Assembly (NCBI GenBank): GCA_019745975.1
Contig: JAIESQ010000014.1
Coordinates: 1-40,310, forward strand
Length of the DNA: 40,310 nucleotides
Direction: 5' to 3'
DNA from: Pirellulales bacterium
Lineage (GTDB): Bacteria > Planctomycetota > Planctomycetia > Pirellulales > JAEUIK01
Shown here: in pieces, positions 1 to 40,310 of the stretch
Layout: each line of letters starts with the position of its first letter
Numbering within the stretch: position 1 is the stretch's first letter
The notes under the pieces: model-generated
Told to the model about the DNA's origin: nothing
Databases searched by the model: none
Seen by the model: the letters and a program-made list of their open reading frames with translations, nothing else
Program-made: the position numbers and the translations under genes

Positions 1-75
1 GGATGCGGTAGCTCCGCACGTCCGGTTTGAGGAGGGGAGAGGCGGCAGCAACGTGCTGCCCCTCTCCTACTCGAC
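1..75 (+). mobile_element. Group II intron, 3' end (domains V and VI), truncated by window edge
   Basis: Positions 1-29 fold as most of domain V: GGA (1-3) pairs with TCC (21-23), TGCGG (4-8) pairs with CCGCA (14-18), and the two-base bulge CG lies at 19-20. The GGTTT at 24-28 would pair with a GAGCC-type strand just left of the window. Positions 32-72 fold as domain VI: a long GGAGAGG/CCTCTCC and GGCAGC/GTGCTGCC stem, with A69 bulged near the base between a G-T and a G-C pair. This is the expected branch-point adenosine. It lies 7 nt from a 3' end at C75 (...CTCGAC), which obeys the AY rule. The reverse transcriptase and domains I-IV would lie upstream, outside the window. The class cannot be assigned. 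Confidence 0.72.
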
Positions 76-77
76 TG

Positions 78-120
78 CCATCCGTGGTTAAGCAATTCTC
101 TTCCGTGCAATCCGCGGTCA
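78..120. repeat. Degenerate TCCGYG direct repeats
   Basis: Three imperfect units lie next to each other: ATCCGTGGTTA (80-90), TTCCGTGCA (101-109) and ATCCGCGGTCA (110-120). The last unit includes the stop codon of the next gene (118-120, minus strand). This type of TCCGTG-rich tract is, from memory, common between genes in planctomycetes. It begins immediately after the intron's 3' end. Confidence 0.45.
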
Positions 121-1902
121 CGTCCCCGGTTCGTGCGGCACGATCGTCTGATAGACGCCGAACATCATCTCTTCCCAGGTCTGCTCGCCGAAGGTGACCA
201 GCTTCGTCGGGTCGGGGTTGGCCGGGTTGTCGGCCGAGTTGTCCCACTGAGCGTAGCAGTACAGCCGGCTGCCGGCGGGGATCATCCGCGGCTCGACCAG
301 GTCGTAGCGCAACTGCCAGTTGAAGTCGTAGCGCGGCACGTCGAGCAGAATCTCGCGCGTGCCGTCGGCCCGCTCCAGCTCGAAGCGGAACGCCTTGCCG
401 CGGACGTGCATGTGCGGCGCGAGGTTCAAGAGCAGCGTGTCCTGGCGGAACCTCTTCTTGGCCGCCAGGCGATAGTCGGCCTCGCCCGGCGGAATACGCA
501 ATCCGATGTTGCCGACGATCTCATTGCGCACTTCGTGACGTACTGTCTTGGGGTCCGCGAACACCAAACCCAGCGAGCTGCGGTCGGCCTGCTCGGTGCC
601 GACTGGCGTGTAATGCATTTGGAAGCGGATCTTGGCGCCGGCCGGAATCCGCAGCGCCATGCCTGGCGCGAACAAGAACGGCGGCGTCCCCGGCGCGTAG
701 CCAGCAATTTGATTCTTCACCTGGCTAATCTGAGCGTTGCCCCCCGGTTCGACGTAGTAGGCGACGTGATGGTGTACGACGGCGCGATTGCCGGGGCGCG
801 CCTCGGCCGCGCGCACCCACTTGTCTTCAGTGAAGCCGGGATCGATCTCGAAGGTCTGGTAATCTTCCGTCCCTTCGGCCCGCACCACGAACGGCTCGCC
901 GCGCATGTAAAACACGACGTCGGGCTCCGGGATTTGCCAGCCCTGGGCGAACTGTGGCGGCGTGGGCAGGTCGGACGGATTTCCCTGCGGAGCGCCGTTG
1001 GACACCCAGGTGCGGAGGGCCGTCAGTTCGTCGCCGGTCAAGCGCGGATCGTTCTGAAAGTGGCCGTGAGCGGGATCGGCGAACCAGGGGGGCATGCGAC
1101 CCTGATCAACCACTTCGCGGATCATCTCGGCCCAACCGGCGGCCTCTTCGTAGCTCGTCAGGGCAAACGGTCCGACTTCGCCCGGCCGATGGCAACTGAC
1201 ACAGCGGCTGTTGAAGATGCGCACGATCTGGTTGGAGAACGTCACGTCGCCGTGTGGCGTGGCCCGCGGCGCACGACCGATCAGGCAGCCCGGCGCCTCG
1301 GTGCGCGGCACGCCGACCGCATCCCCGGCCAAGAGCGCCTTGATGGCGTCGGCCAGTTCGTGCGTGCGTGCTTCGCGGCGAGCCATGCCCACGCTGTATT
1401 GATCGTCGATCCGCCCCTGATAGCGAACGCGGCGCTCGGCGTCGAGCACGAACACCTCCGGCGTGCGCGTGGCCCCCAGCCGATCGGCCAGGGCCTGATC
1501 GCGATCCTTCAAAATCGGAAACGCGATCTGCTGCTGCCGCGCGATTTGGGCGATCTTGGTGAGCGCGTCCTGCCGATTCGCGTTGATGCCGACGAAAGCG
1601 ACCCCTTGCGCCTCGAACTCCGCGGCCAAGGCGATCAGCCGCGGAACATAGAGCTTCACCAGCGGGCAATCGGTCCCCAGAAACACCAGCACCACGAGTT
1701 TGCGGTCGGCGAACTCCGCCAGGGAGCGCTCACGGCCGTAATAATCGGGCAAGCGAAGGTCGACCGGCTCGCTGGCGGCAGGTGTCGATGTCTCGGAAGT
1801 CGTTGCTTCCGCTGCACCGGCGCTGGAACTCAGAAATGGCCCGATCGCAATCAACGCCAACCAACCGGCCGTCGCCGGTAACGTTCGCCCCGGCAGTGCC
1901 AT
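118..1902 (-). CDS. Secreted redoxin / cytochrome c / copper-monooxygenase-like fusion protein
   Basis: About 594 residues from ATG 1902; an ATG at 1932 is possible. The start at 1902 gives a clean signal peptide ending in SAGAAEA. Domains in order: an AhpC/TSA-type redoxin (about 48-190) with the motif FLGTDCPLVK and a single cysteine, C79; a c-type haem site CVSCH (234-238) followed by a Met-rich helix region; then a region like copper type II ascorbate-dependent monooxygenases (about 370-594) with HHH at 377-379, an FQMHYT motif near 428-433 and PHMH at 496-499. The architecture suggests an exported or periplasmic redox enzyme, but its substrate is unknown. The redoxin lacks the CxxC of thioredoxins. 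The next gene upstream on this strand ends 311 bp away, so it probably has its own promoter. Confidence 0.85.
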   Translation of the reverse strand: MALPGRTLPATAGWLALIAIGPFLSSSAGAAEATTSETSTPAASEPVDLRLPDYYGRERSLAEFADRKLVVLVFLGTDCPLVKLYVPRLIALAAEFEAQGVAFVGINANRQDALTKIAQIARQQQIAFPILKDRDQALADRLGATRTPEVFVLDAERRVRYQGRIDDQYSVGMARREARTHELADAIKALLAGDAVGVPRTEAPGCLIGRAPRATPHGDVTFSNQIVRIFNSRCVSCHRPGEVGPFALTSYEEAAGWAEMIREVVDQGRMPPWFADPAHGHFQNDPRLTGDELTALRTWVSNGAPQGNPSDLPTPPQFAQGWQIPEPDVVFYMRGEPFVVRAEGTEDYQTFEIDPGFTEDKWVRAAEARPGNRAVVHHHVAYYVEPGGNAQISQVKNQIAGYAPGTPPFLFAPGMALRIPAGAKIRFQMHYTPVGTEQADRSSLGLVFADPKTVRHEVRNEIVGNIGLRIPPGEADYRLAAKKRFRQDTLLLNLAPHMHVRGKAFRFELERADGTREILLDVPRYDFNWQLRYDLVEPRMIPAGSRLYCYAQWDNSADNPANPDPTKLVTFGEQTWEEMMFGVYQTIVPHEPGT

Positions 1903-2213
1903 TCTTGGGTAAACCCCGTTGTTAGTTCGCATGGCAATCGGATTCCAAGTCGCAAATGATTCGCTAGCAAATTGCGGCCCGCTGGTGATAGTACTCTCGA
2001 TGCCAGCAGAAGGTGTCACGAGCGGCCCGATGCGGGATCGCTCAGCTTGACCGGCCGCCACCGCGACCCGAGCAGTATCGGACATGGGCGCGCCGGCCGC
2101 TAGCAAATTCAGCAGAGAAGAGTGCCGCTGCGCCGGCCAAGGTTTGCGTCCAGAGGCCCCAACCGCTGGGGGGCTCGCTGAGACCAGCTATACGCGAAGA
2201 AGCGGGCTGAGAG
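1903..2213. other. Intergenic region, no gene seen
   Basis: This 311 bp lies between two minus-strand genes. The longest open frame of the downstream gene runs through most of it, but the translation there has no domain character and would bury the signal peptide. It should hold the promoter of the redoxin fusion gene. No confident promoter was found. One GC hairpin at 2153-2176 is listed separately. Confidence 0.5.
2153..2176 (-). terminator. GC hairpin, possible terminator
   Basis: CCCC (2157-2160) pairs with GGGG (2168-2171), and after a small internal loop GAG (2153-2155) pairs with CTC (2174-2176). It lies 38 bp past the stop of the secreted protein gene at 2214. There is no T-tract, so it is weak as an intrinsic terminator. 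Confidence 0.22.
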
Positions 2214-3170
2214 CTAGTTCGCCCGCTGCGCGGTGGGGAGCTCGACCGCCCGCGCCTCGGCCGGGGCCGCCGCGGACGTCGGGGCATAAATCGCTTGCCA
2301 CAATCCCACCTCGAGCTGGTGCAGGGACTGCACGTCGAACCGCGGCAGCGCCGCCAGCGTGCGAACTTGCGGCGGAATGGCGACGGGGCGGCCCGTCGGC
2401 AGCTTGGCAACGGCGAACGCCCGCGTGTTCGGGATACCGAGTGTGAACTTGCTGGCGTCAACGTAGAGCTGGTTCTCTTCGACCATGTTACGCGGCAGCC
2501 ACTGCACCTCGGCCGAAGCCTGGGCATAGTCGCCCGCGGTGTCGAGCTCGACCTGCCAGGCCAGCGTGAAGAACTGGGCATTGCGATTATCTACCATCAC
2601 GGCATAGCGCAAGATCGAGTCGACGTGTTCGACGCCACGCCGCACGATGGCGCGAAAATCGACGATCGCCATGCCGTCGGTCTGCGCGATGCGCTGCACG
2701 CTATCCATGTTGCGTTCGGCGCCATTGAGCACTTGCCGCTGAATGAGCCCGAGGTTGCCCGGGCTTTCGCTGTTGAGCACCTGATGGCCGCCTTGCACGG
2801 TCACGGCCAGGCCTACCGCCACGCGATCGAGCGCGTAGGGATGGGTCGCTCCCGCGGGGTTCTGCTTGGCCGACGCCAAAATGATCGTAGTCAACAAAGC
2901 GGCATTCTGCCGCACGACCTGCATCACCTGATTGACGTCACCCTGAGTCACCCGGGGCTGACTCTTGATGATCAAAGCGCTCCAATCGCGCGGCGCCGTG
3001 TCGCCGATAAGCGTGCCAGCGGCAATGCGGTCGAGACCGCGCGGCTGCGTATCGAAGCGCGGGGTGAGCTTCTCAGCGGCCCGCGTTGGGATCGCTGTGG
3101 CCAAGGCAGCAAGCCCAACCGCAACCAGCAGCAAATTCCGTCGGCCAGCGGCGCGTGACCAGTGGTTCAT
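2214..3170 (-). CDS. Secreted protein of unknown function
   Basis: 318 residues from ATG 3170, with GGGAG a few bases upstream. The N-terminus is a signal peptide (LLLVAVGLAALATAIPTRAAE). The mature part is mixed alpha/beta in character with no catalytic motif I recognise. It has few cysteines and several Gln/Asn-rich stretches (for example around residues 70-90 and 130-150). The C-terminus is Ala/Pro-rich. It is transcribed away from shc, so the 287 bp between them should contain divergent promoters. I cannot name the family. Confidence 0.7.
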   Translation of the reverse strand: MNHWSRAAGRRNLLLVAVGLAALATAIPTRAAEKLTPRFDTQPRGLDRIAAGTLIGDTAPRDWSALIIKSQPRVTQGDVNQVMQVVRQNAALLTTIILASAKQNPAGATHPYALDRVAVGLAVTVQGGHQVLNSESPGNLGLIQRQVLNGAERNMDSVQRIAQTDGMAIVDFRAIVRRGVEHVDSILRYAVMVDNRNAQFFTLAWQVELDTAGDYAQASAEVQWLPRNMVEENQLYVDASKFTLGIPNTRAFAVAKLPTGRPVAIPPQVRTLAALPRFDVQSLHQLEVGLWQAIYAPTSAAAPAEARAVELPTAQRAN

Positions 3171-3457
3171 GACAGCATCTCCCTATCCCGCGCGAATCCA
3201 AACCGGCGTGGGTTGTCTCGCGTACTAGTCTACGGGCTAGGCCCCGATTCGGACAACCACGCTTAGCTCATCGCGCTGGCAGCTCCTGGCTATTGCGGGA
3301 ACTGCCAGCACTTGTGTTGGTAGCTAGCCTGGCTTGCCACTGCTCTTGTCGATCGAGGTGGGCTCGTCTAAGCTTCCGCTCCCCGCGACCCATCCCGATT
3401 GCGCGGGGCATTTCGGTCACGGATGACCCAGCCCGCACTTCGTTGAGAGCCGTTGGA

Positions 3458-5617
3458 ATGGAATCCAGGCAATACGTTCGGATCGCGAATCTTGAACCCG
3501 AATATCCTGCCGCACCGGTCGCGCGCGATCGCGAGCCAACCGAACCGCGGCTGAGCACGGCCGTCAAACAGTCGGTGCTGCGCACGCGACACTGGCTATT
3601 GCAGGAGCAGCACGCCGACGGCTATTGGTGCGGCGAGCTCGAGGGAGACACGATCCTCGAGAGCGAGTTTATTCTGCTCTTGGCCTTCTTGGGCGAACAT
3701 GAATCGGACCTGGCCCGCCGCATGGCGCGCCACCTGCTCGAGAAGCAGTGCCCCGACGGCGGCTGGACGATGTACCCCGGTGGCAAGGTCGAGATTTCGG
3801 GCACCGTCAAAAACTACTTCGCGTTGAAGCTCACGGGCCACGACCCGTGCGCCGAATATATGCAGCGCGCCCGAGCGGCCATTCTGCGCCACGGCGGCGC
3901 CGACGCGGTCAACAGCTTCACTCGCTTCTATCTGGCGATGTTGGGCCAGATCTCTTACGAGCAGTGCCCGTCGGTTCCGGCCGAGCTGATGCTGCTGCCC
4001 AGTTGGAGCCCGATCAACTTGTATCGCGTCAGCGCCTGGTCGCGAACGATCATCGTGCCGTTGTCGATCGTCTCGGCCCTGAAGCCAGTGCGCACGTTCG
4101 CGCCCGAGCTGGGCATCCGCGAGCTGTTCATCGATCCCCCCGACACCTGGCCGCTGCCACGCTGCCCGGGCTTGGCCGGCAGCACGGGCCTCGTGAGCTG
4201 GGATCGCTTTTTCCGGCTGGTCGACAGGGCCTTCAAGTGGTTCGAGCGGCGCGATTGGACGCCCTTGCGCAAGCGCGCGATCGCCGCGGCCTGCGATTGG
4301 ACCTTGGAGCGGTTTGCGGCCAGCGATGGTCTGGGAGCCATCTTTCCGCCGATGGTCTGGAGCACAATCGCACTCAAGGCGCTAGGCTATCCCGACGACG
4401 GACCGGAACTGAAATACTGCCGCGCGCGCCTCGACGGTCTGCTGTGCGAAAACGCCGCCGAAGAAACTGCCTGGCTGCAACCTTGCAAGTCGCCGGTGTG
4501 GGATACCGCGATCACGCTCCGCGCGCTGGCCGACAGCGGCCTGGGCCCCGAACACGCGGCGATCCAACGCGGCACGCGCTGGCTGCTCGATCGCCAGATC
4601 CGCCAGCCCGGCGACTGGTCGAAAACGGTCGCAGCCGAACCCGGTGGCTGGTGCTTCGAACACGAGAATAGTTTCTATCCCGACCTCGACGACACGGCCA
4701 TGGTCGTGAGCGTGCTGCGACAGCAATTCCAGGGCGATGCGCCCGACGCGCCAGGGTTACCCCCTGGCTTGCAGCTTGTCGGCGAACACGTGGCCAGCGA
4801 TCGCAAGGAGGCGCATCAACGAGTCGGTCGCTGGGACGAAATCGCCGCCGCCATTGACCGCGCACAGCGCTGGATTCTGGCCATGCAGAATCGCGACGGC
4901 GGCTGGGGCGCCTTCGATCACGACAACGATCACGAGTTTCTCTGCTACGTCCCCTTCGCCGATCACAACGCGATGATCGACCCCAGTTCGCCCGACCTCA
5001 CCGGCCGCGTGCTCGAATCGCTCTGTCGATTGGGCAAGCGCGTGGGGGACAAGGCGGTTGATCGCGCGGTCGACTACTTGCGCGCCACTCAGGAGGCCGA
5101 CGGCAGTTGGTTCGGCCGCTGGGGAGTGAATTACGTCTACGGCACCTGGCTGGCCCTGTCCGGCCTGACCCAAGCCGGCGTCGATCGCCACGATCCGATG
5201 ATTGTCTCCGGCGCCAACTGGCTCTTGAGTTACCAGCAGCCATGCGGCGGCTGGGGCGAATCGCCCGACAGCTACGACAACCCCAGCTTGCGCGGCCAGG
5301 GGAACCCCACCGCCTCGCAAACCGCCTGGGCGCTGTTGGGCCTGATCGCCTCCGGATACGCCGATCACCCGGCCGTGACCCGAGGGGTGCGCTACTTGCT
5401 CAGTCAGCAGTTGCCCGACGGCAGTTGGGACGAGCCAGAATTCACCGGCACCGGTTTCCCGCGCGTGTTCTATCTGCGCTATCACCTGTACCGCATTTAT
5501 TTCCCGCTCATGGCCCTGTCGCGTTGGGCCACAGCCGCGTCGGCCCGACACGATGACACCCCCGAGCGTTTGCGGGTGGTAGCGCCCGTCGCACCCGTGA
5601 CCGCCGCCAGCGCCTAA
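3458..5617 (+). CDS. shc: Squalene-hopene cyclase
   Basis: 719 residues from ATG 3458; the open frame extends upstream but that part is unrelated to the family. The enzyme cyclises squalene to hopene/hopanol in one step at the membrane. The catalytic acid motif DLDDTA (residues 409-414) matches the DxDDTA of the class II triterpene cyclases. Several QW-type repeats are visible, including QNRDGGWGAFD and QEADGSWFGRWGVNYVYGTW, and the C-terminal QLPDGSWDE followed by GTGFPRVFYLRYHLYRIYFP is typical. Length and ends fit a full-length SHC. It is followed 202 bp later by hpnH on the same strand, which performs the next step in making C35 hopanoids. No hpnC, hpnD or hpnE is in the window. Confidence 0.97.
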   Translation: MESRQYVRIANLEPEYPAAPVARDREPTEPRLSTAVKQSVLRTRHWLLQEQHADGYWCGELEGDTILESEFILLLAFLGEHESDLARRMARHLLEKQCPDGGWTMYPGGKVEISGTVKNYFALKLTGHDPCAEYMQRARAAILRHGGADAVNSFTRFYLAMLGQISYEQCPSVPAELMLLPSWSPINLYRVSAWSRTIIVPLSIVSALKPVRTFAPELGIRELFIDPPDTWPLPRCPGLAGSTGLVSWDRFFRLVDRAFKWFERRDWTPLRKRAIAAACDWTLERFAASDGLGAIFPPMVWSTIALKALGYPDDGPELKYCRARLDGLLCENAAEETAWLQPCKSPVWDTAITLRALADSGLGPEHAAIQRGTRWLLDRQIRQPGDWSKTVAAEPGGWCFEHENSFYPDLDDTAMVVSVLRQQFQGDAPDAPGLPPGLQLVGEHVASDRKEAHQRVGRWDEIAAAIDRAQRWILAMQNRDGGWGAFDHDNDHEFLCYVPFADHNAMIDPSSPDLTGRVLESLCRLGKRVGDKAVDRAVDYLRATQEADGSWFGRWGVNYVYGTWLALSGLTQAGVDRHDPMIVSGANWLLSYQQPCGGWGESPDSYDNPSLRGQGNPTASQTAWALLGLIASGYADHPAVTRGVRYLLSQQLPDGSWDEPEFTGTGFPRVFYLRYHLYRIYFPLMALSRWATAASARHDDTPERLRVVAPVAPVTAASA

Positions 5618-5724
5618 GCCCGAACCACCAGCGCCGTCGGCCAACTACCGCCCGGCGATTTTGCCCGCGTTAACTTCGACCCACCAACCGATCCAGGCTC
5701 GACCACCAGGCAACGCTTCTCGGC

Positions 5725-5764
5725 AACCCTCTGCCCTTGTCTGCAACGGCAGGGTGAGGGGTTT
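5725..5764. repeat. Imperfect palindrome between shc and hpnH
   Basis: AACCCTC (5725-5731) faces GAGGGGTTT (5756-5764), and the inner parts TGCCC and GGCAGGGT also oppose each other. It could end part of the shc transcript or be a copy of an interspersed repeat. Only one copy is in the window. Confidence 0.4.
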
Positions 5765-5819
5765 CCAGAAACCGAGAGTTGCCATCTGGTCGCACCACAG
5801 CAGGGAGGCTGTGCCGGTC

Positions 5820-6839
5820 ATGCGATTCCCGCTCTCGCTCACCAGCACCATGACGGCGTACATGCTCAAGAAGAAGCTCGCGGGCGAGCGGCGCTACCCG
5901 CTCGTACTGATGCTCGAGCCGTTGCACGCTTGCAATCTCACCTGCACCGGCTGCGGGCGGATTCGCGAGTACGTGAGTACGATCAAAGACAAGCTCACGG
6001 TCGACGAGTGCCTGGCCTCCGTCGATGAGTGCGGCGCGCCGGTCGTGAGCATCTGCGGCGGCGAGCCGATGATCTACCCGCAGATCGAAGAGCTCGTAGC
6101 CAAGATCATCGAGCGCAAGAAGTTCGTCTACCTCTGCACGAACGGCATGTTCATCCGCAAAAAGCTCGCGGGCTTCAAAGCCACGAACCGCTTTTTCTTC
6201 AACGTGCATCTCGACGGCATGGAAGACTCGCACGACCTGGCCGTCGAGCGCAAGGGGGTATTCACCGAGGCGGTCGAAGGAATCAAAGCCGCCAAGGCGG
6301 CCGGCTTCATCGTCTGCACGAACACCACGATCTACAAGGAAACCGACATGCACGAGATCGCCGTGCTGTTGGGCTATCTGACCGAACTGGGCGTCGACGG
6401 CTTCATGCTCTCGCCGGCCTATGGTTACAGCGCCGTGCAGGAGACGAATCCCGATGGCGCCGCCCAGATCTTCATGACGCGCGAGGATGTGCATGCCAAA
6501 TTCAAGCAGGCGCGCGATCTGTTGCGCGGCTTCAAACTCAACACGTCGCCTGTGTATCTCGAGTTCTTGCGCGGCGAGCGCGATTTGAAGTGCGCCGCTT
6601 GGGCCAACCCCACGCGCAACATCCGCGGTTGGAAGGGCCCTTGCTACCTGATCACCGACAAGCACTACAAGACGCACAAAGATCTCGTGCAACTGACCGA
6701 TTGGGACAAGCTCGGCCGTGGCAACGATCCGCGCTGCGAACACTGCATGGTACATTGCGGCTTCGAGCCGGCCGCCGTGCTCGGCGTCAACAAGCGGCTC
6801 GGCGATACGTTCAAGATGGCCCTCTGGCAATTGACGTAG
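5820..6839 (+). CDS. hpnH: Adenosyl-hopene transferase HpnH (radical SAM)
   Basis: 339 residues from ATG 5820, with GGGAGG at 5803-5808 (11 nt spacing). The longer frame from 5661 has no family character. HpnH joins the 5'-deoxyadenosyl radical of SAM to hopene, giving adenosylhopane, the precursor of extended C35 hopanoids. The radical SAM cluster site is C38-x3-C42-x2-C45 in the stretch LHACNLTCTGCGR. The GGEP motif follows (SICGGEPMIY). A C-terminal cysteine group (RCEHCMVHCG) is present, as expected of the family. Adjacent to and co-directional with shc, so the pair probably acts in one pathway and may be co-transcribed. Confidence 0.96.
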   Translation: MRFPLSLTSTMTAYMLKKKLAGERRYPLVLMLEPLHACNLTCTGCGRIREYVSTIKDKLTVDECLASVDECGAPVVSICGGEPMIYPQIEELVAKIIERKKFVYLCTNGMFIRKKLAGFKATNRFFFNVHLDGMEDSHDLAVERKGVFTEAVEGIKAAKAAGFIVCTNTTIYKETDMHEIAVLLGYLTELGVDGFMLSPAYGYSAVQETNPDGAAQIFMTREDVHAKFKQARDLLRGFKLNTSPVYLEFLRGERDLKCAAWANPTRNIRGWKGPCYLITDKHYKTHKDLVQLTDWDKLGRGNDPRCEHCMVHCGFEPAAVLGVNKRLGDTFKMALWQLT

Positions 6840-6863
6840 GGCGAGGCTCCTTTGTTGATCGTG

Positions 6864-6900
6864 TGCCACGGGCTCTGCCCGCGCCGTCTGCTCTGTGGCA
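6864..6900. repeat. Hairpin element TGCCAC...GTGGCA
   Basis: The outer arms TGCCAC (6864-6869) and GTGGCA (6895-6900) enclose an inner CGGGC-TCT-GCCCG hairpin (6869-6881). It abuts the next hairpin repeat and resembles it in having TGCCAC/GTGGCA ends. It lies 24 bp after the hpnH stop. Confidence 0.5.
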
Positions 6901-6972
6901 TTGGGTGCCACTGCTGGCTTGTCCAGCAGTGCTTGGATCGAGTGTGTACTGCGATGCTTCTTGCAGTGGCAG
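6901..6972. repeat. REP-like element, family A, copy 1
   Basis: CACTGCTGG (6909-6917), loop CTTGT, then CCAGCAGTG (6923-6931) form a perfect 9-bp hairpin. A right-hand GCAGTGGCA (6963-6971) is the complement of TGCCACTGC (6906-6914), so the left arm can pair in two ways. Same family as 7441-7512 and 27048-27121. It lies between hpnH and the next gene and overlaps the start of the longest open frame there, which argues against that upstream start. Confidence 0.8.
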
Positions 6973-7002
6973 CCGATGTGGCGCGGTATACTCACCGGCA
7001 GT

Positions 7003-8331
7003 ATGCATCGCGCCCACGCCAGCGCCCGAACGTACGACCAATGGCGCGATGTGCTGCGCGGAGTGCGGTTGCCGGCCGTCGTCGTCGATCTAGCCGCCTT
7101 CGATCGCAACGTCGCCCGTTTTGCCGACGTGCTGCGCCAGGCCGGCCATCGCCACACGCTGCGCGTGGCCACCAAGTCGATCCGAGTGCCGGCGCTCATT
7201 CGCCGCGTGCTCGATTTCGGAGCGCCCTATCAAGGGCTGATGTGCTATGCGGCCGAGGAGGCGGCGTTTCTGGCCAGCCAGTGCTTCGACGATTTGCTCG
7301 TCGCCTATCCGACCGTGCAGCCGAGCGATCTGGCGGCGCTGTCCCAGTTGCACGCGGCCGGCAAGAGAATCCGCCTGATCGCCGATATCCGCGTGCAATT
7401 GGAACGATTGTCGGCGGCACTTGCGCAACGAGATCACAACTTGGGTGCCACTGCTAGCTTGCCTAGCAGTGCATCTGGGCGCCCGGCAATGCTGGACGAG
7501 CCAGCAGTGGCACACACTTCGGTTCAAGCTTCGACGCGCCCGTTTGAAGTCGTGCTCGATGTCGATATGTCGTGGCGCCCCGCCGGCGGGCGCCTGCACC
7601 TGGGCGTGCGGCGCAGCCCGCTACGATCGGTCGACGATGTCGTCGAGCTGTGCCGCGTGGCGCGCGACTTGCCGAACCTTCGCATCGTCGGCCTGATGGG
7701 CTACGAGGCGCAAGTCGCCGGGCTGGGTGATCGCAATCCGTTCAAGCGGCTGACCAACCCGATCGCTGGCGTGATTCGCCGCCGCTCGGTGCAGGCAGTC
7801 GCCCGGCTGCGCGAGCAACTTGCCGCGTCACTGGTGCGCGAAGGGATCACGCTCGAACTTTTCAACGGCGGAGGCACCGGTTCGGCCGATTACACGGCGG
7901 CCGAACCGTGGCTCACCGAGGTGACCGTCGGTTCCGGCTTCCTCTGCTCGCACTTGTTCGATTACTACTCGAACGTAGCGCCCGAGCCCGCCTGTTTCTT
8001 CGCCTTGCAAATGACGCGCAGTTCCGATGTGGGCTATGTGACCTGCCAGGGGGGTGGATACATCGCGTCCGGCGAGCCGGGCTGGGACAAAGTGCCGCGC
8101 CCCTGGCTGCCGGCCGGGCTGAAGCTTGTCTCAACCGAAGGGTGCGGCGAAGTGCAGACGCCGCTCGCTGTGCCGCCAGGCGTATCGCTCGTGCCTGGCG
8201 ATCCGGTGTTGTTCCGCCACGCCAAAGCGGGGGAACTAGCCGAGCACTTCAACGAGTATCTATTGGTCGACCCCTCGGGCAGCGTCACCCCCACGCCGAC
8301 GTACCGAGGACTGGGGAAGGCGTTCCTATAA
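7003..8331 (+). CDS. PLP-dependent alanine racemase / D-threonine aldolase family protein
   Basis: 442 residues from ATG 7003 (alternative ATG 6976). The frame is open from 6895, but that start lies within a repeat. The N-terminal alanine-racemase-type barrel has the PLP lysine in RVATKSIRVP (K58). Further barrel motifs are LDVDMSWRPAGGRLHLGVR, LMGYEAQVAG and FNGGGTGS. The C-terminal part is of the D-serine dehydratase-like type (VPGDPVLFRHAKAGELAEHFNEYLLV), as in D-threonine aldolases and COG3616 deaminases. The usual H-x-C zinc pair is not evident (HAKAGE), so metal dependence is uncertain. Likely substrate: a D-amino acid or hydroxy-amino acid. Odd: residues about 148-170 are encoded by a complete REP-like hairpin (7441-7512), in frame, in a loop before the LDVD strand. 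The gene ends 4 bp from the convergent neighbour. Confidence 0.85.
   Translation: MHRAHASARTYDQWRDVLRGVRLPAVVVDLAAFDRNVARFADVLRQAGHRHTLRVATKSIRVPALIRRVLDFGAPYQGLMCYAAEEAAFLASQCFDDLLVAYPTVQPSDLAALSQLHAAGKRIRLIADIRVQLERLSAALAQRDHNLGATASLPSSASGRPAMLDEPAVAHTSVQASTRPFEVVLDVDMSWRPAGGRLHLGVRRSPLRSVDDVVELCRVARDLPNLRIVGLMGYEAQVAGLGDRNPFKRLTNPIAGVIRRRSVQAVARLREQLAASLVREGITLELFNGGGTGSADYTAAEPWLTEVTVGSGFLCSHLFDYYSNVAPEPACFFALQMTRSSDVGYVTCQGGGYIASGEPGWDKVPRPWLPAGLKLVSTEGCGEVQTPLAVPPGVSLVPGDPVLFRHAKAGELAEHFNEYLLVDPSGSVTPTPTYRGLGKAFL
7441..7512. repeat. REP-like element, family A, copy 2, inside a coding sequence
   Basis: CACTGCTAG (7449-7457), CTTGC loop, CTAGCAGTG (7463-7471). Compared with copies 1 and 3, one stem pair has changed from G-C to A-T on both sides. 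The right half contains TGCTGG-ACGAG-CCAGCA (7490-7506) and ends with GCAGTGGCA (7504-7512), the complement of TGCCACTGC at the left. The whole element is read through in frame by the PLP gene. Confidence 0.85.
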
Positions 8332-8335
8332 ACAC

Positions 8336-8785
8336 TCACAGCGCGGTGTTGCGGGCGTGTTCGTGTCTCACCTCCACATCCGCCGTATAGACACCGACCT
8401 CATACCCCAGAATCTCCAGCGGAGTGCGGCCCGCGTAGTGTGATCCCTTCAGGCCGGAGTAGTAAAGCGTCAGCACCAGCCCGCGCACTCCCATCTTGGC
8501 GAACCGCAGCGTCGCGCCCAGCGGCGTCGGCACGCGGTCGCTCGACTCAATCAAGGCCACGAGCAATCGCACCAGCGCCGTCGGCAGCGCGCCGCAGACG
8601 GTCAACAAGGTCAGCACGTCGCCGCGGTCGCGCTGGGGCATTTCGGCCAGCAGCTTGTCGACGTGCTCGCCGCAACCCAACCGCGAGAACGAGGGAAACG
8701 CTTCGTCGCCAGGCAACAAGGCATCCCCCAGTCGGTCGAGGCCGCGCTGCTGTCGGGCGTTCAAGTATCGCGAAGGATGTGACAC
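8336..8785 (-). CDS. Small subunit-like partner of the GMC oxidoreductase
   Basis: 149 residues. The sequence starts with an L...GDALLPGDEAFPSF pattern and is helical, resembling gluconate 2-dehydrogenase subunit 3-type proteins that accompany GMC flavoenzymes. There is no visible signal peptide or twin-arginine motif. It is downstream of the GMC gene on the same strand, with 117 bp between them filled by a palindromic repeat. The family call rests on this pattern and on context, so other small helical proteins are possible. Confidence 0.6.
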   Translation of the reverse strand: MSHPSRYLNARQQRGLDRLGDALLPGDEAFPSFSRLGCGEHVDKLLAEMPQRDRGDVLTLLTVCGALPTALVRLLVALIESSDRVPTPLGATLRFAKMGVRGLVLTLYYSGLKGSHYAGRTPLEILGYEVGVYTADVEVRHEHARNTAL

Positions 8786-8812
8786 GCTGTTCTCTGCTTA
8801 ATCTCGTGGTCG

Positions 8813-8898
8813 CTGGAAAAGCGGGACAGGCACCTCGACGCGGACTTTAGTCCCACGGCTGCGGCGTTTCTGCTCGGAGCCAGTCCCGGTTTTCCAGC
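8813..8898. repeat. 86-bp palindromic element between GMC gene and partner
   Basis: The left arm begins GCTGGAAAGCGGGACAGG (8813-8830). The right arm (8876-8898), read on the other strand, begins GCTGGAAAACCGGGACTGG. The arms match apart from a few differences. The centre is less symmetric. From memory, elements with 'GGGACAGGCACC' and 'GAGCCAGTCCC' ends are widespread in planctomycetes; this is not checked. Confidence 0.6.
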
Positions 8899-8902
8899 TC
8901 CT

Positions 8903-10285
8903 CTAGTGCGTCAGCCATTGGCGGCTCGCCCGCAGGCTCAGCGCCATGATCGTAAACGAAGGATTAATGCCCGGGGCCGTGGGGAAGACGCTCGAATCGG
9001 CGACCAGCAAGTTCGGCCGCCCATGCACGTGAAAGTCGGGCCCCACGACCGACGTGCGCGGGTCGGTGCCGATCGGGCAGCCCCCCATCAGGTGCAGGCC
9101 GAAGACCTGTTCGCAGCGGATCGTGTCGATCGCGCCGGCCGCGGTGTGCAGGTCAAACGCAATGTCGAGGCCATGGCGCACCTTCTGATGGTCGAGCGCC
9201 GTGAGTGGCTTGTCGACTACCAGCTTGCCGCGGCGGTCGAGCGCGATGCGGCCGACCGGTTCGTCGCGGATCGCCACTTCGACACAGGCGATATGCCGGT
9301 ACTTGCGCATCTGCTGGTAGTGGGCCGCGCCGCGACTGGGCAACAGCATCGCGGTGGCGATCGGCGGGGCAAAGACATTCTCGAGCTTGATGCCCGCCTC
9401 GCGGAACCGTTCGTCGTGCGATTCGACCGATTGCAGCGCTCCTTTGTGAGCGTTCACCGGCTCGCGATGCACGCCGTAGGTCATGAACTGCGGATGGCAG
9501 CAGAACGAACTACCCAAGGCCGGCAACGTGGCGGCGATTTCGCGTGAGCGAAACAAGATCGCCGTGTTGCCCAGCGCTCCGGCGGCCAGCACCACGCGTC
9601 GCGCTTGCAACTGCCGCTCGTGCCCGCGCTGCCGGCCGGCCAGTCGGACGTGATCGCCGGCGTCGTCCAAGTGATCGATCTCGAACTCGGTTTCGATCTC
9701 GAGCCCCGCGGCCCGGGCCTTCGGCAGCAGCGTCACCAACGTGCTCTGCTTGGCGTCGCGAGGGCAGCCCCCCAAGCAAACGATGCAGTCGCTCCCTTTA
9801 TCCAAGTGGCAGTTGTCTTGCGATCGCAGGATCGGCGCCCAGTGATAGCCGCGCCGCTCGAACGCCTCGACAAACAGCCGCGCGTTGCGATTGTAGAACT
9901 GCGGCGGGATTTCGTCGGCCACGACCTGCCGGCGCAGGTCATCGTAGATCGGGTCCATCACCGCGCACTGAAAAAAGCCAATGCCCGAGCGGCCACGCCA
10001 ATCGTCCCAGGCCCGGGCGTCGAAGCGATTGAGATCAGCCTGGTTGACGACCGACGTCCCCCCCAGGCACTTGCCGCGCAAGAAGCCGAGCCGGGCGTCG
10101 CGGCTGATCTCCAGCCCGCCGTTCCAGAACATCTGCGTCGAGTAACCCAGCTCGCCGGGCGGATAACTGTGGCGATCGAAGGCGCGCCCTGCTTCCACCA
10201 GCAAGCACTTGGCGCCGGCGGCCGTGAGCTCAAAGGCGATACGCCCGCCCGAGACGCCCGAGCCGACGATGGCGAAGTCGTACAT
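8903..10285 (-). CDS. GMC family FAD-dependent oxidoreductase
   Basis: 460 residues from ATG 10285, which places the FAD-binding motif IVGSGVSGG right at the N-terminus. The longest frame adds 24 residues of no character. GMC landmarks are visible: LVEAGRAFD (end of the Rossmann strand), the FLRGKCLGGTSVVN segment, AAGALGNTAIL, and the C-terminal HLMGGCPIGTDP and GINPSFTIMALSLRAS. A cysteine cluster CIVCLGGCPRDAKQ (near residues 170-185) is characteristic of the cholesterol oxidase/long-chain alcohol oxidase-like branch. It oxidises an alcohol to a carbonyl; the substrate cannot be told. A small partner gene follows downstream. Confidence 0.9.
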   Translation of the reverse strand: MYDFAIVGSGVSGGRIAFELTAAGAKCLLVEAGRAFDRHSYPPGELGYSTQMFWNGGLEISRDARLGFLRGKCLGGTSVVNQADLNRFDARAWDDWRGRSGIGFFQCAVMDPIYDDLRRQVVADEIPPQFYNRNARLFVEAFERRGYHWAPILRSQDNCHLDKGSDCIVCLGGCPRDAKQSTLVTLLPKARAAGLEIETEFEIDHLDDAGDHVRLAGRQRGHERQLQARRVVLAAGALGNTAILFRSREIAATLPALGSSFCCHPQFMTYGVHREPVNAHKGALQSVESHDERFREAGIKLENVFAPPIATAMLLPSRGAAHYQQMRKYRHIACVEVAIRDEPVGRIALDRRGKLVVDKPLTALDHQKVRHGLDIAFDLHTAAGAIDTIRCEQVFGLHLMGGCPIGTDPRTSVVGPDFHVHGRPNLLVADSSVFPTAPGINPSFTIMALSLRASRQWLTH

Positions 10286-10418
10286 GCCGGGCTGCCGAGT
10301 GAAAAGAAGCCGGGGCCAGGTGAACCCGGTCGCGAAATCGTGGTGGTCGCGCCGCAACGCAGAGCTTCGGCGAATCGCCGCGGCGAGTCAAGCGGGCTGC
10401 GGCTCGGCGAATACGATT

Positions 10419-10469
10419 GTGGCACGGCCATCTTGGCCGTGTATTTCATGGGCTGGAAGCCCATGCCAC
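10419..10469. repeat. Two-hairpin repeat with closing stem
   Basis: The outer arms GTGGC (10419-10423) and GCCAC (10465-10469) enclose two perfect hairpins: CACGGCCA-TCT-TGGCCGTG (10423-10441) and ATGGGCT-GGA-AGCCCAT (10448-10464). It lies in the 256 bp between the multi-haem gene and the GMC gene. This is a three-way-junction-like layout typical of short interspersed repeats. Confidence 0.7.
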
Positions 10470-10541
10470 GAACGAAGTCGCGCCGCCTACAGATGTTCTC
10501 ACGACCGGGGGCACTGCCAACGCCGAGTCGCGAGACGGCGC

Positions 10542-13500
10542 TCACTCGCTCGGCACGCGGCGCACCGTGTAGTGGGCCTCGTCGGGCACAAGCGCCGCTC
10601 CGCCGGGACCAAGCCCGCGCAACCGAATCTCGTAAACGCAATCGGTGCGCAGCTTGCCCAATTCGAGCCGCGCTTCCAAGCGTTCGGTCGAAAACTCAAC
10701 CGCGCGAATCGTCTCGCGACGGCGGTCGACGTCGGGCCCGCCGTACTCAGGGGTCGAAATCCGCCGATACGATTCGATTGCATAGTTCTCAGCGCTGGCG
10801 CCGCGATCGGCGTCGACTGGCCCGGTGAAGTGAATCGTGAAGCCACGCGGCGCGATCGTGACCTTGGCGATCCCCAGCGGCCACTGGCCGGTCGGCCGCA
10901 GCCGCACGATCGAACCGGTGTTCGCCCCGGCGCCCCAGCCGCTGTCGCGCAGGTTGCCGACGTACAAGCCTCCCGCAGGCGAAACGGCACAAGCAACCGG
11001 CCCTTCGAACGTCGGCGCGTCGGCGGTTGCCGGCGGCACGCTGAACGGATAGGCCGCCCCCTGATAGACGCCCTCGACGCGTTCGAGCGACATGCGAATC
11101 AAGCGCCGCGTATCGTATTCGCAACCGATCAGATGTCCCTCGAAGGGGCCAAACACATCGCGGCCCGTCTGGCGACGCAGGGCAGGGGGGGTGTCCAAAA
11201 ACGCGATCCCGTTGACGCTGCGTGTCCAGGGGTGCGGGATTTCGATGGCCGCCGCGCGGAACTCGGGCGGCTTCACGCCTGCGGCAGCGAGCTCTCTCGC
11301 TTCGAGCTTGTTGATGAAGCCGTAACGCATCGCCGGTTCGACGTGGTTCAACTCGTTGAACGGGTTGTAGTTCCCCTGGTTGTCGCTGGCGAATAATTCG
11401 CCGTGGCGATCGACGGCCAGCCCCATCGGGAAGCGCAGCCCTGCAGCGTAGGGCTCGATCGTCCAAGGCTGACGCGGCGCGGCCCCGCGCGGCGGCGGCA
11501 ACAACCGCACAATGCGGCCGCGCAAGAACGCTTCGGCCGGTGAGCGGTCGTCTTGCTGGCAAGGGAGCGCAGCGAAATAGCCCCCTTGGCCGTCGCCTGG
11601 CAAGCCGACCGCCCAATCGTGATAGTCGTCGGTGCGCCCCCAGCCGGAGGCGAGCACTTCGAACGTATCAGCGACCTGATCATTGTTGAGGTCCGACAAG
11701 CGCACCAGGCCCGGCTTATGGATGACGTCGACGGCGTGTTGCTTCGCATGCCCAAACGAATCCGCAATTCCATACGGCGCCGCCAGCCCATCGGCGAACA
11801 GCTCAAGCCGGTCTTCGAGATGATCGTTGTCTTCATCTCGGGCGACATAGACTTGTCCCTTGAGCGACGTGAAGACAAGCTCGCTGCCATTGCGCCAGGC
11901 CAAGCTCGTCGGCATGATCTCTGTTGGCAGCGGGAGTTGAATTGCCTCGAAGCCCGGCACTACGCCAAGCTTTGTTGCGATGGGCGGCACTTCAACTGAC
12001 TGTGGTGCAAGGTATTGATCGACCGGGGCGAAGCTCTGGTACGCAACTTCAAAACTTGCCGCACCCTGTAAATCTGGCGTGCTCCGCAGCACATGTTCGA
12101 CGCTGGCCTGGGCCAGCGATTCGATTTGCCGATCTTCGACGACAGCGCGGGCGCTTCCCAACGCGCGGCCGATACGCAGTGCTTGTCCCTCGTTGGGTGC
12201 GGGCCAAACTTCGCCGGGACCTGCCCAAAGGCGCAGCACCACCTGCCAACCAGGTGGTACGCCGGTGACTTCGACGCGACGAGAAAAGCCGCTCGAATCT
12301 CCTTCGACCGCGGGAGATTCCGGCATCAGGCTTTGCATTACTTCGAGTTCGCACCGCACGCTGTCGTCAAGCAGGAACTTCAAGCGCTCACGAAACCGGA
12401 AACCGGGCGCCTCGTCGAAATAAGACTCGAGCCGCACCAGCGATTGCCCGACGCGCTGCGGGGCCACGATCTCCTCGCCGCGCACCAGCAAGATATCGCT
12501 CGTCGCCAAGGCATCGTCATCGTTCTCATTGTCAGGCAAAGGCGCCACAAGCGTGCCGCCAGGCTCCCAGTGCCAGCTTTTCCCCTTGGTGCGCTGCCGG
12601 GCCGTGTCGCCAATCCACCAGGCAGCAAGGCGGTTCGTCTCCAGATCGAACAAAATGTTGTGGCGGTTAGCCAACCCGATCACCAGCGGATCGACGAACT
12701 TACGATCGCCGAACTTGAACACGTCCTGCACGACCACGGGCGATGCATGTGGTTCGCCGGGCTGGCGCTCGATGTTCCGCTGCCGCAGCACGCGCACCGG
12801 GTTCGGCTCGGGTGGATTAAAGCCGGGGCGATTCAAGACCGTCCAGACCGCCGCCAATTGCACGTCGAGTCGGTCCTCGCTCACCCCGCGCACCGGCTGC
12901 TGCACGGCCGGCATCTCGATTCGGGGTACGATTCGGGCTGGATTGCGCACCCAGCGTTCGAACCAGGTCGATCGTACGCGCTCGCCGACCAGGGAGAGGT
13001 TCACCCCGCGCGTGCCCGGCTCGCTACGCAGTGGTTCGACATTGCCGATCTGATGGCAGCTTACGCAGCCGAAACCGTCACTGGTGACCAGTCGCGCGCC
13101 GGGCGCGACGAGCGATTCGCCGGCCAGCTCGGTCAGCGCGCGGCTCGAGAAACCTTCCTCGGCAGCCGGCGCCCCCTCTGGGATGCGATCCGTCGCAACG
13201 AAGTGTTCGACCAACTGCGCCACGTCGGCGTCGTTGAAATCGAATCGCGGCATCCGCACCGATAGCCAGGGACGCAGCGGATCGTGGCTCAACTTGATCG
13301 CCGCCGACAGGGCCTTCTCATGGAGCTTGTCCCCCACCGAATCGAGCGGGGGCGGTGTCAATCCACCCAGCGACGTGCCCAACGCCGGGAGCGCTGCTGC
13401 GATCGCCGGCGCTTGCGCGGCCAGGCCCAGTGCACCTCCGCGGGCGTGGCAGCTCAAGCAGTTGTGCTGGGCCAGCAGACTTGTTCCGCGATCGTGTGCG

Positions 13501-15029
13501 CTTTGTTGCGCGCCGGGCACGACGGCCGCCAAATACGTGCGAACGGCGGCTGCGTCGTCCGCCGATAGTCGATAGCCCGGCTGACCGGCGCTCGGCCGCG
13601 GTTCGCCCAGGCAACTCGCGCTCCAATCGCTCGCGCCCGTTAACGGATGCTCGATCACCGCCGGCTTCGCGATCCCCTCGGGCAGTTGATGGCAGGCCGC
13701 GCAACGAGATTGCTCGATGATGCGCCGCGCCGCCGGACTGTCATTGATGGCCGCGGCGGCGGCCGCATTGTCTTTCGCAGCTTTGTCCGAACCGCGCAAG
13801 GTCGCCAGATAAGCCGACACATCGTCGCGCTCCGCGGCATTCATCCGAAACACCGGCATGCGATGCGCGGCGTTGATCGCCGCCGGATCAGCCAGCCAGC
13901 GCACGAAAAAATCGGCTGGCCGCTTATCGGCAATGCGCGTTAAGTCGCCGCCATCGTAGGCCCCGCGCGTGCCAAGCTCGCCTACCTGGTGGCAGGCCAG
14001 GCAGCCCAGTGTGTGTACGAGCGTCAGCCCACGTTCGACCAGGGTGGTCGGCGGCGGCTCTGGCTCGGCTGGCTTCGATTTGGATTTCTTCTTCGACCGA
14101 GACTCCGCTTCGTCCGCCGACTCGGCCACGTCCGTCTCAGTGGTCGCGGTCGAACGACTGGCCACGGCAACCGGCTTCGAGTGTTCTTCCAGCCAGGCCG
14201 CGATCGCCCGCGCGCTCGCGTCGCTCAATCCCAGGTCTGGCATACGCGCCGCAGGCGCGGCGCCGCGCGGGCTCGCGAGCCAATGCGCGATCCAGCCCGG
14301 CGCGAAGTTGCCGGCCACGCGATCGAGCGCGGGCGCCGGCAACAAGTCGGCCGCTTCTGGCGGCACATGGCACGCGCCGCAGCGGAGTGCTTGCACTAGC
14401 TCGCGGCCATGTTCGAATCGCGTGTCGGGCGAAGTCGCCGGGTCATGAAACAAATACTGCTCCCCGACTGGTTCTAGCCCAAAGCCGGGGCCGGTCCAGA
14501 AGAGCGCAATCCGCGCCAGGCCAGACGCGGATTGGTAATCGATCTCAAGCGGCTGATATCCGTACTCTAGTTCGAGCGATTCGCTCGCTAGCCAGCCCGG
14601 CTCCGCGCGGCTTCCTTCCAGCACGGTCTTGCCCGCCAGGCGAATGACGACACTTCCGCCCGCAAAAGCGTGCAGGCGGTATCGGCCAGCGGCCTGCGTC
14701 CCCAGCAGCCCCCGCCAGTGGACGCGAAACGGGCCAGCCGGCCAACGCACATCGGGCGTGGCGCGCTGCCAATCGAAGGCAATTGCCGGATCGACGCGGC
14801 GAACAACTCGCGCGGGGTGGCCGTCGCCTGTGGCGTCGGCGTCAGTCGCGTACTCGCTGATCAAGCCCCGAGCGAGCTGCGGCAACGGCCCGGCGTCGTC
14901 GCTGGCGGCATCTTCATCCGCAGCACCGCACAAGTCGGCCCAGAGCGCGACTTTCGGCATAAAAACCAGCAACCAGACCGCGAGGACAAGAATCTCGCGC
15001 CACGAAGCACACGTCGCCACGACGCCCAT
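10542..15029 (-). CDS. Giant secreted PA14 / multi-haem cytochrome c / beta-propeller protein
   Basis: About 1495 residues from ATG 15029, chosen because it starts a signal peptide (REILVLAVWLLVFMPKVALWA). Order of domains: a PA14-like carbohydrate-binding domain (about 53-196) with the ending LFWTGPGFGLEPV; five c-type haem sites, CGACH (217), CLACH (343), CAACH (443), CLSCH (524) and CVSCH (655), each followed by an RMP or EMP segment that can supply the distal methionine; a Lys-rich linker near 310-325; a middle region without clear motifs; and a C-terminal beta-propeller of the sorbosone-dehydrogenase-like type (about 1060-1410, for example FADGLAAPYGIAD and GLRFPMGLAVD). Such proteins are a planctomycete/PVC hallmark and are thought to act in oxidation of complex sugars, but no reaction is proven. 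Probably periplasmic or surface-located. Confidence 0.88.
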   Translation of the reverse strand: MGVVATCASWREILVLAVWLLVFMPKVALWADLCGAADEDAASDDAGPLPQLARGLISEYATDADATGDGHPARVVRRVDPAIAFDWQRATPDVRWPAGPFRVHWRGLLGTQAAGRYRLHAFAGGSVVIRLAGKTVLEGSRAEPGWLASESLELEYGYQPLEIDYQSASGLARIALFWTGPGFGLEPVGEQYLFHDPATSPDTRFEHGRELVQALRCGACHVPPEAADLLPAPALDRVAGNFAPGWIAHWLASPRGAAPAARMPDLGLSDASARAIAAWLEEHSKPVAVASRSTATTETDVAESADEAESRSKKKSKSKPAEPEPPPTTLVERGLTLVHTLGCLACHQVGELGTRGAYDGGDLTRIADKRPADFFVRWLADPAAINAAHRMPVFRMNAAERDDVSAYLATLRGSDKAAKDNAAAAAAINDSPAARRIIEQSRCAACHQLPEGIAKPAVIEHPLTGASDWSASCLGEPRPSAGQPGYRLSADDAAAVRTYLAAVVPGAQQSAHDRGTSLLAQHNCLSCHARGGALGLAAQAPAIAAALPALGTSLGGLTPPPLDSVGDKLHEKALSAAIKLSHDPLRPWLSVRMPRFDFNDADVAQLVEHFVATDRIPEGAPAAEEGFSSRALTELAGESLVAPGARLVTSDGFGCVSCHQIGNVEPLRSEPGTRGVNLSLVGERVRSTWFERWVRNPARIVPRIEMPAVQQPVRGVSEDRLDVQLAAVWTVLNRPGFNPPEPNPVRVLRQRNIERQPGEPHASPVVVQDVFKFGDRKFVDPLVIGLANRHNILFDLETNRLAAWWIGDTARQRTKGKSWHWEPGGTLVAPLPDNENDDDALATSDILLVRGEEIVAPQRVGQSLVRLESYFDEAPGFRFRERLKFLLDDSVRCELEVMQSLMPESPAVEGDSSGFSRRVEVTGVPPGWQVVLRLWAGPGEVWPAPNEGQALRIGRALGSARAVVEDRQIESLAQASVEHVLRSTPDLQGAASFEVAYQSFAPVDQYLAPQSVEVPPIATKLGVVPGFEAIQLPLPTEIMPTSLAWRNGSELVFTSLKGQVYVARDEDNDHLEDRLELFADGLAAPYGIADSFGHAKQHAVDVIHKPGLVRLSDLNNDQVADTFEVLASGWGRTDDYHDWAVGLPGDGQGGYFAALPCQQDDRSPAEAFLRGRIVRLLPPPRGAAPRQPWTIEPYAAGLRFPMGLAVDRHGELFASDNQGNYNPFNELNHVEPAMRYGFINKLEARELAAAGVKPPEFRAAAIEIPHPWTRSVNGIAFLDTPPALRRQTGRDVFGPFEGHLIGCEYDTRRLIRMSLERVEGVYQGAAYPFSVPPATADAPTFEGPVACAVSPAGGLYVGNLRDSGWGAGANTGSIVRLRPTGQWPLGIAKVTIAPRGFTIHFTGPVDADRGASAENYAIESYRRISTPEYGGPDVDRRRETIRAVEFSTERLEARLELGKLRTDCVYEIRLRGLGPGGAALVPDEAHYTVRRVPSE

Positions 15030-15110
15030 GCTCGTCCCGCCCGAACCAGCGCGCGTGGGTGGAGCGAACATGCGGAGCTTCGCCCGGGCGAGTGGTTTCC
15101 GGATAGGCTC

Positions 15111-16424
15111 TTAGTCCTGAGCGCCGGCGCCGCTAATGAGTTTGACGAACTCGCGGTTCGACTTGAACTTGGCGAGCTTCGACGTCAACTGCTCCATCGC
15201 GTCGACGTGGTGCATCGAGCTGAGCGTACGCCGCAGCATGGTCACGGCGTGTAGCGTCTCCGCGTCGAGCAGCTTCTCTTCGCGACGCGTGCCCGACTGG
15301 CTGATATCGATCGCCGGCCAGACGCGGCGGTCGGCCAGCTTGCGGTCGAGCACCAGCTCCATGTTGCCCGTCCCCTTGAACTCCTGGAAGATCAGCTCGT
15401 CCATGCGGCTGCCGGTATCGATCAGGGCGGTGGCCACGATCGTGATCGAGCCCCCTTCTTCGAAGACGCGGGCCGTGGCGAAGAGCTTCTTGGGGATGTC
15501 GAGCGCCTTGACGTCGACGCCACCGGTCATCGTGCGGCCGGTGTTTCCCACCCATTTGTTAAAGGCGCGGGCCATGCGGGTGATCGAATCCATGAGCAGG
15601 AAGACGTCCTTGCCCAACTCAACCAGCCGTTTGCAGCGTTCGATGATCAACTGGCTGAGCCGCACGTGGCTCTCGACATCACGGTCGAGGCTACTGGCGA
15701 CAACTTCGCCGCTGGTGGCCCGGCGGAAGTCAGTCACTTCCTCAGGGCGCTCATCAATCAACAGGACGATCAACTTGATGTTGGGGTAGTTCTGCGCGAT
15801 CGCCTGGCTGATCTGCTGCAGCAAGATTGTCTTGCCGGTGCGGGGGGGGGCGACGATCAGGGCGCGTTGCCCCTTGCCCAGCGGCGTGAGCAGGTCCATC
15901 ACCCGCGTGCTTAGCGGGTTCTGACCGGTCTCAAGCTTCAGCCAGCTCTCGGGGTTGATCGGGGTGAGCGAGTCGAACGACTTGACGTTGGGGTAGTTCT
16001 CCGGCGCGCAGCCATCGATGTCGAGAATCTCGCGCAGCCGTGGGCCCTGCTGCTTACGGTGGTGCTGCACCATGCCGTTGATAAACAGCCCCTCGCGCAG
16101 GCGATACTTGTCGATCATCGCGCCGGGGACAAACGGATCGGTGCGTTCGCGCGAGTAGTTGTTCTTGGGATCGCGGAGAAAGCCGTAGCCGTTGGGGTGC
16201 AGCTCGAGCACGCCGCTGGCTGCCTCGAGGGGCGCCGGCTCGCCGTTCTCGCTCACGGGCTCGGTGTCGCTCACCGGGGCGCCGATATCCCCCTGCTTTT
16301 CCCAATTCGGTCGAGGCCGACCGCGTCCGCGAGCTGGTCCGCGACCGCCGTGCCCACCGTGTCCGCCACCTTGTCCCCCACCTGGACGTCCATAAGGGCG
16401 GGAGCGCATTCTCTTCTTTCCCAT
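15111..16424 (-). CDS. rho: Transcription termination factor Rho
   Basis: 437 residues from ATG 16424, with AGG about 8 nt upstream. Hexameric RNA helicase that ends transcription at Rho-dependent sites. The RNA-binding cold-shock-like domain starts at SGVLELHPNGYGFLR (about 70-84). The Walker A site is APPRTGKT (192-199), and Walker B lies in DVFLLMDSITR. The secondary RNA-binding Q-loop and R-loop region (GRTMTGGVDVKALDIPKK) and the SRMDELIFQEFKGTGNMEL segment are fully conserved. Odd: the first 40 residues are a Gly/Arg/His-rich tract (GGGQGGGHGGHGGRGPARGR) instead of the usual folded Rho N-terminal helix bundle. The upstream frame to 16529 is not typical. Confidence 0.97.
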   Translation of the reverse strand: MGKKRMRSRPYGRPGGGQGGGHGGHGGRGPARGRGRPRPNWEKQGDIGAPVSDTEPVSENGEPAPLEAASGVLELHPNGYGFLRDPKNNYSRERTDPFVPGAMIDKYRLREGLFINGMVQHHRKQQGPRLREILDIDGCAPENYPNVKSFDSLTPINPESWLKLETGQNPLSTRVMDLLTPLGKGQRALIVAPPRTGKTILLQQISQAIAQNYPNIKLIVLLIDERPEEVTDFRRATSGEVVASSLDRDVESHVRLSQLIIERCKRLVELGKDVFLLMDSITRMARAFNKWVGNTGRTMTGGVDVKALDIPKKLFATARVFEEGGSITIVATALIDTGSRMDELIFQEFKGTGNMELVLDRKLADRRVWPAIDISQSGTRREEKLLDAETLHAVTMLRRTLSSMHHVDAMEQLTSKLAKFKSNREFVKLISGAGAQD

Positions 16425-17357
16425 ACCGTTACCTGGAGAGATTGCCCATCGCGAAGTCGGGGCGCATACGAGTGCCAAGCCTTTGCGCAGGCAGTGTCCC
16501 ATGCGAAGTGCACGGGCGTGTTCGTTCATTACTCAGAGCAGGCGGTCGCACACGATGGACCGCCTGACCGCGAGTTTCGCATCACCACGAAAATCGTCGA
16601 TTGGCGCCGGGTTGCCTCAAGCCAAGCAGCAAGAGCACCTCAACCCACACGCACTTCGCCTTGGGCCACGATCCCTTGACCTTCTGGGTCCTGCGGAACC
16701 TGGTGAGCACGCAAGGCGTGGACCACGGGCTGCCACGCGACGAACAAGTCGCACGGGCGCCGGGATCCGAATTCGGCACGCCGGAAACGGGTTCCGGCCT
16801 AGAAGCGATTCTGCCCCTGGCAGTTTGACGCTGCCCGGAGCGGGCCCACAGAAACCTGCCTCCCGGCCGGCGGAGAAAAATCACCCGCTTGGCAGGAGGT
16901 TGCCGACAACTCGTCAGCCGCTGGAATGCCCGGCGTTCCCTGCTCTGGAACCGCGACTCACTTGCGGCCCGCCGGAGCTACCAATCGAGAGTTGGTCGGC
17001 CCGATGGTTTACCCAGGGGCCTATGCAAGCACCGCACCAAGCAAATCGGTCAAAATTGCGCCCGGGCGGAAGTTGGTAACTACGCGAATCTTAACCTGCG
17101 CACGCCTCGTGTCAAGCTGTCGTACGGGAGAAATCCCCCCCCGCTCGCGCCCACAGCGCCCGTATTCTAAATCGGCCGCGTACGCATTGCTAGCACATTC
17201 ATTTCTTCGCTTCGGGGCCTGCCGGCGTGCCCTGACGTTACATCCCGCAGAGTTTTCCTATGTTTGGCAACCGGTACCTTCCGATAAAAGACTGGGCCAA
17301 TTGCCCCCTGTACTTGGTAGGGGCCGGCCAGATTCTGCTCTCGTCGAGGGTCAAAGG
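16425..17357. other. 933-bp region without a recognised gene, upstream of rho and of the thioredoxin gene
   Basis: The two genes are divergent, so both promoters and the 5' leader of rho should be here. Open frames of 75 codons (16601-16828, +) and 100 codons (16582-16884, -) overlap on opposite strands, but neither has a clear Shine-Dalgarno site or a familiar motif. A perfect hairpin CCGGAA-ACGGG-TTCCGG lies at 16781-16797. I looked for SRP RNA, RNase P RNA, tmRNA and tRNA consensus stretches and saw none. Confidence 0.5.
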
Positions 17358-18374
17358 ATGACCACGATTCGCACCCCGTGCCAGCGAGTGATGTCGGGCC
17401 TGCTTGGCCTGGCCCTCGTTGCGCTATCCGTGTCGGCACGCGCCGACGAAGCACCCGGCCCCTGGCAAACTGATTTGGAATCCGCCAAGCGCATGGCGCA
17501 CGCTTCGCGTCGACTGGTGCTGGTGCATTTCTGGGCACCGTGGTGCGCCGCCTGCACAAGAATGGAAAACGACGTCTACGCGCAGCCCGGCTACCATGAA
17601 GCCCTCGCCGGCATGTACGTACCGGTGAAGTTGAATGCCGATTCGAACCACGAGCTCGTCCAGCAACTCGGCGTGACAGCGCTGCCGACCGATGTCGTCA
17701 TCACACCCAGCGGTCAGGTCGTCGATCGCCTGCAAGGAGCCCAGGACGCGCAGACCCATCTGGCGCGCATGACGCAGATCGCGCGCAAAGTGAATCCGTC
17801 AGCGCAGCCGGGTATCGTAGGTCCGGCGGGCGCCGTACCGCAGGCCCCAATCGTCAACGCGGCGCCAACGGCTCCAACTCAGCCCGGCGCCAGCGTCGTG
17901 GCACCGTGGGACAGTGCGCCTGCTCCAACTCAGTCTGCCGCAATGCAACCGCAGGGCACGTTCCAGCCCGTTGCTACACACGGTGCGGTACAAACCCCAG
18001 CGCCGACGCCAGCGGCGGCAGCCGGTTCACCCGCGCCAGGGCTCGACGGCTATTGCCCGGTCAATCTTTGCGAGCGGCACCTGTGGACGAAAGGAAGCCG
18101 TGACTTCGGCGCCGTCCATCGCGGGCGCGTGTACCTGTTCTCGTCCGCCGAAGCGTGCAATCGCTTTCTCGCGAATCCCGATCGCTACGCCCCAGTCGCC
18201 GGCGGCGATGACCCCGTGGTGGCCATGCAGCAAGGACAAGCGGTCGCGGGCCGCCGCGAGTTCGGCATGTTCTACCAAGGGCGGGTGTTTCTGTTTGCCA
18301 GCCCGCAGACGCGCGACGCCTTCAAGGCCGACCCGAATCGATACGCCGCCGAAGTGATGCAAGCGCGGCGCTAA
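17358..18374 (+). CDS. Exported thioredoxin-fold protein with two YHS-like repeats
   Basis: 338 residues from ATG 17358, with GAGGG at 17346-17350 (7 nt spacing). The signal peptide ends in SVSARADE. The thioredoxin domain (about 35-150) has the active site W62-CAAC-66, a cis-Pro region ALPTDVV, and a non-canonical dipeptide AA between the cysteines. A Pro/Ala/Gln-rich linker (about 155-225) follows. The C-terminus holds two copies of a YHS-like unit: CPVNLCERHLW...GAVHRGRVYLFSSAEACNRFLANPDRYAP and a second, FGMFYQGRVFLFASPQTRDAFKADPNRYA, which has lost the leading cysteines. YHS/TRASH units often bind metals. Role inferred: periplasmic disulfide or metal handling. The frame is open from 16926, but the upstream part lacks family features. 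Confidence 0.85.
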   Translation: MTTIRTPCQRVMSGLLGLALVALSVSARADEAPGPWQTDLESAKRMAHASRRLVLVHFWAPWCAACTRMENDVYAQPGYHEALAGMYVPVKLNADSNHELVQQLGVTALPTDVVITPSGQVVDRLQGAQDAQTHLARMTQIARKVNPSAQPGIVGPAGAVPQAPIVNAAPTAPTQPGASVVAPWDSAPAPTQSAAMQPQGTFQPVATHGAVQTPAPTPAAAAGSPAPGLDGYCPVNLCERHLWTKGSRDFGAVHRGRVYLFSSAEACNRFLANPDRYAPVAGGDDPVVAMQQGQAVAGRREFGMFYQGRVFLFASPQTRDAFKADPNRYAAEVMQARR

Positions 18375-18396
18375 ACTCGCGGCCGGCGTTGCCTTG

Positions 18397-20910
18397 CTAT
18401 TCCGCGTCCGTTGGGGCTTCCCTATCGCTGCTGGCCGGGTCTTCCGCGCCCGCTGGATCGCCGGAGGCCGGCTTGGGCTTCTTCGGCGGCTCCGCGTTGG
18501 GATTAGGAATCTCGATCGAGAGAATTTCCACGACGATGTCGGCTGGGGCGTTCTTGGCCTTCGACTCTTGATCGGCCGGGGGCGCTGCCGGTGTGCCCGG
18601 CGCGGCTTCTCGCAACGTCACCATCACGTCGACCGACCGCATGCGCCGTGCCGCGCTCCCGGCTCCCAGGAAGTCCACCCAACGGCCGTCGTCCAACAGC
18701 CGCGTCTTGGCCCCCTTGAGCTGCCGCTGATAGTGCGTGGCGACCGTGATTGGACGGTTCGATTCCTCGAACCGCACGTAGTTGATAACCAGCGTGCCTG
18801 GATTCACTGAGCCCAGTTTCCCCTTGAGATCGGCAGGCCAGTTCAAGCGATAACGGGTGACCGGCTCGGCCTCGGTGTGAAAGTTCAGATGCAAATCGGG
18901 ATCGCCTGGGGGTTCTTCCGCTTTCGCGGCCGCTGCCGCGGTGCCGAACGAATCGTCTTCGGGCTTGTCGGCGGGCTCATCGTCGGCGCAGGTGCTCATG
19001 TCACCTAACTCGCAGCGGGCCAGGAGTTGCTCGATGAGCGGATCGGCCGGCGGTGCGGCCAGCAATGCGGCGCCGGCGCGCATGTCGCGCGACGCATTGA
19101 GCTGCGCCACCTTGCGGTTGCTATTCGTGGCCGCCGCGTGAAACCGTTCCATCAGCAGGCCGACAAAATCCTCGCTGGCTTGCATCCATTCGTAGGTTGC
19201 TTTGAGCTTGTCCGGCGGGGCTGGCGCGGCCACGGGGGGCGCATACGGTCGAGCCGTGCTGCGGCGCGGATCGGCTTTATTGGCGCGCTCCTGGGCCTTG
19301 GCCGGGTCCTCCTTGCGCGGCATCTGCTTGACGACGATCAGCATCCCCGGATCGTGCATGTACGTGCCGAGACTGCCGCCAAACGCCACGTCTCGCGTCC
19401 CTTCGTCGGCTAGCGTTCTCATGTATGCCGCCAACTGTTGCCGCACGATGGGGAGCGGGGTGGCCATGCCGAACAGGATCAGCGGCGCGACCTCCTGCGG
19501 CTGCGCGTTGCCCGATAGCAGAAACTTCGTCGCCTCGCGGCGCAGCACGTCGAGCAGCTTCGGCTGCCACAACTGCTGCGCGATCCGGGCGGCTAGCTCA
19601 TCGGTCATTTCGGTGGTCGTGCCCGGCACGGCCAGGTTCATCAGTCCTGGCGGCAAGCCACCGGGGATGCCACCACCGGGACGATTGCGCGGTTGGAAAT
19701 TGGCCGGAATGCCGATCAGCCGATCGACGGCCAACGTCGCCTGCGCGGCGAAATAGCCGAGCAACTGCGTGCGCTGACTGGGTTCCAATTCGCCATCGGC
19801 ATACAGGATGACCTGGGCGCCAAGGTTCTCGGGCTTCGGCTCGATCAACAATGGCCGCACCATTTCACGAAACTTGGCGTCGGCCGCCGGCGCGACGAAG
19901 TGCTCGGCCAGCTTGATGCGCAGCGCCGGGGAATTGACGGCACGCACCTCGCGAAACGCGGCTTCGCGCAGCTCGGCGGCGCTGTAGGTATCGGTCGGAA
20001 CCCCCGGCACGGGATGGGCCGGCGCGGGGGCCGCCGCGGCAGCCTCTGGTCGCAGCGATTCCGGCTCGATCACTGCTTTCAAGAGCAACGCTCCATGCGC
20101 GGCCGACGGCGCGGCGGCCGCCGAGCGCACGATCGCTTCACCAAGAATGCGCGGACTGATGCCAGTCGGAATCTTCTCTTGCAGCAATTCCGTGAGCGCT
20201 TCGTCGGCGACGGCAGTTTTGTTGGTCGCCAGCGCCGCAACGAGCGCCGTCACCAGCGATTGATTGGGGGGCTTGGGAGGTGGCGGAGGTGCGACCGGAA
20301 CAGGCGGGGGCGCGAACGGTTGCGGCGCGAGCGTGGCCTGATCGGTGGGTGGTGCCGGCGCCGCAGCGCCTGGCACGACCGGGGTTGTTGGCGGCGTCGC
20401 ATCCGTCGGATTCACCGGCGCGGCCCCCGGCTCGGCAGCAGGAGTGGCCGCAGCAGCCGCGGGATCAGTGGGCCCAGCCGCCGGCTCGGCCGGCGGCGGA
20501 GCGGGCGGCTCGTAGCGGATCAGCTCAATGAATAGTCGGGCGGTTTCCTCGTCGCCGACTTTGGCCGCGGCCAGCTTGTTTACCGCGTCGAGCAATCGGT
20601 AGTCGTCGTCGACTTTCGCGGTGCGATAGTCCTCGGGCTTCCACTGCGCCACGTCGGCGGGCCGCTCAATCTTAGGTGGCGGCGGTGGTGGGGGTGTGTA
20701 TACCGGCTCAGGGACTGGCGCTGGGGCAGGCTGCACCGCGACGGGCGCCGGGGCAGCAACTGGCGCAGGCGCCGGCGCGGGGGCTTCGGCTACCGGCGTC
20801 TCTGGCTCGCTGGAACCGCCACAACCGGACAACGCCGTCAGTAAGAACACCGACGCGGCCAATTCCACGTGACGGGTGAACAACCTGCTTCGAAATGAGT
20901 TGCAACGCAT
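18397..20910 (-). CDS. Large Pro/Ala-rich lipoprotein of unknown function
   Basis: 837 residues from ATG 20910, with GGAGGG at 20921-20926 (10 nt spacing). The N-terminus is a lipoprotein signal peptide with lipobox LSGC and the lipidated cysteine at residue 30. Next comes a low-complexity stretch of PAP and VPxP repeats (about 35-85), a further Pro-rich tract in the 160-240 region, and a long alpha-helical region rich in Ala, Leu and Glu that looks repeat-like, possibly HEAT-type. The C-terminal 200 residues have a beta-rich segment (LHLNFHTEAEPVTRYRLNWP) and end in an acidic, disordered tail. Function unknown. It converges with the thioredoxin gene with 22 bp between stops. The frame is open from 21099, but the lipoprotein start fits better. 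Confidence 0.8.
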   Translation of the reverse strand: MRCNSFRSRLFTRHVELAASVFLLTALSGCGGSSEPETPVAEAPAPAPAPVAAPAPVAVQPAPAPVPEPVYTPPPPPPPKIERPADVAQWKPEDYRTAKVDDDYRLLDAVNKLAAAKVGDEETARLFIELIRYEPPAPPPAEPAAGPTDPAAAAATPAAEPGAAPVNPTDATPPTTPVVPGAAAPAPPTDQATLAPQPFAPPPVPVAPPPPPKPPNQSLVTALVAALATNKTAVADEALTELLQEKIPTGISPRILGEAIVRSAAAAPSAAHGALLLKAVIEPESLRPEAAAAAPAPAHPVPGVPTDTYSAAELREAAFREVRAVNSPALRIKLAEHFVAPAADAKFREMVRPLLIEPKPENLGAQVILYADGELEPSQRTQLLGYFAAQATLAVDRLIGIPANFQPRNRPGGGIPGGLPPGLMNLAVPGTTTEMTDELAARIAQQLWQPKLLDVLRREATKFLLSGNAQPQEVAPLILFGMATPLPIVRQQLAAYMRTLADEGTRDVAFGGSLGTYMHDPGMLIVVKQMPRKEDPAKAQERANKADPRRSTARPYAPPVAAPAPPDKLKATYEWMQASEDFVGLLMERFHAAATNSNRKVAQLNASRDMRAGAALLAAPPADPLIEQLLARCELGDMSTCADDEPADKPEDDSFGTAAAAAKAEEPPGDPDLHLNFHTEAEPVTRYRLNWPADLKGKLGSVNPGTLVINYVRFEESNRPITVATHYQRQLKGAKTRLLDDGRWVDFLGAGSAARRMRSVDVMVTLREAAPGTPAAPPADQESKAKNAPADIVVEILSIEIPNPNAEPPKKPKPASGDPAGAEDPASSDREAPTDAE

Positions 20911-21052
20911 CGCCGAGTCACCCTCCGCGAAAGTGTCAACCGTGGCGTTCCGATGAGTCCAAAAAAAGCTGCTAAAGCGCGATCCACAACCGCGATTCAA
21001 CGGCGGCATCATCGCTATCGACGATGCTAAAGCACGCGGCGCAATGTAGCAA

Positions 21053-22168
21053 TCAACGGTTGTTCGCCGATGCCAGCAACTCGCGATACAGCGCCACAAA
21101 CCGCTCGATCATCCGCGGCACGCTGAACTCCTCAACGGCACGGCGGCGGCCCGCCTCGCCCAGCGCCCGGGCACGCTCAGGGTTGTCCAACAGTTCGTTC
21201 GCGCGGGTGGCAAACGCGGCGCGATCCCCCACTGGCACCAGGTACCCCGTTTCGCCCGACACCACCAGGTCGCGATTGCCGGGAATGTCGGACGCAACGA
21301 CCGGCACGCCAGCCGCCATGGCTTCGAGGATCGAGTTGGGCATTCCCTCGTAGCTGCTCGCCAGCCACAAGAGGTCGAAATGCGGCATCAATCGCGGCAC
21401 GTCGTCGCGCGCGCCGAGAAAGTGAACGCGATCGGCGATGCGCACCGCCTCGCGATAGCGCTCCAGCCGTGCCCGCTGCGGCCCGTCGCCGATCACCAGC
21501 ACGTGTACGTCCGGGCGAATCACTTTCAACAGGTCGGCTGCCCAAATCAGGTCCTTCACACGTTTCTGTGGCCAGAGCCGCCCCACGACGCCGATCAACC
21601 GCGCACCGGCCGGCAGCCCCAGCTCGGCCAACAATTCGGCGCGCGGAGCATTGTTCGGCGGCGGCGCCTCGACTCCGTTGCGGATGACGACGAATTTCTC
21701 CGTCGGCAATCCATGCTCGATGTAGAACTCGCTGACTCCGCTCGAGTTGACGACCAGCCGCGCGGTCTTGCGCGCCAGCCAGCGGTCGATCGCCAGCTCA
21801 TGCCACACCTTCCAGCGATCGACGCAGCGCTCGCTGGCGACGATGCACGGCACCCCCGCTCGCTGCGCCGCCAGCCGGCCGTAGCTATTGGCCGCGAACA
21901 GCCAGGTTTGCACCAGATCGGGCCGCAATTGCCGGATCAACCGCTCGAGCTGATGGTAGGCGCGGGGATCGAATTTCCAGCGTTTGCCGATCACGGTGAC
22001 CGGGATGCCCGCCGCCACAAGTTCGGCGTGCAACGGGCCGGATCGCGTCAAGGCGCAAACGTGCACGTCGAACTCGTCGCGCGGCAAGCCGCGGGCCAGC
22101 AAGGCGAGCTGCTTTTCGGCGCCGCCTCGTTCGAGCGTCGGGATGATCTGCAGGATGCGTTTCGTCAC
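21053..22168 (-). CDS. Family 4 glycosyltransferase
   Basis: 371 residues from GTG 22168. The GT-B fold N-terminal domain starts with RILQIIPTLERGGAEKQL, the usual GGAE acceptor loop. The C-terminal domain carries VVGRLWPQKRVKDLI, the donor-binding VLVIGDGPQRARLE, and the E-x7-E motif in SSYEGMPNSILEAMAAGVPVVAS. It transfers a sugar from a nucleotide donor, probably in surface polysaccharide or glycolipid synthesis. It follows a second GT4 gene with a 34-bp gap, so the two are probably co-transcribed. Sugar and acceptor are unknown. Confidence 0.93.
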   Translation of the reverse strand: MTKRILQIIPTLERGGAEKQLALLARGLPRDEFDVHVCALTRSGPLHAELVAAGIPVTVIGKRWKFDPRAYHQLERLIRQLRPDLVQTWLFAANSYGRLAAQRAGVPCIVASERCVDRWKVWHELAIDRWLARKTARLVVNSSGVSEFYIEHGLPTEKFVVIRNGVEAPPPNNAPRAELLAELGLPAGARLIGVVGRLWPQKRVKDLIWAADLLKVIRPDVHVLVIGDGPQRARLERYREAVRIADRVHFLGARDDVPRLMPHFDLLWLASSYEGMPNSILEAMAAGVPVVASDIPGNRDLVVSGETGYLVPVGDRAAFATRANELLDNPERARALGEAGRRRAVEEFSVPRMIERFVALYRELLASANNR

Positions 22169-22202
22169 TTCGTGTACTCAATTCCGCACGGAGCGTGTCG
22201 CG

Positions 22203-23393
22203 TCATCGTCCCCCAACAGCGCGGTGCTCGGCAAGAACCCGCTCGAAGAGCTCGAGGTGCCGCGCGGTCCAGGGAGCCAGTGAAAACTCGTCCGCCACAC
22301 GACGTCGCGCGGCATTGCCCAATTCGGCGGCTTGTGACCGATCCGCCAGTAGCCGACCGATGGCAGCGGCCAGCGCCGCCGCATTGCCCACCGGCGCCAA
22401 CAGCCCTTCTTGCTGGTGCCGCACAAGCTGCCGATTTCCCTCGATATCGGTGGCGACGATTGGCAAACCGGCGGCCATGGCTTCCACCAGCGCCAGTGAC
22501 ATGCCTTCTTCGTGCGACGGTAGTACAAAGCAATCGGCCGCGGTCAGAAAGTCGTCGATCGAGTCGAACGCCCCGCACAGGACCACGCGACCCGAAAGCT
22601 GTTGATCTTCGATTTGCTCGGCCAAAGCCCGGCGCTGGGGGCCTTCGCCGACGATCCACAACCGGGCGGCCGGCCAGGTTAAATCGACCACCCGCCACGC
22701 CGCGATCAGGTCCGACAAGCCCTTGGCCGCGTGCAGCCGACCAGTGTACACGGCCAACGGTGCGTCGGCAGGCAGGCTCAACAGCGGATGCGCCTCGGCC
22801 AGCGACGCCCGGGCTTCGCGACGCGCATCGCCGTCGCGCGGCGGTCCGATCGGCACCGCGTTGGGGATCAATTCGACGCGCGTGGACGGATAGCCGGCGC
22901 CCAACAGTTCTTGCTGAATCGCTGGGCTCGGCGCGACGATCGCGCTTGCCGTTCGACAGCGCGCGGCGATTCGCCCGCCACAGCGCCCTTCGCGCTGCCA
23001 GGCGACGTCCCCCGTGGCGCCGGCCCCCTCGGCGCGCAACACGACGGGGAAGTCACCCCGTTGGCTCGCGCTGAGCGCCGCGTAAGCATCGTGCTTGAGC
23101 ATCGATACGTAGACAAGATCGAACTCGTGGTGCTCGTCTCGCAGCCACCGCGCCAAGCGTTGCATATAGCGCAACGTGCCCCAGCCTCGCAGCGCCGGCT
23201 GCTCGAGCCGCACCACGCGCACGCCGCGATGAATCACTTCCCGCGGCCAGGTGCGTTCCCAGCACGCGGTCAGCAGCGTGACCGACACTCCGGCGTCGAC
23301 CAACGCAGTCGCCAGGTTCGCCATCACGCGTTCGGCACCGCCCACCAGCGGCCAGAAGCGGCGCGTCACCAGCACGACACGCAGTGGGCTCAC
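22203..23393 (-). CDS. Family 4 glycosyltransferase, GTG start overlapping hpt stop
   Basis: 396 residues from GTG 23393. The sequence starts SPLRVVLVTRRFWPLVGGAERVMANLA, a standard GT4 N-terminus. The donor-side motifs LWIVGEGPQRRALAEQI and PSHEEGMSLALVEAMAAGLPIVATD are present. The GTG shares bases with the hpt stop in a GTGA overlap, which decides the start and suggests translational coupling. The longer frame to 23534 runs through hpt in another frame and is not real. Similar to its downstream neighbour in fold but not in detail, so the two are not a recent tandem copy. Confidence 0.93.
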   Translation of the reverse strand: MSPLRVVLVTRRFWPLVGGAERVMANLATALVDAGVSVTLLTACWERTWPREVIHRGVRVVRLEQPALRGWGTLRYMQRLARWLRDEHHEFDLVYVSMLKHDAYAALSASQRGDFPVVLRAEGAGATGDVAWQREGRCGGRIAARCRTASAIVAPSPAIQQELLGAGYPSTRVELIPNAVPIGPPRDGDARREARASLAEAHPLLSLPADAPLAVYTGRLHAAKGLSDLIAAWRVVDLTWPAARLWIVGEGPQRRALAEQIEDQQLSGRVVLCGAFDSIDDFLTAADCFVLPSHEEGMSLALVEAMAAGLPIVATDIEGNRQLVRHQQEGLLAPVGNAAALAAAIGRLLADRSQAAELGNAARRRVADEFSLAPWTARHLELFERVLAEHRAVGGR

Positions 23394-23941
23394 GCGCGCG
23401 GCTCCCCGTCGTTCGCGGGGCTCTGGATTTCCGCAGGTTCGAGCGCCGCCAGAAACGGCAGATTGCGGTACAAACCGTCGTAATCCAAGCCGTAACCCAC
23501 CACGAATTCGTTGGGGATATCGAAGCCGATCCAATCGGGCTCTAGCACGATCTCCTGTCGCCCGACCTTGCGCAGTAGCACGGCCACGCGCACCGACGCG
23601 GGGTTCGTCGCGTCGACGAGCGAGATCAGTTCTTCGAGCGTGCGCCCCGTGTCGTAAATGTCGTCGACGATCAGCACGTCTTGTCCACGCAAGTCGACGA
23701 GCGAGCTGGCGTCGACGTAAAGCGGGCCCGGGGCGATCGAACGACCGCGATAGCTGCGCGCCTGCACGAGCATGATGCGCAGCGGCATTTCGAGCTGGCG
23801 AATCAAGTCGGCCAGCAAGACGATGCTGCCGGTCAAGACGCCGACAATCGTTAGCGGGCGGCGGCCATAGCGCTGGTTGATCTGGCCGGCCATGCGCATG
23901 ACCCCCTCGCGCAACTGGTCGGCCGAAAGCATTTGCTTCAC
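23390..23941 (-). CDS. hpt: Hypoxanthine-guanine phosphoribosyltransferase
   Basis: 183 residues from GTG 23941, with GAGG 5 nt upstream; ATG 23932 is an alternative. Purine salvage: joins hypoxanthine or guanine to PRPP, giving IMP or GMP in the cytoplasm. The PRPP-binding signature is VLIVDDIYDTGRTL. The loop VGVLTGSIVLLADLIRQL and the C-terminal EPDWIGFDIPNEFVVGYGLDYDGLYRNLP are diagnostic of the family. First gene of a set with two glycosyltransferases; its stop overlaps the next start. Confidence 0.95.
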   Translation of the reverse strand: MKQMLSADQLREGVMRMAGQINQRYGRRPLTIVGVLTGSIVLLADLIRQLEMPLRIMLVQARSYRGRSIAPGPLYVDASSLVDLRGQDVLIVDDIYDTGRTLEELISLVDATNPASVRVAVLLRKVGRQEIVLEPDWIGFDIPNEFVVGYGLDYDGLYRNLPFLAALEPAEIQSPANDGEPRA

Positions 23942-24088
23942 GCGATCCTCATCCGATGCCGCCTAGACGGTAACGCAAACCTGCTGCGCCGCGGAATTCG
24001 CGTGACCGCACATTGCAGCTCCGGCGTTGCTGTTTCGCCACATTGTAGGGGCTGGCGTCTCGCCGACACAGCTATCCTAGCGCCTTGC

Positions 24089-24116
24089 TTGCCAGGGCCG
24101 CGACCGGGATTAGGAT
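24089..24116 (+). promoter_or_regulatory. Candidate sigma70-like promoter for the cysteine oxidation pair
   Basis: TTGCCA (24089-24094), a 16-bp spacer, and TAGGAT (24111-24116). It lies 38 bp before the cysteine dioxygenase start in the divergent 213-bp region shared with hpt. The match to consensus is partial, and planctomycete promoters are poorly defined. Confidence 0.28.
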
Positions 24117-24154
24117 CAAGGGAAACCGTCCTGGGACCGCGGAGCTATCGGGCC

Positions 24155-24688
24155 ATGGTCACTTGTCTCGCGCCGCTGGTCGAATATCTCGATCGTTTGG
24201 ACGATCGCGCCCCCATTGACCAGCTCACGGCGCGCCTAGCCGAGCTAGCGATCGACTGCGACGAACTACACGAATGGATGCAGTTCAGCCAGCAGCACTA
24301 CGCCCGCAATCTCGTCGCCGCGGGGCCCTGGTACAACCTGCTGGTACTCTGCTGGCTCAACGGGCAGCGTTCGCCGATTCACGATCACCTCGGCTCAAGC
24401 TGTGGAGTGCGCGTGCTGCGCGGCACGATGACCGAAACGCAGTTCAAGTTCTCCGCCAACGGCCTGGTCTTCGCCACCGGCTCGCGCGAATGTCCGCCGG
24501 GGTCGGTCATCGGCAGCCTCGACCACGATCTGCACCAGGTCTCGAACCTGCAGGCCGGCGCCGCCGACCTCGTGACTTTGCACGTCTACACGCCGCCCTT
24601 GCGCTTCATGGGCACCTACTCGCTGACCGACAACGTTCGCGGCCAGGAAGCTATGCTCTTGGAATTCAGCGACGCGGCGGGCATCTAG
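24155..24688 (+). CDS. Cysteine dioxygenase
   Basis: 177 residues from ATG 24155, with GGAG at 24141-24144 (10 nt). Cupin-fold, iron-dependent enzyme that oxidises L-cysteine with O2 to cysteine sulfinate. The ligands H76 and H78 are in PIHDHLG, and H127 in HDLHQVSN. C83, five residues after H78 (HLGSSC), sits where mammalian enzymes have the Cys that cross-links to a Tyr. Y145 in LHVYTPPL matches the partner Tyr. Many bacterial homologues have Gly at the Cys position, so this pair is notable. It is followed 44 bp later by a sulfite-oxidase-like gene, so the two could carry cysteine sulfur to sulfate. Cysteine sulfinate desulfination is not encoded here. Confidence 0.9.
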   Translation: MVTCLAPLVEYLDRLDDRAPIDQLTARLAELAIDCDELHEWMQFSQQHYARNLVAAGPWYNLLVLCWLNGQRSPIHDHLGSSCGVRVLRGTMTETQFKFSANGLVFATGSRECPPGSVIGSLDHDLHQVSNLQAGAADLVTLHVYTPPLRFMGTYSLTDNVRGQEAMLLEFSDAAGI

Positions 24689-24732
24689 CTTGGCGGCGAT
24701 CGCCGGCACCAACCCAACTTGCGAGCATCACC

Positions 24733-25905
24733 ATGATCGAACAGCGACACGTCGTCACCGCCGAGCCCGAGAACAGCGAGACGCCGCTCGAATCGCTGCG
24801 CAGTTGGGTAACCTCCAATCGGCTGTTCTTCGTGCGCAACCACTTCGGCGTCCCAGCGATTGACCGCGATACGTGGCGGCTGTCGATCGGTGGGCTTGTC
24901 GGCCGGCCGCTCGACATCTCCTGGGAACAGCTCGCCGCCATGCCCGAGCGCACCGTCTTCGCCACAATGGAATGCGCCGGCAACGGACGCTCGTTCCTGA
25001 CGCCGCACGCGCACGGTGTGCAATGGGGCGCCGGCGCCGTCGGGCACGCCGAGTGGACCGGCGTACCGCTGGGGCTGCTGCTGGAGGAAGCCGGTTTGTC
25101 GGCCGACGCCAGCGAAGTGCTTTGCGAAGGGGCCGATCGCGGCCGCGAAGCTGATCATCCCGACGAAATGCCCTTCGCGCGCAGCCTGCCGCGCGCGAAG
25201 GCCCTCGATCGCGACACCCTGATCGCGACGCGCATGAACGGCGAGTTGCTCGAGCCGAATCACGGCGCGCCGGCGCGGCTGCTCGTGCCCGGTTGGTACG
25301 GTGTCGCCAGCGTCAAATGGCTCACGAGAATCGCCGCGATCGATCGTCCCTTCGCCGGCTACTTCCAATCGACCAAGTACACGGTCCAGCGCGAGACCGG
25401 CGCAGGGCGCGAGCGCGTAATCGTCGGCCCGATGTCCATCAAATCCGAGATCATTCGCCCGCGAACAGGAGACGTGTTGGGCTTGGGCACCAACCGCGTG
25501 TTCGGCGTCGCCTGGGCCGGAGACGACGCCGTGGCGCGCGTCGAAATCAGCACCGACGGCGGCAACTCCTGGACTTCGGCCGAACTGATCGGGCCCAGCG
25601 CGCGCTACTCCTGGTCGCTGTGGGAGTACCTCTGGGAAACCGGTGAACCAGGGCCACGCACTATTCTCGCCCGCGCCATTTCGTCGCGCGGAGCGGTGCA
25701 ACCGCTCGAGCACGACCCGCTCAATGGCGTTTACCTGATCCATCACAGCCGGCCGTGCGCGGTGCGCGTGGCGGCAACGCAGCGCGTGCAGGCTGGCAGT
25801 GCCGACGCGCAGACACTGATGTACGACATGGCCTGGTTCGCCGAAGAGAACAGCCGCCGCCCGCTCGATGTGGAACTGGAGTTTTCGGCCGGGGCAGGGA
25901 TCTGA
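24733..25905 (+). CDS. Sulfite oxidase-like molybdopterin enzyme
   Basis: 390 residues from ATG 24733. The oxidoreductase molybdopterin domain (about 30-230) starts LFFVRNHFGVPAIDRDTWRLSIGG. C81 in ATMECAGNGR is the cysteine that ligates molybdenum. HGAPARLLVPGWYGVASVKWL is the usual cofactor-binding stretch. The dimerisation domain follows (about 250-360) with the Ig-like VFGVAWAGDDAVARVEISTDGGNSW. No signal peptide is visible, so it looks cytoplasmic, unlike YedY-type enzymes. Probable reaction: sulfite to sulfate, or a similar oxidation. It has no haem domain. It probably forms an operon with the cysteine dioxygenase and ends 9 bp from the convergent sulfatase-modifying gene. Confidence 0.92.
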   Translation: MIEQRHVVTAEPENSETPLESLRSWVTSNRLFFVRNHFGVPAIDRDTWRLSIGGLVGRPLDISWEQLAAMPERTVFATMECAGNGRSFLTPHAHGVQWGAGAVGHAEWTGVPLGLLLEEAGLSADASEVLCEGADRGREADHPDEMPFARSLPRAKALDRDTLIATRMNGELLEPNHGAPARLLVPGWYGVASVKWLTRIAAIDRPFAGYFQSTKYTVQRETGAGRERVIVGPMSIKSEIIRPRTGDVLGLGTNRVFGVAWAGDDAVARVEISTDGGNSWTSAELIGPSARYSWSLWEYLWETGEPGPRTILARAISSRGAVQPLEHDPLNGVYLIHHSRPCAVRVAATQRVQAGSADAQTLMYDMAWFAEENSRRPLDVELEFSAGAGI

Positions 25906-25914
25906 CGCGCGACG

Positions 25915-26994
<1,080 letters not shown>

Positions 26995-27025
26995 GGCAAA
27001 TGACTCCGTGCAATTCATTTGGTGA

Positions 27026-27157
27026 GAAGCAGTTTCAAAAACCTTGTTTGGGTGCCACTGCTGGCTTGCCCAGCAGTGCAAAGTTCGATAGGGCACTGCT
27101 AGACGCTTCTTGCAGTGGCACTCGACGCCGGTTCAATGCTGGTTTTGAAACTGCTTC
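27026..27157. repeat. Family A REP-like element (copy 3) inside long inverted repeat arms
   Basis: The inner unit (27048-27121) has CACTGCTGG-CTTGC-CCAGCAGTG and ends in GCAGTGGCA, as in the two copies near 7 kb. It is flanked by GAAGCAGTTTCAAAAACC (27026-27043) and GGTTTTGAAACTGCTTC (27141-27157), which are complementary over 17 of 18 positions. The other two copies lack such arms. It fills the gap between the formylglycine-generating enzyme gene and the acylase gene. Confidence 0.8.
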
Positions 27158-27215
27158 TAGTCTAACACGCCTGGCCCTGCCGGTACCGCGCAGCGGCACG
27201 CTCCAGCGCGGCCGT

Positions 27216-29693
27216 TCAGCTTGCCGGGCGCAGTTCCAGCGTATGCGCCGTCGCCCCGGGCAAAAACGGCGTCGGCTTCCCATCGCACCAGGCGCGGTGC
27301 GCATCGTCGTAATGCGGCGACAGTGGATGTCCGCTCTGACCGCAGGGCATGTGGAGGTACGCCTTGTCTTCGTGCCCTGGCGAGACCGCCATCCGCTGCG
27401 AGGCGCCCGAAGTGGGCGTCTGAATGCGCGGCAGATCGGCGCTATCGCCGGGCAATGGCTCAGCCGGCATGTCGAGCCAGCGTCCCAGTCGGGGCTCGCC
27501 GATGCTGAGCGGATGCTGAATTCGCGTGGTGTTGCGCTGGCCCCAGGTCCGATTGGCCAGCGAGCCACCCGCGGCGGTCTGCTCCACGTACACGGTGTCG
27601 ACCGCGCTCAGCAACAAGGCCTCCCAATTCGAATACTTGGGATCGAGCAAATGGCGTGGCTGCTGCGTCACCAATCGCCAGACCGGACCCTCGATCCGCT
27701 CCAAGCGCATCATGTTTAGATCGCGATCGACCTCTTTGGCCTTGGCCACCAGCGGATCGACCGCGCGGCGCAGCACCTCGCGCCGCCAGTCGCGCACCAG
27801 CAGATAGCCCACCGAATTGATCGCCGCGCGCCCCCCCCACTTTTCGACCTGCTCGCGAAACTCGCGGCGCGTGGGGCGTTCGGCGAGCGCTTCGTCGGTG
27901 AGCGTGTCCAAAAGCAATTTCTGCCAGCGCTCCAGAAACACCGCGTGATCGTCCAACTGCACTTTAAGCATGTCTTGTTCGTCGACCTTGTCGAGCGCCG
28001 CCAGGTCGTCGCGAATTTGCTGGGCACGCGCCCCCAGGTCGTAGCCGCCGTCACCCATGCGCGCGAGATTGTCGCCCCCAACGACGCGCGCGTTCGCGGT
28101 CCAGATCCGGCCATCGGGCGGATCGACAAACTTCGGATACTCGTCGGGCGATCGCCAGCCATCCCAGCGGCACGAACCATCGGCCCAGGAGGTCGGCAGC
28201 CGGCCGTCGAAGCCGACCCGCCGCGGCATCCGCCCGATAATCGTCCAGGCAATCCGCCCCGTGCGATCGCCGACAACGAAGTTCTGATGCGGGGAACCGC
28301 ACTGTGTGGCCAGCGCCAGCGCCGCGTCGAGATCGTCGACATTCTCCATCCGCAGCAAGCCCAGGTTCACGCCGTCGACGTCGTGCGCCACCCAGCGGTG
28401 GGCTAGCGGGCGGTTCTCCGCGTCGCGGGCCACGATCGGGCCCCAAATTGTCGACACGATCTCCAGCGGCTGCTCGGCGCCTCCCTTGACCTTGATCAGT
28501 TCGGTCGCGTGCTCAAAGCGGCGCGGACCGTCGGGCGTGAGGTATTCCTCGGGGTTATCCGCCGAAACTTCGACCATTACCAGGTCGGACCAGTCCCCCT
28601 CGCTGTTCGTGAAGCCCCAGGCGATGTGGCCGTTGCTCCCCACGACCATCGCCGGCGTCCCAGGCAGCGTGACTCCGGTGATCGACCGCTCGGTGCCCCC
28701 CGCGTCGCTCCAGACAAATCGCGCGCGATACCAGATGTGGGGCACGCGAATCCCAAGGTGCATGTCGTTGGCGACAATCGCGCCACCATGTTTCGAGCGC
28801 GCGCCGGCCATCGCCCAGTTGTTGCTCCCCGGCCGACACTCCTCGTCGCGGTCGACGCGGAAAAAGGCCTTGGCGAACCGCGCCGCCGCATTGTCGCGCT
28901 CGCCGGCCGCGGCAGCCCGCGCGGGTTCGGCCGCCGGTTCGTCGGCTGGCGGATTCACGGCCGGCGTCGCGCGTAGGTCGAACACTTCGGCGCTGGGAAT
29001 GGCCGCGACTTCCAGCGGTGCGCCTTCGAGCGGCGCATCCCACTCGGTCCCTAGCGGAGTGAGAAACTCATACAGCGAACCCGGCAGGCGGTCGTGCAAT
29101 AGCCCTAACGCCCTTTCATCGACAGGGTCGCTTCCTTGCAGATCGAGATACATCGCATAGAGCACCAGCACGCTGTCTTCGACTTGCCACGGTTGCGGCT
29201 CGGTGCGAAAGACGTAGTACTCGAACGGCTTCTTCTTAAGCGACTTCACGCCCGCGTTCACCCCATTGGCATACGCTTCGAGCAACTCGCGGTCGTCGCG
29301 CGTGTGGGGCGCTTCGACCACTTGCTGGGCGCGCCAACGAAAGCGGTGGATGCGATGCTGGCGATCGGCGTCGACCACGGCGCTTCCCACCAACTCGGCC
29401 AGTTCGCCCGCCGCCACGCGGCGCAACAAATCCATCTGAAAGAACCGGTCCTGTCCGTGACAAAAGCCCGTGGCGAAAGCCAGGTCGACACGGCTGCGCG
29501 CGGTGATGGTCGGCACGCCGAGTTGATCGCGCTCGACGCGGACTGGCGCCGACAGGCCAGCCAGCGCGAGTTGTCCATCGAGCTGCGGCAAGCTGCCTGC
29601 GAGCTGGCGGTATCCCCAGAAGACGGTTCCGCCCACCAGCAGGGCCAGACCTAAAATCACGGCGACGGAAATGCGCACGAGACGACGGAGCAT
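27216..29693 (-). CDS. Penicillin acylase family N-terminal nucleophile hydrolase
   Basis: 825 residues from ATG 29693. An N-terminal hydrophobic segment (about 8-27) anchors or exports it. The alpha chain includes LGVPTITARSRVDLAFATGFCHGQDRFFQMD. The self-cleavage point is probably just before S290 in CRPGSNNW, the family's nucleophile serine, after an Ala/Pro/Asp-rich spacer (about 245-275). The beta chain has GGAIVANDMHLGIRVPHIWYRA, TGVTLPGTPAMVVGSNGHIAWGFTN and the C-terminal HMPCGQSGHPLSPHYDD. Members hydrolyse amide bonds of acylated amines, including penicillins and acyl-homoserine lactones; the substrate here is unknown. The kinase gene lies 141 bp upstream on the same strand. Confidence 0.93.
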   Translation of the reverse strand: MLRRLVRISVAVILGLALLVGGTVFWGYRQLAGSLPQLDGQLALAGLSAPVRVERDQLGVPTITARSRVDLAFATGFCHGQDRFFQMDLLRRVAAGELAELVGSAVVDADRQHRIHRFRWRAQQVVEAPHTRDDRELLEAYANGVNAGVKSLKKKPFEYYVFRTEPQPWQVEDSVLVLYAMYLDLQGSDPVDERALGLLHDRLPGSLYEFLTPLGTEWDAPLEGAPLEVAAIPSAEVFDLRATPAVNPPADEPAAEPARAAAAGERDNAAARFAKAFFRVDRDEECRPGSNNWAMAGARSKHGGAIVANDMHLGIRVPHIWYRARFVWSDAGGTERSITGVTLPGTPAMVVGSNGHIAWGFTNSEGDWSDLVMVEVSADNPEEYLTPDGPRRFEHATELIKVKGGAEQPLEIVSTIWGPIVARDAENRPLAHRWVAHDVDGVNLGLLRMENVDDLDAALALATQCGSPHQNFVVGDRTGRIAWTIIGRMPRRVGFDGRLPTSWADGSCRWDGWRSPDEYPKFVDPPDGRIWTANARVVGGDNLARMGDGGYDLGARAQQIRDDLAALDKVDEQDMLKVQLDDHAVFLERWQKLLLDTLTDEALAERPTRREFREQVEKWGGRAAINSVGYLLVRDWRREVLRRAVDPLVAKAKEVDRDLNMMRLERIEGPVWRLVTQQPRHLLDPKYSNWEALLLSAVDTVYVEQTAAGGSLANRTWGQRNTTRIQHPLSIGEPRLGRWLDMPAEPLPGDSADLPRIQTPTSGASQRMAVSPGHEDKAYLHMPCGQSGHPLSPHYDDAHRAWCDGKPTPFLPGATAHTLELRPAS

Positions 29694-29834
29694 GACGTCA
29701 CTTGCTTCGGATAGAGGTGTCTAGCCTGCTTGGCGCGTGGCGCGGATTGGCGGGCAAACATGCAAGATAACCGCTAGCCAACGGTCCGGCGAGTGCGCGT
29801 TATCGCGACTTGTCGCGCTGCAGGGGGGTGCCCG

Positions 29835-32354
29835 TTAGTCGGCGTCGACAGGCGCCCAATGTCCACCCCAGCCTTGGTAGAGCGAGTCAAGTAGCGCTTC
29901 CCAATCGGCCCGCGAGCGACTATCGGGGAAGGGCTGCGGCGCTACCGGCGAGACGGAGCTCCAAATGATCTCGAACTCGCCGTTGGCCTGTAGCCGGCCG
30001 ATGCGCGCCGTCTGTGCGACATGCATCGTGGCCGGGTCGACCCACTCGTTTCCGGCCGGCCCGTCGATGCGCTGACTCTTCAGGGCCTCACGCACGGTGG
30101 CGACGTCGTCCGTGCCGGCGGCGGCGACCGCTTGGGCCCACAGTTTGACCCCCACGTAGGCGGCGACCATCGGATCGGTCGCTTTGCGCTGTCCGTTGAA
30201 GTTGTAGGAAAGCGCTTCGAGGAACTTCTGGTTCGTCGGCCGTTCGATCGCCGGAAAGTAGCTCCAGGCCGCGTAGTCGCCGGTCGTCGCCGCCGAGTTG
30301 AGGCTCGACAGCTCGTTCGAGGTCAGGCTGAACGACAGGACCGGCACCTTGTCGGGCCGGATGCCGGCCGCGCGCAGCGCCCGGAACAAGGCCACGTTCG
30401 TGTCGCCGTTGACCGTGTTGAGGATCACGTCGGGCTGCGCTTTGACGATCTGCTGCGCCACCCGCTCGACTTCGATCGCCCCCAGCGGCAGGAAGGCCTC
30501 GCCCACCAGCTCGGCCTGGCCCATCGACTTCAACTGATCCTTGATGATCTCGTGGGCCGCCCGCGGGAAGACGTAGTCCGACCCGACATGAAAGAAGCGT
30601 CGCTTGTCGAGGAAGGCGTAGCACCACCGTACCGCCGGAATGATCTGCTGGTTCGGCGCGGCGCCGACGTAGAGAATGTTGGGCGACTCTTCGAGCCCTT
30701 CGTACTGCAGCGGATAAACGAGCAGGTGATTGTTGGTCTCGACGACCGGCTTGACGCTCTTACGCGCCGCGGAGGTCCAGCAGCCGAAGATCACCGAAAC
30801 ATCATCGACGGTGATCAACCGCTCGGCCTCGGCGGCGAATGCGTCCCAGTCTGACTTGCCGTCGCGGACGACCGCTTCGACCTTGCGGCCCAATAGTCCG
30901 CCCGCGGCGTTGACTTCGTCGATGGCCATGAGCGTGGCGTCGACCACCGGCGCCGAGCTAATGGCAATCGTGCCCGACAGCGAGTGCAGCACGCCCACTT
31001 TGATCGACGGGAGATCCGCGCCCACGGCAGTCGGCGCGGCGCTGTGGGGCCACCACTGGATGCCAATAGCGGCCGCCACACAGCCGCCGAAGCCGGCGAT
31101 CACCGACCCGACGAACAGCCGCCGCGAACGTCGCCGCGCGGCTTCCACCCGGCGGATCACCTTGGGCCGTGCGCTGGGACGCGTGGCTCCGCTCACGGGC
31201 AAACGCGAGCGCTGGCGAGCACTGGTGCGGCGCAGCAGGGCGGTCTTGTCGCCGCTGTTAGCCCCCAACAAAGGAGGTTGACCATTCAAGTAGCGGTGCA
31301 GATCGTCGGCCACACTCTTGGCCGTCGGATAGCGATCGGCGAGTTCCTTCTCCAGGCACTTCGAGACGATTTGCTCCAGGTGCGCGGGGCAATCGTGACG
31401 CAACTCGCTGATCGGCTCCGGATCGTCGGAGACGACCATCTGCACGGTCTCAACATCATTGCGACCGACAAACGGCGGCTGCCCCGTGAGCATCTCGTAG
31501 AGAATCACCCCCAGCCCGTAGACGTCGGTCCCCGGGCCGATGTTCTCGGTTTCGCCCAGCGCCTGCTCGGGCGCCATGTACGAGGGAGTGCCCATCACCG
31601 AGCCGACGCGCGTAAGCTGCACTTCCCCTTCGAGTCGCTTGGCCAGTCCGAAGTCGGTGAGCTTCGGGATGCCCAATCCGCTGCCGTCTTCCAGCGGCGC
31701 GTCGGGTCCCGACAAGAGCACGTTCGCCGGCTTCAAGTCGCGATGCACGATCCCCCGCTCGTGCGCGTGATGCAGCCCGCGCGCCACCCCTTCGGCCAGC
31801 AGAACCGCGTCGCGATACTCCAACGGCCCGTCGATGAGCAGCCGGTCGACGCTCCCTCCTTCGACAAACTCCAGCGTGAAGTACGGGCAGCCATCCTTGC
31901 TGCCGATGTCGTAGATATGGACGATATTCGGATGCTGTAAGCGCGCCACCGCCTCGGCTTCGACACGAAACCGCGACAGGGCCGTGGGTGACGCATGGAT
32001 GCCCGAAAGCACCATCTTGATAGCGACCAGTCGATTGAGCCCGATCTGCCGCGCCTTGTAGACGATCCCCATGCCGCCGCGGCCGAGCTCGCCGAGAATC
32101 TCGTAGCCCGGTAGCGAAGGGGCCGTCGGCAGATCGCCCGCGGGGCGCGGCCCATCGTCGACGCTCGAGTTTGCGCTGCGATCGACGGTTTCGCCCAACG
32201 TTTCAACTTCGCCGAGCGCGGCCAATCGCTCGCGAAAGGTATCGAGCAACTCGGGGCAATCGCGGCACAGCTCTTCAGGCGAGACCTGCGTTCCCTTGCG
32301 GAGGTTGCGCTCCCAGCGCAAGAGCAGATCGCCCAGCCGCGCATCTTCGCCCAT
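29835..32354 (-). CDS. Receptor-type Ser/Thr protein kinase with UrtA-like urea/amide-binding outer domain
   Basis: 839 residues from ATG 32354; the longer frame starts with a TTG. Order: a helical N-terminal extension (1-75) usual for planctomycete kinases; a Hanks-type kinase domain (about 84-355) with GRGGMGIVY, K113 in VAIKM, HRDLKPANVLL (D206), DFG (234-236) and GTPSYMAPEQ; a basic juxtamembrane stretch (about 370-410, many Arg); one transmembrane helix (about 412-431); then a periplasmic-binding-protein domain (about 449-835). That domain closely follows urea-binding UrtA in IKVGVLHSLSGTIAIS, VIFGCWTSAARKSVKPV, LVYPLQYEGLEESPN, GAAPNQQIIPAV and FFHVGSDYVFPR. Inferred role: sensing urea or a short amide outside and phosphorylating proteins inside. 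All kinase residues are intact. No urt transporter or urease gene is nearby. Confidence 0.93.
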   Translation of the reverse strand: MGEDARLGDLLLRWERNLRKGTQVSPEELCRDCPELLDTFRERLAALGEVETLGETVDRSANSSVDDGPRPAGDLPTAPSLPGYEILGELGRGGMGIVYKARQIGLNRLVAIKMVLSGIHASPTALSRFRVEAEAVARLQHPNIVHIYDIGSKDGCPYFTLEFVEGGSVDRLLIDGPLEYRDAVLLAEGVARGLHHAHERGIVHRDLKPANVLLSGPDAPLEDGSGLGIPKLTDFGLAKRLEGEVQLTRVGSVMGTPSYMAPEQALGETENIGPGTDVYGLGVILYEMLTGQPPFVGRNDVETVQMVVSDDPEPISELRHDCPAHLEQIVSKCLEKELADRYPTAKSVADDLHRYLNGQPPLLGANSGDKTALLRRTSARQRSRLPVSGATRPSARPKVIRRVEAARRRSRRLFVGSVIAGFGGCVAAAIGIQWWPHSAAPTAVGADLPSIKVGVLHSLSGTIAISSAPVVDATLMAIDEVNAAGGLLGRKVEAVVRDGKSDWDAFAAEAERLITVDDVSVIFGCWTSAARKSVKPVVETNNHLLVYPLQYEGLEESPNILYVGAAPNQQIIPAVRWCYAFLDKRRFFHVGSDYVFPRAAHEIIKDQLKSMGQAELVGEAFLPLGAIEVERVAQQIVKAQPDVILNTVNGDTNVALFRALRAAGIRPDKVPVLSFSLTSNELSSLNSAATTGDYAAWSYFPAIERPTNQKFLEALSYNFNGQRKATDPMVAAYVGVKLWAQAVAAAGTDDVATVREALKSQRIDGPAGNEWVDPATMHVAQTARIGRLQANGEFEIIWSSVSPVAPQPFPDSRSRADWEALLDSLYQGWGGHWAPVDAD

Positions 32355-32616
32355 GGTTGGCCGCCTTGGCAAGGAAGCATCCCGTTCGAGGATTTACGCC
32401 GGGCGTATGGTATGCGATCGCGCGGCGCACGCGCACCGCTGGCGCTCCTGGCTCACCGTCTCCCTGCGCGCGGCGCGATGCTCCTGATCTCCGAGAAATA
32501 TGGCTTATTCAGCGGGCGCCGGCAACCTGGCCAGCAGGGCAGCATGCGTTGGGCGAATGGGAACAGATCGATAGCGCCACGACCTTGCCAGGTCGTCGCA
32601 ATCCGCACACGTCGTA

Positions 32617-33915
32617 CTACGCGTCGACCAGTTCGCGCGTCGCGGGCGCGACCGTGCCTGGGGGCTCGAGCCAGTGCCGCATGGCGGGGGCCGCCACCAA
32701 CGACGTCACCAGCGCCATCACCACCAACGCGACATACGTTGGCTCGTCGATCACTCCTTGCTCCCGGCCGAGCGACGCTAGGATGATGCCGATCGCGCCG
32801 CGCGCGTTCATTCCCCAGGCCACGGCCCACGAGATGCGCGACGGCAGCCGACTCAGCCGCGCCGCCGCGTAGACGCTGCCGATCTTGCTGACCGACGCGA
32901 CCACGAGCACCGTCGCTAGCAGCGCGAAATCGAAACTCGTCACGAAATTTGTCGTCAGCCCCATCGACACGAAATAGATCGGCACGAAAAAACTCAGTAC
33001 GAACTGGTTCATCGCCTCGTAGGCTTCACTGCGTTCCTGGTCGCTGGGAGCCAACGACAAGCCGAGCAGAAACGGACCGAGAAACGCATGCACGCCGATC
33101 CGCTCGGCCACGGCCGCCGACAGCAACACCAGGATCGTCGCCAGGCCGATGAATCCACTCGGCCACACCGCGTGCCGTCGGGCAACACGCAGCGCCGGCA
33201 TTGCCACGAACCGCCCCAGGACGAGCGTGCCCGCGAAGAACAGCAACACCCACACGAGCGACAGGGCGCTACTCTGCAGATCGCCCGACACAACGGCCGA
33301 TTCGCCCAGCGACGAACCGGGCGGCGTGAACACGCTGAAGATCGCCGCCAACAGCGACCAGCTCATCAGATCGTCGATCGTCGTGGCGGTCATCAGTAGC
33401 GCGCCGAGCCGATCGCGCAACAGGCCGAGTTCCATCAGAATGCGCGCGAGCACTGGATTGGCCGTGTTCGCCAGCGCCGCGCCGATGAACAACCCGAACG
33501 CCAGCCGATGTGCCTGCGCTTGCTGGCCCCACAGGTCAGGCAGGAGGTAGACCACGGCCACGCCGCAGGCCAAGGGCACCAGCGTGCCAATCACGCCGAT
33601 CAGAAAGGCCGTGGTGCCATGCTGCGCCAACTGGCCGAGATCGATCTCCAGTCCCACCACAAACAGAAAGAACAACATCCCAAGCTTAATGGCCCCTCCG
33701 CGCAACAAGGCGACGTCGCCGGCCGCGGGAAAAAGCTGTGCCTGCAACTCCGGCGCGAGCCAGCCGAACACTGTCGGGCCGAGCAGAATGCCGCCGAGCA
33801 TCTCGCCCAACACGGCCGGCTGATGCAGCCGCCGCATGACGTGCCCGCACCCCAGCCCGCACGCCAGCATCACGGCGATCTGCACGAGAAACAGGATGAA
33901 GTCGTCGGCCGTCAT
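32617..33915 (-). CDS. CPA2-type cation/proton antiporter
   Basis: 432 residues from ATG 33915. Polytopic, with about 12-13 hydrophobic segments. Landmark segments are QPAVLGEMLGGILLGPTVFG, the start of the KefB/NapA-like fold, LGMLFFLFVVGLEIDLGQL, and TATTIDDLMSWSLLA, where the Asp pair DD probably takes part in ion exchange. Later helices include HAFLGPFLLGLSLAP and AWGMNARGAIGIILASLG. It lacks the C-terminal TrkA-N/RCK domain of KefB/KefC, so it should not be ligand gated that way. Role: Na+ or K+ exchange for protons across the inner membrane. The ion cannot be told. The start is 21 bp from a family B structured repeat. Confidence 0.92.
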   Translation of the reverse strand: MTADDFILFLVQIAVMLACGLGCGHVMRRLHQPAVLGEMLGGILLGPTVFGWLAPELQAQLFPAAGDVALLRGGAIKLGMLFFLFVVGLEIDLGQLAQHGTTAFLIGVIGTLVPLACGVAVVYLLPDLWGQQAQAHRLAFGLFIGAALANTANPVLARILMELGLLRDRLGALLMTATTIDDLMSWSLLAAIFSVFTPPGSSLGESAVVSGDLQSSALSLVWVLLFFAGTLVLGRFVAMPALRVARRHAVWPSGFIGLATILVLLSAAVAERIGVHAFLGPFLLGLSLAPSDQERSEAYEAMNQFVLSFFVPIYFVSMGLTTNFVTSFDFALLATVLVVASVSKIGSVYAAARLSRLPSRISWAVAWGMNARGAIGIILASLGREQGVIDEPTYVALVVMALVTSLVAAPAMRHWLEPPGTVAPATRELVDA

Positions 33916-33935
33916 GCGAGGCTCAAAGGGCTCCG

Positions 33936-34067
33936 TTGGGTGGCCCCGATCTTATCGGGGTGCCGTAGGCACAAGAGGTCCGATGTGAAATCGAGGTTTA
34001 GCGAGCGATGACGCAACACACCTTCCTCTTGTCGCTGCGCGACACGGACAGGGTCCGTGCCACCCAA
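33936..34067. repeat. Family B structured repeat, copy 1
   Basis: 132 bp. The outer arms TTGGGTGGC (33936-33944) and GCCACCCAA (34059-34067) are perfect complements. Inside: CCCCGAT-CTT-ATCGGGG (33944-33960), TGCC-GTA-GGCA (33961-33971), ACAAGAGG (33971-33978) pairing with CCTCTTGT (34025-34032), GTCGC-TGC-GCGAC (34031-34043), and CACGGAC-AGG-GTCCGTG (34043-34059). A second copy is at 38592-38721. Confidence 0.85.
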
Positions 34068-34107
34068 CTCAGCCCCTCCCCGCAAGGCTTCGGAGAGCTC
34101 CTTGACG

Positions 34108-35364
34108 TCACTCCACCGCCGAGGGGCTCATGTTCATCTCGCGGCGCATCGTGTCCATGGGCGCCACCACATCGTCTACCTCGTCGGTGAACAAATTGCC
34201 GATCAACAGGTCGGTGATGTGCCCCTTGAGGTCCGGGTGCTTCTTCACAAAGCGGCCGAAGCTGAAGCCATCGTAGTACTCGCACACCAGCCGCCGCATG
34301 CGCTCCATGCCGCGCGCGAAGTCGGGCCCCCACTTGCCCAACTGCGCCTTCGACGTATCGCCGTTGGCCAACCCTTCACTCACGGCGTCGGCCGCCAATT
34401 GCCCCGACTTCAGTGCCAACAGCACGCCCGACGAATAGAGCGGGTCCAAGAACCCGAAGGCGTCCCCCACCAGCACCCAACCATCGCCGGCCCACTCTCG
34501 GGCGCGATACGAATAGTCTTTCGTCGCGTAAAAGCCCGATGCCTGCCGGCCGATCGACACCCGTTCCTTGCACGCGGGGCAGTTGTCGAGCTCCTGTTGG
34601 TAGATCGTGGCGTGATCGCCGCGGCTCTTGTCGAACAAGTATTCGAACGACGAAACGATGCCCACGCTGACGATATCGTTGTGCAGCGGGATGTACCAGA
34701 ACCAGCCCTGGCGATTCTTGGTTTGCAGCACCAACGTGGCCCCTTCATCCTGGCCGCTGTCGCGGTAGGCACCCTGAAAATAGGTCCAGAGCGCGCCCTT
34801 CTTGAGCGCCGGGTCTTTCTCCAGCAAGTTGAAGCGGCTGGCAATTAAGTGGCTCTGCCCGCTGGCATCGATCACCACGCCGGCCCGCACTTCGCGCACC
34901 TGGTCGTGCTCGTCCTGAATCTTCACGCCGACGGCGCGCTGGCCCTCGAACAGCACTTCGAGCACCCGCACCCCTTCGTGTACGTCGACGCCATGCTCGC
35001 GGGCGTTGTTGAGCATCATTTCGTCGAACTCGCTCCGCAGCACTTGCCAGGTCTGCGAGCATTCGTGCGGGCGGTGCTGCATGAAGTAGAACGGCTCCGA
35101 CAACCGGCCACTCGAGCCGACGAACTGCACGCTGTATTTCTTGACGAAGTCGCTCTGGCGCAGCTTGTCGAGCATATTCAGCCGCTTGAGCACCCAATAG
35201 GTGTCGGGAATCAGCGACTCGCCGATATGAAACCGCGGGAACTTCTCGCGCTCGAACAAGGTCACGCGATGCCCTTGCTGCGCGATCAAGGTCGACGCGG
35301 TCGAGCCGGCTGGCCCGCCGCCGATGACGATCACCTGGGGATGCTTCGTATCTGTGGAAATCAT
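34108..35364 (-). CDS. Flavin-dependent halogenase-like FAD oxidoreductase
   Basis: 418 residues. FAD-binding GGGPAGS (15-21), and the helix HIGESLIPDTYWVLKRL (46-62) typical of halogenase/geranylgeranyl-reductase relatives. The motif WFWYIP (221-226) fits the WxWxIP signature of flavin-dependent halogenases. DFVKKYSVQF (72-81) fits the region of the conserved lysine in phenol/aliphatic halogenases. GDAFGFLDPLYSSGV is the usual C-terminal FAD site. These motifs also occur in non-halogenating relatives, so halogenation is possible, not shown. A separate flavin reductase would be needed and none is here. It follows the MarR gene with 24 bp between and is probably co-transcribed and controlled by it. 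Confidence 0.88.
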   Translation of the reverse strand: MISTDTKHPQVIVIGGGPAGSTASTLIAQQGHRVTLFEREKFPRFHIGESLIPDTYWVLKRLNMLDKLRQSDFVKKYSVQFVGSSGRLSEPFYFMQHRPHECSQTWQVLRSEFDEMMLNNAREHGVDVHEGVRVLEVLFEGQRAVGVKIQDEHDQVREVRAGVVIDASGQSHLIASRFNLLEKDPALKKGALWTYFQGAYRDSGQDEGATLVLQTKNRQGWFWYIPLHNDIVSVGIVSSFEYLFDKSRGDHATIYQQELDNCPACKERVSIGRQASGFYATKDYSYRAREWAGDGWVLVGDAFGFLDPLYSSGVLLALKSGQLAADAVSEGLANGDTSKAQLGKWGPDFARGMERMRRLVCEYYDGFSFGRFVKKHPDLKGHITDLLIGNLFTDEVDDVVAPMDTMRREMNMSPSAVE

Positions 35365-35388
35365 GGTCGCTGATCCTGAATGCCGACG

Positions 35389-35946
35389 TTACGTGCTCCA
35401 GATACTGCCTTGCTCTTCGTGCGGCCCGCGCGCCTTGTGCAAGAGCGCGACAAGCTGCTTGAGCTCACCCGCCTTCAAGTGCCCCAGTTGCCGCTCGTGA
35501 CACTCGCGAACTTCCGCCGCCAGGCGGTCGAGCAGCGCCAGCCCTGCCGCCGTGATCGAGACCTCCACGACGCGGCGGTTTTCCGGCCGGCGATCGCGGG
35601 CCACCAGCCCGCGCTCAGTGAGCTTGTCGACCAGCCGCGTGATATCAGGCGCGCGGGAGATCAACCTCCCGGCCAACGTGAGCGTGGCGACCGGATCGGG
35701 GTACGCGGCCCGCAACAAGCGCAGCGCGTTGTATTGCTGGGCGGTCAGGTCGTGGCGCGCGAAGAGCTCGTCTTCCAGGGTCCGCAGCCGGTCGTAGGTT
35801 CGCCAGAGATTGAGGTAGGCCTGCTGCTGGGGGGAGTCGAACCGGCGCTGGCGTGATTTGCGGGGGGCCTGACCGTTTTTCGCCGCCGCTTTCGTGGCGG
35901 CGCGGCGGCGGGGCAGGGCAGGGGGGCGCTTGGCGGCGGTGCTCAT
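35389..35946 (-). CDS. MarR family transcriptional regulator
   Basis: 185 residues from ATG 35946, leaving the palindrome at 35976-35989 upstream of the start; the frame to 35988 would cover that operator. An Ala/Arg/Lys-rich N-terminal tail (1-38) precedes the winged helix-turn-helix core: LTAQQYNALRLLRAA, LAGRLISRAPDITRLVDKLTERGLVARDRRPENRRVVEVSIT (wing and recognition helix), then a dimerisation helix. Binds DNA as a dimer and is usually released by a small phenolic or oxidant ligand. First gene of a pair with the halogenase-like enzyme, so it probably represses that enzyme and itself. Confidence 0.93.
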   Translation of the reverse strand: MSTAAKRPPALPRRRAATKAAAKNGQAPRKSRQRRFDSPQQQAYLNLWRTYDRLRTLEDELFARHDLTAQQYNALRLLRAAYPDPVATLTLAGRLISRAPDITRLVDKLTERGLVARDRRPENRRVVEVSITAAGLALLDRLAAEVRECHERQLGHLKAGELKQLVALLHKARGPHEEQGSIWST

Positions 35947-35975
35947 AAGGGCGATTGTAACCCGTCCCGGCAATG

Positions 35976-35989
35976 ATTGTCCAGACAAT
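35976..35989. promoter_or_regulatory. Candidate MarR operator
   Basis: ATTGTC-CA-GACAAT, a 6-2-6 perfect inverted repeat, begins 29 bp before the MarR start codon. The next bases (TTGTTCAGAC) hold a second partial half site. Position and symmetry fit autorepression; binding is inferred. Confidence 0.55.
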
Positions 35990-36059
35990 TGTTCAGACGA
36001 GTATTGCAGCGACTCGACCGAACCTTACGCTGAACGAATTCGACTAGGGAATTGCGGCC

Positions 36060-36689
36060 ATGACCAGCGACGTCAGTTTCGATGAGCAGCGAAAACCCGC
36101 CCCGCGCCGCTGGTTGCGCTTTGGGCTGCGAACGCTGTTGGTGCTGGTTACTGGTTGCGCGGCGCTCTTCGCGTTCTGGAGCAGCGAATCGCGTCGTTAC
36201 GCGCGTGAACAAGCAGCCGCGGCCGAGATCGCCGACGAAGGTGTTGCCGTACAATGGCGCGATGACACGCCAGCGTGGCTACGTCGCGTTGTGGGACAAG
36301 ATGGACTGTGGCTCTTCAAATCGGTGGCTCGCGTCTCGTTTCCGCCGGATGGGGCACATATCCACTTTCCAGGAGGCGGCTCCGCCTTCCTGGTGGGCCT
36401 CGACGATGCAGGACTGGCCAAGAAGCGATCACCACTCGAACATTTGTCGAACCTCGCCGAGCTTAATCTGAGTGACAACAAACTTACCGACGCCGGAATG
36501 GTGCACCTCAGCGGCTTGGCGCGCCTCGAAGTGCTTGACCTGAGCTACAACGACGTGACGGACAAAGGCCTTGCGGCACTCGTCAGCCTGCCGTCGCTTC
36601 AACGGATCAATCTTCGTGGCACCAGGGTCACCGACAATGGGATCTCCGAGTTGCGACGCCATCGGCCCACGCTCGCCGTCGACCGCTGA
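36060..36689 (+). CDS. Membrane-anchored leucine-rich-repeat protein
   Basis: 209 residues from ATG 36060, with AGGGA upstream. The N-terminus RRWLRFGLRTLLVLVTGCAALFAFW is a basic segment and transmembrane helix of a type frequent in planctomycetes. A short non-repeat region follows (about 45-120). Three leucine-rich repeats (about 125-200) follow: LAELNLSDNKLTDAGMVHL, LEVLDLSYNDVTDKGLAAL and LQRINLRGTRVTDNGISEL. They are of the bacterial subtype with a T-D-G turn. Such proteins usually bind other proteins; the partner is unknown. Divergent from the MarR gene; its stop is 26 bp from the convergent radical SAM gene. Confidence 0.8.
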   Translation: MTSDVSFDEQRKPAPRRWLRFGLRTLLVLVTGCAALFAFWSSESRRYAREQAAAAEIADEGVAVQWRDDTPAWLRRVVGQDGLWLFKSVARVSFPPDGAHIHFPGGGSAFLVGLDDAGLAKKRSPLEHLSNLAELNLSDNKLTDAGMVHLSGLARLEVLDLSYNDVTDKGLAALVSLPSLQRINLRGTRVTDNGISELRRHRPTLAVDR

Positions 36690-36715
36690 ATCTTGCGCGA
36701 CGACAATCCACCCGT

Positions 36716-38551
36716 CTACCGCGCGTCGGCCATCGCCGCCAGTTGCAGCACCGCGCGACCCTGCTCCTTCTCCAGATACGCGCGTCCCTTCTTCACGTTC
36801 AAGTGATCCCACGGCAACTTGCTCGCCACAGGGTAGGGCGTGTGCAGCGCCGCCTCCAGATCAACGCCCGCCGCGGCGATCGCATCCCACCACAACTGCG
36901 GCCTTGCGCATTCGGTCCAGCCGTCGAACCGCGCGCCGGCCCGCCAGGCTGCTTCGATCATGCCGGCAATCCGCCGGTCGCCCCGGCTCATGATCCCTTC
37001 CAGCAGGCTCGTCTCGACGTGATGGCACTTGATCTTCACGCTCCGGCTCCGCTTCTGCTTGTGCAGGTAGTCGTGAGCCCAGCGGAAGTAATCGCGCGTC
37101 TGCATGCCGTTCCACTGATACGGCGTATGCGCCTTGGGCACGAAATTCGACACGCTGGCGGTCACCTCGGCGGGGCGCCCCGTCACTTCGCGGCCAATCT
37201 GCGAGATCGTTTCGGCCATCTCCACAATGCCATCCAGGTCGACCGGCCGCTCCCCCGGCAGCCCGCACAAAAAGTACAGCTTCACGCGGCGAAACCCGTT
37301 GCCGAACGCCACGCGGCAGCCATCGTACAAGTCCTGGTTTTTGATCTTCTTGCGAATCTGCTCGCGCATGTCGTCGCGCGCGACCTCGGGCGCAAGCGTC
37401 AGCCCCGAATGCCGATCGGTCGACAACAGCGCCGCCACGCTCTTGAGCTGCTCGTTCACCCGCAGGCTCGGCACCGCCACTGAAACCCCCAGCGGCACGA
37501 ACACTTCCTTCATCCGCGTGATCAATTGCTCGAAGTGCGGATAATCGCTCGTCGACAAACTCAGCAGCGAGATCTCGTTGAAGCCCGTGTTGTGGTAGCT
37601 CTCGAGCGCGCCTTGCACGATCGTCTCGACTTCGCGAATCCGCAGCGGCCGCTTGATCACCGTGCTCTGGCAGAACCGGCACTGCCAAGGGCAGCCGCGC
37701 ATGATCTCGATGGCGATCCGGTCATGCACGCACTCGACATACGGCACCACCGGCCGCACCGGCAGCGGAATGCCGTCCAAGTCGTCGATCACCGAGGGCT
37801 CGATCGTTTCCGGCACGTCGGTGCGCGTGCGATTGAGCGCCACCAGCCGCCCGTCAGGCAGATACTCGGGCTCATAGAATCGCGGCACATAGGCGAACGG
37901 CAGATGCGCGGCCAACCGCGCGAGCAGCCCTTCGCGCTGCTGCCGACCCCGCTCGCCGTCGGCCAGCCCTTCGCGCGCCGCCAGCTCCTCGCGCGCTTCG
38001 AGCCAGGCGTCGCAGATCGCCGGCAAGCTCGGCTCGCCGTCGCCCGTGACAAACAAGTCGACAAACGGCGCTAGCGGCTCGGGGTTCTGCGTACACGGCC
38101 CCCCAGCAATCACCAGCGGCTGCCGGGCCGTGCGCTGGTCGGCGTGCAGCGGCAGACCCGCCAGGTCGAGCATCGTCAGGATGTTGGTATATGACATCTC
38201 GTACTGCAGGCTGAATCCGATCACGTCGCAATCGCCGACCGGCGTAAACGTCTCCAGCGTGTACAGCGGCAGCCCATGTTCGCGGAGCTGCGCCTCCATA
38301 TCCATCCAAGGGCAGAAGACCCGCTCGCAGGCCCAGTCGCTCCGCGCGTTCATCAGCGTGTACAGCACTTGCAAGCCGTGATGGCTCATGCCGATGCCGT
38401 ACGTGTCGGGAAAGGCCAGCACCAACCGGCCGCGCGTGCTCCCTGGCTCCTTGCGGACGATATTCCATTCGCCGCCGAGATACTGGGCCGGCGTCTGCAC
38501 TTTGGCCAGCACGCGGTCGACGAGATACTGCTTGAGCGTCGCGGGCGTCAT
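36716..38551 (-). CDS. B12-binding-type radical SAM protein (TIGR03960-like)
   Basis: 611 residues from ATG 38551; the longer frame uses TTG 38581. The N-terminal region (about 1-250) includes LAFPDTYGIGMSHHGLQVLY, a cobalamin-binding-like Rossmann domain, and LVIAGGPCTQNPEPLAPFVDLFVTGDGE. The radical SAM core (about 260-500) has MRGCPWQCRFCQS, with the CX3CX2C cluster site. The later segments LTLAPEVARDDMREQIRKK and KLYFLCGLPGERPVDL fit this family of uncharacterised radical SAM proteins. In some bacteria the family is joined to a DUF2344 protein, which is absent here. The reaction is unknown. Confidence 0.9.
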   Translation of the reverse strand: MTPATLKQYLVDRVLAKVQTPAQYLGGEWNIVRKEPGSTRGRLVLAFPDTYGIGMSHHGLQVLYTLMNARSDWACERVFCPWMDMEAQLREHGLPLYTLETFTPVGDCDVIGFSLQYEMSYTNILTMLDLAGLPLHADQRTARQPLVIAGGPCTQNPEPLAPFVDLFVTGDGEPSLPAICDAWLEAREELAAREGLADGERGRQQREGLLARLAAHLPFAYVPRFYEPEYLPDGRLVALNRTRTDVPETIEPSVIDDLDGIPLPVRPVVPYVECVHDRIAIEIMRGCPWQCRFCQSTVIKRPLRIREVETIVQGALESYHNTGFNEISLLSLSTSDYPHFEQLITRMKEVFVPLGVSVAVPSLRVNEQLKSVAALLSTDRHSGLTLAPEVARDDMREQIRKKIKNQDLYDGCRVAFGNGFRRVKLYFLCGLPGERPVDLDGIVEMAETISQIGREVTGRPAEVTASVSNFVPKAHTPYQWNGMQTRDYFRWAHDYLHKQKRSRSVKIKCHHVETSLLEGIMSRGDRRIAGMIEAAWRAGARFDGWTECARPQLWWDAIAAAGVDLEAALHTPYPVASKLPWDHLNVKKGRAYLEKEQGRAVLQLAAMADAR

Positions 38552-38591
38552 CGTCGAGCTTCTTTCAGATTCCTGAGCCAAGGGTCGTCGT

Positions 38592-38721
38592 TAGGGTGGC
38601 CCCGACCCAGTCGGGGTGCCGCAGGCACAAGAGGTCGACTGTAGAATCTTGACGTAACGAACCGCGCCGCAACACAAAATCCTCTTGTCGCTGCGCGACA
38701 CGGACGAGGTCCGTGCCACCC
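38592..38721. repeat. Family B structured repeat, copy 2
   Basis: The outer arms GGGTGGC (38594-38600) and GCCACCC (38715-38721) enclose CCCCGAC-CCA-GTCGGGG (38600-38616), TGCC-GCA-GGCA, ACAAGAGG pairing with CCTCTTGT, and CACGGAC-GAG-GTCCGTG. Compared with copy 1, the closing pair of the first hairpin is C-G instead of T-A, so pairing is kept while bases change. It overlaps the first codons of the longest frame of the next gene and so argues for a later start there. Confidence 0.85.
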
Positions 38722-38852
38722 AGCGGATCGCGCGCTTCCTGGGTCAACTCTCGACGTCTCCTCGCGACCTTCCTCGCCAAGTGCTAAAGATTATGACACA
38801 TTTGACGGTGCCTCCCCAGCCGAAGACCACCCGCCGACCGAGGTTTTTCTAT

Positions 38853-40160
38853 ATGCACCGCGCGGTACTGTCTGCGACTGGCTTTCTTGCCCCGCTGCTG
38901 GTAGCGGTTTTATTCGTGGCCGCCACGTTCATCCCGGCGCATCGCGCCGCCGCGCAGAACACCCCGTTCGGCAAGCTCAACTACGCCGAGCTCCGCAACC
39001 ACATGGTTGACGAAGAAATCGTCAAGGCGGGCGTCAAAGACCCGCGCGTGATCGCCGCCGCCCGCGCCACCGAGCGCCACGAGTTCGTCCCCCCCGCTCA
39101 GCGCGAGCTGTCCTACTTCGACATGGCCCTGCCGATCGGTGAAGGGCAGACGATCTCGCCGCCGTTCATCGTCGCCTACATGACCGAACAGCTCGAACCC
39201 AAGCCGACCGACGTGGTGCTCGAGATCGGCACCGGCAGCGGCTATCAGGCCGCCATGCTCAGCCCGGTCGTCAAGGATGTCTACACGATCGAGATCCAGG
39301 AGCCCCTCGGCCGCCGCGCCGCGCGGACCCTCAAACGGCTCAAGTACAAGAACGTGCACACCCGCATCGGCGACGGATACAAGGGCTGGGCCGAGGCCGC
39401 GCCGTTCGACAAGATCATCGTCACCTGTTCACCGGAAAATGTGCCGCAACCGCTCGTCGATCAACTCCGCGAAGGAGGGCGGCTCTTGGTGCCGCTCGGC
39501 GAGCGCTACAAGCAGACGCTCTACCTGTTCACCAAGAAGGATGGCAAGCTCGAACAATCGGCGCTCTTGCCTACGCTGTTTGTCCCCATGACCGGCGCGG
39601 CCGAGGAGCAGCGCCAGGTCCTGCCCGATCCGGCCAACCCCACGTTCCAGAACGGCAGCTTCGAGGAAGTCATCGGCGAACCAGCAGCCGCCGTCGGCTG
39701 GCACTACCAGCGGCTAAGCGAGGTGATCGCCGACAAGCAGGCCCCCGACGGCAAACAGTTCATTCGCTTCGACAACAGCTTGCCCGGCCGCAACAGCGCG
39801 GCCCTGCAAGGCATGGGCATCGATGGCCGCCAGGTGCGCGAGATCGGCTTGCAGGCCTGGGTGCAAGCTCAGGAGGTGCGCCCCGGCCCGCAGCGTGAAG
39901 CGGCCGATCTGGTGCTCTGCTTCTACGACGAGGTCCGCAACCCGATCGCCGAAGTCAACCTCGGCCCCTGGTCGGGCACGTTCGCCTGGAAAGAACAGAG
40001 CAAGCGGTTCGCCGTCCCCATCAACGCCCGCGAGGCGATCTGCCGCGTGGGGCTGCTGGGTGCGACGGGCAAACTGGATATCGACGGCCTGCGCGTACTG
40101 GTGACCAAACGCGCGAAGGAAGAAAAAACGAAAGCGGATAAGACGAAGGAAGAGAAGTAA
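38853..40160 (+). CDS. pcm: Exported protein-L-isoaspartate O-methyltransferase with C-terminal binding-like domain
   Basis: 435 residues from ATG 38853, with GAGG 9 nt upstream. This start gives a signal peptide (FLAPLLVAVLFVAATFIPAHRAAAQ) that could be cut near AAA-Q. ATG 38793 is possible and would only lengthen the N-terminus; starts further upstream fall in a repeat. The PIMT domain (about 41-250) has RHEFVP, IGEGQTISPPFIVAYMTEQL, the SAM-binding VVLEIGTGSGYQAAML, and the substrate-side VPLG and GGRLLVPLGE segments. It repairs isoaspartyl damage using SAM in other species. The C-terminal 170 residues (NGSFEEVIG...GW...) look like a jelly-roll carbohydrate-binding-type domain, with a Lys/Glu-rich tail. 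Export of a SAM enzyme is unusual. Confidence 0.85.
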   Translation: MHRAVLSATGFLAPLLVAVLFVAATFIPAHRAAAQNTPFGKLNYAELRNHMVDEEIVKAGVKDPRVIAAARATERHEFVPPAQRELSYFDMALPIGEGQTISPPFIVAYMTEQLEPKPTDVVLEIGTGSGYQAAMLSPVVKDVYTIEIQEPLGRRAARTLKRLKYKNVHTRIGDGYKGWAEAAPFDKIIVTCSPENVPQPLVDQLREGGRLLVPLGERYKQTLYLFTKKDGKLEQSALLPTLFVPMTGAAEEQRQVLPDPANPTFQNGSFEEVIGEPAAAVGWHYQRLSEVIADKQAPDGKQFIRFDNSLPGRNSAALQGMGIDGRQVREIGLQAWVQAQEVRPGPQREAADLVLCFYDEVRNPIAEVNLGPWSGTFAWKEQSKRFAVPINAREAICRVGLLGATGKLDIDGLRVLVTKRAKEEKTKADKTKEEK

Positions 40161-40162
40161 TA

Positions 40163-40191
40163 CTCTCGCGCCAAGGCGCTAAGGCGCAAAG
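40163..40191. repeat. Short tandem AAGGCGC repeat
   Basis: CTCTCGCGCC followed by AAGGCGCT and AAGGCGCA, then AAG. It lies 2 bp after the preceding stop. Elements of this type are, from memory, common between planctomycete genes. Confidence 0.4.
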
Positions 40192-40287
40192 TATGCGAAA
40201 TCAAGGATTCCGCGGCTAACAGTACTCCGCGTTCTCCGGTGTGCCAGGCAAAGCTTGGTTGTTCTTGTCAGTTGAAAGGTACTGATC

Positions 40288-40310
40288 ATGGCACTTGCTC
40301 GTTCACCATG
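40288..40310 (+). CDS. Possible start of a further gene, cut by the window edge
   Basis: ATG 40288 is preceded by GAAAGG (8 nt), and 7 codons (MALARSP) remain open to the window end. No family can be assigned. Confidence 0.35.

Follow-up and report, generated by a model that had tools for sequence, protein, structure and literature searches.

A gene of a Pirellulales bacterium, found on the minus strand of the 40,310-nucleotide stretch of DNA analyzed here (the window), almost certainly encodes a single-pass receptor Ser/Thr kinase, in which the kinase would be cytoplasmic, a single helix would cross the membrane, and a Venus flytrap related to UrtA, of the urea ABC transporter UrtABCDE, would face the periplasm as the sensor. 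Its kinase activity is likely to be under the control of a small ligand. For the protein as a whole, the reading that we favor with modest confidence is a receptor kinase with a UrtA-derived sensor, most likely for urea or a molecule of near-identical shape, while the chances that urea itself is the controlling ligand of this particular protein appear about even. In the proposed mechanism, urea or a compound shaped almost like it would enter the periplasmic flytrap and cause its closure, closure would alter receptor pairing through the single helix, and the altered pairing would switch the kinase on or off. The receptor kinase itself is of a known kind; the new feature is a receptor-kinase sensor taken from a urea transporter. 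The features of the gene, in the order of the protein, are as follows.

29835..32354, minus strand: whole gene, Ser/Thr kinase, membrane helix and UrtA-type sensor, 839 residues from the ATG at 32354 (open reading frame and Pfam)
32106..32354, minus strand: N-terminal segment, residues 1-83; the kinase of locus L066 is preceded by a similar segment (family alignment)
31320..32105, minus strand: Hanks kinase domain, residues 84-345, with K113, D206, N211 and D234 (Pfam, alignment)
31116..31319, minus strand: juxtamembrane linker, residues 346-413, Arg-rich close to the helix (alignment, hydropathy)
31059..31115, minus strand: single predicted transmembrane helix, residues 414-432 (420-438 in the numbering of an 845-residue form), positive side towards the kinase (hydropathy and charge)
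29913..31004, minus strand: UrtA-type Venus flytrap domain, residues 451-814 (Pfam, phmmer, pocket alignment and fold search; pocket residues as in PMC10392092)
29838..29912, minus strand: C-terminal tail, residues 815-839, with some positions conserved across 18 aligned fusions (alignment)

The reading frame has no internal stop, and an in-frame TTG at 32372 on the minus strand is a possible alternative start that would give 845 residues. Pfam models for Pkinase (residues 84-345, 176.8 bits) and Peripla_BP_5 (residues 451-814, 469.9 bits) both match far above cut-off. The kinase has the VAIK Lys, HRD Asp, Asn, DFG Asp and APE Glu of Hanks-type kinases, and K113, D206 (HRD), N211 and D234 (DFG) are invariant across an 18-member family alignment, which bears out the first-pass annotation of this DNA in calling the kinase intact. 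That annotation had also placed one transmembrane helix between the two domains, and a single hydrophobic segment is indeed present at residues 414-432 (mean Kyte-Doolittle value 2.03), with a net charge of +6 over the 15 preceding residues and -1 over the 15 that follow. The best-matching kinase models are bacterial PknB-type Ser/Thr kinases and not insulin-receptor-like tyrosine kinases; the best NCBIfam kinase model, NF033483, scores 286.7 bits, below its cut-off of 450. Much like the PASTA kinases, which are single-pass PknB-type proteins, it combines such a kinase domain with one helix and a C-terminal outer sensor, but this sensor is a Venus flytrap, with Peripla_BP_5 in the place of PASTA repeats and no PASTA match in Pfam at E 0.001.

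The description of the outer part as a complete UrtA-type solute-binding domain also holds, and the three motifs quoted for it (including FGCWTSAARKS and HVGSDYVFPR) are found. Among solved structures, the nearest relatives by phmmer are UrtA or urea-binding proteins (8tg1 first with 381 bits, then 7s6f, 8hic and 7s6e), and AmiC of Pseudomonas, a free amide receptor and a UrtA relative that serves sensing and not transport, reaches 179 bits. The domain is like UrtA in fold and length. It scores 436.0 bits with the UrtA model TIGR03407, below the cut-off of 492.75, and we therefore call it UrtA-like, as by the NCBI rule the sequence is not UrtA. Other fusions of this type also stay below it (457.8 for L033, 439.7 for L072 and 396.7 for a second fusion in the same genome), and a transporter UrtA from the same phylum, used as control (L190), passes with 584.6 bits. 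UrtA is a free secreted protein with a signal peptide, whereas the domain of the window protein sits behind a kinase and an internal helix, in a genome with no UrtB over cut-off. AlphaFold modeled the kinase well and the remainder of the whole protein poorly (mean pLDDT 59.5); a sensor-only prediction from ten sequences gave one moderate model (pLDDT 64.0, pTM 0.67), the other four having pLDDT values of 39.6-44.3. A Foldseek search with the moderate model placed urea-binding proteins at the top, the same structures as phmmer, in an order that reflects sequence as well as fold.

The structure of Prochlorococcus marinus UrtA with urea places nine residues near the ligand: Trp120, Ser122, Tyr141, Gln144, Glu146, Tyr190, Phe192, Asn246 and Ser274 (PMC10392092). 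In the same work, mutation of Ser122, Gln144, Tyr190 or Asn246 strongly lowered or abolished urea binding and W120A abolished it, while mutants of Tyr141, Glu146 and Ser274 bound more weakly and Phe192 carried little weight. When aligned to this protein, the window protein has all nine (W526, S528, Y547, Q550, E552, Y594, F596, N649 and S676). Eight are kept in the genome's other fusion, which has Ala in place of Gln144, and four in AmiC; the pocket comparison with UrtA and AmiC that the first-pass annotation proposed supports a pocket of UrtA type. For a sensor with solved relatives and a mapped pocket, the ligand can be guessed and then tested on one purified domain.

The annotation had presented this gene as a one-protein receptor. 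The architecture is real, and it is not a lone case, being one of a family of 37 fusions with diverging pockets. A profile search with PF13433, covering a sample of 148 class genomes from a larger group, gave 78 matches with E 1.2e-59 or better, all of which were fetched, weaker matches being left out. These comprise 37 kinase-helix-sensor fusions, three fusions of the sensor to histidine kinases and 38 stand-alone proteins, two of which (L050 and L056) are cut by a contig end. The 37 fusions occur in 31 of the 148 genomes, spread over nine family groups, with tandem pairs at three loci (L076, L093 and L097). Six catalytic positions (the VAIK Lys, HRD Asp, the Lys and Asn that follow, DFG Asp and APE Glu) are intact in every one of them. 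In 32 of the 37 the hydrophobic segment reaches 1.5 or more, and the positive-inside rule is likewise satisfied in 32; the five lacking a clear segment are L068, L079, L092 and both fusions of L097.

By alignment, about half of the fusions found retain the urea pocket and the rest have it altered: all nine urea-site residues are kept in 19 fusions, eight in two, and seven or fewer in 16. Several ligand specificities are therefore to be expected in the family, and its paralogs form a ready series of natural pocket variants. As a control we used 95 alignment columns that do not vary among 14 reference proteins, of which two are PDB chains and 12 come from the phylum (the genomes of nine of these 12 were checked for UrtB). 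AmiC was left out of the reference set, as were the four proteins whose genomes have no UrtB over cut-off. When nine of these UrtA-invariant columns were drawn at random, on average 3.0 fusions kept all nine, and 19 or more did so in 40 of 10,000 draws. For the window protein alone, nine of nine gives P 0.083, which is not significant, if pocket columns behave like other UrtA-invariant columns. In the stand-alone proteins, the pocket is kept less (0.58) than the other invariant columns (0.75), so the site has been altered there.

There are possible explanations of these data other than a urea-type receptor. First, the protein could be a receptor kinase for another small molecule, such as a short amide or a guanidine-like compound, that uses the same cage of aromatic, Gln and Asn residues, urea not being its natural ligand. 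We regard this as rather unlikely. In its favor, no use or production of urea was found in the genome among urease alpha, arginase, UrtB, UrtC and allophanate hydrolase, AmiC is a homolog solved with acetamide and butyramide (according to the structure titles) that shares four of the nine residues, and 18 of the 37 fusions have at least one altered pocket residue. Against it, the window protein and 18 others keep all urea-site residues, including the four that hydrogen-bond urea, above comparable UrtA-invariant columns. Second, the sensor domain may no longer bind a ligand and serve as a scaffold or dock for another periplasmic protein. Some members have strongly altered pockets (two of nine residues in STK_L097_5524 and STK_L103), and for the solute-binding protein GlnH of Actinobacteria a route through the membrane protein GlnX has been proposed (PMC9769921), but the same excess conservation of the pocket across the fusions makes such a role improbable. 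Finally, the assembly is split into 204 contigs, of which the window is one, but an assembly or annotation artefact joining two neighboring genes can practically be dismissed, as the architecture recurs 37 times in the 148 sampled genomes with the domains in the same order, including in single-contig genomes (for example G373 and G152), and the frame has no internal stop.

A weaker part of the earlier proposal is its description as a nitrogen-signal receptor. The receptor-kinase reading is upheld by the architecture, the complete pocket, the helix, the catalytic residues and the conservation of the family, and its nitrogen part finds no support in the genome. In this assembly, which is 99.94% complete, there is no match to urease alpha and none to the arginase family, and UrtB (best 58.3 bits against a cut-off of 250.3), UrtC (68.6 against 296.2) and allophanate hydrolase all stay below cut-off. 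Since these known routes of urea use or production were not found, a urea sensor would have no obvious purpose here; if urea is sensed, it may be a cue and not food, or a near analogue may be the true ligand. A Urt transporter partner elsewhere in the genome was considered and rejected, the UrtB and UrtC matches being weak and the best of them lying on contig C63, in what reads by eye as a LIV-type operon whose selected open reading frames have no match to the UrtA-family profile at E 1.

The same pattern extends to the class. UrtB (TIGR03409) exceeds its cut-off in none of the 148 genomes (best 145 bits against 250.3), compared with 14 of 18 genomes outside the class that were chosen for strong PF13433 matches. 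The other four of these 18 host L003, L004, L006 and L007, whose sensors stand apart from the transporter-type ones in a quick tree. Of the 148 genomes, 29, eight of them with fusions, have a permease that reaches 112-145 bits with the UrtB model; because these scores are far under the cut-off, we take these permeases as probably LIV-type. Urease alpha (E below 1e-40) is found in 23 of the 148 genomes and in one of the 31 with fusions, so that 30 of the 31 are without a strong urease match (the tally at cut-off is 27, and six weak partial matches, E 1.5e-4 to 8.8e-4, among them fusion genomes G266 and G493, are uncounted). At the control locus L190, from one of the genomes outside the class, the region reads as a canonical urtABCDE operon with an ammonium transporter and urease, the open reading frames being named from their starts and only UrtA being profile-scored.

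Since fusions recur in sampled genomes in which no partner transporter gene was found, a part of an uptake system may have become a signal receptor, with UrtA freed from transport and reused as a sensor in a family spanning 31 of the 148 class genomes. The other UrtA-like proteins of the class point the same way. A chemoreceptor (MCP) gene adjoins 26 of the 38 stand-alone genes on the same strand, and no MCP gene lies within the fetched locus of any of the 37 fusions. CheW or CheR relatives are present at the loci of 21 of the 38 stand-alone proteins and CheA at 20; at L041, for example, the gene run is dCache-HAMP-MCP, CheW, CheR and CheA (Pfam, with dCache slightly under cut-off). In the three histidine-kinase fusions, the sensor is at the very N-terminus, followed by HisKA, HATPase and receiver domains, and these proteins look cytoplasmic because no hydrophobic segment accompanies the N-terminal sensor. 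UrtA therefore seems to have turned from uptake to sensing in this class, with UrtB over cut-off in 0 of 148 genomes, 26 of 41 other strong UrtA-like proteins beside a chemoreceptor gene and three of the 41 fused to histidine kinases.

A broader hypothesis, which we offer tentatively and rate somewhat short of even, is that UrtA underwent a complete conversion from transport to sensing in this class, with a single sensor lineage joined to three or more outputs: chemoreceptor arrays, hybrid histidine kinases of the cytoplasm, and Ser/Thr kinase chassis of several unrelated types. Where cells neither take up nor degrade urea, urea (and other small molecules in the drifted paralogs) would then act purely as a signal, possibly of neighbors or hosts, and ligand-gated receptor Ser/Thr kinases would read it. 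If this is true, a transporter part became three kinds of sensor within one class, without its transporter.

Whether the fused sensors arose once was addressed with two kinds of tree. A quick tree under a mixture model sets all 37 apart by a single branch (SH-aLRT 93). A careful LG+G4 tree, built without five long-branch rows (three fusions, HK_L040 and AmiC), requires two changes. In it, the smallest clade that takes in all 34 remaining fusions also contains two histidine-kinase fusions and a stand-alone protein (66/91), and in none of the 200 bootstrap trees does a single branch separate the fusions from all other proteins. From these sequences a single origin of the fused sensors is favored. 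The kinases were placed against a background of 81 others (80 loci among the matches listed from a kinase-motif scan, plus L195), and they fall into four groups of 3, 14, 3 and 17, with five changes needed, four of them forced by starred branches. A single kinase clade is disfavored (AU p 0.017, in a test run after the tree was seen). The window sensor is nearest to the sensors of L033, L035 and L072, whose kinases belong to the 14-member group, whereas the window kinase clusters with those of L066 and L079 and with the unfused-looking L106 and L107, its best kinase relatives among the matches listed. As sensor and kinase have different nearest relatives, the UrtA-type sensor seems to have exchanged its kinase partner. 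A survey of kinases in Planctomycetota and relatives counts 105 accessory domain groups and 307 architectures, and considers that similar architectures may have arisen repeatedly; the terms 'solute', 'substrate-binding' and 'urea' are absent from its main text (PMC11032199).

Outside the class, strong matches among 392 genomes of the same phylum, as listed, include one long frame (G271:C212, 1642 residues, untranslated) with UrtB adjoining. In 194 genomes of the phylum of G501 (locus L112, Verrucomicrobiales), 26 matches reach E 2.4e-56 or better, every one in a frame of 219-539 residues, and the one weaker long frame inspected contains no kinase. In 198 genomes of the phylum of G500 (Streptomyces), there are 15 matches of E 1.3e-78 or better; two of these lie in frames longer than 700 residues, and neither carries a kinase. 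Among 2352 matching plasmid records, none spans 80% or more of the query. Six weaker long frames from the phylum of G500 were inspected among the matches listed, one of which is a Streptomyces kinase with another type of solute-binding protein. In this protein (L195, Streptomyces luteolifulvus), the kinase is followed by a branched-chain-amino-acid-type binding domain, in the same order as in the window protein. Its best NCBIfam models, however, are AfsK and a LIV-type binding protein, both below cut-off, and it scores 15.6 bits with the UrtA-family profile, so that its sequence probably represents an independent fusion.

Two known receptor systems are the nearest functional analogs and set precedents for sensing by parts of this kind. 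Invertebrate Venus kinase receptors carry their flytrap at the N-terminus. The window protein has their layout of a Venus flytrap, one membrane helix and a kinase, but theirs is an insulin-receptor-like tyrosine kinase and here a Ser/Thr kinase is joined to a C-terminal flytrap, making this an analogy and not membership. A recombinant Venus kinase receptor was activated by L-arginine (PMC2680970). Actinobacteria have the GlnH-GlnX-PknG system, in which a solute-binding protein of the periplasm is proposed to signal the presence of nitrogen compounds to a Ser/Thr kinase in the cytoplasm (PMC6069109, PMC9769921); that system has three proteins where the window has one, binds aspartate and glutamate, and has another kinase architecture. 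A full-text search of open-licence PubMed Central gave no paper on a kinase-UrtA fusion among the matches listed, and automatic annotations may well list one.

Some stand-alone genes have other neighbors. An AIM24-type gene adjoins four of them, and a fifth is 259 bases from one on the opposite strand; these five proteins group with transporter-type UrtA in the quick tree and may for that reason be a separate story. At L077, the stand-alone gene overlaps a histidine kinase gene.

The first-pass annotation had stated that no urt, urease or amidase genes flank the window gene, which needs correction for the amidase family, as a penicillin amidase gene (PF01804) lies 141 bases downstream on the same strand; this is neither an aliphatic amidase nor a urease. 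No relative of this amidase was found at the other fetched loci, where flanks reach at most about 7-9 kb and some contigs stop earlier. Four neighbors of the window gene were tested, and none has a relative in the fetched loci except for a 28%-identical exchanger fragment in L044. A promoter and terminator scan of 29600-32640 gave nothing above chance. Elsewhere in the family, a bestrophin-type channel gene (assigned by Pfam in three of the four cases) lies 11-50 bases 3′ of the kinase gene on the same strand at four of the 37 loci, namely the paralog in the same genome (L042), L085, L103 and L104. The window gene has no such neighbor, and all four linked fusions have altered pockets; the channel is a candidate effector of these fusions.

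Among the stand-alone UrtA-like proteins of the fetched class loci, 26 of 38 are encoded next to a chemoreceptor (MCP) gene, the identities of the genes on the MCP side being backed by Pfam at L041.

Stand-alone UrtA-like gene with adjoining MCP gene: L041, L043, L048-L050, L052, L058-L063, L065, L067, L069, L070, L080, L082, L084, L089, L090, L096, L098-L101

Across the loci of all 38, relatives of CheW are present in 21, of CheR in 21 and of CheA in 20. The urea pocket, defined by nine residues around urea in the Prochlorococcus UrtA structure, is altered in 22/26 of the MCP-adjoining proteins, and all nine residues are kept in four (L062, L065, L067, L069). Five other stand-alone proteins (L047, L053, L054, L071, L078) lie near an AIM24-type gene, an assignment that is Pfam-backed for one of the five loci. 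They cluster with transporter-type UrtA in a quick mixture-model tree, and four of the five have a complete urea site. A UrtB profile search of their genomes returned no match over the cut-off (NCBI model TIGR03409, 250.3 bits).

In three fusions, an N-terminal UrtA-type domain is joined to a hybrid histidine kinase.

L037 7139-10348, UrtA-type/hybrid histidine kinase fusion
L038 9186-12026, the same
L040 7542-10379, the same

All three lack a hydrophobic segment, and the pocket is kept 9/9 in two and 8/9 in one. These proteins are probably cytoplasmic sensors.

Outside the class, Streptomyces luteolifulvus (L195) carries two Ser/Thr kinase genes in tandem.

L195 2713-4884, Ser/Thr kinase joined to a LIV-type solute-binding domain
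L195 4895-7501, second Ser/Thr kinase

The first is probably an independent fusion built on the same idea as the class kinase-sensors. Contigs in the IMG/VR viral collection (L200-L213) also carry UrtA-like genes, with 40-43% identity to the window sensor where aligned; these may be true viral genes or belong to mis-sorted bacterial contigs.

At four loci from three family groups, the kinase-sensor gene is followed after 11-50 bases by a bestrophin-type channel gene.

L042 10785-11726, bestrophin-type channel
L085 5959-6846, the same
L103 6002-6865, the same
L104 5749-6666, the same

In the window, the downstream gene is of another family.

Window 27216-29693, same strand as the kinase-sensor gene, penicillin-amidase family, 141 bases downstream of the kinase

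No relatives of it were found in the other fetched loci. Two mutually related genes, MarR-like by eye, are found at the two fusion loci of this genome, one about 3 kb from the window kinase-sensor gene, the other about 7 kb from the paralog (L042).

Window 35389-35988, MarR-like
L042 76-552, MarR-like
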